Source: Tatumella citrea
Lineage (GTDB): Bacteria > Pseudomonadota > Gammaproteobacteria > Enterobacterales > Enterobacteriaceae
DNA length: 64,000 nucleotides
Assembly (NCBI RefSeq): GCF_002163585.1
Contig: NZ_CP015579.1
Coordinates: forward strand, 3,720,001 to 3,784,000
Reading direction: 5' to 3'
Part shown: piece after piece, positions 1 to 64,000 of the stretch
Layout of the letters: each line of letters opens with the position of its first letter
Position numbering within the stretch: the first letter of the stretch is position 1
Program-made: the position numbers and the translations under genes
The notes under the pieces: model-generated
Told to the model about the DNA's origin: nothing
The model's input: the letters and a program-made list of their open reading frames with translations, nothing else
The model's database searches: none

Positions 1-524
1 CCGGAAGGTGTGAGAGTAATCGGGGTTTTCGGATGCGTCTGGTTATACTGTTCAATGACGGTATAACGGGCATCATTGACATTAATCGGGTTCAGTTTTT
101 TATGCTTAGTCGCAATATCATCCAGAGAATTAATGCTGTTATCATCTTTTCTGACAATCAGCCTTAAATCGCTGATACCGGTAGGTTCATGTGAATAATC
201 AAAACTTTTCGCACGATCTTTATTCAGATAAAAATGGTTTGATGAAAGATCATAAGCACCGGTTTTCAGCCCGGTCAAAATCGCATCCTGAGATACCGTA
301 CTGTAAGTAAATTTATATTCCGGCAGTTTCTTCTGAATAATTTTCAGAAGATCGCCATCATAACCGGATATAGCTCCATTCTCATCTACATAAGAAAATG
401 GATAGTTATTGCTGTCCATAGCGACATTTACCTGTTGCGTGGCGGCCTGAGCCAGAGACGCAAACGATGATAATGCCAGCCCGGAAACTATCAGGGCACC
501 TGCAAGTGATTTTTTAAATGACAT
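1..524 (-). CDS. Amino-acid ABC transporter, periplasmic substrate-binding protein (partial)
   Basis: Family 3 solute-binding protein that should capture a polar amino acid or related compound in the periplasm and hand it to the permeases encoded just upstream. The reverse strand opens at 524 with a typical signal peptide (MSFKKSLAGAL..., ending near ALAQAA). Family hallmarks follow: a YPFSYVDENGAISGYDGDLL-type opening and a later DLRLIVRKDD segment. The gene is the last of a five-gene minus-strand operon, 11 bp after the first permease. The C-terminus lies beyond the left edge, so length and substrate cannot be judged. It resembles cystine/glutamine-type binding proteins, but I cannot name the ligand. 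Confidence 0.85.
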   Translation of the reverse strand, partial: MSFKKSLAGALIVSGLALSSFASLAQAATQQVNVAMDSNNYPFSYVDENGAISGYDGDLLKIIQKKLPEYKFTYSTVSQDAILTGLKTGAYDLSSNHFYLNKDRAKSFDYSHEPTGISDLRLIVRKDDNSINSLDDIATKHKKLNPINVNDARYTVIEQYNQTHPKTPITLTPS

Positions 525-535
525 GAGTATTCCTT

Positions 536-1237
536 TTAATATTTTATTAGTGTTTTTTTAATAATAAGATCGATAGCTTTGGCGAATAACAATCCCAGCC
601 CGACAAACACGATATAAACAATCAGGTAGGATTCGACATAATTAAACGTCCGGGCTGAAACAATATTGGATTTAGCAACCACATCAATCACCCCGATAGT
701 GGAAGCCAGTGCCGAGTCTTTAATCAAATCCATCACAACGTTACAGAATGCCGGACTATTGGTCGCCATCATCTGCGGGAAAATAATTCGCCGAAAGCTG
801 CTGAACTGCGGCAGATTAACGGTTCTGGCGGCTTCCGACTGTCCACTGTCAACTGAGAGCCAGGCAGAACGAAAGAACTCTGAAAAATAACCGGAATACA
901 CAAACACCAGCGAAGCAATTGCCGCAACATTCTGAGGCAACTTCAGTTTCCAGGCTGATATACCGTGAATCCCCACCAGGTTAAATACCGCCACCAGCAG
1001 ATAAGGCAGGGTATAAAACACCATATACATCAGAACTATCACCGGGATGGAACGGGTCAGCGACAGATACAGGAAAATCAGTTTCTGCCAGGCTCTGTGT
1101 TTTACCTTAAGGCTTATCAGGCAAACTACTCCGCCAGCTATCAGTGAAAATAATAATGACCACAGTATAATTTGCAGCGTTTCGCCTAATCCGCTAAGGA
1201 TAAATGGCGTGGAGGTGAATAAAAATGACTTATCCAT
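536..1237 (-). CDS. Amino-acid ABC transporter, inner-membrane permease (HisMQ family)
   Basis: 233-residue integral membrane permease of a polar amino-acid importer. It has about five hydrophobic segments and the cytoplasmic EAA loop (EAARTVNLPQF followed by RRIIFPQ) that contacts the ATPase. It lies one base after the stop of the second permease gene, so translation is probably coupled. The two permeases are not identical and should form a heterodimer. Substrate is unknown; the operon context (a luciferase-like monooxygenase as first gene) hints at an unusual sulfur- or nitrogen-containing compound rather than a bulk amino acid, which is inference. Confidence 0.9.
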   Translation of the reverse strand: MDKSFLFTSTPFILSGLGETLQIILWSLLFSLIAGGVVCLISLKVKHRAWQKLIFLYLSLTRSIPVIVLMYMVFYTLPYLLVAVFNLVGIHGISAWKLKLPQNVAAIASLVFVYSGYFSEFFRSAWLSVDSGQSEAARTVNLPQFSSFRRIIFPQMMATNSPAFCNVVMDLIKDSALASTIGVIDVVAKSNIVSARTFNYVESYLIVYIVFVGLGLLFAKAIDLIIKKTLIKY

Positions 1238-1238
1238 G

Positions 1239-1913
1239 CTATTTACCCGTAATGATCTGGTATTTATGTTCCAGAATTTTCAGCAGACCAGCAATAATCA
1301 TACTGAGTAACCAGTAAATCAGCAGTGTGCTAATAAATGACTGAATTTGCAGCATACCGTAACTGGCATTAGATATTCGCTTCGCCAGTCCGAACACATC
1401 ATTAATCCCCACCAGATTCACCACTGAGGTCATTTTAACGATGGTAATTAAAAGATTGGCAAAGCTTCCTGCCGAAATCACACAGGCCTGCGGTAAAATG
1501 ATTCTGAGAAATCCCGTGAGGGGTGGAATATTGCTGGCAGTAATTGCTTCTGCCTGCCCACTATCCACAGACTGGATACCCGAGCGGATAATTTCTGCAA
1601 AGTAAGCCCCTGCAATCGCCGCAATGGCACCGATGGCATACCAGATGTCGCGTACAGCAGTGATATCGGCTCCGGCTTGCTGCAACAGAAATTTGCCACC
1701 AAAATAAAACAGCAGGATCACTATCGGAATAGGTGAAGCTCGCATTACTCCGGTATACAGACCATACAGAGTTCTGCCCGCCACACCGCCCGCTCTCAGT
1801 GCCAGTAACACCAGTCCGAGAGCAGCGCCAATCAGCACCGAAAACAGGATAATTTCCAGTGTGGTCCCTAAGCCGAGCAATAATTTAATAAAAACGTCGC
1901 TGAAGCTTTTCAT
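1239..1913 (-). CDS. Amino-acid ABC transporter, inner-membrane permease (HisMQ family)
   Basis: 224-residue permease and partner of the neighbouring 233-residue permease. Hydrophobic segments alternate with short loops, and the EAA motif appears as AEAITASNIPPLTGFLRIILP, slightly degenerate (EAI for EAA) but in the correct place before the last two membrane segments. One base separates it from the ATPase gene upstream and one from the next permease downstream, showing a tightly packed operon. Both domains of a polar amino-acid uptake heterodimer are therefore present. Confidence 0.9.
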   Translation of the reverse strand: MKSFSDVFIKLLLGLGTTLEIILFSVLIGAALGLVLLALRAGGVAGRTLYGLYTGVMRASPIPIVILLFYFGGKFLLQQAGADITAVRDIWYAIGAIAAIAGAYFAEIIRSGIQSVDSGQAEAITASNIPPLTGFLRIILPQACVISAGSFANLLITIVKMTSVVNLVGINDVFGLAKRISNASYGMLQIQSFISTLLIYWLLSMIIAGLLKILEHKYQIITGK

Positions 1914-1914
1914 A

Positions 1915-2667
1915 TTAGTAATGCGTTACTTTATCAACGAAATTGCGGGTACGTTCATTGTTAGCCGCATGGAAAATCACCTGAGGCGTGTCAGATTCAA
2001 TGATTTTACCGCCTTCCATAAATACCACTTTACCGGAGATTTTTTCGGCAAAAGAGAATTCATGGGTGGAGATGATCATGGTCTGACCCGCGGCAGCAAT
2101 CTTACGGATAAGCTGCAAAACACCGCCAATATTTTCAGGGTCCAGCGCCGATGTGGGTTCATCAAGCAGCAATATTTCTGGCTGCATAGCCAGTGCTCTG
2201 GCAATACCCACCCGCTGCTTCTGGCCACCGGATAAATTGCGCGGATATTCACCGGCTTTATCCGCCAGCCCGACTTCAGTTAAATACTTAACTGCAATTT
2301 CTTTCGCCTGTGCTGCAGCTATTTTCTTACCGTAGATAATGCCTTCAGTAATGTTCTGCAAAGCCGTCAGGTTATTAAACAGATTATAGTTCTGGAAAAC
2401 CATACCGGTCTTTTTCCTGATATCGCCTTCCTGTTTTTTATTATACTGGCCAAATTCAATAACAGTCCCTGAAATATTCAGAGTACCGCTATCAGCCGGA
2501 GCTAATAAATTCAGAGTTCTCAGCAGAGTGGTTTTCCCTGACCCACTTGGGGCTATAAGTGTAATAATTTCACCACGTTTTGCTTCCAGCGATACCTGGC
2601 TAAGAATCTCTGCATTGCCTATTTTCTTCGAGAGATTACTGGCAGAAAAAATCGTTTCCTGCGACAT
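1915..2667 (-). CDS. Amino-acid ABC transporter, ATP-binding protein
   Basis: 250-residue ATPase powering the importer. Walker A is APSGSGKTT (residues 39-47), the signature is LSGGQKQRVG, and Walker B with D-loop is ILLLDEPTSALDPE, followed by the switch histidine in ISTHEFSF; all are intact. It belongs to the polar amino-acid class (GlnQ/HisP/ArtP type). The start ATG overlaps the stop of the upstream monooxygenase gene by one base (TAATG), and a GAGAGG ribosome-binding site sits inside the end of that gene. Confidence 0.93.
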   Translation of the reverse strand: MSQETIFSASNLSKKIGNAEILSQVSLEAKRGEIITLIAPSGSGKTTLLRTLNLLAPADSGTLNISGTVIEFGQYNKKQEGDIRKKTGMVFQNYNLFNNLTALQNITEGIIYGKKIAAAQAKEIAVKYLTEVGLADKAGEYPRNLSGGQKQRVGIARALAMQPEILLLDEPTSALDPENIGGVLQLIRKIAAAGQTMIISTHEFSFAEKISGKVVFMEGGKIIESDTPQVIFHAANNERTRNFVDKVTHY

Positions 2668-3656
2668 TATTTGCCTCTCCAGCCCAGGTCTTTGGCTACC
2701 ACATCAATCAGCAGTTCCAGTGAACGATTGCTGAGCCGGTAATCAGGCTCAATAGTATGCGACTGGAAAGCAATATGAGTCGCACGCTCCAACACACTGT
2801 CCTCAGCCAACAAACGCCCCACCTGTTCCGGAGTGCCATAATAAGCATCTTTGATAGTGGCAAATTCATTCAGCGCACAGTAATCCTGACTCGCCGGATC
2901 GGCATATTTCTCGTCGAATCTTTTGATAAATCCATCCAGCCATTGCTGGCCTTCACTGTGCTCATCGACCACCAGTACAGTACGAGACACCATAATTCGC
3001 GGTTCCGTTCCTGCCGGTAATGCCGCCAGGTAACTGTCAATAATCCGGTGCTGAATAGCCAGCAATGACGGCTCTCCTCCGGCGACCCGTGGCTGGGTGC
3101 GGGATAGCATCAGGCCATAGCCAGCGGCGCCAGCCTGAGCCGCCCCCTGTTCAGAAAACGTGGCCAGCCAGGTTTTCGGCTGCAGATTTTCCGGTGCCGG
3201 ATAGAGTTGTTGTTTATTGCTGAGTATTTCCTGAAACCGGGAAAAGTTATCACCAAAGATTTTGCGGCGATTCGTTGCCTGCAGACCGAAACCGTTAAAC
3301 GTGGCATCGGTCGCTCCACTGCCCAGCCCCAACTCCAGACGCTGGTTATGCAGTAAATTCAGTACGGTGGCGTCTTCAATCACCCGCAGCGGGTTTTCAA
3401 ATGACAGGGTAATAACTGCGGTACCGAGAGTGATTTTTTGAGTAACCTGGCCTGCGGCTGACAGCAGCACAAAGGGTGACGGTAAGCCGCCTTCTTCACG
3501 GTCAAAATGGTGTTGTGCTATCCAGGCATTATCATATCCCAGCTTTTCTGCGAGGATTATTTGTTCTAATGCAATCTGGTAACGTTGCTGCGCCGAAGTA
3601 TCATCCAGCAGACGGGTAAGAAAACCTAACTGTTTTTTTTTGCTGACTAAAGACAT
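2667..3656 (-). CDS. Luciferase-like flavin-dependent monooxygenase (LLM class)
   Basis: 329-residue TIM-barrel enzyme of the bacterial luciferase superfamily. It should use reduced FMN and oxygen to oxidise a small organic substrate in the cytoplasm. Typical landmarks are AEKLGYDNAWIAQHHF near residues 35-50, the LGTAVITLSFENPLRV strand-loop, and the LELGLGSGATDATFNGFG flavin/phosphate loop. Relatives are annotated as putative FMN-dependent luciferase-like monooxygenases found beside amino-acid ABC transporters. It is the first gene of the operon and is translationally coupled to the importer ATPase, so it probably acts on the imported compound. No flavin reductase is encoded nearby. The natural substrate is unknown. 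Confidence 0.85.
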   Translation of the reverse strand: MSLVSKKKQLGFLTRLLDDTSAQQRYQIALEQIILAEKLGYDNAWIAQHHFDREEGGLPSPFVLLSAAGQVTQKITLGTAVITLSFENPLRVIEDATVLNLLHNQRLELGLGSGATDATFNGFGLQATNRRKIFGDNFSRFQEILSNKQQLYPAPENLQPKTWLATFSEQGAAQAGAAGYGLMLSRTQPRVAGGEPSLLAIQHRIIDSYLAALPAGTEPRIMVSRTVLVVDEHSEGQQWLDGFIKRFDEKYADPASQDYCALNEFATIKDAYYGTPEQVGRLLAEDSVLERATHIAFQSHTIEPDYRLSNRSLELLIDVVAKDLGWRGK

Positions 3657-4102
3657 AACCGTACCATTAATTATTTCATTATTAATTTTCTTTTTTAAAA
3701 ATATCAGTATTAAAAGTCAGCCGCAATCTGCTGCTAAACAACCAATTTATCTATTGATATGTTTTTTTTAGCTTTAGAAAAATATTTAATCATTGCTGAT
3801 TTATTTACCCAAACCCCTTTATTAAGCGAACCATTAAATGTGTATTTATTTTGTACTTATTTAAAATAAATTGTTAATTTCAGGAGGAAATAAAGAACTA
3901 TTCCCGGCGAAATTTTTATATATGATCATTGTCGGACACAGGAAAAACACCGTAGGGATTGGCAAAGTGAAACACATTACGGTGTCAGCTAAACGATGAA
4001 CGAAGCAGAGAGCCGGTTAAGAAGACTGATGTACACAGTTACCCCCCCCCTTGCGAGATCAGGTCAGTGCTTAAACTGTCGCCTGCTTTGCATGACTTTT
4101 GC
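3657..4102. other. AT-rich intergenic region with a hairpin and a C9 run
   Basis: 446 bp between the start of the monooxygenase operon and the end of the beta-glucoside operon, both minus-strand. Bases 3660-3900 are very AT-rich and probably hold the promoter of the monooxygenase/ABC operon; I could not fix a -35/-10 pair. An inverted repeat ACACCGTA...TACGGTGT spans 3947-3985 with a loop of about 23 bases. A run of nine C residues lies at 4042-4050. The only short ORF (from 3922, 25 codons) is not convincing, although an AGGAGG string lies some 40 bp ahead of it. Confidence 0.4.
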
Positions 4103-4966
4103 TTAGTCGCTACCTGAGGTCCCCCCCTGTCTGTCTTCTCCGGAAAGCCGGACTAAATGCACCATTAACCAGAGTTGTTCATCTTCAGATAATTCAGTCT
4201 GCACCTGATTTTTCACATATTCACAGATTAACAAGGTACACCGGAATGACTCAGGATACTGACAGGCCAGTTGTGAGGTTAATGGATTTTTATTCAGAGA
4301 ACGGGATTGCTCTCCTTGAAGACGCTGTATAAAAAAGCGGATATGAGTCAGAAATCGTGAATAATTTAATGATTCATAAGCAGGGGTAATCTGAAAATGA
4401 TACTGAACAACGGTGAGAATATCTTTCAGCATTTTAACGGACTGCATTGCCTTACCCACATCATCGCCGTCACTTTGCCCGTTAACCAGATGGAAAGCGA
4501 TATTACCGGCTTCCTCATCCGGCAGACTTAACCCGTACTGCAGGTTAATGGTATCCAGTGCCTGTCGCGCCGCCTGGTATTGCGCCGGATAAAAACGCTG
4601 AACTTCATGTAATAACCGGTTCTGAATCACAATGCCCTGTCGGTGACGCTCAACCGCAAAAGCCAGATGATCCGCCAGGGTAAATAATATCTGACCGCGA
4701 ACCTTATTTTCCAGTTGCTGGTCGGCCACTGACAATATATGTCCCGCCATTTGCAGAATATCCTCCGACAAACCGGCGACCATTTGCAGATAATCCTTCC
4801 CCCGGACATTTTCCTGTACCACAAACCGCTTTTCAACTTTGTCTTCGGTGATATCATCGCCAGGCCGACTGTTAAACCCAAGCCCTTTACCCATCACGAT
4901 CAGTTCACGGTTGTCGCTATCCCTGGTCAGAATAAGACTATTATTCAGTACTTTTTCAACTTTCAT
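4103..4966 (-). CDS. BglG/LicT-family transcriptional antiterminator
   Basis: 287-residue RNA-binding antiterminator. The N-terminal co-antiterminator domain (about residues 1-58, MKVEKVLNNSLILTRD then GKGLGFNSRPGD) binds an RNA hairpin and blocks terminator formation. Two PTS regulation domains follow, with conserved histidine-containing stretches such as ILFTLADHLAFAVER (PRD1) and MVHLVRL near the end (PRD2). Phosphorylation by the PTS should tune its activity. It is the last gene of the operon after EIIBCA and the glucosidase, not the first as in E. coli bglGFB. Its target is the leader described at 8299-8378. The ribosome-binding site is weak (CGGAATAAG). Confidence 0.9.
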   Translation of the reverse strand: MKVEKVLNNSLILTRDSDNRELIVMGKGLGFNSRPGDDITEDKVEKRFVVQENVRGKDYLQMVAGLSEDILQMAGHILSVADQQLENKVRGQILFTLADHLAFAVERHRQGIVIQNRLLHEVQRFYPAQYQAARQALDTINLQYGLSLPDEEAGNIAFHLVNGQSDGDDVGKAMQSVKMLKDILTVVQYHFQITPAYESLNYSRFLTHIRFFIQRLQGEQSRSLNKNPLTSQLACQYPESFRCTLLICEYVKNQVQTELSEDEQLWLMVHLVRLSGEDRQGGTSGSD

Positions 4967-4975
4967 AGCATCAGC

Positions 4976-6388
4976 TTATTCCGGGGGCATACAGCCATTT
5001 CTTGCGATAACGTCACGATACCATGTAAAACTGCGCTTACGAATACGGCGCAAAGATCGAAGTTCCTGTTCCCCCCTGTCGACATAGATAAATCCGTAGC
5101 GTTTGGCATAACCCTGATGGGTGCTGACCACATCGACAGCGGCCCATGGACAGTAGCCAAATAGCTTTACACCATCCGCGATGGCCAGTTTCATCTGTTC
5201 AATATGCTGGCGATAAAAATCGATACGGTAATCGTCATTAATACAGTCTCCATCCTCCAGCACATCTCTGGCACCAATACCGTTTTCGGTGATAATCACA
5301 GGCAGGCCGTAACGTTCGTAGACTTTTCGTAAGGTCAGACGTAACCCCACAGGATCAATCACCCAACCATAGGGCGTTTTGCCGACAAACGGATTTTCTG
5401 CGGCACGATAAACGCCGGGTTCTCCCAGCATAATCTGCTGATCCCCGGCCCTGGCTGAAATATCACTATTGTCTCCCTGACTGGCTGCAATAGTGGCGGT
5501 CGAGTAATAGTTAATCGCCACAAAATTGGGTTTTGCCGCCGCTAAAATCTGTAGATCCTCTGGTAACATCGTCGGTGCAATGTTTCTGTCTTCAAGATAA
5601 GACCAGGCAAGCGCGTTATAACGCCCGAGTACCGCTACATCAAGGAAGCTCCAGCAACGCAATGTTTCCCAGTTATGAGCCGCTATGGCATCTTCAGGAC
5701 GACAACTTTCCTGGTACATCGAGGTGGTATTAATTGCTGGCCCGATACCGGATTGCGGGCACAACTGGTGACATAGCGCGAAAACCCGGGCCTGAGCCAC
5801 CAGCATATGATGGCTTTGCTGATAGAGTGTTTTTTTATCCGGCAATGATTTACCTGGCGGCAATCCGATAGCTCCGGGATGCAGAATCATCGTATTCTGC
5901 TCATTGATGGTTAGCCAGTACTTCACCTTATGCCCGTATTCACCAAACAATATCCCGGCGTAGTCGACAAATGCGTCGATAGTTGACCGGTTAAGCCAGC
6001 CACCATCTTCTTCCAGAGCCTGTGGCAAATCAAAGTGATACATAGTGACTATGGGCGTAATACCGGCTTCCAGTAATGCATCAATTAACCGATGGTAGAA
6101 GGCAATGCCTTCTGGATTCAGCACATCCCTGCCTGTGGGCAGAACACGCGACCAGGCAATCGAGAAACGATAGGCTTTAAGGCCGAGTTCGGCAAATAAC
6201 GCAACGTCCTCTTCCATGTGATGATAGTGATCACTGGCCACTGAAAAATCGGCGGTACCGGGCGGGTGAAGTAACCTGTCCACAACCGACGGCCCCTTTC
6301 CTCCACCGTTACCTTCGACCTGATAAGCGGCTGTTGATGCTCCCCACAGAAAATCGTCCGGAAACTCTGTCGTTTTATGATATTGCAT
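4976..6388 (-). CDS. 6-phospho-beta-glucosidase (glycoside hydrolase family 1)
   Basis: 470-residue cytosolic enzyme that splits phosphorylated beta-glucosides (arbutin, salicin or cellobiose type) into glucose 6-phosphate and an aglycone. GH1 landmarks are FLWGASTAAYQVEG at the N-terminus, the acid/base glutamate in TINEQN, and the nucleophile in VIITENGIG. I chose the start at 6388 (MQYHKTTEF) because a GGAGG site lies eight bases upstream; the in-frame start at 6406 is less likely. The gene overlaps the end of the EIIBCA gene by 14 bp, so the two are translationally coupled. Confidence 0.9.
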   Translation of the reverse strand: MQYHKTTEFPDDFLWGASTAAYQVEGNGGGKGPSVVDRLLHPPGTADFSVASDHYHHMEEDVALFAELGLKAYRFSIAWSRVLPTGRDVLNPEGIAFYHRLIDALLEAGITPIVTMYHFDLPQALEEDGGWLNRSTIDAFVDYAGILFGEYGHKVKYWLTINEQNTMILHPGAIGLPPGKSLPDKKTLYQQSHHMLVAQARVFALCHQLCPQSGIGPAINTTSMYQESCRPEDAIAAHNWETLRCWSFLDVAVLGRYNALAWSYLEDRNIAPTMLPEDLQILAAAKPNFVAINYYSTATIAASQGDNSDISARAGDQQIMLGEPGVYRAAENPFVGKTPYGWVIDPVGLRLTLRKVYERYGLPVIITENGIGARDVLEDGDCINDDYRIDFYRQHIEQMKLAIADGVKLFGYCPWAAVDVVSTHQGYAKRYGFIYVDRGEQELRSLRRIRKRSFTWYRDVIARNGCMPPE

Positions 6389-8279
6389 GATTTTTTCCTC
6401 CGGCATTCAGAGTCATCAACACTTCTCCAAATCCTACGATTCCCGTTTCATGACAATCCTGCAGTGGATAGTCATCACTGTTCACCACGACGACCGGGGT
6501 GATTAAGTCATATCCGGCAGCACGGATAGCATCGCTATCAAACCGGACCAACACATCCCCCCGGCTGACAACATCTCCCGGCTGCAAGTCAGAATCAAAA
6601 TATTGTCCCTGCAGATTCACGGTATCAATACCGATATGAATCAGCAGTTCAAGACCGCTTTCATGCAGGATACCCACGGCATGCCGTGAAGGTAAAAACA
6701 TCTGGATTTTTCCGCTGAAAGGCGCACGGAGTACCCCCTCCTGCGGTTCAATAGCGACGCCATTACCCAAAAGTCCTCCGGAAAACACATCATCATTCAC
6801 CGCCGACAACGGTTTTACTTCTCCCTGAAGTGGGCTGAAAATACGCAGTTCATCATCCCCTGCCCTTTCCGGTGTCAAGGGCTCAGCGGTAGAGGTCGTA
6901 CCAGGCACTGACAAGGCGCTGTCTTCGAAACCCAATACCCAGGTCAGGACAAAAGTCACCACCAGCGCAATCAGACAGGTAATGAGTGCATGGACGATGT
7001 TCATCGGATTAGCACCGATAAACGCCGGTAATGCTGCCAGTCCCGGGGAAACGAACGCATATCGAACCAACCCGCTCAGGCCGGCATAAATCCCTGCGCA
7101 ACCTCCACCAATCATCGCGGCAATCAGTGGCCTTTTTAGTCGAAGTGTGACCCCGTATAGCGAAGGTTCAGTAATCCCCATCAGAGCAGTAAATCCGGCA
7201 GAAGAAGCCAGTTGGCGTAAGCCACTGTTTTTAGTTTTCAGTGCCACACACAGCGTGGCTGCACCCTGTGCGATATTTGACGCCAGCATTCCCGGGCCAT
7301 TAATCATCTCAAAGCCGTTTTTACTCAACTGACCAGTCGCTATTGGCGTCATTGCCCATGCTGTTCCGGTAATGACCAGGAATGGTTGTAATCCCCCCAT
7401 CAGCATCGGAATTAACCAGCGGGCATGCTGGTCAATGATCGCTGCGCCTGACGCGACAATATCATTCAGAAAAATGCCTAACGGGCCGACTACCACCAAA
7501 GCCAGCGGCGCAGAAACCAACAGCACAATCATGGGCTTGACGAAAAACTTAATGATCGCAGGAGAATATTTTTCAGCGAAGCGCTCTATCCATGACATTA
7601 ACCAGACAGTCAGAATAATAGGCAAAACTGACCCGGAATAATCAGCCAGCAGGACTTTGATCCCCAGGAAGTCCACGGGTTTGCCCGCTGCCATCATCTG
7701 TGCGATGCCGGGATGTAACAATACCCCGGCCACGGTCATTGCCAGAATCGGGCTACATTCAAATTTGACGGATGCACCGTAGGCCAGTAACACCGGTAAA
7801 AAGAAGAAAGCAGCATCCGCAATAATGTTAAGTATCTGGTAGCTACTGCTGTCAGGAGACAAGACTCCCGTGAGTGTCAGAATGGCCAGTAATGCTTTTA
7901 TCATCCCAGCCCCGGTGATAGCCGGGATGACCGGGGTAAACGTGGTAGAGATCACGCTGATGATCCGGCTCATGATATTCTGATGTGGGCTATCCGCAAC
8001 CTCATCTGTATCCGGCGTGGTATCTGACTGGCTGGCATTACGCTTTTTCTGAATGGCTGAGAATACCCTTTGAACGTCATTACCAATTACAATCTGAAAC
8101 TGCCCCCCTCTGTCGACAACACTGATCACACCGGGTAGCTGTTCGATGGCGGTCTGGTTAACCCGGTGGCGCTGATTAAACTCCATCCGCAGTCGGGTGG
8201 CACAATGGGTCAGTGTACGAATATTTGCCGCTCCGCCAATCTCTCTGATGATCTCTTCCGACAATTCATTGTTATTCAT
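6375..8279 (-). CDS. Beta-glucoside-specific PTS enzyme IIBCA
   Basis: 634-residue membrane permease that imports and phosphorylates beta-glucosides. The EIIB domain comes first (NIRTLTHCATRLR, phospho-cysteine C26), then a hydrophobic EIIC domain (about residues 110-440, with GITEPSLYG), then a C-terminal EIIA domain (about 490-620) whose phospho-histidine lies in LLIHIGIDTV. Start 8279 (MNNNELSEE) is chosen because the longer frame would read through the leader terminator. It resembles BglF and should also phosphorylate and inhibit the operon antiterminator when substrate is absent. It is the first gene of the operon. Confidence 0.92.
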   Translation of the reverse strand: MNNNELSEEIIREIGGAANIRTLTHCATRLRMEFNQRHRVNQTAIEQLPGVISVVDRGGQFQIVIGNDVQRVFSAIQKKRNASQSDTTPDTDEVADSPHQNIMSRIISVISTTFTPVIPAITGAGMIKALLAILTLTGVLSPDSSSYQILNIIADAAFFFLPVLLAYGASVKFECSPILAMTVAGVLLHPGIAQMMAAGKPVDFLGIKVLLADYSGSVLPIILTVWLMSWIERFAEKYSPAIIKFFVKPMIVLLVSAPLALVVVGPLGIFLNDIVASGAAIIDQHARWLIPMLMGGLQPFLVITGTAWAMTPIATGQLSKNGFEMINGPGMLASNIAQGAATLCVALKTKNSGLRQLASSAGFTALMGITEPSLYGVTLRLKRPLIAAMIGGGCAGIYAGLSGLVRYAFVSPGLAALPAFIGANPMNIVHALITCLIALVVTFVLTWVLGFEDSALSVPGTTSTAEPLTPERAGDDELRIFSPLQGEVKPLSAVNDDVFSGGLLGNGVAIEPQEGVLRAPFSGKIQMFLPSRHAVGILHESGLELLIHIGIDTVNLQGQYFDSDLQPGDVVSRGDVLVRFDSDAIRAAGYDLITPVVVVNSDDYPLQDCHETGIVGFGEVLMTLNAGGKNHAIS

Positions 8280-8298
8280 GATTTTTCTCACATTTAAG

Positions 8299-8378
8299 CA
8301 AAAAAAAAGACCAAAATAGTGATGCTCCCCAATACGGGAAACAACTCTATTTTGGTCTTGCCTGCGAATGCAGTAACA
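8299..8378 (-). terminator. Antiterminator (RAT) element plus intrinsic leader terminator of the beta-glucoside operon
   Basis: On the minus strand, TGTTACTGCATTCGCAGG followed by CAAGACC (8378-8352) closely matches the ribonucleic antiterminator site recognised by BglG. Its 3' end overlaps the first arm of an intrinsic terminator: AAGACCAAAATAG (8359-8347) pairs with CTATTTTGGTCTT (8319-8307), followed by about nine U residues. The two structures exclude each other. Transcription should therefore stop before the EIIBCA gene unless dephosphorylated antiterminator binds. Confidence 0.93.
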
Positions 8379-8400
8379 CGCCGCAATAAGATCAGTTTTC

Positions 8401-8469
8401 TGGCCTGAGTATTGTTTAGCCGCCCCGGGGTGGCAATTCACAGAAATTAAAAATGTGATCTAAATCACA
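8401..8469 (-). promoter_or_regulatory. CRP-dependent promoter of the beta-glucoside operon (class I geometry)
   Basis: A perfect CRP palindrome, TGTGA-N6-TCACA, occupies 8454-8469. On the minus strand a -35 TTGCCA (8436-8431) and a -10 AATACT (8413-8408) are 17 bp apart, placing the transcript start near 8401. The CRP centre is then about -60, the classical class I position. The promoter lies directly ahead of the antitermination leader. Confidence 0.75.
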
Positions 8470-8560
8470 TAGCATAGAGTTATGGATTCACAGGAAAAAT
8501 TGGGCTAAAGCAACCATCAGAGATGACGACTTGCCGGTTAATAACAATAAAAACACTTCA

Positions 8561-8584
8561 TATACTATACTCCCATATAGTATA
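8561..8584 (+). promoter_or_regulatory. Candidate FrmR operator
   Basis: An inverted repeat TATACTAT (8561-8568) / ATAGTATA (8577-8584) flanks an eight-base centre, ACTCCCAT. It lies 33 bp before frmR and overlaps the only plausible -10 hexamers there. FrmR of E. coli binds AT-rich arms around a C-rich centre ahead of frmRAB, so this is the natural autoregulatory site. Binding is inferred. Confidence 0.65.
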
Positions 8585-8616
8585 TTGATTGCGTCACCCG
8601 ACTGAGAAAACGACCT

Positions 8617-8892
8617 ATGCCGTCAACTCCTGAAGCAAAAAAGAAGACCCTGACCCGTGCAAGGCGCATCCGCGGGCAAATTGATGCCCTGGAACGTGCG
8701 CTGGATGAGGGTGCAGAATGCCGGGCAATATTGCAGCAGATTGCTGCGGTGCGCGGTGCAGTTAATGGCCTGATGGCTGAAGTGCTGGAGAGTCATATCA
8801 GAGAAACATTTGACGGTTCTGATACAGACAGCCGACAGCTGAATACCTCGGTAAACGATACTATTGATCTGGTTCGCGCTTATCTGAAATAG
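8617..8892 (+). CDS. frmR: FrmR, formaldehyde-sensing repressor (CsoR/RcnR family)
   Basis: 91-residue all-helical DNA-binding repressor. The two residues that sense formaldehyde in E. coli FrmR are both present: Pro2 at the processed N-terminus (MPSTPEAK) and Cys35 (EGAECRAIL). The basic [17 protein letters not shown] helix matches the family. It sits 32 bp before frmA in one transcript. When formaldehyde cross-links Pro2 and Cys35 the protein releases its operator, de-repressing both genes. Confidence 0.93.
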
Positions 8893-8912
8893 CGCCCCTT
8901 TCCCATGAATAA

Positions 8913-10034
<1,122 letters not shown>

Positions 10035-10040
10035 TGCTGT

Positions 10041-10071
10041 TCCCCCTCCACGGAGGGGGATTTTTGTTTTT
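10041..10071 (+). terminator. Intrinsic terminator of frmRA
   Basis: Nine-base stem TCCCCCTCC / GGAGGGGGA around a two-base AC turn (in practice a shorter stem with a larger loop), followed immediately by TTTTTGTTTTT. It begins seven bases after the frmA stop. Confidence 0.9.
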
Positions 10072-10140
10072 CCATCGTTTTTCCCACGAATCATTACACA
10101 CCCTCATCGTTGCTCTCTGCTGATGCACTTCCCTGTAAGT

Positions 10141-10244
10141 TGCGCTCTGACTGTGCACTCTGTTGCCCTTTCTAATGATCGAAAAAATCAACTTCATGAT
10201 TTTTAACAACAAAAATTCATAACGATCCTGGCATGATTCATGCT
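10141..10244 (+). promoter_or_regulatory. Predicted sigma-54 promoter with NtrC enhancer and IHF-like site
   Basis: TGGCATGATTCATGCT (10229-10244) matches the sigma-54 consensus TGGCACRNNNNTTGCW at all but two positions, with the -24 GG and -12 GC exactly ten bases apart. TGCGCTCTGACTGTGCA (10141-10157) is a 17-bp near-palindrome of the NtrC type (TGCAC-N7-GTGCA), about 105 bp upstream of the expected start. Between them AATCAACTTCATG (10186-10198) is one base off the IHF consensus. This is the standard layout of a nitrogen-starvation promoter and serves the ABC/hydrolase operon starting at 10313. Confidence 0.75.
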
Positions 10245-10312
10245 TATTTAATTTCATTCAAGTAACTTGAATTTAAATCAATAACTGGACAGAGCCCCAC
10301 GGAGAGTTGAAC

Positions 10313-11167
10313 ATGCGATTTCCACGACTGAGACTGACTACTGCCGCTGTTGTTTCATGTGCCCTGTTGGCGGCATCTGCCGCAGCACATGCCGAAGATT
10401 TACTGGCAAGAATTAAACAGAATAAACAAATCACTATCGCCACTGAGGCGCGCTATGCACCATTTGAATCTGTAGTAGACGGAAAGATCGTGGGCTTCGA
10501 TGTCGATCTGATGAACTACATCCTGAAACAACTGCCTGGTGTCAAAGTGAAACAGTTGGATCTGCCTTTCCAGAGTATCCTGCCGGGTCTGGATGCGAAA
10601 AAATTCGATTTTGTCGTTACCGCGGTGACCGTTAATAAGCAACGGATGGATAATTTTGCTTTTTCTTCTGCAATTGCCGAATCCACGGTGGCATTGCTTA
10701 AACGTAATGATGATAACTCGATTAAATCCCCGGAAGATCTGAGCGGCAAAGTCGTGGGTTCACAGGCGGGTTCCGGTCAGTTACAGATTCTGCAGGATTA
10801 CAACCAGCATCTGAAAAGCGAAGGCAAACCTGGCATTAAAGAAATACGTCAGTATGTCAGTTTTGACGAAGCCTATGCTGACCTTGCCACACATCGTCTG
10901 GACGGTGTAGCCCAGTCACTGGCCAATCTTGGCCCGTTAATCAAAGCGCGGCCAGGTGTGTTCGCCACCCTGCCTGAAATGCTGGGTCCGAAAACCTATT
11001 TTGGCTGGGTTGGACGTAAAGATGCTGACAGCCAGTCTCTGGTGACCTTCTTTAGCGATGGCATCGCCCGGGCTGAAAAAGACGGCACCCTGACGCGCCT
11101 GCAGCAGAAATGGTTTGGCTTTACCACACAGCTGCCACAAGGCCCGATGCCGGTACCTAAGATCTAA
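10313..11167 (+). CDS. Amino-acid-type ABC transporter, periplasmic substrate-binding protein
   Basis: 284-residue family 3 solute-binding protein. A signal peptide (MRFPRLRLTTAAVVS..., cleavage near AAAHAED) precedes the family opening ITIATEARYAPFE and GFDVDLMNYI. I chose ATG 10313, six bases after GGAGAG; the TTG at 10307 abuts that site and is unlikely. It heads a six-gene nitrogen-regulated operon. The downstream amidohydrolase and DUF1989 protein suggest the ligand is a ureide, carbamoyl compound or other nitrogen-rich molecule; this is inferred from context only. Confidence 0.88.
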   Translation: MRFPRLRLTTAAVVSCALLAASAAAHAEDLLARIKQNKQITIATEARYAPFESVVDGKIVGFDVDLMNYILKQLPGVKVKQLDLPFQSILPGLDAKKFDFVVTAVTVNKQRMDNFAFSSAIAESTVALLKRNDDNSIKSPEDLSGKVVGSQAGSGQLQILQDYNQHLKSEGKPGIKEIRQYVSFDEAYADLATHRLDGVAQSLANLGPLIKARPGVFATLPEMLGPKTYFGWVGRKDADSQSLVTFFSDGIARAEKDGTLTRLQQKWFGFTTQLPQGPMPVPKI

Positions 11168-11178
11168 GGCAGGCACTG

Positions 11179-11838
11179 ATGACTGATTTTATTCAACGGC
11201 TGGTGATGTATATCCCACAGTTGCGTCACGGAGCAATGGTGACACTTACACTGTGTGTGGCAGGGATGGCAATTGGCTTTGTTCTGGCAGTGTTGCTCTG
11301 CCAGCTGAGCCAGTCACGGCATAAAAGCCTGCAAGCCTTCTGTGGCGTTTATTGCAGTTTCTTTCGGGGCACGCCATTACTGGCACAATTGCTGTTGTGC
11401 TTTTATCTGCCTACCGCTCTGGGGCTGGATATTCCCGGCACTATGGCCGCCATTATTGTGCTGGCAATGAATACTTCAGCTTATCAGTCACAGATTCTGC
11501 GCAGTGGATTCGATGCCATACCCGGGGGGCAGCTTGAAGCTGCCGCCATTTTTGGGATCAGCCGTTTCAGAACATTGTGCAGCATTCAGCTACCTCAGGT
11601 TTTACGTTTAACCCTCAGCGCACTGGTGTCGGAGTTAATCGATGTCATTAAAGTCTCGGCCGTCGTTTCTGTAGTTTCGGTGACAGACCTGATGCGTGTG
11701 GGGCAGCAGTTGGTTTCTCAGACTTACCGGCCACTGGAAGTTTATCTGGTCACTGCAGTGTTCTATCTGCTGCTGACCAGTTTACTGTCGATGGCCGCCT
11801 CGCTGCTGGAAAAACGTTGGAAGGAGCGCTATCAGTGA
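11179..11838 (+). CDS. ABC transporter permease (HisMQ family)
   Basis: 219-residue inner-membrane permease. It carries hydrophobic segments and the EAA loop (LEAAAIFGISRFRTL followed by QLPQVLRL). It lies 11 bp after the binding-protein gene and overlaps the next permease by a GTGA junction. It should pair with the 215-residue permease to form the channel. Confidence 0.9.
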   Translation: MTDFIQRLVMYIPQLRHGAMVTLTLCVAGMAIGFVLAVLLCQLSQSRHKSLQAFCGVYCSFFRGTPLLAQLLLCFYLPTALGLDIPGTMAAIIVLAMNTSAYQSQILRSGFDAIPGGQLEAAAIFGISRFRTLCSIQLPQVLRLTLSALVSELIDVIKVSAVVSVVSVTDLMRVGQQLVSQTYRPLEVYLVTAVFYLLLTSLLSMAASLLEKRWKERYQ

Positions 11839-12482
11839 ATGCCTACCTCACCGATTTCCCGCTATTTGTTCACGCTTTACTGGTGACCTTACAAGTAAGC
11901 CTGGCTGCAGCCTTACTGGGCGGATTACTGGGATTCGGGCTGAATGCTCTGCGGCTCACCCTGCCGGTTTTCGTGCTGCCTTACCGCTTTTACATCTGGA
12001 TTATTCGCGGAACACCCTATCTGGCACAGCTGTTTGTTGCCTATTTTGGCCTGGCAGTCATTGGAATCACTCTCAGTGCAGTACAGGCCACAATATTGTC
12101 TCTGGCTTTATACAGTGCTGCGTATTTTGCCGAATTGTTTCGTACCGCATGGAATACTGTCCCGGCGGGTCATATTGAGGCAGCCCGTGTCCACGGAATC
12201 CCTGGCCGGCGTATTTTCTGGCATATTCAGGCACCGCAGGCATTCAGCTTCTGTCTGCCATTGCTCGGTAACCAGGTCATTCTGACCATTAAAGAGAGTG
12301 CCGTCGCCTCCATTATTACTGTGCCTGAACTGACCATGACCGCAGGCCAGATTGTCAGTGACACCTTTTCCTATGTGGTGCCATATACCTTGCTGGTGCT
12401 GAGCTATTGGTTCCTGACGCAGAGTGTCACCGTTATTTTTCGTTTCGCCGCACAGCGAACCAACCGTTATCTCAAAGGATGA
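11835..12482 (+). CDS. ABC transporter permease (HisMQ family)
   Basis: 215-residue partner permease. The GTG at 11835 is chosen because AAGGAG lies eight bases upstream and the codon overlaps the stop of the preceding gene; a TTG further upstream would lie before that site. The EAA loop reads IEAARVHGIPGRRIFW. The RGTPYLAQLF segment is typical of polar amino-acid permeases. It is followed after four bases by the ATPase gene. Confidence 0.88.
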   Translation: MNAYLTDFPLFVHALLVTLQVSLAAALLGGLLGFGLNALRLTLPVFVLPYRFYIWIIRGTPYLAQLFVAYFGLAVIGITLSAVQATILSLALYSAAYFAELFRTAWNTVPAGHIEAARVHGIPGRRIFWHIQAPQAFSFCLPLLGNQVILTIKESAVASIITVPELTMTAGQIVSDTFSYVVPYTLLVLSYWFLTQSVTVIFRFAAQRTNRYLKG

Positions 12483-12486
12483 TCGT

Positions 12487-13299
12487 ATGACAACCCTTCC
12501 GCTTCTGGAGCTACGCTCCGTGGGTAAATCTTACGGCTCACATCGTGTGCTCAGTGATATCAGTTTGCAGGTGATGCCTGGTGAAATTGTTTCGCTGATC
12601 GGCCCATCCGGGTCAGGAAAAACCACCGCTCTGCGGTGTATGAACTTTCTTGAAACCTACGATGAAGGTGAAGTCATTATTGCCGGTCAGTTGCTCGGTT
12701 ACAGTGGCAGTCAGCGCGGTGCCAGATTTCAGGACAGCCCGGCCGCCATTGCTGAAGTGCGTCGCCCGTTATCGATGGTCTTTCAGCAGTTCAATCTGTG
12801 GCCACATATGACTGTGCTGGAAAATGTCATGGCGCCGCTGGTTCTGGGAAAAAATATCGCGAAACACCAGGCTCAGAATCAGGCGATTGCTGCACTCGAC
12901 AGAGTCGGAATGCGGCAGAAAATGTCTGCTTTTCCGGCACGCTTATCTGGCGGACAACAGCAGCGGGTGGGTATTGCGCGGGCACTGGCTGTCGAACCAC
13001 AACTGATGTTGCTGGATGAACCGACCTCTGCACTCGACCCTGAGCTGGTTGAAGAGGTACTGCAGGTCATTTCATCACTGGCCAGCGCCGGCATGACCAT
13101 GGTGATGGTCACCCATGAGATGAGCTTTGCTGCCAAAATTTCCAGTCAGGTGGTGTTTATGGAAGCCGGGAAAATTATCGAAACCGGCCCGCCACAAAAA
13201 CTGTTTCATACCCCGGAGACAGAACGCTTACAAACTTTCCTGCGCCCCTGGTTTAACCGCAGTCTTAATTTTTCTGATAACAAGGAACGTGTGTCATGA
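12487..13299 (+). CDS. ABC transporter ATP-binding protein
   Basis: 270-residue ATPase of the polar amino-acid class. Walker A is GPSGSGKTT, the signature LSGGQQQRVG, and Walker B LMLLDEPTSALDPE, followed by the switch histidine in VTHEMSF. Start 12487 (MTTLPLLEL) follows AAAGGA; the longer frame would run back into the permease gene. The stop overlaps the start of the amidohydrolase gene (ATGA), a sign that transport and catabolism are co-translated. Confidence 0.92.
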   Translation: MTTLPLLELRSVGKSYGSHRVLSDISLQVMPGEIVSLIGPSGSGKTTALRCMNFLETYDEGEVIIAGQLLGYSGSQRGARFQDSPAAIAEVRRPLSMVFQQFNLWPHMTVLENVMAPLVLGKNIAKHQAQNQAIAALDRVGMRQKMSAFPARLSGGQQQRVGIARALAVEPQLMLLDEPTSALDPELVEEVLQVISSLASAGMTMVMVTHEMSFAAKISSQVVFMEAGKIIETGPPQKLFHTPETERLQTFLRPWFNRSLNFSDNKERVS

Positions 13300-14555
13300 G
13301 TGATTCCTGTGCCGGGAAACTGGCAATGGCCGTCAGCCAACAGCGCCTGACTGATTCGCTGGAATATCTGGCCAGCTTCGGTTCCACCGGAGATGGCGGG
13401 GTCAACCGTCAGGCACTGTCAGAGCAGGATCTGCAGGCCAGACAATGGCTGGTTGAACGGGCCGTGTCGCTGGGTTGTAGCGTGTTTACCGATGACTGCG
13501 CCAATCTGTTTTTCCGTCGTGCCGGAACCTCAGACCTGCCGCCGGTCGTCACCGGCAGCCATATCGACACTCAGCCGTGCGGCGGAAAATATGATGGCTG
13601 CCTGGGAGTCATGGCCGGATTCGAATGCCTTGCCGCATTGAATGATGCCGGTATTTCTACCTTACGTCCGATAGAAGTCGCCATCTGGATGAATGAAGAA
13701 GGCAGCCGTTTCTCGCCAGGCGCGATGGGTTCCAGCGCATTTGTCCATCCTGAACGCCTGCCACTCTATCTGCAGGCTACCGATGCGGATCAGGTGACTT
13801 TGCAGCAAGCATTAACTGATCATCATCAGGCGTTCCCTGATCTGCCACACCGTGCAGCAATCCCGATGTCCGCATTCCTTGAACTGCATATCGAACAAGG
13901 CCCGGTACTGGAAAATGCTGGGATAACTCTCGGGGCTGTCACTGGCATTCAGGGGGTTCGCTGGTATCAGGTGGTTTGTGAGGGAAGCGCTGCACATGCA
14001 GGCACCACTCCGATGCATATGCGGCGTGATGCTATGTCACTGGCGATTGCTGCCACAGAGCAGCTTCGCCGGTTAGGGGATACTCTGGCGGGGAGTGAGC
14101 TGCGCATTACCTTTGGCCGCTGGCAGGTAGAACCAAATGCTATCAATACCATTCCTTCCAGAGTGACGTTTAGTGTGGATTTCCGGCATGCAGACCCGGC
14201 GGTACTGGAAGCTTTCGATCAGCAACTGACAGAGTGCTTACCTGAATATTGCCAGGCCACTGCCGGTTTTATCCACCCACCCGTGCAGTTCCCTGACACG
14301 ATTGTCGGTACCGTCACCGCCGCCTGTCAGGCACTGAACCAACCGTTTATTACCCTGCGATCAGGCGCATTCCACGATGCGATGTACCTGGCCGCCCATT
14401 GCCCGACCGGAATGATCTTTGTTCCGAGCCGGGACGGTATCAGCCATAACCCCGCAGAATTTACTGAACCTGCGGATCTTACCGCTGGCACCCGGATCCT
14501 TGCCTGGTGTCTGGCCGAACTTGCTAATCAATCTGAATCACCGGAGAGTTTATGA
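13296..14555 (+). CDS. M20-family zinc amidohydrolase (allantoate amidohydrolase / N-carbamoyl-amino-acid hydrolase type)
   Basis: 419-residue metal-dependent hydrolase that should cleave a ureido or carbamoyl C-N bond and release ammonia. The two-metal site is visible: GSHIDTQPCGGKYDG (H89, D100), NEEGSRF (E134/E135), the ELHIEQGP helix, the HAGTTPM dimerisation-domain motif, and GAFHDAM supplying the C-terminal histidine. Relatives include AllC, beta-ureidopropionase and HyuC. The gene is fused into the transporter operon by overlapping start and stop codons on both sides. Allantoate is a sensible guess because purine-catabolic genes lie downstream, but no allantoinase or urate oxidase is visible, so the substrate stays open. 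Confidence 0.85.
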   Translation: MSDSCAGKLAMAVSQQRLTDSLEYLASFGSTGDGGVNRQALSEQDLQARQWLVERAVSLGCSVFTDDCANLFFRRAGTSDLPPVVTGSHIDTQPCGGKYDGCLGVMAGFECLAALNDAGISTLRPIEVAIWMNEEGSRFSPGAMGSSAFVHPERLPLYLQATDADQVTLQQALTDHHQAFPDLPHRAAIPMSAFLELHIEQGPVLENAGITLGAVTGIQGVRWYQVVCEGSAAHAGTTPMHMRRDAMSLAIAATEQLRRLGDTLAGSELRITFGRWQVEPNAINTIPSRVTFSVDFRHADPAVLEAFDQQLTECLPEYCQATAGFIHPPVQFPDTIVGTVTAACQALNQPFITLRSGAFHDAMYLAAHCPTGMIFVPSRDGISHNPAEFTEPADLTAGTRILAWCLAELANQSESPESL

Positions 14556-15250
14556 ACGAGAACACTTACCCTGCCTGCTGCCATAAAGATAACGGCACCT
14601 CATTAGGCCATAACGCAACGCTTGAACAACCTATTTCGGCTGATGGCACCCCGGAAACCGGCAAAACCTATACCGTTCCTGCGCGTTGTGGACGGGCTGT
14701 GAAACTGAAAAAAGGCCAGGTGATCACTATCACCAATACCCACGGGACGCAGGTCTGTGACACGTGGATGTTTAATGCAGAAGATATGAGCGAGTTCCTG
14801 TCAATGGAGCATGCCCGTGCCTTTATCGATAAAATCATTCCTAAGCCAGGCGATTTACTGGTCACCAACCAGCGACGGCCGATTGGTGAACTGATTGCAG
14901 ACACCTCGCCGGGGATTCACGATACCCTGATGGCAGCCTGTGATTTGTATCGTTATACTAATCTTGGTGTTGAAGGCTACCACGACAGCTGTGCTGACAA
15001 TATGCGGATGGCGTTAAATGCTATCGGTCTACGCGCCAGAGAAGTTCCACAGCCGTTTAACTTATGGATGAACATTCCGGTGAAACCGGATTACACTGTT
15101 GACTGGTTGCCGCCGGTATCAAAACCGGGCGATTATGTACAGATTCGTGCCACGATGGATTGTGTGGTAGTGATGTCCGCCTGCCCTCAGGACATTGTGC
15201 CAATCAATGACTTAAATCCGGTCGATGTGCATTTTGTGGTCAACGACTGA
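14552..15250 (+). CDS. DUF1989 / urea-carboxylase-associated family protein
   Basis: 232-residue soluble protein of the DUF1989 family, known from gene clusters for urea amidolyase and related nitrogen metabolism but without a firmly assigned reaction. It has conserved short motifs: VPARCGRAV, NTHGTQVCDTW (about residues 65-75), a SPGIHDTLM segment, and the C-terminal MSACPQDI with a cysteine. The conserved Cys and His residues would suit a metal site or thiol chemistry. The ATG overlaps the stop of the amidohydrolase, so the two products are probably made in equal amounts and act on the same compound. It is the last gene before a terminator. Confidence 0.82.
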   Translation: MNENTYPACCHKDNGTSLGHNATLEQPISADGTPETGKTYTVPARCGRAVKLKKGQVITITNTHGTQVCDTWMFNAEDMSEFLSMEHARAFIDKIIPKPGDLLVTNQRRPIGELIADTSPGIHDTLMAACDLYRYTNLGVEGYHDSCADNMRMALNAIGLRAREVPQPFNLWMNIPVKPDYTVDWLPPVSKPGDYVQIRATMDCVVVMSACPQDIVPINDLNPVDVHFVVND

Positions 15251-15258
15251 TATTACTG

Positions 15259-15283
15259 ACGGCCTCATGATGAGGTCGTTTTT
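15259..15283 (+). terminator. Intrinsic terminator after the ABC/amidohydrolase/DUF1989 operon
   Basis: Stem ACGGCCTCA (15259-15267) / TGAGGTCGT (15271-15279), with one G-U pair and a short loop, then TTTTT. It separates the six-gene operon from the regulator gene that starts 18 bp later, which may be expressed by read-through or from a weak promoter of its own. Confidence 0.8.
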
Positions 15284-15300
15284 CATTCCAGAGAGTACTG

Positions 15301-15915
15301 ATGGCTAATACTGAAAAAAAAACCGCGCAGAATGCACCTTCAGGAAATTCCGCCAGCCTGCCAGGGCTGGGAGGCCGGCTTAAACATGCCCGGCTGGTTG
15401 CAGAGCTGACACTCAAACAAGTCGCAGTACAGGCTGGTTGTTCTGAAAGCCTGATTTCCAAACTCGAACACGATGCCGCTTCACCATCGCTGGCGATGCT
15501 TCACCGCCTGGCACGCGCCCTCAATACCAATATTTCAGATCTGACTGCCGAAACCTGGGAACAGGAAGAACCGGTGCAGACAGCATCAAAACGTTCCCGG
15601 ACCCGGTTTGTTAAACGCAATAAAGGTGGAGGTATTGAGCTGGAACGGCTGACGCCTTCCCGTAAAGGAATGTTATTACAGGGGAATATTCATATTATTG
15701 CCCCCGATACCCGCAGTGACGGGCTGATTGAACATCAGGGTGAAGAGATGGGCTATGTATTAAAAGGGAGTATTGAACTGATTCTGGGTGACAAAAGCTA
15801 TTCGCTGTCTGCCGGGGATTCATTCCATTTTCCCAGCCACATCCCTCACGGCTATCATAACCACGGGGATGAAGAAGCTCAGGTGCTCTGGGTGAATACC
15901 CCGGTCACTTTCTGA
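15301..15915 (+). CDS. XRE-family regulator with C-terminal cupin domain
   Basis: 204-residue regulator. An N-terminal helix-turn-helix (about residues 22-76, LKHARLVAELTLKQVAVQAGCSESLISKLE) is followed by a cupin fold (about 125-200) with HQGEEMGYVLKGSIELILG and the metal-type HFPSHIPHGYHN motif. Such proteins often sense a small metabolite through the cupin and control the adjacent catabolic genes. Its position between the ABC/hydrolase operon and the purine permease operon makes both likely targets. The ligand is not known. Confidence 0.88.
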   Translation: MANTEKKTAQNAPSGNSASLPGLGGRLKHARLVAELTLKQVAVQAGCSESLISKLEHDAASPSLAMLHRLARALNTNISDLTAETWEQEEPVQTASKRSRTRFVKRNKGGGIELERLTPSRKGMLLQGNIHIIAPDTRSDGLIEHQGEEMGYVLKGSIELILGDKSYSLSAGDSFHFPSHIPHGYHNHGDEEAQVLWVNTPVTF

Positions 15916-16413
15916 CAGCCTGCCAGGCTGTTTATTCCACTCAGCAGCAGGCCACAGGCTGATGTTTACCAGCTATATGATGGCTGCTGCGTCTGAAACA
16001 TTAAAATCATTCCATTGATAATCTGCGACCTTAAGTTTCACCTCACCTGATGCCCTCCACACAGAAAAATGAAGACTCACATCGGAAAGATAATAATTAT
16101 TCTTATTATTATAAACAGGTTACCCGCCTGACAATGGTTTCCTTCCCCACAATACACGGCGGATTTTCTGAAATTGCCTCACGCCAGACAACGGTGCATA
16201 AGCATCAAATTGGTGCATCACTGCAAACCAATGAACCAAAAAACAACAAATCCATAAATTGTGAGCCGGTTGTTTCATAAAAGTCATCTGCGATAAATTT
16301 TCTTTAATTCGCCGTGAGTTAGCAATTTCTTAACGATGGCGAGCCTGTGCATGTCGCGATATGGCCTGATTATTGCTTTGGTAAGAAACTTTCGTTTCCC
16401 CGGAGCCAACCCG
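15916..16413 (+). promoter_or_regulatory. Regulatory region with sigma-54 promoter and NtrC-like sites
   Basis: 498 bp without a convincing gene. TGGCCTGATTATTGCT (16362-16377) matches the sigma-54 consensus except at two positions, with -24 GG and -12 GC ten bases apart; transcription should start near 16388. AGCATCAAATTGGTGCA (16201-16217) fits the NtrC consensus at about 13 of 17 positions, and another GGTGCA half-site lies at 16193-16198. A small hairpin (ACAGCC/GGCTGT, 15915-15931) may end the regulator transcript. A 76-codon ORF at 16050 lacks a ribosome-binding site and is probably spurious. Confidence 0.72.
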
Positions 16414-17817
16414 ATGAAGACTCAACGTGATACTGGGCTGTTGTATGGCCTGAATGAGAAAATACCGACCGTCCCTGCGATTTTTACCGCTATTCAGCAC
16501 ATGCTGGCCAGTATCGTCGGTATTATCACCCCGCCACTGATCATTGGTTCAACTCTGGGGCTGAATGCTTACATGCCTTACCTGATCAGCATGTCACTGT
16601 TTGCATCCGGTCTGGGGACTATTCTGCAGGCCGGGCGTTTCTTTTCTATCGGGGCGGGAATGATTTGTCTGCAGGGCACCAGCTTTGCGTTTCTGGGTGT
16701 GATTATCTCCGGTGGGATGATGATCAAAGGCCAGGGCGGAACGCCGGAGCAGATTCTGGCCATGATTTTCGGTTGTAACCTGGTGGCAGCCATTATTCCA
16801 CTGATCGTTAGCCGCTTTATTCATACCTTTTCACGACTGCTGACCCCGCTGGTGACCGGTAGTGTGATTGTACTGATCGGTATTAGCCTGATTAAAGTCA
16901 GCATCAGTGACTGGGGCGGCGGTTTCGGGGCAGCAGATTTCGGTTCTCCGCATAATCTGGGTCTGGGCGCACTGACTCTGGTTGTCATTGTACTGATGAA
17001 TTGCAGTCGCTCACCGTGGCTACGACTGTCCGGGATTGTTACCGGCATTGTGGTTGGTAGTGTGGCCGCCTGGCTGACAGGTTCTTTCCATCCACAGTTT
17101 ACTTCTGGTGGAGAACTACTGACAGTGCCGGTTCCATTCCGCTTTGGTGTAGCGTTTAACCTGAGCGTGTTTATCCCAATTGCTCTGGTATCACTGATTT
17201 CGATTATCGAAGCCGTAGGTGACCTGACAGCCAACTGTATGCTGTCAAAACAACCGGTTGAAGGTCCTGAATTTGAAAAACGTATCAAAGGCGGGATTCT
17301 CGGTGACGGTGTCAGCTGCATTCTGGCCGCTGCTTTTTCCTCTTTCCCGAATACCACGTTTGCACAGAATAATGGCGTGATTCAGATGACCCAGGTGGCC
17401 AGCCGCTATGCGGGCTTCTGGATTGGCGGCATCTTTGTGCTGCTCGGCCTGTTCCCGATGTTTAGCCATGTACTGGAACAACTGCCGCCTCCGGTTCTCG
17501 GTGGTGCCACACTGGTCATGTTCGGTAATGTTGTCGCGGCAGGCATTCGTATTATGACCCGCGAAACTATAGACAACCGGGGCATGCTGATTATTGCCAT
17601 CTCATTTGGTGTTGGTCTGGGTATTGAAGCTCAACCGGATGTGATTAAAGAACTGCCAGCCTTTGCACGCACCCTGCTCCAGAGCGCGGTCACCAGCGGT
17701 GGTATTCTGGCAATTCTGCTGAACCTGGTGCTTCCCCGCTCAAAGCATAAAGCCGAAGTAAATACTCACATTCAGAATGATAGCAACACTTCAATTTCGG
17801 GAGAAACTCATGTCTGA
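16414..17817 (+). CDS. NCS2-family purine (xanthine/urate-type) permease
   Basis: 467-residue membrane transporter importing a purine base with protons. NCS2 hallmarks are the glutamine-histidine pair of TM1 (AIQHMLASIVG), an early LQGTSFAFLG segment, and the NTTFAQNNGVIQMT signature that closely resembles XanQ. I chose ATG 16414 (MKTQRDTG) because it follows GGAG and lies after the predicted sigma-54 start; the longer frame from 16336 would begin upstream of that promoter. Substrate could be xanthine, urate, guanine or 8-oxoguanine, given the deaminase encoded next. Confidence 0.87.
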   Translation: MKTQRDTGLLYGLNEKIPTVPAIFTAIQHMLASIVGIITPPLIIGSTLGLNAYMPYLISMSLFASGLGTILQAGRFFSIGAGMICLQGTSFAFLGVIISGGMMIKGQGGTPEQILAMIFGCNLVAAIIPLIVSRFIHTFSRLLTPLVTGSVIVLIGISLIKVSISDWGGGFGAADFGSPHNLGLGALTLVVIVLMNCSRSPWLRLSGIVTGIVVGSVAAWLTGSFHPQFTSGGELLTVPVPFRFGVAFNLSVFIPIALVSLISIIEAVGDLTANCMLSKQPVEGPEFEKRIKGGILGDGVSCILAAAFSSFPNTTFAQNNGVIQMTQVASRYAGFWIGGIFVLLGLFPMFSHVLEQLPPPVLGGATLVMFGNVVAAGIRIMTRETIDNRGMLIIAISFGVGLGIEAQPDVIKELPAFARTLLQSAVTSGGILAILLNLVLPRSKHKAEVNTHIQNDSNTSISGETHV

Positions 17818-19192
17818 ACAGCACCCGGTTTCCGGAACTTCCGGGCGCAGGATTTGGATTAAACAGCCACTGGCCTGTTTTACTGCCACCGACCAACAGG
17901 CCGGCGGCGGCCTGGTCATCACCGGCAATACCATTAGCGAAGTACTGGCTACGGGACAGCAGCCCTCACAGCCCTGTGACGAAGTATTTGATGCGCGTGA
18001 GCATGTGGTTCTACCAGGGTTAGTAAATACTCACCATCATTTTTATCAGACTCTGACGCGGGCCTGGGGCCCGGTAGTGAGTGAGCCGCTGTTTCCCTGG
18101 TTACAACAGTTATACCCGGTATGGGCAAAACTGACGCCAGAGGCACTGGCCCTCGCAACCGAAGTGGCTATGGCGGAACTATTACTTTCGGGCTGTACCA
18201 CCACCAGCGATCACCATTATCTGTTCCCTCAGGGGATGGAAGATGCCATTGATATTGAAGCTGAGGTGGTCAGTCGGATGGGCATGCGGGCGATGCTGAC
18301 CCGGGGCTCAATGAGTCTTGGTCAGGCCTCCGGCGGCCTGCCTCCTGAGCATACGGTTCAGACCGCAGAAGACATTCTGGCTGACAGCGAGCGTCTGATT
18401 AAACGTTATCATCAGCGTGGTGACGGTGCACAAATTCAGATTGCCTTAGCACCATGCTCTCCTTTTTCGGTTACCACTGATATCATGCGCGCCAGCGCAG
18501 AAATGGCTGAAGCTCTGGATGTCCGTTTGCATACCCATCTGGCCGAAACGCTTGATGAAGAAGAGTTTTGTCTGAAACGTTTCGGTTTGCGTACCGTCGA
18601 TTATCTGGATTCAGTGGGCTGGTTAAGTCACCGCACCTGGCTTGCACACGGAATTCACTTTAATCAGCAGGAAATTGAACGTCTGGGAGCAGCCGGCTGC
18701 GCGATATGCCATTGTCCGGTCTCTAATATGCGTCTCGCCTCAGGGATCTGCAGAACGCTGGAACTGGAACAGGCTGGCGCAATAATCAGCCTGGGCGTTG
18801 ATGGCTCTGCCTCAAACGATGCTTCCAACATGATGTATGAAGCCCGGCAGACGCTGTACCTGCAGCGTTTACGTTACGGTGCCAGGGACATTACCCCGGA
18901 GCTGATCCTGCGCTGGGCGACCCTGGGGGGAGCAAAAGCACTGGGACGCAGCGATATAGGACTGTTGGCGGTGGGTAAACAGGCCGATATATCCCTGTAC
19001 CGGCTGGATGATTTGCGATTCAGCGGCAGTCACGACCCTCTGGCAGCCTTGCTGCTGTGCGGGGCGGAACAGGCTGATCGTGTGATGATTGGCGGCAAAT
19101 GGCGGGTCACCGACGGCAGTATTGTCGGGCTGGATACCGAAGCGCTGATTGCCCGTCATCGTCAGGCGGCAAAGCAACTGGTTATGGCATAA
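17810..19192 (+). CDS. 8-oxoguanine deaminase-like amidohydrolase
   Basis: 460-residue metallo-dependent hydrolase of the ATZ/TRZ/guanine-deaminase branch. Metal ligands are visible: the HxH of GLVNTHHHFYQT (H75, H77), HTHLAET in mid-protein, and the catalytic aspartate in SLGVDGSASND. The family includes enzymes deaminating 8-oxoguanine to urate, and the whole sequence resembles those. Start 17810 (MSEQHPVSG) follows GGGAG and overlaps the permease stop by eight bases. Substrate assignment beyond an aminopurine-like ring remains an inference. Confidence 0.82.
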   Translation: MSEQHPVSGTSGRRIWIKQPLACFTATDQQAGGGLVITGNTISEVLATGQQPSQPCDEVFDAREHVVLPGLVNTHHHFYQTLTRAWGPVVSEPLFPWLQQLYPVWAKLTPEALALATEVAMAELLLSGCTTTSDHHYLFPQGMEDAIDIEAEVVSRMGMRAMLTRGSMSLGQASGGLPPEHTVQTAEDILADSERLIKRYHQRGDGAQIQIALAPCSPFSVTTDIMRASAEMAEALDVRLHTHLAETLDEEEFCLKRFGLRTVDYLDSVGWLSHRTWLAHGIHFNQQEIERLGAAGCAICHCPVSNMRLASGICRTLELEQAGAIISLGVDGSASNDASNMMYEARQTLYLQRLRYGARDITPELILRWATLGGAKALGRSDIGLLAVGKQADISLYRLDDLRFSGSHDPLAALLLCGAEQADRVMIGGKWRVTDGSIVGLDTEALIARHRQAAKQLVMA

Positions 19193-19263
19193 CAAAATAA
19201 AACAGCAGAGCAGCATTGACTGCTCCTGCATAAAAGTAATGTGGCAAAAAACGGGAACGACGA

Positions 19264-20553
19264 ATGAAAAAAATAACTAATGATAGCAATGTACTACGCC
19301 GTGCCGGCTGGCAAAAGGCGATTGGTGGTGGATTACTGGCTGCCTGCCTGTTACCAGTGATGGCTCAGGCCGTCGCCGATGATGGCAACACACAGACTGC
19401 TAACGATTTCAGTGAAATTTTCACCAAAGGTAAAGTCAGCGGTAGTATCCGTTCGCTCTACTATTCCACGCATAATGCCTATTTTGTCTCTAAGTACAAC
19501 CAGGATACCGTCAGCTACGGGGGGTTCCTGAAATATGAAACTGCGCCTTATGACGGCTTTAACCTGGGCGTCAGTGGTTTGTTTGTCCGTGGCATTGATC
19601 ACGGCAGTGCTGAACAAACCGTGAGCGAGCTGGGTGATAACCAGACGAATATCGGTGAGGCCTGGTTACAGTGGAAAGGTGATGATTTCCGCATTACTGG
19701 CGGTAACCAACAGCTGGATTTACCTTTCCTTGGCAGCTATGACTGGCGTATTACTCCTATTATTTACCAGGCCGTGGATATGCAGTATGGCCAGGGTGAA
19801 GATTTCCTGCGCGCAACTAAAGTTTTCCGCTACAAGCCGTGGGGCAGCGATACTCAGGGCCGCTATACCGCCTATGACACTACCGATAAAACCCCGGGCA
19901 TGTGGTCACTGGGCGCCGGACATCACCTGGATGTCGGCAGCACTCATCTGAATGGGGCAGCCTGGTACGAAAGCTATCGTGACTACACCAATATTTTCTA
20001 TACCGAAGGTCACGCCAGCTGGAATAACGTCGCCATGACCCCTGATTTTGGGGTGCAGTATATTCGTGGTACGGGTAACGGCAAAGATCTGGCCGGACCG
20101 GTCAACAGCCAAAGCATCGGCTGGCAGTTATCTCTGAATCTGACACCGCAACTGAACTGGAAACTCGGTTATGACTACCTGGCGAATAACGCCAACAGTT
20201 ATCAGTACGCGCTGGTCACTCCGTACGCACACAACGCGTCATCCGGCCCTTACTTTGCACAACCGTTCTTCACCAGTACTCAGGATTTGGGAAATGGCAA
20301 CGCATGGTCAACCAGCCTGAACTATAACTACAACCAGAATCTGACCGTCGGTACCCGTTATACCTGGATGGATCTGACTCCTCCGGCTGCTTCCGGTAGC
20401 CTGCGTCAGTCAGAATATCTGGTCTATGGCGTCTGGAACTTTGATGGCGTGCTGAAAGGGCTGAGCCTGAACGACTTCCTTGGGGTGCAGACCTCTCCGC
20501 TGTACAAAAAAGATTTCTGGCAGAACCGCGTAACTCTGCAATACGATTTCTAA
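19264..20553 (+). CDS. OprD-family outer-membrane porin
   Basis: 429-residue beta-barrel precursor. A long signal region (cleavage near AQAVADD, residues 33-40) precedes FSEIFTKGKVSGSIRSLYYST, the typical OprD-family start, and alternating amphipathic strands follow. It ends in an aromatic residue (LQYDF), as required for outer-membrane insertion. It lies 71 bp after the deaminase gene on the same strand and before a strong terminator. It probably lets the cluster substrate (a small nitrogenous compound) cross the outer membrane. A GCAG-rich hairpin at 19205-19228 sits in the gap. Confidence 0.85.
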   Translation: MKKITNDSNVLRRAGWQKAIGGGLLAACLLPVMAQAVADDGNTQTANDFSEIFTKGKVSGSIRSLYYSTHNAYFVSKYNQDTVSYGGFLKYETAPYDGFNLGVSGLFVRGIDHGSAEQTVSELGDNQTNIGEAWLQWKGDDFRITGGNQQLDLPFLGSYDWRITPIIYQAVDMQYGQGEDFLRATKVFRYKPWGSDTQGRYTAYDTTDKTPGMWSLGAGHHLDVGSTHLNGAAWYESYRDYTNIFYTEGHASWNNVAMTPDFGVQYIRGTGNGKDLAGPVNSQSIGWQLSLNLTPQLNWKLGYDYLANNANSYQYALVTPYAHNASSGPYFAQPFFTSTQDLGNGNAWSTSLNYNYNQNLTVGTRYTWMDLTPPAASGSLRQSEYLVYGVWNFDGVLKGLSLNDFLGVQTSPLYKKDFWQNRVTLQYDF

Positions 20554-20563
20554 TGTATTTTCC

Positions 20564-20590
20564 GGCGGGTGCCTGCACCCGCTGTTTTTC
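20564..20590 (+). terminator. Intrinsic terminator after the porin gene
   Basis: Stem GCGGGTG (20565-20571) / CACCCGC (20576-20582) with a four-base loop, followed by TG and TTTTT. It ends the purine permease/deaminase/porin operon. Confidence 0.85.
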
Positions 20591-20748
20591 TGATCTGTTC
20601 CGCTAATTACGTCATTTCTCTACGGTCAGCCATGACCATTAGCCACAATCCGGTAAAGCAATGGCGAAATTAATTTTAAATAAAATAACAACACACTTAA
20701 CAACCGGGCAAAAAAAAGATTACACTAACGCCATTATTAACGGGAACG

Positions 20749-21195
20749 ATGTGGAATTTTCATTTGTCATTTCTTATCCGGTTATCACACGCTAAACTTC
20801 CAGCAGTTATTGCCATCCTGGCAATACTGATGTTGTTTATCGCCCCGGAAATATCCCGTTCATTACAAGATTCATCCCCGCAATCCCCGGCCGGTATCTC
20901 TGCATCTTCTGAGATGGCCATGCCCGGCATGTCGATGCCCGCGCATATGACAATGGAAAAGCACAGCACTACCCACTCTGTTCCGTCTGTTGACCCGATG
21001 TCAGGCATGGATGATATTGCCTGTGGTTACTGCGTGATGCTGCTGCATATGCCGGTATTGCTGGCAATGATGGTATTCCTGTGCTGGTTCAGTTTACTGA
21101 TACGCAGGGCACCCCCTGTCAGGCGGCACTGTGCCCTGCCGGTTCGCTTATTCACCGGCTACCTGCAACCCCGTGGGCCTCCTTCCTGTATCTGA
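20749..21195 (+). CDS. DUF2946 membrane protein, copper-associated family
   Basis: 148-residue small protein with an N-terminal hydrophobic segment (about 18-36), a central Met/His-rich stretch (MAMPGMSMPAHMTMEKH, about 60-76), the conserved CGYCVMLLHMP motif and a second hydrophobic segment. Members of this family occur next to copper-handling genes, and the Met/His cluster and CxxC pair suit Cu(I) binding. The reaction or partner is not established. A CopC-like gene follows 300 bp downstream. The ATG at 20749 follows an AACGGGAACG sequence. Confidence 0.72.
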   Translation: MWNFHLSFLIRLSHAKLPAVIAILAILMLFIAPEISRSLQDSSPQSPAGISASSEMAMPGMSMPAHMTMEKHSTTHSVPSVDPMSGMDDIACGYCVMLLHMPVLLAMMVFLCWFSLLIRRAPPVRRHCALPVRLFTGYLQPRGPPSCI

Positions 21196-21497
21196 TCTTC
21201 TTCTGTTCTGATCACTGATGATAAACGGCAGATTATTTTGCCATGGGTAAATAATATGTGCATTCGCGCAGGGATAATTACGTCTTAAATAAATGACAAA
21301 TATTCCGTTATTATTTTCAGTATCAGGATCGGTAATTTCTATATTTACAGAATAATCACCCACCGTGGCCTTTACGGTCCGGAGGCTAGTGTTCAGTCTT
21401 CGGGAATAAATAACAGCCCGCCATAAGGCGTGCTGCCTGAAATATATTATTGATTCATGCGGGTCAGTTAACGACCGGCAATTAACAAGGAATAATT
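21196..21497. other. Intergenic region between the DUF2946 gene and the CopC-like gene
   Basis: 302 bp with no supported gene. A reverse-strand frame of 71 codons overlaps the end of the DUF2946 gene and is probably a shadow. The region should contain the promoter of the CopC-like gene, but I could not identify a regulator site with confidence. Confidence 0.3.
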
Positions 21498-21869
21498 ATG
21501 TCTTTTTCAGCAAAACAGACCGTTATAGCGTTATCTTTACTCGGCAGTGCCTTACTCAGTCAGCAGGCTCTGGCCCATGCTCATCTGACGTCTGCCGAAC
21601 CGGCACAACAGAGCGAAGTTTCGGTTGCACCTGACCATTTAACGCTGCACTTTTCTGAAGATTTAGAAGTGGCTTTCACTGGTATCACCCTGTCACACGA
21701 CGGTACTCAGGTCGCTACCGGTAAAGCCAGTGTGGAAGATACCTCAAAAAGCACCCTGATTGTGCCGGTGACTCATCCACTGAGCCAGGGGAAGTATCAG
21801 GTTGACTGGCACGCACTGTCTGTCGATGGCCATAAAACCAAAGGCAGCTATACCTTTAGTGTGAAGTAA
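21498..21869 (+). CDS. CopC/YobA-like periplasmic copper-binding protein
   Basis: 123-residue precursor with a clear signal peptide ending at QQALAHAH, so that the mature protein begins with His, the first residue of the CopC copper site. The fold shows the expected order (HLTSAEPA, LHFSEDLE, VDWHALSVDGHKTKGSYTFSV), including the late histidines that complete the site. In many enterobacteria yobA is followed by the membrane protein gene yebZ (copD-like); here no copD follows and araC is convergent. It probably chaperones copper in the periplasm. Confidence 0.85.
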   Translation: MSFSAKQTVIALSLLGSALLSQQALAHAHLTSAEPAQQSEVSVAPDHLTLHFSEDLEVAFTGITLSHDGTQVATGKASVEDTSKSTLIVPVTHPLSQGKYQVDWHALSVDGHKTKGSYTFSVK

Positions 21870-21879
21870 ATACGCAGAT

Positions 21880-21901
21880 GCCGGCATCAGAAGATGTCGG
21901 C
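21880..21901. terminator. Hairpin between convergent yobA-like gene and araC
   Basis: GCCGGCATC (21880-21888) and GATGTCGGC (21893-21901) form a nine-base stem with one wobble pair and a four-base loop. There is no long T run, so it is a possible bidirectional terminator or mRNA-end stabiliser. Confidence 0.45.
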
Positions 21902-21905
21902 CGTC

Positions 21906-22799
21906 TTACCGGTGAGATTCGGCAGATAACATCGCTTCATCTTCATGACTGCGACGACGAAAATCACTCGGGCTGACTCCCACCCGTTTACGGAAGACCC
22001 GGGAAAAGTAGAGTTGATCGTCATATCCCACTTCTCTGGCAACCGTTGCCACCGGTTCGAGAGTAGATTGCAGCAATAATCTGGCACGGATAATCCGCTG
22101 ATCTTCGCGCCAGCGCAGCAGGTTAACTCCCAGTTGCTCGCGAAATAAGTGAGCAAGGCGTGACGGTGACAGGCAAACGTGCCGGGCAATGTCCTCAATT
22201 TTCAGGTCACTGGCCAGCCGCAGGGTCATAAACTGACAGGCTTCAACAATTCGGGCATCACGAACCTGTTGCTGATGTCTTGGGTCTTCTTCCGCCGCTC
22301 TTAGCAGCAGATTTTCCAGCAAATTCATCGACATTTCTTCGGCGAACGGTCTTCCTGAATTGTGCACCTGCTCAATATTAATAAACAGCTGATTAAATTC
22401 AGCCTGCAGACTCTCCGGTAACCGTAACCTGCCTACGCCGGATTGCAGTGTCGACCACTGTAACCAGTTACTCCAGAACGCTCTGGGACGGAAATAGACC
22501 CAACGGTGAAACCAGTTATCACTCTCCGGCGCCCGGCCATAATAATGGGCCATTTGTGGCTGAAACAACAACATGTCCCCCGGTTCGCAGTTGAACCCGG
22601 ATTCGCCTTCAAAAACCCGACCCTTGCCGCTGATAGTCAGGTTAAGAATATAGCCTTTCATACCTTCAGGGCGGTCTATAAAGAAATCAAGAGCCCCTCC
22701 GGCAGTAATGGGTGTCAGCCCCGCCACCAGCCAGGCATTAAAATGATAGCCAGGCAGTAACGGATCTTTCTGTAACATACCGGATGGCGAATGCAGCAT
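21906..22799 (-). CDS. araC: Arabinose operon regulator AraC
   Basis: 297-residue regulator. The N-terminal cupin-like arm and sugar-binding domain ([20 protein letters not shown], residues 11-30) closely follow E. coli AraC, and two C-terminal helix-turn-helix motifs follow ([20 protein letters not shown] and [20 protein letters not shown]). It activates the arabinose genes with L-arabinose and represses by looping without it. It is the last gene of araFGH-araC, 69 bp after araH, rather than divergent from araBAD as in E. coli. Confidence 0.93.
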
Positions 22800-22868
22800 C
22801 GTAAATTCTCCCCGGGACTAAAGAAGTAAATCAGCCAGAATGCATGCTGGAGAGCGAGACTTTCAGGC

Positions 22869-23855
22869 TCAGTTCTTTTGTTTATAACGGTCGAAAATAA
22901 CGGCCGCCAGCAAAATAGCACCACGTACTACATACTGTGAAAATGGTGAAATATTCAGCAGGTTCATAGCGTTTTCCACGGTACCCAGTATTAATACCCC
23001 GGCAACGACATAAGAAATGCGTCCTACCCCACCTTTTAGTGAGACGCCTCCTAATACACAGGCAGAAATGACTACCAGCTCGTACCCGAGCGAGGTCATC
23101 GGCTGGCCACTGGTCATGCGTGAGGCCAGAATAATTCCCGCAGCGGCGGACACCAGCCCGGAAAGGATAAAAATAATGATTCTGGTACGGACAACGGGTA
23201 CCCCGGCCAGTCTGGCGGCTTCTTCATTACCGCCTATTGCCAGAGTATTCCGGCCAAAGATCGTTTTGTTCAGCAGAAATCCAAAGATAACCATCGTAAG
23301 AATGGTCAGCCAGATCGGTGCCGGCACGCCCAGCCAGTTGGCATATCCCAGACTGAAGAACGAATCATCATCAATACCCACCGCTTTCCCGTCAGAGATG
23401 ATATAAGCGAGGCCACGCACAATCTGCATCGTCGCCAGAGTGGTGATCAGTGCATTAATTTTAAGTCGCGCAATCACGAAGCCATTGACCAGCCCGGTCA
23501 GACAGCCCAGAAGCAAACCGGCTCCTACGCCAATCCACATACTTTCCGTCAGATTCATCACCACCGCGGTCACGACCCCGGCACAGGCAATGACTGAAGC
23601 GACTGAAAGGTCAAAATCGCCGGAAGCCAGGCAAAATAGCATCCCGCAGGCCACCATGCCTGACATCGACATCGCCAGTCCCAGGCCTTTCATATTAATA
23701 AACGTGGCAAAGTTCGGTACAAAAATGGCGCAGACAACAAACAACAATGCAAACACCACCAGCATGCCAAAATTGTTCCATAGCCGGTTCAGGCGTTGCC
23801 CGGAAGACGCTGCCAGCGGTGCGGTGGCAGAAGGGGTTGAAGTTGAATTAGTCAT
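22869..23855 (-). CDS. araH: L-arabinose ABC transporter permease AraH
   Basis: 328-residue inner-membrane permease, nearly colinear with E. coli AraH (FVPNFATFINMKGLGLAMSM, ASGDFDLSVASVIACAGV, GNEEAARLAGVPVVRT loop). About ten hydrophobic segments. It forms the homodimeric channel for high-affinity arabinose uptake with AraG and AraF. Fifteen bases separate it from araG. Confidence 0.95.
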   Translation of the reverse strand: MTNSTSTPSATAPLAASSGQRLNRLWNNFGMLVVFALLFVVCAIFVPNFATFINMKGLGLAMSMSGMVACGMLFCLASGDFDLSVASVIACAGVVTAVVMNLTESMWIGVGAGLLLGCLTGLVNGFVIARLKINALITTLATMQIVRGLAYIISDGKAVGIDDDSFFSLGYANWLGVPAPIWLTILTMVIFGFLLNKTIFGRNTLAIGGNEEAARLAGVPVVRTRIIIFILSGLVSAAAGIILASRMTSGQPMTSLGYELVVISACVLGGVSLKGGVGRISYVVAGVLILGTVENAMNLLNISPFSQYVVRGAILLAAVIFDRYKQKN

Positions 23856-23870
23856 AGTTAACTCCTGGTT

Positions 23871-25394
23871 TCAGGCAACAGCCGGTTGTCCGGAAGCCAC
23901 CGGCATCGCCAGGCTTAACGCCTGAGGTTCGGTAGCCTGATCATGGGAAAGTTCTCCGGCAATGGCACCTTCACGCATCACGATAATACGATCAGCCAGT
24001 CCTAACACTTCCGGCAGGTCACTGGAGGCAAACAGCACGGCGACGCCCTGCGAGGCAAGTTGATAGATCAGCTGATAAATTTCATGTTTGGCTCCCACAT
24101 CGATACCGCGGGTAGGCTCATCCAGTAACATCACTTTGATATGGTTCTCAGATAACCAACGGCCGAGAATAGCTTTCTGCTGATTTCCGCCAGAGAGCCG
24201 GGCTATTTGCTGCTCGCCGGTGGGTGTCTTGATTTTTAAACCGCGGATATGCTGCCCGGCATTCTGCAGCTCCCACCGGTTATCCACCAGCCAACCGGCT
24301 GACAAATGCTCCCGCCTTGCGCTGATATTGATATTTTCATTGACCGAGTGAACAGGAATAATGCCGTCAGCTTTTCTGTCTTCAGGGCATAACAGAATGC
24401 CGGAGCGAATAGCGTCAATGGGTTGCGACAGCCGGAGCTTTACCCCTTCAAGCCACACTTCCCCGGAAAGTATTTTGCTGGCCCCGAATAACCCTTTCAG
24501 TAATTCAGTTCGTCCGGCGCCGACCAGTCCAAACAGTCCGACAATTTCTCCGGATCGGACTTCCAGGGAAACCGGTTGTTTTACCCCGGCGGCATGGAAT
24601 TTGTTCAGCCTCAACAAAGTTTCACCAGTGGGGCGCGGCTGGTAACCATAGATATCACCAATATCGCGGCCAACCATCGCCTGTACCAGTTGCTCGTGGC
24701 TAAGGCTGTTCATATCATCAAAAGTGCAGACGTAACGGCCATCTTTAAACACGGTCACAGCATCACTTAAGGCAAAGATTTCCTCCATCCGGTGGGAGAC
24801 ATACAAAACCACTTTGCCCTGTGCCCGCAGCTGGCGAAGCACACGAAACAGGTGTTCAGTTTCGCGGGCAGACAGCGAACTGGTCGGTTCATCGAAAGCA
24901 ATCACCTTCGCATCACGCGCCAGCGCTTTGGCAATTTCCACCATCTGCCATTGCCCAAGAGAGAGGTATTTAAGTGGAGTTTCCGGGTCCAGCGTCATCC
25001 CCAGAGCGTTCAGTTGCTGTTGTGCCTTTTGTCGTAACAGCTTTTTATTCAGCAATCCCCCACGCCGCGGTAACTGACCCAGGAATATATTCTCGGCAAC
25101 CGTAAGCTCAGGGACGAGATGTAACTCCTGATAAATGATGGCAATCCCCGCCTGCAATGCTTCGGTGGTATTACTGAAGGCTACTGGCTTGCCCTGCAAA
25201 ATCAGAGTGCCTTCGGTGGGTGTATAGCTGCCGCTAAGGATTTTCAGCAACGTCGATTTTCCGGCGCCATTTTCTCCCATCAATGCATGAATCTGCCCCT
25301 GCTCACAGCGAAAGGAGATATCCTGCAGTGCTTTGACCCCGGGAAAACTTTTGCCAATTCCCTGAAATGCCAGGGGGGCGGAGGATGTAATCAT
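23871..25394 (-). CDS. araG: L-arabinose ABC transporter ATP-binding protein AraG
   Basis: 507-residue protein with two fused nucleotide-binding domains, as usual for sugar CUT2 importers. The first has GENGAGKST and Walker [10 protein letters not shown]; the second carries LVGAGRTE in place of Walker A, the signature [15 protein letters not shown] and [14 protein letters not shown]. It energises AraFGH. A stem-loop in the 79-bp gap after araF probably lowers its expression relative to the binding protein. Confidence 0.95.
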
Positions 25395-25433
25395 GACAAC
25401 GCTCGCTCACAGTAGATGACAGAAATTCCTGTT

Positions 25434-25464
25434 CCGGTCCCCGGCACCAGGCTGCGGGGACCGG
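25434..25464 (-). repeat. Intercistronic stem-loop between araF and araG
   Basis: Perfect nine-base stem CCGGTCCCC (25434-25442) / GGGGACCGG (25456-25464). It follows the araF stop by about ten bases. Such structures after periplasmic binding-protein genes commonly stabilise the upstream message and reduce downstream expression. Confidence 0.7.
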
Positions 25465-25473
25465 TGCAGAGGC

Positions 25474-26457
25474 TTACATCAGTCCCTTTTTCTTCAGTTC
25501 CTGTTTAAAGTTGTCGCGAGTGATCAGTACCACATCGGTCACTTCGGTAAAGGCCGCAGGCTGCTGACCTTTCGTCACCCAGTTGTATAACATCTGGCTG
25601 CTTTTATAGCCGTGGATGTCCGGACTCGGGAGTAAGGAACCGTAGAAACCGGTGGCTTTAGACTTGGAGAGTTCACTGACAGCATCAACTCCGTTAATAC
25701 CAATCCCAATCACATCTGCTGCTTTAAAACCCTGGCCCTCGGTCGCCCGGACACCGCCCAGCACCGTGTTGTCATTCATACCTACGATCAACCAGTGCTT
25801 AACCTGCGGATGCTGAACCAGCAGTGAGTTGCCGGCATCCAGTGCTCCGGGGATATCATTCGATTTGGTCGGAATCTGGTAAATCTGTGCGGCCGGGAAA
25901 CCTGCAGCTTTCAGGGCATCCATCGAACCGGTCGTCCGGCGGCGGGCTGTATCGAGCTCATCGGCGGTAATCACCATCACTGCGGTATCTTTGGCATCCC
26001 ACTGACGTTTCTGCATCTCTTTATAGAGTTCCTGGCCCTGGCGCTCACCAATTTTGGTAGCCGCCATCATCACCAGGGGAACTGTCGTCATTGGCTGACC
26101 CTTTGCATTGACGAACTGGTCATCCACAGCAATAACTTTTATATCATAGCTACGAGCTTTCGCCATGATGGCAGCCCCGAGTTTTGGGTCCGGAGTACAG
26201 ATGACAAAGCCTTTGGCGCCACTGGCGGCCAGACTATCAATAGCATTCAGAGTCTTTTCTCCGTCGGGCACCGCAATTTTTATGACATCAAAGCCCATAT
26301 CTTTACCGGCTTTATCAGCAAATGCCCATTCGGTCTGAAACCAGGGTTCTTCCGGTTGTTTGACCAGAAAACCCAGTTTCAGGTTCTCTGCCAACGCCGA
26401 ATGGGACATCACAGCGGCCAGGCCAAGCGCAGCTAACAGTTGGGTATATTTACGCAT
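25474..26457 (-). CDS. araF: L-arabinose-binding periplasmic protein AraF
   Basis: 327-residue precursor. The signal peptide (MRKYTQLLAALGLAAVM..., cleavage near SALAENL) is followed by LKLGFLVKQPEEPWFQTEW, the arabinose-binding-protein opening, and later NDNTVLGGVRATEGQGF. It captures L-arabinose for AraGH. Start 26457 is preferred over the ATG three bases earlier because it lies six bases after GGAG. A large upstream gap contains its own promoter. Confidence 0.93.
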   Translation of the reverse strand: MRKYTQLLAALGLAAVMSHSALAENLKLGFLVKQPEEPWFQTEWAFADKAGKDMGFDVIKIAVPDGEKTLNAIDSLAASGAKGFVICTPDPKLGAAIMAKARSYDIKVIAVDDQFVNAKGQPMTTVPLVMMAATKIGERQGQELYKEMQKRQWDAKDTAVMVITADELDTARRRTTGSMDALKAAGFPAAQIYQIPTKSNDIPGALDAGNSLLVQHPQVKHWLIVGMNDNTVLGGVRATEGQGFKAADVIGIGINGVDAVSELSKSKATGFYGSLLPSPDIHGYKSSQMLYNWVTKGQQPAAFTEVTDVVLITRDNFKQELKKKGLM

Positions 26458-26823
26458 CATTCTCTCCGGCAATGTTCACAATGTCGGGTGGCAGAACAAT
26501 GGACTTCAGCAGTTACGCCTGGCCGAATGGTCACTCCCCCCGGTAAAATCAGGGTTAGTTTTATCCTTGTTTACATCAGGAAAGGGAGAGCGAAATCACA
26601 CCGCTCAATGACAGTTAATTTATCCATATATACAGCTAAATTAACCTTTGAGTAACATTTGAAGTTGATCACAATTTCGGTCATTAAGCGGATAAAAATT
26701 AGAAATATGACCATATTTTGTGGATTTTACTGCAACTGGCGGAGGGAAGAAGCAAACATTCAAATCGCTATGTATAGCGATTTTTTACCGGTTCAGCAGG
26801 CAATCCGTTGCCGCTGCAGACAA
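26458..26823 (-). promoter_or_regulatory. araFGH-araC promoter region with two CRP-like sites
   Basis: 366 bp between yjfF and araF. On the minus strand a -10-like GATAAA lies at 26565-26560; TGTGA-TTTCGC-TCTCC (26600-26585, 8 of 10 CRP positions) is then centred near -40, a class II position. A second, better CRP match TTTGA-N6-TCACA is at 26658-26673. A TATGGA-N7-ACTG string on the minus strand just upstream (26627-26611) is a loose, inverted AraC half-site. A 9-bp palindrome AAATCGCTA/TAGCGATTT with a following T6 on the plus strand occupies 26762-26786 and may end yjfF transcription. Confidence 0.55.
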
Positions 26824-27807
26824 TCAACTTAACCGGCGTACCGGGGCATTTTTCTGACGGCTCCACCAGTAAGTCAGCAGGCGCTGTAAGCTGATAAAGA
26901 CAAACAGCAAAATTCCGATAGCAATCTTGGTCCACCAGGAGCTCAGGGTGCCGTCGAAATTAATCCAGGTCTGAATCAGGCCCTGAATCAGTACGCCGAA
27001 CAGAGTACCTAACACAGTGCCGACTCCGCCGGATAATAATGTTCCGCCAATCACCACTGACGCTATCGAATCCAGTTCAACTCCGACACCCGCCAGTGCA
27101 TAGCCCGCAGAGGTATAAACCGAGAAAACAATCCCGGCCAGTACCGCCAGGGTGGTGGATAGCATATACACCCGCAGAGTCGTCGCTCTGACCGATACCC
27201 CCATCAGCCGGGCAGAAGTCAGGTTTCCGCCAATGGCATACACCTGGTTACCAAAGCGACTGCGGTGAGCCAGCAGGATCCCCCCTGCTACCACCACCAG
27301 CATAATGACGGCCAGCAGACTCAGGCGACCTCCTCCGGGTATTTTCCAGCTCAGTGAGGACAACGTGGTATATAAGGGATCGTCAATGGGAATCGAGTTT
27401 TCAGAGATCAGATAACTGCAGCCGCGCAACAGAAACATCCCGGCCAGCGTAATGATAAACGCAGGGATCTTTAGCGCATCAATCAGCCAGCCCATCAGTG
27501 CCCCGAACGCTGCTCCGGCTGCCAGAATAATGGCAAATGCCAGCCACGGATCCATATGATACTGAGTGATCATCCGTGCAATAAAAACCCCGGTAAAAGC
27601 GATCACCGCCCCCACCGACAGATCGATACCCCCTGAGAGGATCACGAAAGTCATACCCACCGCGATGATCCCGAGAAAAGCGTTATCGGTCAGTATATTG
27701 CAGATAACCCTTGTGGTGGCAAACGCCGGATACTGACTCAGACAAAACAGGTAGCCAGCGATAAATACCACCAGGGTGATCATTAAAGGTAAATAGCGTT
27801 TAATCAT
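26824..27807 (-). CDS. yjfF: Furanose-type sugar ABC transporter permease YjfF
   Basis: 327-residue inner-membrane permease orthologous to E. coli YjfF, second permease of the galactofuranose importer YtfQRT-YjfF. It has the CUT2 pattern (VILSGGIDLSVGAVIAFTGV, FIITLAGMFLLRGCSYLISE, GNLTSARLMGVSV loop). Its start shares one base with the ytfT stop. It is the last gene of the operon, 366 bp before araF on the same strand. Confidence 0.92.
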   Translation of the reverse strand: MIKRYLPLMITLVVFIAGYLFCLSQYPAFATTRVICNILTDNAFLGIIAVGMTFVILSGGIDLSVGAVIAFTGVFIARMITQYHMDPWLAFAIILAAGAAFGALMGWLIDALKIPAFIITLAGMFLLRGCSYLISENSIPIDDPLYTTLSSLSWKIPGGGRLSLLAVIMLVVVAGGILLAHRSRFGNQVYAIGGNLTSARLMGVSVRATTLRVYMLSTTLAVLAGIVFSVYTSAGYALAGVGVELDSIASVVIGGTLLSGGVGTVLGTLFGVLIQGLIQTWINFDGTLSSWWTKIAIGILLFVFISLQRLLTYWWSRQKNAPVRRLS

Positions 27808-28820
27808 CAGCGTTCTCTCCGGGTAAACAGCGCCAGAAACCGCGGAGACTGCAACAGCAGTACCGCCATAACCACCAGGGCTTTCACCACCTGATTCAGT
27901 TCCGGCTGGAATCCTGACAGCAAAATACCGGTATTCATCGCCTGAATGATCAGAGCCCCTACCAGCGACAGAAACAGATTAAACCGCCCGCCCGCCAGTG
28001 CAGTACCGCCAATCACTACCGCCAGAATGGCATCCAGCTCCAGCCACAGACCGGCATTGTTAGCATCTGCGGCACGGATATCCGCCGCGACGATAATTCC
28101 GGCCACCGCCGCACACAATCCGCTGATCACATAAGCCACTATGACGATTACCGCGCCATTTACTCCGGCGTTACGGGCTGCCCGCAGGTTGATCCCTGTA
28201 GCTTCAAGGAACAACCCGAGCGCAGTTTTACGCACCAGCAGCCCGGTCAGTAAAGCGATCAGTAAGGTGATCCATACCGGTACTGGCAGCCCTGCCAGTG
28301 ATCCTGATCCCAGCCAGGCCAGCGACGGATTATCAAATGTGACGATCTGTCCCTGGGTGATCAACTGTGCAATACCACGCCCGGCGACCATCAGGATCAG
28401 TGTCGCGACAAACGGCTGTATTTTGAGAATAGCCACCAGAATGCCGTTCCACAGGCCGCAAACCACACCGCTAAGCAACGCGACACCAATCACTACTGGC
28501 AGTGAGTGGCCCGCGACCATCATGCTGACAGCGGTAGCCCCGGAGATAGCCATCACCGCGCCTACCGACAAATCGATACCCCCGGTCGCGATCACCAGAG
28601 TCATCCCCAGAGACAGAATGGCTACCGGAGCTGCACGGTTGAGAATATCTATCGGGCTGCCGAACAACCGGCCCTCACGAATTTGTACAGAAAAAAAATT
28701 ATCCGACACCAGGCTGTCAATAATCAGCACCAGTATCAGAGCGAGGATCTGTGGAATCCCCGGTGGCCAGCGCCGTTTACGTTTTTCCGTTATTACAACG
28801 GTTTCAGGGATCTCAGCCAT
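27807..28820 (-). CDS. ytfT: Furanose-type sugar ABC transporter permease YtfT
   Basis: 337-residue permease and partner of YjfF. Landmarks are MTLVIATGGIDLSVGAVMAI and GINLRAARNAGVNG. I chose start 28820 (MAEIPETVV) because a GGAGGAGG ribosome-binding site lies six bases upstream; the frame starting at 28841 would begin before it. The gene overlaps the end of ytfR by eight bases. Confidence 0.92.
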   Translation of the reverse strand: MAEIPETVVITEKRKRRWPPGIPQILALILVLIIDSLVSDNFFSVQIREGRLFGSPIDILNRAAPVAILSLGMTLVIATGGIDLSVGAVMAISGATAVSMMVAGHSLPVVIGVALLSGVVCGLWNGILVAILKIQPFVATLILMVAGRGIAQLITQGQIVTFDNPSLAWLGSGSLAGLPVPVWITLLIALLTGLLVRKTALGLFLEATGINLRAARNAGVNGAVIVIVAYVISGLCAAVAGIIVAADIRAADANNAGLWLELDAILAVVIGGTALAGGRFNLFLSLVGALIIQAMNTGILLSGFQPELNQVVKALVVMAVLLLQSPRFLALFTRRER

Positions 28821-30333
28821 TCTGACCTCCTCCGTCGGCAATCGCAGTCATGATCGTCGCTACTGATAATCGCTCCAGTGGGATCTCCGCCACCTGCCGG
28901 TGATCACGCAAAATAATCACACGGTCGGCATAGCCCACCAGTTCCTCCAGCTCGGACGAAATCACCAGTAACGCCAGTCCATCGGCACACAATGATTCAA
29001 TCAGTCGGATAATTTCCGCATGAGCGCCAATATCAATACCGCGGGTTGGTTCGTCGAGAATAAGAAACTGTGGACGGGTCACCAGCCAGCGCGACAGCAA
29101 TACTTTTTGCTGATTGCCGCCCGACAGCAGCTCCACCGGCTGTTCAGCATCCGGAGTACGAATCCCCAGGCTTTTAATCAACCGTTCCGCAATTTCTGTC
29201 TGTTGATGACGGGAGAGCGGTCTGAGCCAGCCGCGTTGTGCCTGAAGTGCCAGAATGATGTTTTCTCTGACTGAAGCGGCACCAATGATACCGTCGGTTT
29301 TGCGGTCTTCAGGACAGAATCCGATCCCTGCCCGGGAAGCCCGTGCCGGAGTGCGGATATTTTGTGATTCGCCACGGATCAAGGCAGTCCCCTGATCGGC
29401 ACGGCGGATACCGAACAGTACTTCTGCTGTCTCGGTACGGCCAGAACCCAGCAATCCGGCCAGCCCGACAATTTCACCGGGGCGGACAGCCAGATCGAAC
29501 GGTTCAATATCTCCTTTACGTCCGTACTGGCTGAAACTGACTACCGGATTTTCACTGTGCAGAGTCCGGCCCTGGCGTTGTAACGAGGTGCTGAGCAGCT
29601 CCCTGCCCAACATCAGTTTGATCAACTCCAGTTGCGGCAGCGTGGCAGTATCCCGCGTAGCCACATAACGTCCGTTACGTAACACCGTGATCCGATCGGT
29701 AATACGGTAGACCTGATCAAGGAAATGGGTCACAAAGATCAGGCTCATTCCCCTGGCTTTCAGCCTCTCCATCAGGGTGAACAGCATTTCTACTTCGCTG
29801 GTATCCAGGCTGGCGGTAGGCTCATCCAGAATCAGTATTTGTCCCGACAGATCAACCGCCCGGCAGATAGCTATAATCTGCTGCATCGCCACCGAAAATA
29901 CGCCCAGCGGAGCGGTAACATCCAGTTCAAAACCATATTCCCGCAGCAACTCGTTGGCTTTGCGGTTGAGGGTGCGTCGGTCGATCAACCCAAAACGCCG
30001 GGGTTCACGCCCCATAAACAGGTTATCGGCCACCGACATATTTGGCAGCAAATTCACTTCCTGATAAACCGTACCTATGCCGGATTCCTGCGCCTGAGCC
30101 GTACTGCGCGGGTTAATTTCCCGGCCATTGAGCATTATGCTGCCCTGATCACGGGTATATACCCCCGTCAGCACTTTAATCAGTGTCGATTTTCCTGCAC
30201 CGTTTTCACCCAGCAGCGCCATGATTTCGCCTTTCCTGAGAGAAAATGACACATCATCCAGCGCCTTGACGCCAGGAAAGCGCTTACTGATATTTTGCAA
30301 AGTCAGTAAGCCGGTGTCCTGTGACAGCTCCAT
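28813..30333 (-). CDS. ytfR: Furanose-type sugar ABC transporter ATP-binding protein YtfR
   Basis: 506-residue double ATPase. The first domain has GENGAGKST and ILDEPTASLD; the second has LLGSGRTE, the signature [15 protein letters not shown] and [14 protein letters not shown]. It matches E. coli YtfR in length and position. A GGAG site lies six bases before the ATG. A short stem-loop separates it from ytfQ, paralleling the araF-araG arrangement. Confidence 0.93.
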   Translation of the reverse strand: MELSQDTGLLTLQNISKRFPGVKALDDVSFSLRKGEIMALLGENGAGKSTLIKVLTGVYTRDQGSIMLNGREINPRSTAQAQESGIGTVYQEVNLLPNMSVADNLFMGREPRRFGLIDRRTLNRKANELLREYGFELDVTAPLGVFSVAMQQIIAICRAVDLSGQILILDEPTASLDTSEVEMLFTLMERLKARGMSLIFVTHFLDQVYRITDRITVLRNGRYVATRDTATLPQLELIKLMLGRELLSTSLQRQGRTLHSENPVVSFSQYGRKGDIEPFDLAVRPGEIVGLAGLLGSGRTETAEVLFGIRRADQGTALIRGESQNIRTPARASRAGIGFCPEDRKTDGIIGAASVRENIILALQAQRGWLRPLSRHQQTEIAERLIKSLGIRTPDAEQPVELLSGGNQQKVLLSRWLVTRPQFLILDEPTRGIDIGAHAEIIRLIESLCADGLALLVISSELEELVGYADRVIILRDHRQVAEIPLERLSVATIMTAIADGGGQNG

Positions 30334-30355
30334 AGGGTTCTCCTCTGGCAGCAGA

Positions 30356-30373
30356 CCGCCTGTGACCAGGCGG
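30356..30373 (-). repeat. Intercistronic stem-loop between ytfQ and ytfR
   Basis: Seven-base stem CCGCCTG (30356-30362) / CAGGCGG (30367-30373) around a four-base loop, nine bases after the ytfQ stop. It probably gives excess binding protein over ATPase. Confidence 0.6.
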
Positions 30374-30381
30374 CCCGGCGG

Positions 30382-31338
30382 TTAGTAGCCCATACCCTGT
30401 TTTTTCGCTAACTGCGCGTTGGCGTCAGCCGGTAAATACAGTCGGGAGTCTGTGCGGATGATTTTTGGCGGGAGAGTGCCGTCTTTTTTATATTTTTCCA
30501 GCGCATCGAATGCCGGACCAGCCATATCCGGAGTCAGCTCTACGTTGGCATTGGCTTCACCTTTCAGCATGGCGGTATAGATATCCGGCACACCGTCGAT
30601 CGATCCGGTCAGGATATCGCTACCAGGCTTCAGGCCGGCTTCTTTAATCGCCTGGATGGCACCGATGGCCATATCGTCATTATGAGCAAACACCATGCAG
30701 ATATTTTTGCCGTTGTTCTCAGCTTTGATAAAGCTTTCCATCACCTGTTTACCCCCACTGCGGGTAAAGTCACCGGACTGAGAACGGATAATTTTAATGT
30801 TCGGATGGTCGGCAATCGCCTCAGCAAATCCTTTCTTACGATCGATAGCTACGCTGGCACCGACAGTGCCCTGCAGTTCAACCACATTACATTGCTTACC
30901 GGCTTCATGTTTTACCAGCCAGTCACCAATCAGTCGTCCCTCCAGCACGTTATCAGCGGTGACTACCGACATGTATAACGACGGATCTTTTACGGTAATC
31001 GCCCTGTCGAGCAGGAATACCGGAATGCCTGCATCTTTAGCTTCCCGCAATACCGGCTCCCAGCCGGTCTGCACTACCGGGGCGATAAAAATGGCATCGA
31101 CTCCCTGAGCGATAAAAGAACGCACTGCTTTAATCTGATTTTCCTGCTTCTGCTGACCGTCAGCAATTTTCAGGGTAATACCGTGTTTCTCTGCTTCACG
31201 TTTTGCAACGGTGGTTTCTGCTGCCCGCCAGCCGGATTCTGAACCTACCTGAGAAAAACCAACGGTCAGGTTCTGAGCCATAGCTGCCGACGTGAAGGCT
31301 GCGGAGATGGCTGTTGCCAGTAAAATACGTTTCCACAT
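30382..31338 (-). CDS. ytfQ: Galactofuranose-type periplasmic sugar-binding protein YtfQ
   Basis: 318 residues, the same length as E. coli YtfQ and alignable without gaps by eye (MWKRILLATAISAA signal peptide; LTVGFSQVGSESGWRAAE; ICMVFAHNDDMAIGAIQAIK). The E. coli protein binds galactofuranose. Start 31338 follows GAGG by six bases; longer frames would extend into the control region. Here ytfQ is divergent from araB with an apparent AraC/CRP region in between, so expression is probably linked to arabinose. Confidence 0.93.
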   Translation of the reverse strand: MWKRILLATAISAAFTSAAMAQNLTVGFSQVGSESGWRAAETTVAKREAEKHGITLKIADGQQKQENQIKAVRSFIAQGVDAIFIAPVVQTGWEPVLREAKDAGIPVFLLDRAITVKDPSLYMSVVTADNVLEGRLIGDWLVKHEAGKQCNVVELQGTVGASVAIDRKKGFAEAIADHPNIKIIRSQSGDFTRSGGKQVMESFIKAENNGKNICMVFAHNDDMAIGAIQAIKEAGLKPGSDILTGSIDGVPDIYTAMLKGEANANVELTPDMAGPAFDALEKYKKDGTLPPKIIRTDSRLYLPADANAQLAKKQGMGY

Positions 31339-31396
31339 AAGACACCTCTTGCTTGTAGGGTAGAGTTTTTTATAGGTATTTATTCGCAACCTGCCG

Positions 31397-31541
31397 TAGC
31401 AGAAAAATCGTTGCGTAGAGCAAATATAGATAAGGATCTGTTCAGCAAATCGCGCCAGCTCACACTTCTGATGACCTCAGCAAAATCGTCCATATCTACA
31501 GCCACGGAGTCATACCGCTTTTTCTGCCAGCCCCCTACTGT
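31397..31541 (+). promoter_or_regulatory. araBAD/ytfQ control region: AraC sites O1-like, I1, I2, CRP half-site and -10
   Basis: I1: CAGC-AAAATCG-TCCATA at 31478-31494 fits the AraC half-site TAGC-N7-TCCATA. I2: CAGC-N7-TCATAC at 31499-31515, starting exactly 21 bp later. The -10 TACTGT (31536-31541) and flanks (CTACTGTTTC) match E. coli pBAD. A TCACA half-site at 31460-31464 fits a CRP site near -91. A second AGC direct pair 21 bp apart (31398 and 31419) lies at about -112 to -150, where O1 is found in E. coli. Gene order differs: the divergent gene is ytfQ, not araC. Confidence 0.8.
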
Positions 31542-31573
31542 TTCCCCATGTACTACCTGACCGGAGTTTGATT

Positions 31574-33286
31574 ATGTCTGTAACACTGGGGCTCGATTTT
31601 GGCAGTGATTCTGTCCGTGCACTGGCGGTGGATTGTGAAAATGGCAAAGAACTTGCCGAAGGTGTGGCCTGGTATTCCCGCTGGAAGCACGGGGAATTTT
31701 GCGATGCAACGGTGAACCAGTTTCGCCACCATCCGCGTGATTATCTGGAAGCTATGGAAAGTGCTCTGCAACAGACCCTGGGCAGGCTGAGCGACCAACA
31801 GCGACAGCAAATTACCGGTATTGGGGTAGATACCACTGGTTCTACCCCGGCCCCGGTGGATGCCAGCGGGCAGGTTCTTGCCCTGCGACCAGAATTTGCC
31901 GCTAATCCAAATGCCATGTTTATTCTGTGGAAAGATCACACTGCGGTGGATGAAGCCGAAGAGATCACCCGGCTATGCCATGGCAAGGCTGCGGAAGATT
32001 ACTCTCTGTTTATTGGCGGGATCTATTCCAGTGAGTGGTTCTGGGCGAAGATCCTCCATATTACCCGTCAGGATCGCGCCGTCGCGGAACAGGCTGTCGC
32101 CTGGGTCGAGTTGTGCGACTGGATCCCGGCGATTCTTTCCGGAACGACGGCCCTGAACGAATTTCACCGTAGCCGTTGTGCTGCGGGGCATAAAGCTCTG
32201 TGGCATGAAAGCTGGGGAGGATTGCCGCCCGCCGCTTTCTTTGATCAACTGGATCCACTACTTAATCAGCATCTCCCTTACCCGATGTTCAGTGACACCT
32301 TCACTGCCGAGAAACCGGTGGGCAAACTGACCCCGGAGTGGGCCTCAAAACTGGGGTTACCTGCAGGAATAGCTATCGCCGGTGGCGCTTTTGACTGTCA
32401 TATGGGCGCCGTGGGTGCCGGTGCCCAGCCAAATACGCTGGTTAAGGTGATTGGCACATCGACCTGCGACATCCTGATTGCCGATAAACAGCAGGTCGGG
32501 CAACGCGCTGTCCACGGTATCTGCGGACAGGTTGATGGCAGCGTGGTTCCTGATTTTATCGGCCTGGAAGCCGGGCAATCGGCCTTTGGGGATATCTACG
32601 CCTGGTTTGGCCGGGTTCTGAGCTGGCCACTGGATCAACTGGCCACACAGCATCCTGAATTACAGGACACCATCGAAAAAAGCCGACAGCAATTATTACC
32701 GGAACTGACCCGCGCATGGGCCAGTCAGCCGGCACTGGAGCATCTGCCACTGGTACTCGACTGGTTAAATGGTCGCCGTACCCCGTATGCCAACCAACGA
32801 CTGAAAGGTGTGATTACAGGCCTGACACTGGCCAGTGAGGCACCGGCTATTTTTGGCGGCCTGATTGCGGCAACAGCGTTTGGCGCTCGCGCCATTATGG
32901 ACTGCTTTACCGGACAGGATATTCCGGTCAATCACGTCATGGCACTGGGCGGTATTGCCCGTAAAAACCCCGTCATTATGCAGGTGTGTTGCGATGTACT
33001 GAATCGCCCGTTACAGGTCGTGGCCTCTGATCAGTGCTGCGCATTGGGGGCAGCTATTTTTGCCGCAGTCGCTGCGGGTGAATGGCCGGATATCGCCTCC
33101 GCTCAACAGCATATGGCCAGTAATATCGAGCAGACACTGCAACCCGACCCACAACGTTCAGCCATTTTCAGGCAGCTGTACCAGCGCTATCAGCAATGGG
33201 CAGTAGCTGCCGAACAACTCTATACCCCGAACAGCCGGACTTCCGACACGGTCAGTGCCGCAGACGGTATCTCTCTGGCGCATTAA
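31574..33286 (+). CDS. araB: L-ribulokinase AraB
   Basis: 570-residue FGGY-family kinase that phosphorylates L-ribulose to L-ribulose 5-phosphate. It tracks E. coli AraB closely: [16 protein letters not shown] at the N-terminus, [41 protein letters not shown], and [20 protein letters not shown] near the ATP site. The ATG at 31574 lies seven bases after GGAG and about 26 bases after the predicted transcript start. It is the first gene of araBAD. Confidence 0.96.
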
Positions 33287-33296
33287 GGAGCATTGA

Positions 33297-34799
33297 ATGA
33301 ACATTTTTCAGCAATATGATATCTGGTTCGTCATCGGCAGCCAGCACCTGTACGGTGAAGAAACACTCCGTCAGGTTGCCAGCCAGGCGCAACAGGTGGT
33401 TGATTCCCTGAACTCTCAGGGCGGCCTGCCCTGTCGGTTGCAACTTAAACCCACAGCAACCCGCCCGGATGATATTACCGCACTTTGCCAGCAGGCCAGC
33501 AGCGATACCCGCTGTGCCGGGATTATCGTCTGGCTGCACACTTTCTCGCCGGCCAAAATGTGGATCAATGGACTGAATGTGCTGACCAAGCCACTGTTGC
33601 AGTTCCACACTCAGTTCAATGACCACATCCCCTGGGGCAGTATTGATATGGACTATATGAACCTGAACCAGACGGCGCACGGTGGCCGGGAATTCGGGTT
33701 TATTGGCGCCAGAATGCGGCTATCACACAGCGTAATTACCGGACACTGGCAGGATCAGGACACGCTGAAACGTCTGGGTCGTTGGGTCCGTCAGGCCGTT
33801 TCGGTGCAGGATACCCGTAAGCTAAAAGTCGCGCGGTTTGGTGACAATATGCGCGAAGTGGCCGTCACGGAAGGGGATAAAGTGGCCGCGCAAATTGCCT
33901 TTGGCTATTCGGTGAATGGTTACGGTGTCGGGGATTTAGTCAGCGTAGTTAATCAGATCACCGACGGTGAGATTAACGCCCTGATAGATGAGTATGAAAG
34001 CAGTTATCAGCTGACCCGGGCAGTGCAACTTAACGGTGATAAGCGGCAGAACCTGCTGGATGCTGCGCGGATTGAGCTAGGCATGAAACGCTTTTTGAGC
34101 GACGGTGGATTCCATGCGTTCACCACAACGTTCGAAGATTTGCACGGGCTGAAACAGCTACCAGGCCTGGCAGTGCAACGCCTGATGCAACAAGGATATG
34201 GTTTTGCAGGTGAAGGGGACTGGAAAACCGCGGCGCTACTGAGAATGATGAAAGTCATGGCCAGCGGCCTGCAAGGCGGTACCTCCTTTATGGAAGATTA
34301 CACCTACCATCTGCGGCCCGGTGAACAGCAGGTTCTGGGTTCACATATGCTGGAGATCTGCCCAAGCATTGCCAATGAAGAAAAACCAGTACTGGATGTT
34401 CAGGCGCTGGGGATTGGCGGTAAAGAGGATCCGGCGAGGCTTATCTTTGCTGCACAGACCGGACCGGCGATTAATGCCTCACTGATCGATCTTGGAGATC
34501 GTTTCCGTCTGCTGGTCAACTGTGTCGATTCCATACCCGCACAGCACCCACTGCCTAAACTGCCGGTGGCAGCAACCTTGTGGCAGCCACAACCGGATCT
34601 TTATACCGCCTCTGAAGCCTGGATGCTGGCCGGTGGAGCGCACCATACCGTATTCAGCCAGGCACTGACGCTGGAAGATATGTATCTGTTTGCCGAAATG
34701 CACAATATTGAGATCACGGTGATCGATCAGAACACCACCCTGCATGGCCTGAAAGATAGTCTGCGCTGGAATTCTGTGTATTACCGCTGGCAGTCATAA
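33297..34799 (+). CDS. araA: L-arabinose isomerase AraA
   Basis: 500-residue cytosolic metal-dependent isomerase converting L-arabinose to L-ribulose, the same length as the E. coli enzyme. It opens with [20 protein letters not shown] and contains active-site segments [24 protein letters not shown] and [16 protein letters not shown] lies six bases before the ATG, ten bases after araB. Confidence 0.97.
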
Positions 34800-34805
34800 T
34801 CCTGC

Positions 34806-34832
34806 GGCCAGTGCTGCCCGTCGGCACTGGCC
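34806..34832 (+). repeat. Stem-loop between araA and araD
   Basis: Perfect nine-base stem GGCCAGTGC (34806-34814) / GCACTGGCC (34824-34832) with a nine-base loop, seven bases after the araA stop. E. coli also has a hairpin-forming element in this gap; it probably tunes araD expression. Confidence 0.65.
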
Positions 34833-34850
34833 ATCAATGAGGACAGAACA

Positions 34851-35546
34851 ATGCTTGAATCACTTAAGCAACAGGTGCTGGCCGCCAACCTGGCGCTGCC
34901 GGCACATCATCTGGTGACCCTGACGTGGGGAAATGTCAGCGCAGTAGACCGTCAGCAGGGCGTACTGGTTATTAAGCCTTCAGGGGTGGACTACAGCACC
35001 ATGACAGCCGACGATATGGTGGTGGTCAGTCTGCAAACCGGCGAAGTAGTAGAAGGTCACAAACGCCCTTCGTCTGATACTCCCACCCACCGGCTGTTGT
35101 ATCAGAAATTCCCTGAGATTGGCGGTATCGTCCATACCCACTCCCGTCATGCCACCATCTGGGCACAAGCCGGACTGGCAATACCGGCTAACGGAACAAC
35201 CCAGGCTGACTACTTCTATGGTGCAGTGCCCTGTACACGGCTGATGACCGATGAGGAAATCAATGGAGAATATGAATGGCAAACGGGTGAAGTGATTGTC
35301 GAAACCTTCCGGCAGCAAGGGCTTGATCCCGGGCAGATTCCGGCAGTGCTGGTCAATTCTCACGGCCCTTTCGCCTGGGGGAAAAATGCCGCTGATGCAG
35401 TACATAACGCTATCGTGTTAGAAGAAATAGCCTATATGGGTCTGTTTTCTCACCAGCTGAATCCTGACTTACCGTCGATGCAACAAACCCTGCTGGATAA
35501 ACATTATCTGCGTAAACATGGCAGTCACGCCTACTACGGTCAGTAA
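34851..35546 (+). CDS. araD: L-ribulose-5-phosphate 4-epimerase AraD
   Basis: 231-residue class II aldolase-like zinc enzyme producing D-xylulose 5-phosphate for the pentose phosphate pathway. Features: [22 protein letters not shown], the [14 protein letters not shown] zinc site, and [10 protein letters not shown] near the active site. Last gene of araBAD; GAGG lies eight bases upstream of the ATG. Confidence 0.96.
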
Positions 35547-36022
35547 TCCTGCGCTTTCATCAGCCGTAATTTAATTTTTTTAATTACGGCTGATCTGAAT
35601 CATTCGATTTTTAGCGAAAAAAATCACGCTACTTAACTTATTTTTGGTGGCAGGCCCCGGGTGAAAAAGCCTCCAAATTTTCCTGCAACCGCCCCGGTGA
35701 CGTCATTTCTGACATAAAATTCATTTTTTTTTGATCTAAAACAGGGTGCCTACCTAAGATCAGGATATTGCTAAGTATTTTCACCCCTTGTTTTTTCTGT
35801 ACTTCTTCCAGTAAAGCGCACATTAACTATCAATAACTAAATATCCATTTCCATTGCCTATCACTACAGATAATTCCTGGTGGTAATCTCTCTTCAACGG
35901 AAATGCTGACTGATGTGTTGCCCGCAAGGCTGGTTATCAGAATGCAGTCCCCGATGAATCATAAAACTGATTCGTCCCAACAATAAAAGATGCGTTTTAC
36001 TAATCAGTCATGGGGTATTAAA
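35547..36022. other. Intergenic region between araBAD and the fimbrial operon, with a hairpin
   Basis: 476 bp. A 12-base inverted repeat, TCAGCCGTAATT / AATTACGGCTGA (35560-35593), encloses a T-rich loop and probably ends araBAD transcription, though no T run follows it. The rest is AT-rich and should contain the fimbrial promoter. A 61-codon reverse frame at 35638-35823 has no ribosome-binding site. I see no invertible-element repeats flanking the fimbrial promoter, so phase variation of the type 1 kind is not indicated. Confidence 0.45.
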
Positions 36023-36562
36023 ATGAAAAAAGTTCTGTTACCAATTGCGGCATTAACTTTAGGTCTGGCATCTGTACAAGCATTCGCTGCCGATGGTACT
36101 GTGTCTTTCACCGGTAACATCACTCAGTCAGGCTGCGTTGTTTCAAATGCAACCAATAAGACAATCACTGTAACTATGGGTAACTACTCCAGTTCTGCAT
36201 TAGCCACTGCAGGCCAGGAAGCTGGTCCAAAACCTTTTGAAATCGACCTGACCAAATGTGCAACCGGTTCAGTTAAAGTGCGTTTCGATGGTACTGCGGT
36301 TTCAGGCAACCCAACCTTACTGAAACTGACTTCTACCGGTGCCAGCAACGATCCTTCAACCTCAGTGGGTATTAAAATCACTGACTTAGCGAGCGGAGCT
36401 GCTTATACTATCGGCGACACCAGCAGTGCAGTGCCTTTCCAGGCACTTGACTCTACCGGTGCACTGAATATTAAACTGGCGGCCAGATATCACGCGTTTG
36501 CAACCGGTACTCCAAGTGGTGCGGCAAATGCAACTACTGATTTCTCTATCGAATATCAGTAA
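36023..36562 (+). CDS. Type 1-like major fimbrial subunit
   Basis: 179-residue pilin precursor. Signal peptide (MKKVLLPIAALTLGLASVQAF, cleavage before ADGTVSF), the paired cysteines of a fimbrial subunit (SGCVV and LTKCATG), and a C-terminal DFSIEYQ beta strand with penultimate aromatic residue for chaperone binding. Start 36023 is chosen to give the signal peptide; the longer frame adds 11 unlikely residues. First gene of a pilin-chaperone-usher-tip operon. Confidence 0.88.
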   Translation: MKKVLLPIAALTLGLASVQAFAADGTVSFTGNITQSGCVVSNATNKTITVTMGNYSSSALATAGQEAGPKPFEIDLTKCATGSVKVRFDGTAVSGNPTLLKLTSTGASNDPSTSVGIKITDLASGAAYTIGDTSSAVPFQALDSTGALNIKLAARYHAFATGTPSGAANATTDFSIEYQ

Positions 36563-36599
36563 TCGCTAAGATTCTGGTGGCAAAAACAGGTAATAAATA

Positions 36600-37274
36600 A
36601 TGAAGAAGTTGTTTATTTTTGCACTGCTGCAGTTGTTTTCCGTCTCTTCTTTTGCGGCGATTCAACTGGAAGCCACCAGAGTTATCTATAATTCGAACAG
36701 TAGTTCTGCATCTTTGTCATTAAATAATGGCAGCGACCAAAACTACATGCTGCAAAGCTGGCTGGAAAATGAAAACCGTAGCAGTAATGCTGCGATACCT
36801 ATGCAGGTTATTCCGCCAATTATGCGCATCGATGCCGGCAAGGAAGCCACATTGCGTTTTATTTATTCAGGTCACGGGCTGCCAACTAATCGTGAGTCAT
36901 TATTCTGGATTAATCTCCAGGAAATTCCGCCGTCAGCTAAAGACACAAATACATTGCAGATTGCGGTACATAGCCGGTTAAAACTTTTCTATCGTCCGCA
37001 GGGACTGAATACCACGCTGGATAAAGAAGTTCAGAAACTGGTATGGCGGCAGACTGGAAATAAATTATCGGTGACTAATAATGGCCCGATGTATGTTTCT
37101 CTCAACCGTTTACATCTTGCTCGCGGCAAAGATATTTATCTGGATATGGTTGCACCAGATTCTACCGAACAGTTTACTTTACCGGCGAATACTCAGGTGG
37201 GTTCAGCCGTTTCATTCAGTTATGTCAATGATTTTGGCGGGACCTCTGAAGTGAAAGACTTCCCAACCAAATAA
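36600..37274 (+). CDS. Periplasmic fimbrial chaperone
   Basis: 224-residue PapD-like chaperone. The signal peptide ends at SSFAAIQLEATRVIY, the typical first strand. The conserved LRFIYSG and FWINLQEIP segments, and basic SRLKLFYRPQGL before the second immunoglobulin domain, are present. It stabilises pilin subunits in the periplasm by donor-strand complementation and delivers them to the usher encoded next. The ribosome-binding site is poor (CAGGTAATAAAT). Confidence 0.9.
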   Translation: MKKLFIFALLQLFSVSSFAAIQLEATRVIYNSNSSSASLSLNNGSDQNYMLQSWLENENRSSNAAIPMQVIPPIMRIDAGKEATLRFIYSGHGLPTNRESLFWINLQEIPPSAKDTNTLQIAVHSRLKLFYRPQGLNTTLDKEVQKLVWRQTGNKLSVTNNGPMYVSLNRLHLARGKDIYLDMVAPDSTEQFTLPANTQVGSAVSFSYVNDFGGTSEVKDFPTK

Positions 37275-37300
37275 TAAAGACAATTCAGAAGCCAGTCGCC

Positions 37301-39859
37301 ATGAAAAAAAAGACGTTTCGCTCTCTGCCGCTTGTTGTCGCCCTGCCAGGAATGTTTGTTATTTCTGCGGCTAGTGCTGAAGAGTTTAATATGCAGTTCG
37401 TTCATGGCGCTGGAAATATGAATACTGCTCGTGAAGTATCTGTTGGCGACAGTATTCAGCCTGGTAGCTACCCGTTTGATATCTACCTTAATTCAGAAAA
37501 AATAGACAGCCTGCAGGTCACCTTTATCCGCGATGGTAATGACGTAGAACCGTGCTTTAGTGCTGAACAATTGCACAATTACGGTATTATTCTGCCTGCT
37601 CCGGTCGCTGGTCAGCAATGTGTGAATTTAAAGAAACTGATCCCTGATGGTAAAGTTTCGCCCGACATTACCCAGCAGCGTATTGATCTGACTATCCCAC
37701 AAACCAGTATGACCGTTGTGCCGAAAGGTTCTATTCCGACACGTCTGTGGGATGAAGGAGTTAATGCAGGATTTGTTAACTACAACCTGGATTACAGTAA
37801 AAATACCTACCATGGGTCATCTTCAGCCTCCAGTAATGAATATACTTATCTGTCGCTGAATAACGGACTTAATCTCGGCCGCTGGCGGTTACGGGAAAAT
37901 GGTAACTACACCCACGATAATACCTCGGGTTCCCACTGGAACAATATTTCCAGTTGGGCGGAAACTGACATTATCTCTATGCGCAGTCGTTTTCTGGTGG
38001 GACAATCCTCTACCAGTAACAGTGTTTTCGACAGTATTCAGTTCCGTGGTGTTAAACTCAGCAGCGTGGATGACATGCTGCCTGACAGTATGCGTAACTA
38101 TGCCCCGGTAGTCCGCGGTGTAGCCTCCTCTAATGCCCGGGTAACCATCCGGCAGAACGGCTATCTGGTTTACAGCACTACGGTACCTCCGGGGCCGTTT
38201 GCTATTCATGATATTTACCCGAATACCAGTGGTACGCTCTATGTCACTGTGACTGAAGCCGATGGCTCTTCGCATCAGTTTACTGTCGCCTATTCCTCTG
38301 TGACCAATATGCTGCGTGAAGGGTTATGGAATTACGAAGTGACTGCGGGCCGTTACCACGATGGTACCGGGGGATATAACCCTGAATTTATTCAGGGCAC
38401 TGTGGCGCGTGGTATCAGTCATAACCTGACCCCCTATGGCGGGGTTTTGATTGCCGAGAATTACCAGTCCGCTGTCGCCGGTGTTGGTTCCGGGCTGGGT
38501 CCGTTAGGCGCTATTTCACTGGACGGCAGTTACGCTAAAACGAATCTGGCCTCTGGTGGGACTAAACAGGGCCAGAGTTACCGTATTCTGTATGCAAAAT
38601 CACTCAACGAGCTGGGCACCGACTTCCGGCTGGCCGGCTATCGCTATTCAACTTCCGGATATTATGATTTCAACGATGCTGTTCAGGAACGGCGTGAATG
38701 GAAAAATGGTCAATACGAATCTGACTATATTGATCCGAATGATGTAGCCACCGGGACTCCCGGCTGGGCACAAACCAATAATGCTACCTACTATTCCAAC
38801 GTCTACGCCAACAAACGTCAGCGGATGGAAGTATCGATTAACCAAAGTCTGAATGGTTATGGCAGCATTTATATGAATGCTAACCAGCAAACCTATTGGG
38901 GAACCAGCGAAAAAACCCGTACTGTACAGGTTGGTTATTCCAGTTCATGGAAAGGCGCCAGCTATGGTGTTTACTGGCAGTCTACCCGTTCGCAATACGG
39001 ATACTCTGACAATAGTGTCAATGTGACCTTGTCGATTCCGTTGGTGATCAACAGCAACAACAACGTCATTGTCTCCACGACTCAGTTGTCACACGATCAG
39101 CAGAGCGGCGATAGTTACAATACTGGTGTTTCCGGTACCCTGCTTGACGATAACCGTCTGAGTTATGGTGTCTCTACCGGCCATACACAGTCAGGGGGAC
39201 AAAGCAGCAGCGGTAACCTGAGCTATGACGGCAGCAAAGGTAATGTCAACGGCAGCTATAGTTACAGCTCTGATTATACCCAGTCGTCGCTGGGTGCCAG
39301 CGGTGGCCTGGTCGTTCACTCCGGTGGCGTCACTCTGTCGCAACCGCTGGGCGATACTTTTGTGATTGTGAAGGCGAAGGATGCCGAAGGAGTAGGCGTA
39401 CTGAATTCACCAGGCGTGAAAGTGGATCGATTTGGCTACGCCATTGTGAATAACGTCACCCCATACCGCTATAACACCGTTGCCCTGAATACCGAGGAAA
39501 TGCGGCCGGGTCTGGATATCCCACAATCGATTATTCAGACCGTACCGACCGAGAAGGCGATTGTCCGGGTAAACTTTAATACCTTCTATGGGCACAGTCT
39601 GCTGATCCATTCAAGGTTAGCGGATAACAGCTTCCCGCAGATCGGCGCCAGTGTATTTAATTCCCAGGGCCGTAACAGCGGAACTGTGGGTATGAATGGT
39701 GATCTTTACGTCGCAGGTATTGCCGCTGGCGATAAACTGACGGTGAAATGGGGTGAAGGCCCTGCCGACAAATGCTATCTGCAGATCCCTGCAAAACTGG
39801 ATGCACAAACTAAAACCAGTGGTTACCAGGAACTTACACTTACCTGCCAACGCCCCTGA
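37301..39859 (+). CDS. Fimbrial outer-membrane usher
   Basis: 852-residue usher. After the signal peptide comes the N-terminal chaperone-binding domain (FNMQFVHG..., SYPFDIYLNSEKID), then the 24-strand barrel with GRWRLRENGNYTHDN and the plug region, VPPGPFAIHDIYPN, and C-terminal periplasmic domains ending in the conserved paired cysteines (CYLQIP and LTCQRP). It secretes and assembles the fimbria. Length is normal for the family (800-880). Confidence 0.93.
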   Translation: MKKKTFRSLPLVVALPGMFVISAASAEEFNMQFVHGAGNMNTAREVSVGDSIQPGSYPFDIYLNSEKIDSLQVTFIRDGNDVEPCFSAEQLHNYGIILPAPVAGQQCVNLKKLIPDGKVSPDITQQRIDLTIPQTSMTVVPKGSIPTRLWDEGVNAGFVNYNLDYSKNTYHGSSSASSNEYTYLSLNNGLNLGRWRLRENGNYTHDNTSGSHWNNISSWAETDIISMRSRFLVGQSSTSNSVFDSIQFRGVKLSSVDDMLPDSMRNYAPVVRGVASSNARVTIRQNGYLVYSTTVPPGPFAIHDIYPNTSGTLYVTVTEADGSSHQFTVAYSSVTNMLREGLWNYEVTAGRYHDGTGGYNPEFIQGTVARGISHNLTPYGGVLIAENYQSAVAGVGSGLGPLGAISLDGSYAKTNLASGGTKQGQSYRILYAKSLNELGTDFRLAGYRYSTSGYYDFNDAVQERREWKNGQYESDYIDPNDVATGTPGWAQTNNATYYSNVYANKRQRMEVSINQSLNGYGSIYMNANQQTYWGTSEKTRTVQVGYSSSWKGASYGVYWQSTRSQYGYSDNSVNVTLSIPLVINSNNNVIVSTTQLSHDQQSGDSYNTGVSGTLLDDNRLSYGVSTGHTQSGGQSSSGNLSYDGSKGNVNGSYSYSSDYTQSSLGASGGLVVHSGGVTLSQPLGDTFVIVKAKDAEGVGVLNSPGVKVDRFGYAIVNNVTPYRYNTVALNTEEMRPGLDIPQSIIQTVPTEKAIVRVNFNTFYGHSLLIHSRLADNSFPQIGASVFNSQGRNSGTVGMNGDLYVAGIAAGDKLTVKWGEGPADKCYLQIPAKLDAQTKTSGYQELTLTCQRP

Positions 39860-39870
39860 GGAGCCAGGCA

Positions 39871-40932
39871 ATGACGCTGCATATGATTAAAAAACTGACC
39901 GGCCTGCTGCTGTTGCTGTGCGCAATCTTTGCCAGCCAGCAGAGTTTTGCCCTGTCCTGTCGCCAGGGAAGTAATGCCAGTTCGACGACTCCGACGGGCA
40001 ATATTGCCGAAAACTTCCCGATAGGTTCAGTCTCATTCGCAAAATCAGACTTTACTGCCGGCAAAGTACTATGGCGTTCTTCGACTTATACCGCGACTTT
40101 TACCTGCTGGGACATGCAAGGCTACCCACAGGGAGAAGATGCCTGGCTATACTGGAACCCAAAAGGCGACCTGAGCAAAATTAACTCTTCATTAAGTGTC
40201 GGTGTTACCATTAATGGTAAAGATTATGATTCCATTAACAGCGCAGTAGCGACCAAAGCTATTGATGTTGGCAGAGGAACCATTGCGGATTCCGCCTACA
40301 GAAGACAATATGGTCAGGCACGTCCACTTACTATCAGTTTTACCTTCTCAATTTATCTGAAAGCGACCGGCGTTGCGCCACCAACCACGTACACTGACAT
40401 TGGTACTGCCAGAATATTTCAGGTGGATGGCGAGCTGGGGATTAACTCCACTCCCAACAGTAACTATGTGGCCAACCTGACCAACTTTAATAATATTAAA
40501 GTCATTCAGTGCACCCCGACGGTCACCATCTCGCCGTCAACAATTAACTTTGGCAGCGTAATGCGTGAGACCTCTGCGGTGGGTAAGATTGCCAAAACAA
40601 TCCCCTTTACCGTCACCGCTAACGTTTCCGGTGGAGGCTGCGTCGGTCAACAATTGGTGGCAAGTTTCAGTAGTAACGATGTCAGTACTTCCGACAGTAC
40701 TTTGCTGATCCCGTCGACTAAACCGGGTATTGGGGTCTATCTGACCTCCAGTACGGATACCGGTACCCCAATTGTTTTTGGTCAGACCTATAATTTCACC
40801 TCGGCTGCCATTACCAGCAGTTCTGTGACTACTATTCCGGTGGGCTATATTGCTTATCTGAAATGGCTGACTAACTCACCAACAGTGGGTACCTTTAATA
40901 CCACTGCAACCGTTAATATCACCTTTAAATAG
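39871..40932 (+). CDS. Fimbrial tip adhesin-like protein
   Basis: 353-residue precursor, about twice the size of a pilin, as expected for a two-domain adhesin. After the signal peptide (cleavage near SFALSC), an N-terminal region of about 190 residues is unlike any pilin I recognise. The C-terminal domain (from about residue 200, VIQCTPTVTISPSTINFGSVM) is a pilin domain ending TATVNITFK with the usual donor-strand pattern. GGAG lies seven bases before the ATG. The receptor is unknown. Confidence 0.8.
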   Translation: MTLHMIKKLTGLLLLLCAIFASQQSFALSCRQGSNASSTTPTGNIAENFPIGSVSFAKSDFTAGKVLWRSSTYTATFTCWDMQGYPQGEDAWLYWNPKGDLSKINSSLSVGVTINGKDYDSINSAVATKAIDVGRGTIADSAYRRQYGQARPLTISFTFSIYLKATGVAPPTTYTDIGTARIFQVDGELGINSTPNSNYVANLTNFNNIKVIQCTPTVTISPSTINFGSVMRETSAVGKIAKTIPFTVTANVSGGGCVGQQLVASFSSNDVSTSDSTLLIPSTKPGIGVYLTSSTDTGTPIVFGQTYNFTSAAITSSSVTTIPVGYIAYLKWLTNSPTVGTFNTTATVNITFK

Positions 40933-40937
40933 CCATA

Positions 40938-40966
40938 TCCGCCCCCCGGGAATGACCGGGGGCGGA
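40938..40966. terminator. GC-rich hairpin after the fimbrial operon
   Basis: CCGCCCCCCGG (40939-40949) pairs with CCGGGGGCGG (40956-40965) around a short loop, followed by ATAAAAA on the plus strand. The flanking A run makes it a better terminator on the minus strand, but it also likely ends the fimbrial transcript. Confidence 0.55.
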
Positions 40967-41075
40967 TAAAAACAGGTCAGGCCACCGCAACAGGGCATGG
41001 CAGGAACAATGTTGATTATCGGGAAAATCAGGAAAGGTCAGACGCAGCTAATTCCGCTGATTAGCCGCGACAGAT

Positions 41076-41783
41076 TTACTTCTTACGCTTAAAATTCACT
41101 TCAAATGTATACGCAATTTTCTGGAAATTTCTCTGAGTAATCAGTGACAAATTGGTAAATTTTACCGACATTCGCTGCTGATAACCTGGGTGCTCCGGTA
41201 ATTCATCTTCCAGATCGTTAATGGCAATAATCTCAACGTTCGCTTTAAATTCACCATACTCACCCAGTGAGAGCTGTGCTTTTTTAAACACCGAGCCCAC
41301 TTTAATCTTTTCTGACAAGGGTTTTTGGGTGTAAACCCCAACGCCGCCGACAGAAAAGTCATAAATAATAAACGGCGGAGGAACAGTAAGACCAGAGACA
41401 GGCAGTGTCAGGGTGTAGTGTTTCCATATCGGCAGAGGAACGCGCAGATTAATCCTGCGCTGGTAGTACTGAAATTCATTAGGAATGTCGCCAACAATCA
41501 CCACACCATTGTCGGTATTCTGTGAAGCCACCACCTGAGTGCTGAAGATTATTTTGGCTTCACGGCCTTCCGCAATCAGGTCGAGGTTATCAGGGAGGGT
41601 TGCAGGGTCCTGCAGAGGGATAAGATTGATCCGCCCGGATTCAAGACGTAGCACTTCAAAATCAAATCCCTGTTCTGAGCCCAGATTCAGACGATGTTTT
41701 TCCTTGATCAACGTCCTCAGGATTGCCATCAGCTCGAAACGATCTTTTTTGATCGTCAGGGAATCAGTCTCAAAACGCACCAT
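41076..41783 (-). CDS. ycgR: YcgR-like flagellar brake protein, PilZ domain c-di-GMP receptor
   Basis: 235-residue cytoplasmic protein with an N-terminal YcgR domain (about 1-105) and a C-terminal PilZ domain. Both c-di-GMP-binding elements are intact: QRRINLR (residues 108-114, the RxxxR motif) and DFSVGG (142-147, the D/NxSxxG motif). In E. coli the liganded protein slows the flagellar motor. AAGGG precedes the ATG at 41783. No flagellar gene lies in this window. The neighbouring fimbrial operon and EAL protein suggest a local motility-to-attachment switch. Confidence 0.87.
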   Translation of the reverse strand: MVRFETDSLTIKKDRFELMAILRTLIKEKHRLNLGSEQGFDFEVLRLESGRINLIPLQDPATLPDNLDLIAEGREAKIIFSTQVVASQNTDNGVVIVGDIPNEFQYYQRRINLRVPLPIWKHYTLTLPVSGLTVPPPFIIYDFSVGGVGVYTQKPLSEKIKVGSVFKKAQLSLGEYGEFKANVEIIAINDLEDELPEHPGYQQRMSVKFTNLSLITQRNFQKIAYTFEVNFKRKK

Positions 41784-41911
41784 AACAACAACCCTTCTTA
41801 CTTAACCATGCCTGAAGAATAACATATTAAAATAAGAAGAGGTTCACAAGATTGTTGTGGGTGTTAAGACGGATTAACCTTTAGCAAGTATGACTGAGTG
41901 CTGCCTGATGT

Positions 41912-42610
41912 TCAGGCAGCGCAGCACAGCTCTTCAATTGTCAGCTCTTTCCAGAGTTTCCCCTGCAGAGCATAGTATGGCATCTGCGATAACCATTGCT
42001 CATGGTGATCGGTTTCTATACCTTCCACCACAACATTACAGTTATTCAGGGCAAAGAAATTCAACAGTGCTTCCATCAACTGACTACCGCCTGGCTTGCT
42101 CATAAAATTCCAGAGCAGAAAACGGTCTATTTTTATAAAGCGAAACTGGTTATCAAAAAAGGCCGAAAAGCCTGACAACCCTGAGCCAAAATCATCCAGC
42201 CAGAAGGTCTGTTTCTTCAGAAATACCGGAGACTGATTGGGCTCAGCGACCAGACTGTCTGACGATTCGTTGACTTCAAAATGGATAAAGCTAAGTGCAT
42301 TTTTATCCCGGGACAGATAGTGTTCGTTTACAAATTCTAATGATTTATCGTCCACGTTCAGCGTCACAATCACATTGTTACTCACAAACCATTCACGGTA
42401 AGTTTCAATTAATGCAATCTGTGCTTTCAGAATATCAATACTCATTCCGGGTGTCAGATTCTGGAAAAAAAACTCCGGAGAAATTGCTGTCCCCTGGTTG
42501 TTGGCGGTGATTCTTGACAAACATTCAACCGCTAACAATTCTCCGGTTTTACCAAACATCGGCTGGAAAACAAAATTAATAGAAAAATTAGCAAGTTTTA
42601 AAGGGGTCAT
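41912..42610 (-). CDS. Short EAL-domain protein, possible c-di-GMP phosphodiesterase
   Basis: 232 residues from the start I prefer at 42610 (MTPLKLANF, preceded by GGGTGGG); the longer open frame to 42862 adds residues that look non-coding. The protein is a stand-alone EAL domain without sensor. The signature is ECL (E29-C30-L31) instead of EAL. The other catalytic positions seem kept: the asparagine of TLNVDD, the glutamates of FEVNES, WLDDFGSG, FIKIDR, VEGIET and ALQGKLW. It may hydrolyse c-di-GMP, or act as a degenerate YdiV-like regulator. It lies 128 bp upstream of ycgR on the same strand. Confidence 0.8.
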   Translation of the reverse strand: MTPLKLANFSINFVFQPMFGKTGELLAVECLSRITANNQGTAISPEFFFQNLTPGMSIDILKAQIALIETYREWFVSNNVIVTLNVDDKSLEFVNEHYLSRDKNALSFIHFEVNESSDSLVAEPNQSPVFLKKQTFWLDDFGSGLSGFSAFFDNQFRFIKIDRFLLWNFMSKPGGSQLMEALLNFFALNNCNVVVEGIETDHHEQWLSQMPYYALQGKLWKELTIEELCCAA

Positions 42611-43074
42611 AGCCCACCCGGAATAATGTAAAAATAGCAGGCCACTCATTTGACCTGAATTTTCAGCGGGCAGATGATGTGCTGCCTGCCTGGCTGCTGA
42701 TAAAAGTATACGCCGCCTGCCCCGTTTGCAGATAGTTTTATGAGAGTCTCTCCCTATCAATATTGAATTATTCCTAGGCAAACCCTGATAAAAAGCGATT
42801 AACGAAAACCAGGCCCGGACAACCTTTGTGCGACTGGATATCTGGTGATGACGAGCCAGCAATTGACGGAATTTTATACTACCGAAGTGTTAAAAAAATA
42901 TATTAATTAAAACCAAATCCCGGTTATGCGACATAAAACCAAAGTTCATTACTGATTAACGGTTGTGAGTCTTACAAAAAAATGGCATTTTTTTACAAAC
43001 CTGACAAAAAGATGCCGGCCAGTCCGGCGATATAAAACAATCATCACAACATCACCTATCACAAGGGGAAAGCG
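42611..43074. other. Divergent intergenic region between the EAL gene and the POT transporter gene
   Basis: 464 bp. The reverse frame of the EAL gene stays open here but has no start with a good ribosome-binding site. The stretch 42870-43060 is AT-rich and should contain promoters for both genes. I identify no operator. Confidence 0.3.
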
Positions 43075-44544
43075 TTGAACGCTTCAATGACTCAGCTTCC
43101 ACAGAAAAGCGCCGGTTCCGGCGTGCTGTTTTTTATACAAATGTTTTCGACACTTGGCTTCGCAGTGCTGTATTCAACACTGGTGCTGTACGCCACGAAA
43201 AAACTGGGATTTAGCGAAAGCTCAGCGAATGCCATCATGGGAGTCTTCGGCGCTTTCAATTACGGCCTGCACCTGTTCGGCGGCTACCTAGGCGGCCGTT
43301 ATCTGAGTAACCGTAATCTGTTCGTCATGGGAATGGTTTTGCAGGTGATCGGCTGTTATCTGATTGCCAGTGCCGGAGTCAGCGGATTGTACTGGGGTCT
43401 GGCTATGTTCCTGACCGGCAGCGGATTGAATGTGACCTGCCTGAATATGATGCTAACGCAGAGATTCACTCCAAATGACCCGCGCCGTGAAAGTGCGTTC
43501 CTGTGGAACTATGCCGGAATGAACCTCGGTTTTTTCATCGGTTTTACCGTTGCCGGTTACTACCAATTGTCTGCCGATTACAAATCACTGTTCCTGTTTG
43601 CGACTTCCGGCAATCTCATCGCTATCCTGCTCACCTTTATCTACTGGAAACAGGTGAAAGATAAAGATACGCCGCTGAGTACCGCCACTCCTGCCAGTTT
43701 TCGTAAACGCCTGCTGGCCGGAATAGTCATCCTGCTTGTACTGCTGCCGGTGATTCGGATGATGCTAAGCCATGCCGGGATCAGTAGCTACTTTGTGATT
43801 GCTATTGGGGTACTGGTGTTTATTCTGCTGTGTGCTCTCACTGCCAGACACCAGGTGGCAGAAGAGCGCTCGCGAATGGGGGCTTATCTGATTCTGATGC
43901 TGGGTTCTCTGGTCTTCTGGTCTCTGTATCAGTTAGCGCCAATGGGGCTGATGCTGTTCTCTGAACACAATATTGACCTGAATGTCTATGGCTGGCAGGT
44001 CGCCCCACAGTGGATTCAGGATATCAATACTATCGTAATTGTTGTCGGTGGCCCGTTGCTGGCGGCAGGCCTTAACCGTTTGCGGGCGAAAGGCTGGCGG
44101 ATCGATATTCCATTGCAGTTTTCCAGCTCACTGATATTTATCGGACTGGGTATGCTGGTGTTACCCGTTGGAATTCAGCTGGCTGGCAGCGATGGTCTGA
44201 TGGCGTTTAAATGGATTGTAATCAGCTATGTTCTGCAGAGCATTGGTGAACTGCTGATTTCGCCTATCGGCTACGCCATGATTGGCAAGCTGGCACCGAA
44301 ACAGCATCAGGGATTGATGATGGGTAGCTGGATGATGGTGACAGGTGTTGCCTCGGTACTTGCCGGCTATTTCTCAGGAATGATGCCACAAAATGCAGAC
44401 TCCACCCCGCAAGCTACGAATCCGGGATATAGCCATATATTCAGTATTCTCGGCTGGGGATCGGTGATTGCTGCCATTATCATCGCCCTGCTTATCCCGT
44501 TACTTCGCCGTCTGATCAACCCGCTGAACAGCGCGAAATCGTGA
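43075..44544 (+). CDS. POT/PTR2-family (peptide) MFS transporter, divergent
   Basis: 489-residue membrane protein with 12-14 hydrophobic segments and overall similarity to proton-dependent oligopeptide transporters (FGAFNYGLHLFGGYLGGRYL, DPRRESAFLWNYAGMNLGFFIG, SIGELLISPIGYAMIGKLAP). The usual ExxERFxYY motif of TM1 is missing: the equivalent segment reads QMFSTLGF, so both glutamates and the arginine are replaced (Q22, S25, T26). Proton coupling or substrate must differ from DtpA-D. I take TTG at 43075 as the start because AAGGGGAAA precedes it; ATG 43087 is the alternative. Confidence 0.75.
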   Translation: MNASMTQLPQKSAGSGVLFFIQMFSTLGFAVLYSTLVLYATKKLGFSESSANAIMGVFGAFNYGLHLFGGYLGGRYLSNRNLFVMGMVLQVIGCYLIASAGVSGLYWGLAMFLTGSGLNVTCLNMMLTQRFTPNDPRRESAFLWNYAGMNLGFFIGFTVAGYYQLSADYKSLFLFATSGNLIAILLTFIYWKQVKDKDTPLSTATPASFRKRLLAGIVILLVLLPVIRMMLSHAGISSYFVIAIGVLVFILLCALTARHQVAEERSRMGAYLILMLGSLVFWSLYQLAPMGLMLFSEHNIDLNVYGWQVAPQWIQDINTIVIVVGGPLLAAGLNRLRAKGWRIDIPLQFSSSLIFIGLGMLVLPVGIQLAGSDGLMAFKWIVISYVLQSIGELLISPIGYAMIGKLAPKQHQGLMMGSWMMVTGVASVLAGYFSGMMPQNADSTPQATNPGYSHIFSILGWGSVIAAIIIALLIPLLRRLINPLNSAKS

Positions 44545-44551
44545 TCTGACT

Positions 44552-44583
44552 TCCGGCCGGGCAGGATAGCTGCACCGGCCGGA
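44552..44583. terminator. Hairpin between two convergent transporter genes
   Basis: Perfect nine-base stem TCCGGCCGG (44552-44560) / CCGGCCGGA (44575-44583) followed by TATTTCT. It probably acts as a bidirectional terminator. Confidence 0.65.
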
Positions 44584-44593
44584 TATTTCTCAC

Positions 44594-45808
44594 TCAGCCC
44601 TGATTTTTCAGACGCCAGCTGATATTAAGTATTCCGGCCGCCAGCATTACCACCGCAGTGCCAATAAATACCGCCGGCGTACCCAATTTACCCGCCACCA
44701 GCCCGCCAAACAACGGCCCGGTCACCTGACCAATATATTGCGCCGAAGTGGAATAACCCAGTAACCGGCCAGTATTATTAGCACCGGCATGATGACGGAT
44801 AATCGCGGTAATACAGGGCAACATTCCGCCCAACGCCAGTCCCATACAAAAACGCAGTACCACTAACTGCCAGACTCCGGTCACAAATGCCTGAGGAATC
44901 AGCAGTATTCCGCACACCACCAGACCCACGGATAATACCCGCCAGTGCCCTATTCTGTCTGCCAGCGCGCCAACGCGCGGTGCAGCCAGAATACTGCCCA
45001 GAGCAGTCGCCGCCATCACTACCCCGGCTAACAGGGTGGCGTGTTGCAACGATGATGTAAAAGTGGCGACATACAACGTAATAATCGGCTCAACTGACAT
45101 ACTGGCAAAGACCAGTAACATCCCGGAGACCCACATAATTTTTACTGGTAACGGTATTGTGGCCGGGGTTTCTGCCACGGCGTTGGCAGCCGCTTTTTTC
45201 GGTGGCTGGCGCTGCTCTTTCAGTAAAAACAGGGTAGCAAGGAAAGTGACAAATATAATTGCACCGGTCAGCAGAAAGGTGGCACGGATACCGATCCAGC
45301 CGGGTAAAATTCCACCGACTAAGGGTCCTGCAATATTTCCCGCCATAATGCCCGACGAGAGGATACCGACTGCCCAACCCGTTTTCTCTTTCGGGGTTTG
45401 TGAAGCCACAACAATCATTGACCCGGAGGCATAACCTCCCAGTAAACCGGCCAGTAAACGCAGTGCCACCAGCTGCCAGGGTGCTGTTGCCATCCCCATC
45501 AGTGACATGGCGACCGCCATTCCCAGGCTGGCCCGGATCAGCATTAGCTTACGACCATATTTATCCGCCAGTCGTCCCCACAAGGGAGCCGTCAGCGCAG
45601 CTGTCAGAAAAGTTGCTCCGTAGGCTACTGCCGACCAGTGTGCGATACTGACATCTTCTTCCACACCGAGCGAACGGAGGTAAAGTGGCAGAAACGGTAA
45701 CAGCAGTGTCATTGCAATCAGTGTGGTGAACGAACCCAGAGTGCATACCCAAAGATTACGCCGCCAGTAAACGTGCTGTTCCGCCGCTTCGGCCGAAGAT
45801 CCTGTCAT
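44594..45808 (-). CDS. MdtG-like MFS multidrug exporter
   Basis: 404-residue MFS antiporter with 12 membrane segments. It resembles E. coli MdtG (N-terminal WRRNLWVCTLGSF, LLPFLPLYLRSLGV, and motif A GRLADKYGRKLMLIRASLGM). Such proteins expel drugs or metabolites by proton exchange. The LysR regulator gene lies 116 bp upstream on the same strand and may control it. The substrate is unknown, and the similarity is at family rather than orthologue level. Confidence 0.78.
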   Translation of the reverse strand: MTGSSAEAAEQHVYWRRNLWVCTLGSFTTLIAMTLLLPFLPLYLRSLGVEEDVSIAHWSAVAYGATFLTAALTAPLWGRLADKYGRKLMLIRASLGMAVAMSLMGMATAPWQLVALRLLAGLLGGYASGSMIVVASQTPKEKTGWAVGILSSGIMAGNIAGPLVGGILPGWIGIRATFLLTGAIIFVTFLATLFLLKEQRQPPKKAAANAVAETPATIPLPVKIMWVSGMLLVFASMSVEPIITLYVATFTSSLQHATLLAGVVMAATALGSILAAPRVGALADRIGHWRVLSVGLVVCGILLIPQAFVTGVWQLVVLRFCMGLALGGMLPCITAIIRHHAGANNTGRLLGYSTSAQYIGQVTGPLFGGLVAGKLGTPAVFIGTAVVMLAAGILNISWRLKNQG

Positions 45809-45924
45809 TGAAAATAACCCGGTAATTTGTTAAGGAGATAACAGAATAACTGTCGGTGGTAAAAAGCCCTAGATCCGGACAGATATTTACCGGCTGGTCG
45901 TCGATTGTTACCACACTGCAATAA

Positions 45925-46821
45925 TCAGCTGTGGCTGAGCTTCTCGGTCAGCATGTCACACAGCCAGGTGACAGGCGAGGAGCGCTGTTCCGGTTGTTTA
46001 AGCAGCAGGTAACTCTGATAACTTGGCAGCTGCCAGCCTGGTAATACGGGTTGTAAAATACCGTCCGTCAGTGCCTGATGCACCATATAAGAAGGCAGGC
46101 AGGCAATTCCGGCACCTGCACAGGCAGCGGTCAGTAATGCCATGCTGTTATTGGCACGGAAACGACTGACTGCATTAATTTCGACTCGTTTTTTCTCGTG
46201 CCGGAAAGAGAGTGCCGCCTGATGCGCTGTGCCATGAAAGGTCAGCAACTGGTGGCTGTTAAGATGCTCAGGTCGGGTCACCGGAGGATTTACCGCCAGG
46301 TAATCCTGACTGGCATACAGCCCCCAATGGATAACCGACAATGGCCGGAACAGCTCATATTCCGGCGGGCGCTGGCGTACCACTATCGCGACATCTATAT
46401 CATCGCGGGCCATGTCCGGCTCACGGTCACTTAAGTCCAGATCGACCCGGACATGAATGTGATGCTGCATAAACGGCTGTAATACCGGCACAATACACTG
46501 GCAGCCATAAGTGACCGGAGTCATCAGCCTGACCTGACCACTCGGCTGGCTGTGCATTTGTTGGATAAAATCTTCGGCATGCTCCAGTTGCGCACTGATT
46601 CGCTCACAATAGCGATAGTATTGCTGGCCGCATTCGGTCACAGTCACTTTCCGTGTGGTGCGGTGCAACAGTTTCATGGCGAGTCTTTTTTCCAGAGCGG
46701 CAATCTCTCTGCTGACACTGGCAGTGGAAATGCCGAGGATTCTGGCCGCCTGGCTGAAGCTTTGCTGCTCCACAACACGGGAAAAAATATACATCGCTAA
46801 TAAGTTTTCACCCTGTTGCAC
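45925..46821 (-). CDS. LysR-family transcriptional regulator
   Basis: 298 residues. An N-terminal winged helix (FSQAARILGISTASVSREIAALEKRL) is followed by a periplasmic-binding-protein-like effector domain. The GTG at 46821 is chosen because AGGAGG stands seven bases upstream. The subfamily (single HTH, TGQVRLMTPVTYG-type linker region) is common next to exporters or oxidoreductases; the mdtG-like gene downstream is the most likely target. The inducer is unknown. Confidence 0.87.
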   Translation of the reverse strand: MQQGENLLAMYIFSRVVEQQSFSQAARILGISTASVSREIAALEKRLAMKLLHRTTRKVTVTECGQQYYRYCERISAQLEHAEDFIQQMHSQPSGQVRLMTPVTYGCQCIVPVLQPFMQHHIHVRVDLDLSDREPDMARDDIDVAIVVRQRPPEYELFRPLSVIHWGLYASQDYLAVNPPVTRPEHLNSHQLLTFHGTAHQAALSFRHEKKRVEINAVSRFRANNSMALLTAACAGAGIACLPSYMVHQALTDGILQPVLPGWQLPSYQSYLLLKQPEQRSSPVTWLCDMLTEKLSHS

Positions 46822-46865
46822 GACCTGTCCTCCTGTTTAACGGCTGTGACAGCTTAAATGGCTGA

Positions 46866-47336
46866 CTATGTGGCGGGAAGAAATACCGGCTCAATATTGA
46901 CCGGAAAATTCAGTGAATTAGCAATAAAACAAGCGTCATGGGCCTTGTGATGTAAATCTGTAGCACGCGGCTGATCTTCTGCATAACGCAGGCGAATCTG
47001 TGGCCGCAGGGTGATTTGGGTAAAATGCCCCCGTACGCCTTCCACCATGATCCCCTCAGCGTTATCCTGGTACTCGTCAATAATAATCCCGGCATCAGCA
47101 CAGACGTGCAGATACCATAATTTATGACAGGCAGCAGCAGAGGCCAGCAACAATTGCTCCGGGTTCCAGCAGGAAGGATCACCGCGAAATGCCTGGTCGG
47201 CGCTCAGTGAGATGGTATCCCGGCCTGTGGCCTGTAAATCAGACGATCGTTCATATGCAGTATAGGAGGAAGTTCCCTCTCCGCGATTTCCTGTCCATGT
47301 CACTGTGACCTGATAATGATGTTGTCTGACAGCCAT
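46866..47336 (-). CDS. OsmC/Ohr-family protein
   Basis: 156-residue small peroxide-reductase-type protein. The two family cysteines are present, in ASAAACHKLWYLHV (about residue 70) and HDACFIANSLNFPV (near 135), with the LSADQAFRGDPSCWNPEQLL core before the first. Members reduce organic hydroperoxides or remain uncharacterised. Start 47336 (MAVRQHH) follows GGGAG by six bases. It lies 44 bp before the LysR gene on the same strand, possibly in one transcript. Confidence 0.85.
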   Translation of the reverse strand: MAVRQHHYQVTVTWTGNRGEGTSSYTAYERSSDLQATGRDTISLSADQAFRGDPSCWNPEQLLLASAAACHKLWYLHVCADAGIIIDEYQDNAEGIMVEGVRGHFTQITLRPQIRLRYAEDQPRATDLHHKAHDACFIANSLNFPVNIEPVFLPAT

Positions 47337-47615
47337 CGGCAACTCCCGTGTGAGTAAAAGGCCAGTTGATGAAACGCTGATACGGCTATTGAATCCGCTG
47401 AATTTGATCGTTTAATCATAACACTTACTTATTGTTTAACCACTGGTGCAACGGCTGGCAGAACCGGTTTCTCTGCGCGGAGTGAGGGCATAGTGGCCTC
47501 TGTTTTCCCGCTAAATCCGCTTTAGAAAATCATCTTCATTGGTTAACGACAATTAAGCCAGCGTCTTTCCTGGTACCCATCAGGTGGGAAAAGTTCCCTT
47601 CTTCATGCACATTAA

Positions 47616-47710
47616 TGTGACATGTGTCACATTAATGGTGATTAAAACTGCAACAACTTTTGTCAAATGTGAATTTTGTCTGGTTACTCGCGTATGATAT
47701 CGGGCATGAT
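47616..47710 (+). promoter_or_regulatory. tsx promoter with tandem CRP sites and a CytR half-site
   Basis: A perfect CRP palindrome TGTGA-CATGTG-TCACA is at 47616-47631. A second CRP-like site, TGTGA-ATTTTG-TCTGG, is at 47668-47683, with its centre 52 bp further on, close to the CRP spacing of the deo/CytR promoters. Between them TGCAAC (47649-47654) is a CytR-type half-site. Two -10 hexamers are possible: TATGAT (47693-47698) and CATGAT (47705-47710); the latter places the second CRP site at -41.5. The architecture predicts CRP activation and CytR repression relieved by nucleosides. Confidence 0.65.
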
Positions 47711-47833
47711 CCTGCCTGACAGAGCACCGGCTTGCCCGGAGCTATCTTTATGGTTTGATTTCTTTTTCTGCGTGGTTATTTACTCCGTCAGCGAGCGGCG
47801 CGATTTGTACAAAAAGTGAGTGGTCAATATAAA

Positions 47834-48706
47834 ATGAAATATAAATTAATGATGGCAGCAACAATTTTAGCGGGTTCAGTCATGGGCTCGTCTTACGCCG
47901 CAGATACATCTCCGCAGTATGTTTCTGACTGGTGGCATCAAAGCGTTAACGTGGTCGGCAGTTACCACACCCGCTTCGGACCGAAGTTGAATAATGATTT
48001 GTATCTCGAGTACGAAGCATTTGCCCATAAAGACTGGTTTGATTTCTACGGCTATGTAGATTTACCCAAATTTTTCGGCACTGGTAACGGCAATGATAAC
48101 GGGATCTGGGACAAAGGAGTGGGTTCTCCGCTGTTTATGGAAATTGAACCCCGTTTTTCGATTGATAAACTGACCGGCACCAGCCTGGCTTTCGGACCGT
48201 TTAAAGAGTGGTATTTCGCCAACAACTATATCTATGACATGGGGCCGAATAACGCTAATCGCCAGAATACCTGGTATATGGGCCTGGGTACCGATATCGA
48301 TACCGGAACCAAACTGGGATTATCGCTGAATGTTTACGCGAAATATCAGTGGGAAAACTACGGTGCAGCGAATGAAAACAGCTGGGACGGATACCGTTTC
48401 AAAATTAAATACTTCCTGCCTCTGACCACGCTTTGGGGCGGCAATTTAAGTTATATCGGCTTTACCAACGTTGACTGGGATTCTGACCTGCGTGAAAAAG
48501 CCGGACCGTCACGTTCCGGGAACTCTATCGCCTCCAGCCATATTCTGTCACTCAGTTATGATCACTGGCACTATTCTCTGGTCGCCCGCTATTTCCATAA
48601 CGGCGGACAATGGTCAGAAGGTACACAACTTAATTTTGGTGACGGCGATTTCAGTACCAAAGCCACCGGCTGGGGATATTATGCCGTTGTTGGTTATAGT
48701 TTCTGA
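47834..48706 (+). CDS. tsx: Nucleoside-specific outer-membrane channel Tsx
   Basis: 290-residue precursor. After the signal peptide (cleavage near SSYAADT) the mature protein follows E. coli Tsx closely: [75 protein letters not shown], ending in GYSF. It forms a 12-strand channel for nucleosides and deoxynucleosides. Start 47834 gives a normal signal peptide; an upstream GTG at 47816 is less likely. Confidence 0.94.
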
Positions 48707-48749
48707 TAAGAAATTCACTGCCACGCAGCAAATGTAATAAGCCGTGTTG

Positions 48750-48779
48750 TTCCTGCAGGATATCTTTTTCCTGCAGGAA
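48750..48779 (+). repeat. Inverted repeat downstream of tsx
   Basis: TTCCTGCAGGA (48750-48760) and TCCTGCAGGAA (48769-48779) can pair over eleven bases; each arm is itself palindromic. It lies 44 bp after the tsx stop and may be its terminator, though an A run rather than a T run follows. Confidence 0.45.
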
Positions 48780-48943
48780 AAAAACCGCTCAATTCGCCCC
48801 GATAATTAATCATATTTAATCTCGTCTTTTTACGTTCCTTCGACTATTCTGCTGTTTATTCACTGCTGATCACCCCCGATATCCGATACTAATAATGTGA
48901 TCCGCAGCATTGCAAATACAGTTATCCCGAGGTTAAGTTCGTT

Positions 48944-50356
48944 ATGTCATCTACCTGTACCACAGCAGGATCTTCTGCTGTTCAGCAAAATAATAATTAC
49001 ACCATCGCTGCCCGCATCGATGCATTACCTTCCAGTAAAAGCCTGTGGCGTTTTATTTCCCTTCTGGCATTGGGAGGTTTTTTTGAACTCTATGATTTAT
49101 TCGAAACGGGATATATTAGTTCAGGTTTAATCTCTGAAAAGATATTTCATCTGGGAAAGGATGGCGTTTTCGGAATATCTGATCAGGCCGCATTTGCCTC
49201 GGTGACTTTTTTGGGATTATTTGTCGGAGCCAGTTTTCTGGCAAAGTACGCCGATAAATTTGGCCGGCGCTTCAGCTTTATGTGTGCCCTCGCCTGGTAT
49301 GGAATTTTTTCATTAATTATGGCCTTCCAGAACAGTGCTGAAGGCATAATTTTGTGCCGCTTCCTGGTCGGCATTGGTCTGGGAGTCGAGCTGGTCACTA
49401 TTGATACCTATCTGGCCGAATGGATGCCTGCACATTTACGCAGCCGGGCGTTTGCCTTCTCGTTCTTTATTCAGTTTCTGTCGGTACCCGCTGTTGCGCT
49501 GATGTCATGGTGGCTGATTCCGCAAACCTTGCTGAGTCTCGAAGGATGGCGCTGGGTGATTATTGCCGGGGCTGTCTGTTCATTAGTGATCTGGAGTATT
49601 CGCCGCAATCTGCCGGAATCGGCCCGCTGGCTGGCACAGCAGGGGCGACATCAGGAAGCTCACCAGGTGTTGAGTCAGATGGAAATACGTTGTGGAGTGA
49701 CACCACCATCGGCTGAACAGCTGCCAAAAACAGATGCAACCGCGACACCGCGCAAGGGAAAATTCAGCGAAATATGGGCGCCGGAATGGCGGAAAAGAAC
49801 GCTGATGTTAGTGGTGATGAACTTCTTCCAGGCGATTGGTTTCTTTGGCTTTGGTAACTGGCTGCCGGCTCTGCTGTCCGGTAAAGGGACGACACTGACC
49901 CACAGCCTGTTGTATGCGTTTTTTATTACTCTGGCCTATCCTCTGGGCTCGCTGATTTGCAGCCGCTACGCAGATAAAATCGAAAACAAATGGCAGATTG
50001 TGTTTGCCTGTCTGATGACGGTAGTGTTCGGTACATTATTCGCGCTGGTGACTCAGCCACTGCTGCTTATCGCGTGTGGTTTCCTGGTAACCTACTCAAA
50101 TGCATGGCTGACTTACAGTTATCATGCTTATCAGACCGAAATTTTCCCGACTCATATCCGTGCACGGGCAGTAGGCTTCTGTTATTCCTTTAGCCGGTTA
50201 TCGACGGTGTTTAGCAGCATTATGATTGGGCTGATACTTCAGTACGCTGGCAGCCAGGGCGTCATTATCTTTATCGTCCTGAGTATGCTGATAGTGATGC
50301 TATCGGTAGGCATTTATGGTCCGAAAACCCGCGGTCTGGACCTGGAGAATATTTAA
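48944..50356 (+). CDS. MFS metabolite:proton symporter (MHS/sugar-porter type)
   Basis: 470-residue, 12-segment transporter. Features: FFELYDLFETGYIS in TM1, motif A variant YADKFGRRFSFM between TM2 and TM3, RFLVGIGLGVELVTIDTYLAEWMP around TM4, and EIFPTHIRARAVGFCYSFSRL. It belongs with importers of carboxylates, aromatic acids or polyols such as YaaU and the MHS group. It converges on the gluconate dehydrogenase operon across a strong hairpin, so a role with sugar acids is possible but unsupported. Confidence 0.8.
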   Translation: MSSTCTTAGSSAVQQNNNYTIAARIDALPSSKSLWRFISLLALGGFFELYDLFETGYISSGLISEKIFHLGKDGVFGISDQAAFASVTFLGLFVGASFLAKYADKFGRRFSFMCALAWYGIFSLIMAFQNSAEGIILCRFLVGIGLGVELVTIDTYLAEWMPAHLRSRAFAFSFFIQFLSVPAVALMSWWLIPQTLLSLEGWRWVIIAGAVCSLVIWSIRRNLPESARWLAQQGRHQEAHQVLSQMEIRCGVTPPSAEQLPKTDATATPRKGKFSEIWAPEWRKRTLMLVVMNFFQAIGFFGFGNWLPALLSGKGTTLTHSLLYAFFITLAYPLGSLICSRYADKIENKWQIVFACLMTVVFGTLFALVTQPLLLIACGFLVTYSNAWLTYSYHAYQTEIFPTHIRARAVGFCYSFSRLSTVFSSIMIGLILQYAGSQGVIIFIVLSMLIVMLSVGIYGPKTRGLDLENI

Positions 50357-50364
50357 TTTGTTGC

Positions 50365-50400
50365 CCGGCTCTCCGCAACATCCCTGTGACGGAGAGCCGG
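50365..50400. terminator. Bidirectional hairpin terminator
   Basis: Perfect 11-base stem CCGGCTCTCCG (50365-50375) / CGGAGAGCCGG (50390-50400) between the convergent MFS and cytochrome c genes. Confidence 0.7.
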
Positions 50401-50409
50401 ATATTACAT

Positions 50410-51732
50410 TTAAGGCTGTTTAGGTAATTTCTCTACTGATGCATCACCCATTTTTCCCTGCACATCGGCTGATTTTCTCAACTTAGCCACCTGATCTGCC
50501 GATACCGCCGCAGTGCTGGTATTTCCCCAACTGCTACGGATAAAGTTCACGACATTTGCTACCTGCTGATCATTAAGCCGCCAGCCAAATGCCGGCATAG
50601 TGATCGCCGATGGCGCGCCCTGAACTCCGGGTAACGTATCCCCTGTCAGAACAATATGGATAAGTGAGGTTGGATCTTCTGCCAGTACCACCGGGTTGCC
50701 TTTCAGCGCCGGGAAGAAGCGGGTGTACCCGCTACCATCGGTCTTATGGCAGGCTGCACAACTGTCAACATACTCAGCAGCCCCGGTTCGCTGATCATTA
50801 CCTTTCCATAATGCCTGCGAGACAGAATCATCCGCCTTAAATACCGGCTGATGGCTATCCCGTGGTGACAGAGACTTAAGGTAACGTGCTATCGCGTTAA
50901 TATCGTCATCACTCAGGTATTGCAGGCTATGCTGTACCACATCGGTCATGCCACCAAATACGGCGGTCCGATCATTTCGTCCATAACGCAGGAATTGTGC
51001 AATATCGCTGGTCGACCAGCGGCCCAGACCATCACGATCGTCGCCGCGCAGATTAATGGCTGTCCAGCCATCAATCGGAGCACTGCTGCCAGACAGATAA
51101 TCGGTACCTTCGCTATTGTTAAGCGCCTTCTCCTGCATGGTGATGCTACGAGGAGTATGGCAAGCACCACAGTGGCCTAACCCTTCAACCAGATAGCGTC
51201 CACGCGCCAGCACCGGATCTTCTCCTGGCTGTGCTGTGGCAGGTTTTACTGCCGGAGCAAACATTCCCCGCCAGATAGCCAGCGGCCAACGCATTGACAG
51301 AGGCCATGGAATATCAGTGGCGTGATTAGGCTGGCTGACAGGTTTCACACCCTGCATAAAATAGGCGTAGAGAGCGTGCATGTCGTCATCACTGACCACT
51401 GCGTACGACGGATAAGGCATTGCCGGATACAATGTCTCACCATTTTTCGCTACCCCGTGGCGTACCGCTTTCTGGAAATCGTCATAAGTATAATCTCCGA
51501 TGCCGTAAGTCTTATCGGGAGTAATATTGGTCGAATAGATCTTTCCGATAGGTGTTGCCATCGGCAATCCACCGGCAAAAGGCTGACCGCCTTCGCTGGT
51601 ATGGCAGGCAACACAGTCACCTGCCCGCGCCAGATACTCGCCCCGCTTCACTAAATCCTGACCACTGTTATCCTCGGCCATGGCAGAAAAAGCCAGTGAA
51701 CCAAACACCAGCGCTAATATGCTTTTTTTCAT
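50410..51732 (-). CDS. Gluconate 2-dehydrogenase-type triheme cytochrome c subunit
   Basis: 440-residue periplasmic membrane-anchored cytochrome with a signal peptide (cleavage near AMAEDN). Three CxxCH heme motifs are present: CVACH (C40-H44), CGACH (C188-H192) and CAACH (C325-H329). This matches the cytochrome subunit of three-component flavin dehydrogenases, which passes electrons from the flavoprotein to ubiquinone. It is the last gene of the operon, 12 bp after the flavoprotein gene. Confidence 0.9.
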   Translation of the reverse strand: MKKSILALVFGSLAFSAMAEDNSGQDLVKRGEYLARAGDCVACHTSEGGQPFAGGLPMATPIGKIYSTNITPDKTYGIGDYTYDDFQKAVRHGVAKNGETLYPAMPYPSYAVVSDDDMHALYAYFMQGVKPVSQPNHATDIPWPLSMRWPLAIWRGMFAPAVKPATAQPGEDPVLARGRYLVEGLGHCGACHTPRSITMQEKALNNSEGTDYLSGSSAPIDGWTAINLRGDDRDGLGRWSTSDIAQFLRYGRNDRTAVFGGMTDVVQHSLQYLSDDDINAIARYLKSLSPRDSHQPVFKADDSVSQALWKGNDQRTGAAEYVDSCAACHKTDGSGYTRFFPALKGNPVVLAEDPTSLIHIVLTGDTLPGVQGAPSAITMPAFGWRLNDQQVANVVNFIRSSWGNTSTAAVSADQVAKLRKSADVQGKMGDASVEKLPKQP

Positions 51733-51744
51733 TCTCTGTGCCTC

Positions 51745-53529
51745 TTATGCCTGTACCAACGGACCCGGATTTTTCAGGTAAACTTCCCGGATGGTTTTTG
51801 CTGACCAATAGGTCAGTGCAGCGACCATCCCGGTCGGGTTATAACCCAACCCCTGCGGGAACGCAGAAGCCCCTGGTACAAACACATTCGACACATCCCA
51901 ACTCTGCAGATAGCGGTTGATCGCACTGGTTTTCGGATCTTCACCCATAATGGCGCCGCCATTCATATGAGTGGTCTGATACACGGTGGTATCAAAATGC
52001 GTACCGGCGGTCTTTGGCCCACCCATGATCATTTTCGGGTTCATGGCCTGTGCGATGTTGTGCATTTTCGACACCATAAACTGCGACATTTTGATGTCGT
52101 TCTCTTGCCAGTCAAAAGTCATGCGCAGCAAGGGTTGTCCGTGGACATCCTTGTAGTTAGGGTCAAGATCGAGATAGTTAGTACGGTAAGACTGGTGAGC
52201 ACCGTGCGCATCCATCGATACATGATGGGTATAAGTGTCTGCGACAGCGGCTTTCCATTCGCTACCCCAGGCCGGAGTTCCGGTAGGAGTCGGCAGTCCG
52301 GAGATTGGTTTAACACCGGCCTGGTTTACCCATAACGGCGATCCGCCGACAAAACCGTGCGGACCATGGTCAAAGTTATCGGCATTGAAATCATCCACCC
52401 CGACACCCGCACCACCCGCACCGATAAACGGATTGGTTGTGATATTTTTGTCGAACAAAGCCTTCAGAGTAGAAATGTTCTGGTAAGCAAAGTTACGCCC
52501 AACAACCCCTTCATTAGTCACCGGGTTATAGGGTTTACCGATACCGGAAAGCAGCATCAGATGGACATTGTGAAACTGGAACGCAGACAGAATGACCAGG
52601 TCAGCAGGCTGTTCAAACTCACGACCGCTGGCATCGACATAGGTGACTCCGGTAGCGCGTTTCTTATCATCGGTCAGATTAACCCGCAGCACATAGGAAT
52701 CATTGCGCAATTCAAATTTAGGTTCCTGACGTAAGGCTGGCAATATATTGACGTTTGGCGAAGCCTTCGAGTACATATAGCAGGCATAACCACTGCAATA
52801 TCCGCAGAAATTACACGGCCCCATCTGAGCACCATAAGTATTGGTGTAAGGACCAGAAGTGTTAGCAGACGGCATATCATACGGATGATAGCCTACAGAC
52901 TCCGCAGCCTCTGCAAACAATTGCGCTGAATAAGTACGTTTCTGTGCTTTCAGAGGAAAGTCACTGGAACGATCAGGTGCAAACGGGTTGCCCCCTTTAC
53001 CTTTCCCGACCAACTCACCTTTCACTGTCCAGGCGGTTCCGGATGTACCAAAGACCTTTTCTGCCTGATCAAAGAATGGCTCCAGTTCATCGTAACTGAC
53101 ACCAAAATCCTGGATGGTCATCCCCTGAGGGATAAAGTCTTTACCATAGCGCTCTTCATAGTGGCTACGCAGGCGAAGTTCAGCCGGATCAACACGAAAA
53201 TGAACCCCTGACCAGTGCAGCCCGGCGCCTCCGGTACCGGTTCCAGGCAGGAACGCATTTAACTGGCGATAAGGCACGGCGGTCTGTGATGGATTGTGGC
53301 GAACAGTGACCGTACTTTTTGATAAATCCTGGAACAGCTTCTTACGGATGTTGTAAGTCAGCTCATCAATAGACTGCGGGTAAGCACCGTCCGGATAAGT
53401 ATCACGCTGTGGTCCACGTTCCAGCGCAACAACATTCAGCCCGGCTTCTGTCAGCTCTTTTGCCATGATAGCCCCGGCCCAGCCGAAACCGACAATCACT
53501 GCATCTGTTTTTTTCATTACACTGGCCAT
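51745..53529 (-). CDS. Gluconate 2-dehydrogenase-type flavoprotein subunit (GMC oxidoreductase)
   Basis: 594-residue FAD enzyme. The N-terminal dinucleotide fold is AVIVGFGWAGAIMAKEL; GTGTGGAGLHWSGVHFR contributes to FAD binding, and the C-terminal GMC block shows THMNGGAIMGEDP and NPTGMVAALTYW. A cysteine-rich CNFCGYCSGYACYMY segment (about residues 238-252) is characteristic of this dehydrogenase family. It has no signal peptide and is likely exported with the Tat-signal-bearing small subunit. It should oxidise D-gluconate to 2-ketogluconate; other sugar acids or sorbitol remain possible. Confidence 0.87.
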   Translation of the reverse strand: MASVMKKTDAVIVGFGWAGAIMAKELTEAGLNVVALERGPQRDTYPDGAYPQSIDELTYNIRKKLFQDLSKSTVTVRHNPSQTAVPYRQLNAFLPGTGTGGAGLHWSGVHFRVDPAELRLRSHYEERYGKDFIPQGMTIQDFGVSYDELEPFFDQAEKVFGTSGTAWTVKGELVGKGKGGNPFAPDRSSDFPLKAQKRTYSAQLFAEAAESVGYHPYDMPSANTSGPYTNTYGAQMGPCNFCGYCSGYACYMYSKASPNVNILPALRQEPKFELRNDSYVLRVNLTDDKKRATGVTYVDASGREFEQPADLVILSAFQFHNVHLMLLSGIGKPYNPVTNEGVVGRNFAYQNISTLKALFDKNITTNPFIGAGGAGVGVDDFNADNFDHGPHGFVGGSPLWVNQAGVKPISGLPTPTGTPAWGSEWKAAVADTYTHHVSMDAHGAHQSYRTNYLDLDPNYKDVHGQPLLRMTFDWQENDIKMSQFMVSKMHNIAQAMNPKMIMGGPKTAGTHFDTTVYQTTHMNGGAIMGEDPKTSAINRYLQSWDVSNVFVPGASAFPQGLGYNPTGMVAALTYWSAKTIREVYLKNPGPLVQA

Positions 53530-53531
53530 TT

Positions 53532-54269
53532 TTATGCCCTTTCTCCGCGAATTGATACTGGTGGGAACGGATAATGTTCACCACGTTCGACCCAGTCCAT
53601 AAAGTCAGCCCGGGCACCAGGGAAACCAATCAGTTTCCAGCCAGCCATACCCTGATTGCCGCCGTGGATCGGATCGCTGAAGAAACCTTCGCGGGTGTTC
53701 TGTAGTAAATAGGAAAAAAACAGTGTGGCAGGAAGCTGAGTGAATTTAGCCTGACCAGATTCAAAAGCTTTCAGTGCAGTGACCTGCTGATCATCGCTGA
53801 GCTCAGCAAACACGTGACCATATTGTTGTTTGCAGAAATTATCTGCATCGGCCAGTCCCAGACGATAAATTTGCCGCGGCACCAGCGGTAACTGATAACC
53901 CAGTTCTTTCGGCGTATCGGGGGCAAACGGGCCTTGCATATACCAGTTTGAACCAGTGGCATAAGGAGTATCCATTTGCCGGTCGATGTATTCAGGTACA
54001 CCCGCCTCAAGGGCTCCCGGGCCACGGGAATCTGCTGGAATCAGTTTCGCCACAGCAGCAGTGATAAATGCAAACTCTTCTTTGGTAAACCAGTTTGGCT
54101 GATAATCCCGGGCCTTTTGCGGGCCGCTGGTTTGAGTATCGGCGGCCTGTACTGCCGGGCTAAGAGCAAGTGAACCTATAGCGGTGCTTCCGACAGCCAT
54201 TGCAGGTGCTAAAGTGATCGTTTTTAGTAAAAAATCCCTGCGAGACTGCCCTTTGTTCTGTTCTGACAT
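53532..54269 (-). CDS. Gluconate 2-dehydrogenase subunit 3 (small Tat-targeted subunit)
   Basis: 245-residue protein. A twin-arginine signal ([20 protein letters not shown] at residues 10-11, cleavage near PAVQA) should export the folded complex with the flavoprotein. The rest matches the gluconate 2-dehydrogenase subunit 3 family ([47 protein letters not shown]). It is the first gene of the operon, and its stop lies two bases before the flavoprotein start. Confidence 0.9.
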
Positions 54270-54358
54270 GACATTGCCTCAGTACCGCATATAATGCAGC
54301 ATGAAATGTTAAACTTTATAATGATGTTTTTTTGTTTCCGGGGTGAGTAACAAATTAG

Positions 54359-54372
54359 TGTTACCGGTAACA
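54359..54372 (-). promoter_or_regulatory. Predicted GntR (LacI-family) operator
   Basis: TGTTACCGGTAACA is a perfect 14-bp palindrome, and with its flanks it matches the E. coli GntR/IdnR operator core (ATGTTACC-N-GTAACAT type). It stands 90 bp upstream of the gluconate dehydrogenase operon start and about 200 bp from sbmA. This supports gluconate as the substrate and inducer. The regulator gene is not in the window. Confidence 0.65.
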
Positions 54373-54570
54373 ATGTATTTTATTCTACACCTGTTATTAA
54401 TAAGGTTCAGTAGAAAAAAACATCAATCACTATTTTTATTAACATTTTTTCCAGGCTGCAGGAGTAGCAGCTGGCACTAATCAGGGTTTGTCACTGTCAG
54501 AAACATACTTCAACAGACAGTTAACAGGCTTTAACGCTATAACAGGATGTGACTATTTAACGGAGTTGCT

Positions 54571-55806
54571 ATGTTTAAAAGTTTTTTCCCGCGCCCGGGG
54601 CCGTTTTTCGCCAGTGCGGCCATCTGGAGTCTGGTGACTATCCTTGTCTGGTTCTTTTTCGCCGAGCATGCGCTGGAGATGATTCCGGCACTGGCAAAAT
54701 CAGCCAGCAGCCCGCTGCCAACCACAGTAACCCGCTTCTTTCACCTGTCACAGATCTGGTTTTATCTCTATTTCTGGATAGCGACTGCACTGTTTGCACT
54801 ATGCTGGCGGGTGATTGATAACCATCCCTGGCAGTTATGGTCTGTCTGGGGCTCTGCCCTGATCATCTTCACTTCCTGGTTTAACGTGCAGGTTGGGGTT
54901 GCGATTAACGCCTGGTATGGTCCATTTGGCGATTTGATTCAGAAGGCACTCACCAAAGCAGGTTCAGTTCCCATCACAGTATTCTACTCACAGGTCATTG
55001 CCTTCCTTGGAATAGCACTGGTCGCGGTGGTGATTGGGGTGATGAATTCATTCTTTATCAGCCACTGGGTGTTCCGCTGGCGTACCGCAATGAACAATTA
55101 CTATATGGCTAACTGGCAGCGTTTGCGGCAGGTAGAAGGTGCGGCACAGCGGGTTCAGGAAGATACCATGCGTTTTGCCAGTACTCTCGAAGGCTGGGGG
55201 GTCAGCTTTATTCAGGCCATTATGACACTGGTTGCTTTCCTGCCGGTGCTGGTATCGCTATCTCATTACGTTAAAGATGTGCCGATTGTCGGTAATATTC
55301 CGTATGCCCTGGTGATTATCGCGCTGTTGTGGTCACTGTTTGGTACCGCACTGTTGGCACTGGTCGGGATAAAATTACCGGGCCTGGAGTTTCGTAATCA
55401 ACGGGTTGAGGCGGCATATCGTAAAGAGCTGGTTTACGGCGAAGATGACGGGGAACGCGCTTCTCCGCCTACAGTTCATGACCTGTTTAGCCGGGTCAGA
55501 TACAACTACTTCCGGCTCTATTTTCATTACCTGTATTTCAACATTACCCGCATCCTTTATCTGCAGGTCGATAACGTGTTTGGCCTGTTTGTTCTGTTCC
55601 CGTCAATTGTTGCCGGGACCATTACGCTGGGAATCATGAATCAGGTATCGAATGTGTTTGACCAGGTTCGTTCATCCTTCCAGTATCTGATCACTTCCTG
55701 GTCAACACTGGTTGAGCTGATGTCTATTTACAAACGTCTGAGAAGTTTTGAGCAGATCCTGCAGGATAAGCCTCATGACGAAATGATGCACGACGCAGCA
55801 GAGTAA
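54571..55806 (+). CDS. sbmA: Peptide antibiotic transporter SbmA
   Basis: 411-residue inner-membrane protein closely matching E. coli SbmA ([75 protein letters not shown]). It is a proton-driven importer for proline-rich antimicrobial peptides, microcins and bleomycin, built like an ABC exporter membrane domain without ATPase. GGAG lies five bases before the ATG. In E. coli yaiW follows; here a different secreted protein follows instead. Confidence 0.94.
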
Positions 55807-55816
55807 CTCTCTCACG

Positions 55817-55856
55817 GACAGGTTTCTGTGCAGTAACAGAAACCTGTCTGCTTTCC
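55817..55856 (+). terminator. Intrinsic terminator after sbmA
   Basis: Perfect 13-base stem GACAGGTTTCTGT (55817-55829) / ACAGAAACCTGTC (55836-55848), followed by TGCTTTCC. Confidence 0.7.
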
Positions 55857-56033
55857 TGACAGATTCATTCATTTTTAATTCATAAAGCAGGCCTAGAATA
55901 TACCGCTAATATTCACGATGGTCAGGGAATTTCATGGGTATAGTGACTGTATCCGCTGATGCATTCCGGCCACCATACTCGCGCCGTCAGTGAACATTTG
56001 CAGACACCAATCATTTAAGAATGGAACCTAAGA

Positions 56034-56951
56034 ATGAAAAAAACCGGATTATCCTGTCTGATGTTGTTGCTGACCGGCGTAGTATCAGCACACAGCATGG
56101 CAGCAGACACTGTCAGCATTAAACAACTTTCTGTCAGCCAGATTCATCCTACCCAGCCTGCGGTAGGTTATGATGAAATTCTTTATAAGGTTGCGAAATA
56201 CAAAGCAAACCCTGGTGAGTTGTTTAATAGTTTCTGTGAAGAAAATGGTGCCGGTAAAGCCAGCCATTACGATAGCCAGTCGCTGATCACCAAACCCACC
56301 AGCTTTACCTGTCAGTCAGCCTACGGAACGTATCCTGATGAAGTTAAAAGCGCGGTTATTGCGCCAGATCATCAGGTTTATCTGACTGATGGCCATCATA
56401 CTGTCAGTGTTTACCGCGATATCGCCGGCAGCCAGGACTTTACTTACAGTGTACGGATAACTAATGACCTGAGTTCACTGCCAAACATGGCGGCATTCTG
56501 GACATGGATGCAACAGCATAATCTGACCTGGCTGAAAGACCCTGCAGGTAACGCAGTAACTCCGGCGGATTTACCCGCACAGGTTGGTATGAAATTTATG
56601 GCTAACGATACCTATCGTTCAGTGCTCTATTTCCTGCGTTCGGTTTCTTACAAGAAACCAAAGAATGCACCGCCGTTTCTTGAGTTCTATTTAGGTGACT
56701 GGTTGCGTCATCATCAGCCAGCAACTCAGAGTGATTTAACCACCAAAGCAGGTTACGCGGCCTATCTGTCGAAGGCTGCGAGAGCGATGGTAAGTGCAGA
56801 TGGCAGCCAGCATACCACCAGCGATGCATCATCCCCTACGTTGGATCAACTGGGTAAAATGGATTCTGTGAACCAGAAAAAACTGGATAAACTGAGTAAA
56901 CCTGACGGGAAATTGTCGGTACTGTTTAGCGGTGCTACTGCCAAATCATAA
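56034..56951 (+). CDS. Secreted ParB/Srx-fold (ParBc_2) protein
   Basis: 305-residue precursor with an N-terminal signal peptide (MKKTGLSCLMLLLTGVVSAH, cleavage near SMAADT; the cysteine at residue 8 lacks a convincing lipobox). The mature part opens with IKQLSVSQIHPTQPAVGYDEI and has VYLTDGHHTVSVYRDI near residue 125, the DGHH signature of the ParB-like nuclease superfamily. Two cysteines (in FNSFCEENG and SFTCQS) could form a disulphide. Function in the periplasm is unknown. It follows sbmA by 230 bp, after a terminator. GGAAC precedes the ATG. Confidence 0.75.
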   Translation: MKKTGLSCLMLLLTGVVSAHSMAADTVSIKQLSVSQIHPTQPAVGYDEILYKVAKYKANPGELFNSFCEENGAGKASHYDSQSLITKPTSFTCQSAYGTYPDEVKSAVIAPDHQVYLTDGHHTVSVYRDIAGSQDFTYSVRITNDLSSLPNMAAFWTWMQQHNLTWLKDPAGNAVTPADLPAQVGMKFMANDTYRSVLYFLRSVSYKKPKNAPPFLEFYLGDWLRHHQPATQSDLTTKAGYAAYLSKAARAMVSADGSQHTTSDASSPTLDQLGKMDSVNQKKLDKLSKPDGKLSVLFSGATAKS

Positions 56952-56992
56952 ACCGCATTCAGAATCAGATCTGAAGCGCCTGAGCAGGCAAA

Positions 56993-57047
56993 GGGAGCAA
57001 GGACGCTCCCTCTGCATTCACCCCCCTGAGACAGGCAGTGAATGCAG
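56993..57047. terminator. Tandem hairpins between convergent genes
   Basis: GGGAGC/GCTCCC (56993-57010) and CTGCATTCAC/GTGAATGCAG (57012-57047) lie side by side between the ParBc_2 gene and yncE. They probably terminate both transcripts. Confidence 0.55.
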
Positions 57048-57100
57048 TACCACAGGCCAGTTCACTCCCCTTTCTGGTAGTTTCATCAGCCCTGCATCAG

Positions 57101-58144
57101 TTACAGGCTAATACGCATCACTTCATCCGGCGATGTCGCTGGTTTCTGGCGTGTTGCTGGTTGTTTCACTGTCACAAACAGCGTTTTACCATCCGCTGAC
57201 AGCGCCAGGCTGTTTGGCAGACCCGGAGCTTTAATTGTTTGTTTCACCGAGTAATCTTTAGCATTTACGATACTGACTGTACCGGCTTTGCGGTGAGTGA
57301 CATACAACTCATCACGGGAGGGGTTAAATAATACCGACAGCGATTCAGGAACTGCCACAGTATGAATCAGCTTGTCAGTACGGGTATCAACCACCAGCAC
57401 TCCAGCCTGTTTAAAGTCAGAAATAAACAACCGGTGCCCTGCTTTATCCAGCGCGATATTCAGCAATGCACTGTCGCCGTTTTCAACCAGCTTAACGCGT
57501 TTTTCGATGGCATTGGTATTGGTGTTAATCACCAGTAATTCACCGTCACCATTAGAGATGTACAGAGTATGGTTATCGCTGTCGAGTGCAATACCTGTCG
57601 CAATTTTCCCGGTATGTTCAATGGTATTCAACAGAGTCAGATTTTTTGCGTCCACTACCCAGACCACACTGTCACCACCGACGCCGGGAATGTACAAACG
57701 CTGAGTCGTAGCATCAAAAACTATTTCACGTATCTGCAGCGGATGAACGGTTTCACTGCGCTGGCGGCTGTCCAGGACCAGGTGTTTAATTTCGGCACCG
57801 GTTTTGGCATTTACCGAAGTGATGGCATTGTCACGGCTGTTCCCCAGGAATAACAGGCTATCCTGCGCATCCAGGGCGATACCGAAAGGTTTGTACTGGT
57901 TTTTCAGGGCCTGCACGGTATGCAAATCTTTCGGGTCCAGTTGATACACCACTCCGCCTTTGTCATCACGACCCTGCGAGCTGGTAACAAATAAGGCATT
58001 ATCCGGCTGGCTGTATGCCAGTTCATATAAACCACTGCCTACCGGCTGGTGAATAGCTGTGGCTTCAGCCGCAAAGGCATGGGCAGAAAACAGTGCGGTA
58101 ACCAGTACCAGCGGACGTAAAAAAGCAGAATGAGAACTAAGCAT
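57101..58144 (-). CDS. yncE: YncE-like periplasmic beta-propeller protein
   Basis: 347-residue precursor, close to the 353 residues of E. coli YncE. After the signal peptide (cleavage near AHAFAAEA), repeated blade motifs recur (NALFVTSSQG, LLFLGNSRDN, QRLYIPGVGG, HTLYISNGDG, HRLFISDFKQ, DELYVTHRKAG, KTLFVTVKQP), giving a seven-bladed propeller. The E. coli protein is iron-regulated and reported to bind single-stranded DNA; its role is unclear. Start 58144 (MLSSHSAF) gives the signal peptide. A Fur box lies 107 bp upstream. Confidence 0.87.
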   Translation of the reverse strand: MLSSHSAFLRPLVLVTALFSAHAFAAEATAIHQPVGSGLYELAYSQPDNALFVTSSQGRDDKGGVVYQLDPKDLHTVQALKNQYKPFGIALDAQDSLLFLGNSRDNAITSVNAKTGAEIKHLVLDSRQRSETVHPLQIREIVFDATTQRLYIPGVGGDSVVWVVDAKNLTLLNTIEHTGKIATGIALDSDNHTLYISNGDGELLVINTNTNAIEKRVKLVENGDSALLNIALDKAGHRLFISDFKQAGVLVVDTRTDKLIHTVAVPESLSVLFNPSRDELYVTHRKAGTVSIVNAKDYSVKQTIKAPGLPNSLALSADGKTLFVTVKQPATRQKPATSPDEVMRISL

Positions 58145-58250
58145 TTCGGTGACTTCTCCAGAATAAGAAACTGCGCATAATCGTGAATATCGACGAATCA
58201 GTGATTCGCGATGCAATAGCCTGAGAGGAAAGTAAAATGAGTTTCCATAT

Positions 58251-58269
58251 GATAAGGATAATCATTTAC
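58251..58269 (-). promoter_or_regulatory. Fur box upstream of yncE
   Basis: GATAAGGATAATCATTTAC matches the 19-bp Fur consensus GATAATGATAATCATTATC at 16 positions. It sits in the yncE promoter region, consistent with iron-dependent repression known for the E. coli gene. Confidence 0.8.
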
Positions 58270-58369
58270 ATATAAAATGAATAGTATTTTATCAGTACAG
58301 ATTGCGATGGCGCGAAGTCAGTAAGCACTGACTTCGTAAAAAAAGGAAGTTCCGGGTGGAAGTTGCGGC

Positions 58370-59281
58370 TTAGTTCTGTAGTGATGCAGCAAGTGCCTGG
58401 CGAATAAATCCGCGATGCTGCTCTAACAGAGCCGTCGCCTGAGGAGCATCCAGACCTGCCAGCAACATCACGATGGCGGTCTTACAGTGGCCGTGGCAGG
58501 CACTCAGCGCCTGCTCTGCCGTAGCTGCATCACAATCAGTGGCCTGCATCACAATATTGATCTGCCGCTTCACCAGTTTATGATTCGTCGCTTCGACATC
58601 GACCATCAGATTGCCAAATACCTTGCCACTACGGATCATCGCTCCTGTGGTCAGCATATTCAGTACCATCTTTTGTGCTGTGCCCGCTTTCAGGCGTGAA
58701 GAGCCGGTGATAACTTCAGGCCCGACCACAGGGGTCAACGCGATTAACGCTTTGTCAGCCATTTCCCCTTGCGGGTTACAACTCAGGGCTATCACCACCG
58801 CCCCGCATTGTGCAGCATATTCCATCGCCCCGAGTACATAAGGAGTCCGGCCACTGGCCGCAATTCCGACCAGCACATCCCGGCCATCAAACTCAATCTC
58901 CTGTAAATCTGCCGCGCCCTGCTGACGATTATCTTCGGCATTCTCGACGGCCTGCAAAATCGCACGATGCCCACCGGCAATCAGCCCTCTCACCTGTTCC
59001 GGGGGAGAGCCAAAGGTTGGCGGGCACTCACTGGCATCCAGTATTCCCAGCCGCCCTGAGGTTCCGGCACCACAGTAAATCAGTCGTCCACCCGCAGCAA
59101 AGGCTGCGGTAATCGCATCCACCGCCCTGGCAATCTGCGGCAGAATCGCTTCCACAGCAAGGGCGACTTTTTGGTCTTCCTGATTGATAACCGTCAGCAT
59201 CTGTTCTGTTGTCAGTTGATCGATCGTTTCACTGGCAGGATTACGGCCTTCCGTAATCATCTTATTCAGGTCAAGAGTCAT
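58370..59281 (-). CDS. murQ: N-acetylmuramic acid 6-phosphate etherase MurQ
   Basis: 303-residue cytosolic SIS-domain enzyme that removes the lactyl ether from MurNAc 6-phosphate to give GlcNAc 6-phosphate during cell-wall recycling. Landmarks: [27 protein letters not shown] (with the catalytic glutamate), the second glutamate in [19 protein letters not shown] and [15 protein letters not shown]. The ATG follows ACAGG. The usual partner genes murR and murP are not adjacent, so MurNAc may come only from anhydro-muropeptide recycling. Confidence 0.95.
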
Positions 59282-59429
59282 ATCCGTTACCTGTTCCGGG
59301 GAAAGTCAGGCTGCATCATAGAACATGGCGCGCAGAGGGGAAAGTGCAGGACGGGCAGGAGGAACATCACGGGGAGAAGCAGAGTGTAGCAGGAGGTGCG
59401 GGGTCAGTGATAACCCCGCACAATACAGA

Positions 59430-60737
59430 TTAATCAGCCAGCAAATGCGCTTTCATTTTTTGTTCGTAATCGCGGGCTTTTTCGGTATCGAACTGTTTTT
59501 CCCAGCGAGCGACAACCAGCACGGCTAAGGCATTACCCACTACGTTAAGCGCGGTACGTGCCATATCCATGATACGGTCAACTCCGGCAATAAACGCCAG
59601 ACCTTCCAGTGGAATACCAACACTGCCCAGTGTCGCCAGCAGTACCACAAACGAAACTCCCGGAACGCCTGCAATCCCTTTAGAGGTTACCATCAACGTC
59701 AGTACCAGCATAATCTCTGCACTGAGTGACAGATTAATGCCATACAGCTGAGCAATAAATATTGCCGCGATACTCTGATAAAGAGTAGAGCCGTCGAGGT
59801 TAAACGAGTAGCCTGTAGGCACAACGAAACTGGTGATAGATTTCGGAGCGCCATAAGCCTCCATCTTTTCCATGATTCGTGGCAGTACGGTTTCAGAACT
59901 GGCCGTTGAGTAGGCAAGGATCAACTCATCTTTCAGGATTCGGATAATAGTCATAATCCGTAACCCGCAGATTCTTGCCACTATCCCGAAAACCACCAGC
60001 CCAAACAGCAGAATTGCGGCATAAACCAGCCCGACCAGTTTAGCCAGCGGTAACAATGATGCAAAACCAAAGCTGGCGACTGTCACGGCAATCAGCGCAA
60101 ATACCCCGACCGGAGCGTAGCGCATGATCATATGCGTAACTTTAAACATGGTTTCGGAGACTGAACGGAACAGCGTAATCAGCGGGTCACGGTGCTCAGC
60201 AGGCAGTGCTGACAGCCCCATTCCAAACATCACTGAAAAGAAAATAATCGCCAACATGTCACCATTGACCAGCGAGACAAAAATATTCTGCGGGATGACC
60301 GACAAAATAGTCGTCACCAGACTGTGCGGGCCATGCTGCACCTGCTGAGTCGTCGCTTCATATTTTGAAATATCGGTAGTGGCCAGGGTTGACATATCGA
60401 TACCCGTTCCCGGATGGAACACATTAGCTAACGTGATCCCAAGAATGATGGCTATCGTGGTGATAATTTCAAAGTAAAGGATGGTTTTGACACCGATCCG
60501 CCCGAGTTTCTTAGCATCCCCGACCCCGGCAATGCCGACAATCAGTGAGGAGATAACAATAGGTACCACAATCATCTTAATCAGATGAATGAAGATATCT
60601 CCGGCGGGCTTCAGAATATTGATAATTAACCAGTCACGGTCACCGGGCTGGTTATGCAGGACAGCACCTACAATAATTCCCAAAATCAACGCAATCAGTA
60701 TTTGCCAGGCAAGACTAATCTTTATGCCTTTCTTCAT
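59430..60737 (-). CDS. gltP: Glutamate/aspartate:proton symporter GltP
   Basis: 435-residue DAACS-family transporter, colinear with E. coli GltP (SLAWQILIALILGIIVGA; AGDIFIHLIKMIVVPIVIS; YSTASSETVLPR hairpin 1; PTGYSFNLDGSTLYQ; MVTSKGIAGVPGVSFVVL; DRIMDMARTALNVVGNALA). It imports dicarboxylic amino acids with protons. AAGGA lies seven bases upstream of the ATG. It is divergent from acs across 515 bp. In E. coli the nrf nitrite reductase operon lies between the acs operon and gltP; here it does not. Confidence 0.95.
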   Translation of the reverse strand: MKKGIKISLAWQILIALILGIIVGAVLHNQPGDRDWLIINILKPAGDIFIHLIKMIVVPIVISSLIVGIAGVGDAKKLGRIGVKTILYFEIITTIAIILGITLANVFHPGTGIDMSTLATTDISKYEATTQQVQHGPHSLVTTILSVIPQNIFVSLVNGDMLAIIFFSVMFGMGLSALPAEHRDPLITLFRSVSETMFKVTHMIMRYAPVGVFALIAVTVASFGFASLLPLAKLVGLVYAAILLFGLVVFGIVARICGLRIMTIIRILKDELILAYSTASSETVLPRIMEKMEAYGAPKSITSFVVPTGYSFNLDGSTLYQSIAAIFIAQLYGINLSLSAEIMLVLTLMVTSKGIAGVPGVSFVVLLATLGSVGIPLEGLAFIAGVDRIMDMARTALNVVGNALAVLVVARWEKQFDTEKARDYEQKMKAHLLAD

Positions 60738-61252
60738 TTTTGTTTCCTTAGTCAGACTTCCCTTCCGCTTCTCATCAACAGAGAATTATTCGGTGAAGTG
60801 AACAAACACCGGGTAAAAACAGACCTCAAATCGACGAGAATTGCTGCCAAACCCTGCATAAGAGATAGATAAGTAACATTTTTGGACAGGTAATGGCAAC
60901 CTTATTCCGTAACGAATAAAAACAACAATTAACCCCGAAAATCTTTACCCCGGGGTGATTTCTGTTATAACTAATTGTTATAGAAATAGATAATAAGATC
61001 AGAATATCCTGAATTTTGCGACCAACCACACACTGAGAATCATTAACCCGTTGGCAGAAGCGGATAACAATCCAGAGGAAATCGTTATAATTGCTGCTTT
61101 TGCCTGTGATTTACACTAAAGTGAAAAAACACCCCGATAATATGACTTTTCCCTGACGCGTGATCTGCAACGCAAAAGCAAAAAATTCCTTCCATCGCTC
61201 TTTAATTAACTATTTAGTCACATAATACTAACAATAGCAGAGGAGGCCTGAC
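60738..61252 (+). promoter_or_regulatory. gltP/acs divergent region with candidate CRP sites for acs
   Basis: 515 bp. Ahead of acs, two CRP-like sites, TGTGA-N6-CTAAA (61105-61120) and CGTGA-N6-ACGCA (61159-61174), are 54 bp apart, near the 53-bp spacing of CRP sites at E. coli acs. A CATAAT -10 (61221-61226) puts the nearer site at about -66. Each site alone is weak. Other structures are an ACCCCG/CGGGGT hairpin near 60932-60956 and a TATAAC/GTTATA inverted repeat at 60965-60981, possibly serving gltP. Confidence 0.45.
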
Positions 61253-63208
<1,956 letters not shown>

Positions 63209-63222
63209 TCGCCTGAAAATAT

Positions 63223-63249
63223 CAGGGGCGGGTTCTCTGCCCCTGTTTT
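63223..63249 (+). terminator. Hairpin with T run between acs and yjcH
   Basis: Stem CAGGGGC (63223-63229) / GCCCCTG (63239-63245) followed by TTTT. It is probably an attenuator that reduces expression of yjcH-actP relative to acs. Confidence 0.7.
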
Positions 63250-63403
63250 CAGCCCACCCGCCCCGCTTTCCCCGTATTCCGTTCCAAAGATATGCCCGCT
63301 CTGAAAATGCAGTCCATCACCGGCTAACGGCCAGCCATGGCACGTAACACCGGATAATAAAACAGACAGACCTGCAAACTATTTTACCTCCGGAGACATA
63401 GCG

Positions 63404-63715
63404 ATGAACGATATCTTGTGTCAGAAAATTGCAGATAACCCTACCTTTCGCGAGCTGGTAAAGAAGAGACAACATTTTGCCACTCTGCTCTCTCTAATCA
63501 TGCTGGCGCTCTACATCGGTTTTATATTGCTGATTGCTTTCGCTCCTGGCTGGCTGGGAACCCCATTGTCAGCAACCAGTAGCGTGACCCGCGGCATCCC
63601 CATCGGCGTGGGGCTAATTGTGATCTCTTTCCTGCTGACCGGGCTGTATGTCTGGCGGGCAAACGGGGAATATGACCGGTTAACCCGCCAGGTGATCAGG
63701 GAGTGCGAATCATGA
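63404..63715 (+). CDS. yjcH: DUF485 membrane protein YjcH
   Basis: 103-residue inner-membrane protein with two hydrophobic segments (about 28-48 and 64-84) and the family start [22 protein letters not shown]. It is always encoded with the acetate permease and is thought to be its accessory. GGAG precedes the ATG. Its stop overlaps the actP start (ATGA). Confidence 0.93.
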
Positions 63716-64000
63716 AAAAACTCAGCTTACTCGCGGTACTCTGTTATGCCCCGTCATTACTGGCCACCGACGCCCTGACCGGTGAGGTTCACCGCCAGCC
63801 AGTGAACTATCAGGCAATCGCCATGTTTGTTGTTTTTGTGGCTTTTACCCTGGGAATTACCTGGTGGGCATCACGCCGGACCCGTTCGCGCAGTGATTAC
63901 TATACCGCCGGGGGGAATATCACCGGTTTTCAGAACGGCCTGGCCATGGCGGGTGATTTTATGTCTGCCGCCTCATTTCTCGGTATTTCGGCACTGGTTT
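63712..64000 (+). CDS. actP: Acetate permease ActP (partial)
   Basis: First 96 residues of a sodium:solute symporter family protein. The signal-like first segment ([18 protein letters not shown]) and TM segments with [20 protein letters not shown] and [15 protein letters not shown] match ActP. It imports acetate and glyoxylate. The gene runs off the right edge. Confidence 0.93.

Follow-up and report, generated by a model that had tools for sequence, protein, structure and literature searches.

The window analysed here is a stretch of 64,000 nucleotides from Tatumella citrea. It carries two adjacent groups of genes on the same strand, which we call unit A (10111-15915) and unit B (16362-20553). 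Their genes and control elements are listed in Table 1. Unit A encodes an ABC importer, an M20-family amidohydrolase, a DUF1989 protein and an XRE-cupin regulator. Unit B encodes a nucleobase permease, an 8-oxoguanine deaminase and a probable porin.

Table 1 Features of units A and B in the window. The predicted transcription starts lie at about 10255 (unit A) and 16388 (unit B); distances of unit A sites are given from the former.
Feature	Position	Strand	Remarks
NtrC-like site 1, unit A, TGCTCTCTGCTGATGCA	10111-10127	+	centre at about -136
NtrC-like site 2, unit A, TGCGCTCTGACTGTGCA	10141-10157	+	centre at about -106
sigma-54 promoter, unit A	10229-10244	+	kept in 71/71 homologous upstream regions
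17-bp palindrome, ATTCAAGTAACTTGAAT	10256-10272	.	about +2 to +18
ABC substrate-binding protein, amino-acid type	10313-11167	+	Arg111 kept, Ser202 replaces ammonium-binding Asp
ABC permease 1	11179-11838	+	profile matches
ABC permease 2	11817-12482	+	start codon uncertain
ABC ATPase	12487-13299	+	from first ATG; reading frame opens at 12424
M20-family amidohydrolase, hydantoinase/carbamoylase subfamily	13296-14555	+	profile matches
DUF1989 protein	14552-15250	+	zinc-site residues intact by alignment; below CgdA/CgdB-type cut-offs
Terminator-like hairpin between DUF1989 and XRE-cupin genes	15258-15280	+	possible read-through control
XRE-cupin transcription regulator	15301-15915	+	profile matches; co-occurs with palindrome
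NtrC-like site, unit B, AGCATCAAATTGGTGCA	16201-16217	+	top NtrC-like score in window
sigma-54 promoter, unit B	16362-16377	+	like element at -50 to -55 in 6/6 close permease relatives
NCS2 nucleobase permease, xanthine-permease subfamily	16414-17817	+	profile matches
8-oxoguanine deaminase	17777-19192	+	start possibly 17810; NF006055, 687 bits (cut-off 532)
Probable outer-membrane porin, weakly Opr-like	19264-20553	+	22 bits, far below cut-offs; no Pfam match

Both units are preceded by a sigma-54 element with exactly 10 bp from GG to GC (TGGCATGATTCATGCT before unit A and TGGCCTGATTATTGCT before unit B), as the preliminary description of this DNA had stated. We scored motifs on both strands of the window with a consensus pattern and hand-set weights. 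The unit B element ranked first of all positions (19.0) and the unit A element second (18.5), by a narrow margin: eight further sites scored 18.0. Sites that fit a less strict sigma-54 pattern are frequent in this genome (241, as compared with 37 for a reversed control). Therefore, conservation, rather than the motif by itself, was taken as the evidence.

Of 80 loci, 71 have the complete operon of the seven unit A genes (10313-15915), which is conserved in approximately 15 gamma- and betaproteobacterial genera (counted from record titles). It was also observed on a Klebsiella plasmid. For comparison of the upstream regions, loci were kept if their binding protein matched with at least 55% identity (71 of the 80); these are the closest relatives and represent the genera unevenly. 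As controls, we used 946 regions upstream of other genes at these loci and the 71 homologous regions in reversed form. The sigma-54 promoter was found in all 71 homologous regions, whereas only 46 of the 946 controls scored as high and the reversed regions contained it in 6 of 71 cases. At one locus (L040) the top-scoring sigma-54-like site is a different one (-294) and the conserved site is also present. The string TGGCAYRNNTCATGC was found in 70 of the 71 regions, and in none of the 946 controls or the 71 reversed regions.

NtrC-like sites with a score of at least 17.5 were found in 53 of the 71 unit A regions and in 60 of the 946 controls. All 20 enterobacterial loci possess such a site, as do 33 of the 51 others. 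The weaker NtrC-like sites beyond the enterobacteria could reflect a different sigma-54 activator there. In the window itself, the two NtrC-type near-palindromes of the preliminary description are present, one before each unit. The one before unit A (site 2, 18.5), however, is outscored by a site within the M20 gene at 14001 (19.0), and the neighbouring site 1 had been overlooked. At the place matching site 1, the relative L004 has TGCACTCTGCTGATGCA. Predicted control of unit A by nitrogen limitation, through sigma-54 and NtrC-like sites, is thus well supported by conservation.

An IHF-like site had also been placed between the enhancer and the promoter of unit A. The candidates (10186-10198 and 10189-10201) have one mismatch each. 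One-mismatch matches occur 58 times in the window, against 58.5 expected by chance, and exact matches were found in none of the 71 homologous regions and in 3 of the 946 controls. We therefore rejected this site, which is an optional element of sigma-54/NtrC operons.

The 17-bp palindrome over the predicted start had escaped the preliminary description as well. With two mismatches or fewer, it was found in 66 of 71 loci with an XRE-cupin gene and in none of nine loci without this gene; the other five XRE-bearing loci have it only with three or four mismatches. Divergence is a confounder here, since the nine loci without the gene are at the same time the most divergent ones or have no importer. 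The palindrome lies at one fixed offset from the promoter, with a mean of 0.56 mismatches in 16 positions, as compared with 11-14 at seven other offsets. It occurs once in the T. citrea genome, before unit A. Exact copies were found in 2 of 394 genomes of the order, both preceding the unit A operon, and in 1 of 369 genomes of the class, namely T. citrea itself. The order-level search gave 38 sites (2 exact copies, 36 with a single mismatch) in 34 genomes. When the pattern was reversed as a control, more genomes gave a match (approximately 54), and among 30 stretches examined (L155-L184) the unit A operon was found only in those with the two exact sites. The one-mismatch copies were therefore rejected as members of a regulon.

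From its position and its co-occurrence with the gene, the palindrome is probably the operator of the XRE-cupin regulator. Because it sits in the presumed 5′ leader and the loci without the regulator are also divergent, we considered whether it might be an additional activator site or an RNA element. This is unlikely, since the palindrome tracks the XRE-cupin gene and a position over the start suits a repressor. The letter string of the operator reportedly occurs in one Enterococcus paper (PMC5971576).

The promoter of unit B recurs at the same distance in all six close permease relatives, each instance being individually marginal. For three relatives, shuffling gave p values of 0.00-0.013 for NtrC and, in each case, about 0.06 for sigma-54. 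Among 28 permease relatives, 13 have no sigma-54-like site. The permease keeps its own sigma-54/NtrC-like promoter in genomes where other genes adjoin it. The deaminase is absent from the examined stretch in three of the six closest permease relatives, and of five close deaminase relatives, two lack both the permease and sigma-54-like sites before them. Predicted nitrogen-limitation control of unit B, which had been proposed together with that of unit A, is fairly supported by conservation.

The deaminase of unit B clearly exceeds the cut-off of the 8-oxoguanine deaminase model (Table 1). The preliminary description had taken the lack of urate oxidase and allantoinase as a sign of a non-standard purine route. 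This lack is an effect of the window edge: urate hydroxylase, HIU hydrolase, OHCU decarboxylase and allantoinase, the enzymes of the standard oxidative urate route, are encoded elsewhere in the genome, and we rejected the reading that these steps are missing. In Klebsiella, the hpx genes are responsible for purine catabolism. The hpx cluster of T. citrea contains an allantoate amidohydrolase (757 bits, cut-off 584), and several hpx genes of this genome sit behind sigma-54/NtrC-like sites. Most likely, unit B feeds the urate/allantoin route encoded elsewhere. NtrC and sigma-54 would switch on the permease, deaminase and porin genes, 8-oxoguanine would be imported and, by family assignment, deaminated to urate, and urate would be degraded via the HpxO/allantoin route, for which the genes are present and the flux is presumed.

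According to the preliminary description, the importer, the enzymes, the permease and the deaminase belong to one pathway, and synteny of the ten genes in relatives was suggested as a check. Among the 80 loci, the only one where the permease and the deaminase have close relatives next to unit A is that of the other Tatumella. We considered a single purine-nitrogen pathway in which the M20 enzyme acts on allantoate derived from urate and the DUF1989 protein on the next intermediate. The units are adjacent on one strand, both with NtrC/sigma-54 sites, and the M20 protein just passes the allantoate amidohydrolase subfamily model NF006771 (400.0, cut-off 399). In addition, the palindrome precedes a hydrolase related to the allantoinase PuuE in four or five relatives, and near unit A a Caballeronia locus (L065) has genes distantly related to those of the permease and the deaminase (25-26% identity, opposite strand). 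However, the M20 protein scored only 253 bits against the AllC model TIGR03176 (cut-off 598), and the hpx cluster already provides an allantoate amidohydrolase; we rejected the M20 protein as the allantoate enzyme of this genome. The single palindrome, before unit A only, also argues against a common pathway, and we regard this pathway as very unlikely. Most likely, units A and B both belong to the NtrC regulon but do not act in a shared route.

What unit A may transport was examined with its binding protein. We aligned it with 68 open reading frames (at least 40% identity and more than 70% coverage). Arg111, for the ligand carboxylate, is present in 69 of 69 sequences. In GlnH, an Asp residue binds the ammonium group of the ligand. 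GlnH and AncQR have Asp at this position, whereas all 69 sequences have Ser202, so that the pocket differs from the GlnH type. The loss of this Asp, as judged by alignment, together with the enzyme families of the operon, points to an N-blocked acid, and the ligand of the importer is most likely a carboxylic acid with a blocked amino group (ureido or guanidino). The metal-site residues of the M20 protein are present, and the solved chains nearest to it bear the names deacylase or putative amidohydrolase. In the DUF1989 protein, three zinc cysteines and the conserved Asp and His are aligned. We rejected it as CgdA or CgdB: it scored 112 and 68 bits against TIGR03424 and TIGR03425 (cut-offs 285 and 206), paired CgdAB subunits beside a urea or guanidine carboxylase were not found at unit A, and the genome has a UAAP1/UAAP2 pair adjoining a urea-carboxylase-type gene at another place. 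Probably, the compound degraded by unit A is an acid of the N-blocked type (ureido or guanidino).

A second operon with the palindrome was found in relatives. At four loci (L016, L017, L024 and L035) the palindrome and a sigma-54-like site precede a BMP-family importer and the PuuE-related hydrolase; at L040 the copy has three mismatches. The PDB relatives of the BMP binding protein include an atrazine-binding protein, but the best match is a different one, Lbp. Furthermore, in four of five more distant relatives that were examined, an amidase gene and an annotated polysaccharide deacetylase gene lie beside the DUF1989 gene; the fifth is Salipiger. These observations suggest a cyclic-ureide route: the PuuE-related hydrolase would open a hydantoin-like ring, the M20 enzyme would remove the carbamoyl group and the DUF1989 protein would release ammonia, and only the open-chain acid would be used where the PuuE-related gene is missing, as it is beside unit A in Tatumella. 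Against this route, the PuuE-related protein scored 96 against the PuuE model (cut-off 425), and among solved structures it comes closest to an unassigned polysaccharide deacetylase (208 bits), whereas PuuE matches with 78 bits. Moreover, Vreelandella (L079) and Salipiger (L118) carry agmatinase/arginase-family enzymes (ureohydrolases) within the set instead. We regard the cyclic-ureide route as a tentative possibility.

The ureohydrolases fit a guanidino-acid route, in which the DUF1989 protein would convert a guanidino acid into a ureido acid by deimination and the M20 enzyme would hydrolyse the latter. The binding protein without the ammonium-binding Asp is consistent with this. CgdAB, of the DUF1989 family, is described as a carboxyguanidine deiminase in PMC11271267, and the zinc-site residues named for another DUF1989 member in PMC12560246 are intact in the window protein. 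The four distant relatives with an amidase and a polysaccharide deacetylase gene, however, have no ureohydrolases, and the guanidino-acid route is somewhat doubtful. In a further reading, unit A and the operator-sharing operon with the PuuE-related gene would make up an undescribed nitrogen-scavenging route for a guanidine-bearing cyclic ureide, for example an oxidised-guanine product of the guanidinohydantoin or iminoallantoin type, with ring opening by the PuuE-related hydrolase, deimination by the DUF1989 protein and ureido cleavage by the M20 enzyme. NtrC and a new repressor, the XRE-cupin protein, would control this route. The reading is highly speculative. If true, it would explain why unit A is kept beside the 8-oxoguanine deaminase in Tatumella.

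In our literature search, no paper was found that names a substrate for the unit A operon. Two studies offer leads only. In B. cenocepacia, NtrC RNA-seq showed that the amino-acid ABC set BCAS0574-0577 and BCAS0571 are NtrC-dependent (PMC5491218). In P. phymatum, a sigma-54 study placed the hydantoinase operon Bphy_6150-52 behind an RpoN box (PMC5979394). The P. phymatum genome carries unit A with its promoter and palindrome, in a record without gene names.

Taken together, we consider it likely that Tatumella carries two neighbouring but independent transcription units under nitrogen-limitation control, unit A serving an N-blocked-acid route and unit B a purine feed. In unit A, NtrC, by its predicted binding, and sigma-54 would switch on the importer, the M20 amidohydrolase and the DUF1989 hydrolase. 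The XRE-cupin protein, encoded by the last gene of the operon, probably binds the palindrome over the start and blocks expression until an inducer is present. By family, the M20 enzyme would cleave a carbamoyl group and the DUF1989 protein would release ammonia by a deiminase-type reaction; the order of these steps is presumed, whereas the gene order is observed. Besides its promoter, unit A, a widespread putative scavenging operon found here in a plant-associated bacterium, has another conserved control site of its own. The predicted operator, the changed binding pocket and the operator-sharing ring hydrolase narrow its substrate to N-blocked acids.

Several known systems resemble these units. 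The glnAp2-type promoters are controlled by sigma-54 and NtrC; unit A shares with them the -24/-12 element and paired NtrC-like sites about 30 bp apart, 100-140 bp upstream, but it has in addition the palindrome over the start and a near-invariant TCATGC in the -12 region. Its regulator has the XRE-cupin architecture of PuuR, but scored 76 bits against the PuuR model NF007408 (cut-off 211). The M20 protein shares family and metal-site residues with allantoate amidohydrolase and N-carbamoyl-L-amino acid hydrolase, but falls below the AllC cut-off. As compared with CgdAB (UAAP1/2), the DUF1989 protein shares the family and the zinc-site Cys and conserved Asp and His, but is a single subunit with subthreshold scores and no carboxylase beside its gene. 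Unit A also provides another context for the DUF1989 family, in addition to those of CgdAB and TMAO demethylase. Unit B resembles the hpx genes of Klebsiella and of T. citrea itself in its nitrogen-type control signals and in the urate route, to which it would supply urate. In contrast to these genes, it adds an 8-oxoguanine deaminase and a porin, and the hpx cluster is approximately 440 kb away from it and hpxO 1.6 Mb.

By gene calls and by profile and domain matches, the ten genes agreed with the preliminary description, and the two sigma-54 elements and two NtrC-like sites that it named were found at their positions. A loose sigma-54 pattern matches this 4.49 Mb genome 241 times (37 times in the reversed control). 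Because the motif alone is therefore weak proof, conservation is the deciding evidence. From such sequence comparison, we propose that unit A (the seven-gene importer and hydrolase operon) and unit B (the permease, deaminase and porin genes) are probably independent neighbouring units of the nitrogen-limitation regulon with separate substrates. Our confidence is slightly lowered by a confounded contrast at unit A and by marginal sites at unit B, both described below.

Features of the window, of the same genome and of compared loci
Feature	Location	Bits (cut-off)
NtrC-like sites 5' of unit A, 30 bp apart	10111 and 10141	
First sigma-54 promoter	10229-10244	
Palindrome	10256-10272	
Unit A: binding protein, two permeases, ATPase, M20 amidohydrolase, DUF1989 protein, XRE-cupin regulator	10313-15915	
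Terminator-like hairpin separating DUF1989 and XRE-cupin genes; could restrict regulator expression	15258-15280	
Second sigma-54 promoter	16362-16377	
Unit B: NCS2 permease, 8-oxoguanine deaminase, weakly Opr-like porin	16414-20553	
HpxO, same genome	2.09 Mb	628 (500)
Guanine deaminase, adjoining HpxO	2.09 Mb	593 (375)
Hydroxyisourate hydrolase, OHCU decarboxylase, allantoate amidohydrolase, transaminase-like protein, binding protein, AtzE-family amidohydrolase, HpxZ, allantoinase PuuE	3.286-3.296 Mb	
Gamma-glutamyltransferase-like protein, same cluster, under cut-off	3.286-3.296 Mb	305 (358)
Urea-carboxylase-type gene, UAAP1/UAAP2 DUF1989 pair, ABC importer, same genome	L114, 5638-13499	
Fourth DUF1989 protein of this genome, without NCBIfam match; adjoins PhnR-like regulator and amino-acid-type ABC importer	L115, 8090-9076	
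Deaminase and permease relatives near unit A, Caballeronia	L065, 13337-14706 onward	
8-oxoguanine deaminase relative behind amino-acid-type ABC set plus protein weakly like BhcC	L098, 4009-10392	
Complete unit A flanked by IS3-type insertion sequences, Klebsiella pneumoniae plasmid	L121, 5766-11329	

A search with the DUF1989 protein found 85 relatives, sampled unevenly across genera, and 80 were kept as loci; the nearest named one was Tatumella morbirosei (98%). Within the genus, two of six genomes have this protein. All seven unit A genes stand in the same order at 71 of the 80 loci, and in each of these the element TGGC[AC]YRNNTCATGC lies about 60-113 bp 5' of the binding-protein gene. With hand-set weights based on the consensus motifs, the sigma-54 score was reached in 71/71 unit A upstream regions vs 46/946 upstream regions of other genes at the same loci, many of which fall within genes, and in 6/71 reversed regions. 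The sequence TGGCAYRNNTCATGC occurred in 70/71, 0/946 and 0/71, respectively. An NtrC-like score of at least 17.5 was obtained in 53/71 regions (20/20 enterobacterial, 33/51 other loci) vs 60/946 controls, and a perfect TGCAC-N7-GTGCA in 8/71 vs 0/946. The preliminary description had named the NtrC-like site at 10141 and overlooked the one at 10111; the IHF-like site that it placed between enhancer and promoter is at chance level. DUF1989 protein matches were also present in 19 Klebsiella plasmid records; in the one examined (L121), unit A is complete. In L033, L045 and L056, M20 and DUF1989 genes stand downstream of a luciferase-like monooxygenase gene, and both the importer and the XRE regulator are missing; in L033 and L045, which were tested for it, a molybdopterin hydroxylase gene is nearby.

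Alignment of the 71 regions on the promoter gave a second conserved block, the 17-bp palindrome ATTCAAGTNACTTGAAT. Its distance from the T of TGG is always 27 bp, and it covers roughly +2 to +18 relative to the predicted start; mismatches there average 0.56 of 16 (maximum 4), vs 11-14 at seven other offsets. It is present within two mismatches at 66/71 loci with the XRE-cupin gene vs 0/9 without, and the XRE-cupin protein is likely its reader and would repress from this position at the start. The five exceptions are Mangrovibacter, Phytobacter and Kosakonia; the three inspected keep the left arm and centre. Since the nine XRE-less loci are also divergent, this contrast is confounded, which raises somewhat the standing of an alternative, that the palindrome is an extra activator site or RNA element; we consider this unlikely. 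Our genome has one copy within two mismatches. Exact copies were found in 1/369 genomes of the class (our own) and in 2/394 of the order, both 5' of the unit A operon. One-mismatch copies, considered as regulon sites, were at background level.

For unit B, 28 NCS2 permease relatives within the order were compared. In each of the six nearest, which show 56-65% identity and share the family but not the genus (three belong to a single genus), the permease gene follows a sigma-54-like element at a distance of 50-55 bp and an NtrC-like site at 172-243 bp. By shuffling in three relatives, the sigma-54 elements are singly marginal (p about 0.06), and the NtrC-like sites gave p 0.00-0.013. In seven more distant relatives a better-scoring sigma-54-like element stands at -76 to -94, in two others one stands at -102, and in 13/28 the permease has no such element before it. 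The deaminase is absent from the stretch examined around the permease in three of the six closest relatives, and has matches in 10/149 family genomes. Among its relatives in five other genomes (69-75% identity), three have the permease directly 5', adjoin epmA or lipA, and have no unit A genes within 17-19 kb; the other two have neither permease nor upstream sigma-54/NtrC-like sites.

The proposal that both promoters join the ten genes into one purine pathway was not supported: in flanks of up to 9 kb (less at contig ends) around the 80 unit A loci, close permease and deaminase relatives adjoin unit A only in the one other Tatumella. The Caballeronia relatives are distant (25-26% identity) and on the opposite strand. 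Moreover, the purine steps described as missing, urate oxidase and allantoinase, are encoded elsewhere in this genome (HpxO, PuuE and others). We scanned both strands of five of its stretches, some 85 kb in all. Sigma-54-like sites paired with NtrC-like ones stand a short way 5' of three genes, those for HpxO, the guanine deaminase and the binding protein of the hpx cluster; the sigma-54-like site 5' of PuuE has no such partner. Because such sites precede these genes, unit B fits the NtrC regulon as part of a purine branch: imported 8-oxoguanine would yield urate, which the hpx route would then degrade. The scan also found two sigma-54-like sites with NtrC-like partners in L114, in the intergenic region that separates the guanidine-type operon from a divergent ABC operon. 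Other matches were within genes or unattributed.

The substrate of unit A is probably a ureido or guanidino acid, its amino group being blocked, from which ammonia would be freed in hydrolytic steps. This suggestion takes together binding-pocket residues, the M20 metal-site and DUF1989 zinc-site residues, which are present, and neighbouring hydrolases and ureohydrolases. At L016, L017, L024 and L035, the palindrome recurs together with a sigma-54-like site 5' of an adjacent operon, as it does at L040 with three palindrome mismatches. The products of this operon are an importer of the BMP family and a hydrolase with the polysaccharide-deacetylase fold, a distant relative of PuuE allantoinase (L024, 96 bits, cut-off 425); the best solved relative of the L016 hydrolase is a deacetylase lacking assignment. 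In 4/5 more distant loci examined, DUF1989 has as neighbours an amidase gene and one annotated 'polysaccharide deacetylase'; the fifth, Salipiger, has arginase-family genes, and Vreelandella (L079) has an agmatinase-family gene. Unit A is unlikely to be the guanidine route, since this genome carries a CgdAB-type UAAP1/UAAP2 pair and a urea-carboxylase-type gene elsewhere. In the unit A binding protein, the carboxylate-binding Arg is kept in 69/69 sequences, and Ser occupies, also in 69/69, the position of the Asp that in GlnH and AncQR binds the alpha-ammonium group; this Asp is kept in two other amino-acid-type binding proteins, and the hpx-cluster binding protein of this genome has Gly.
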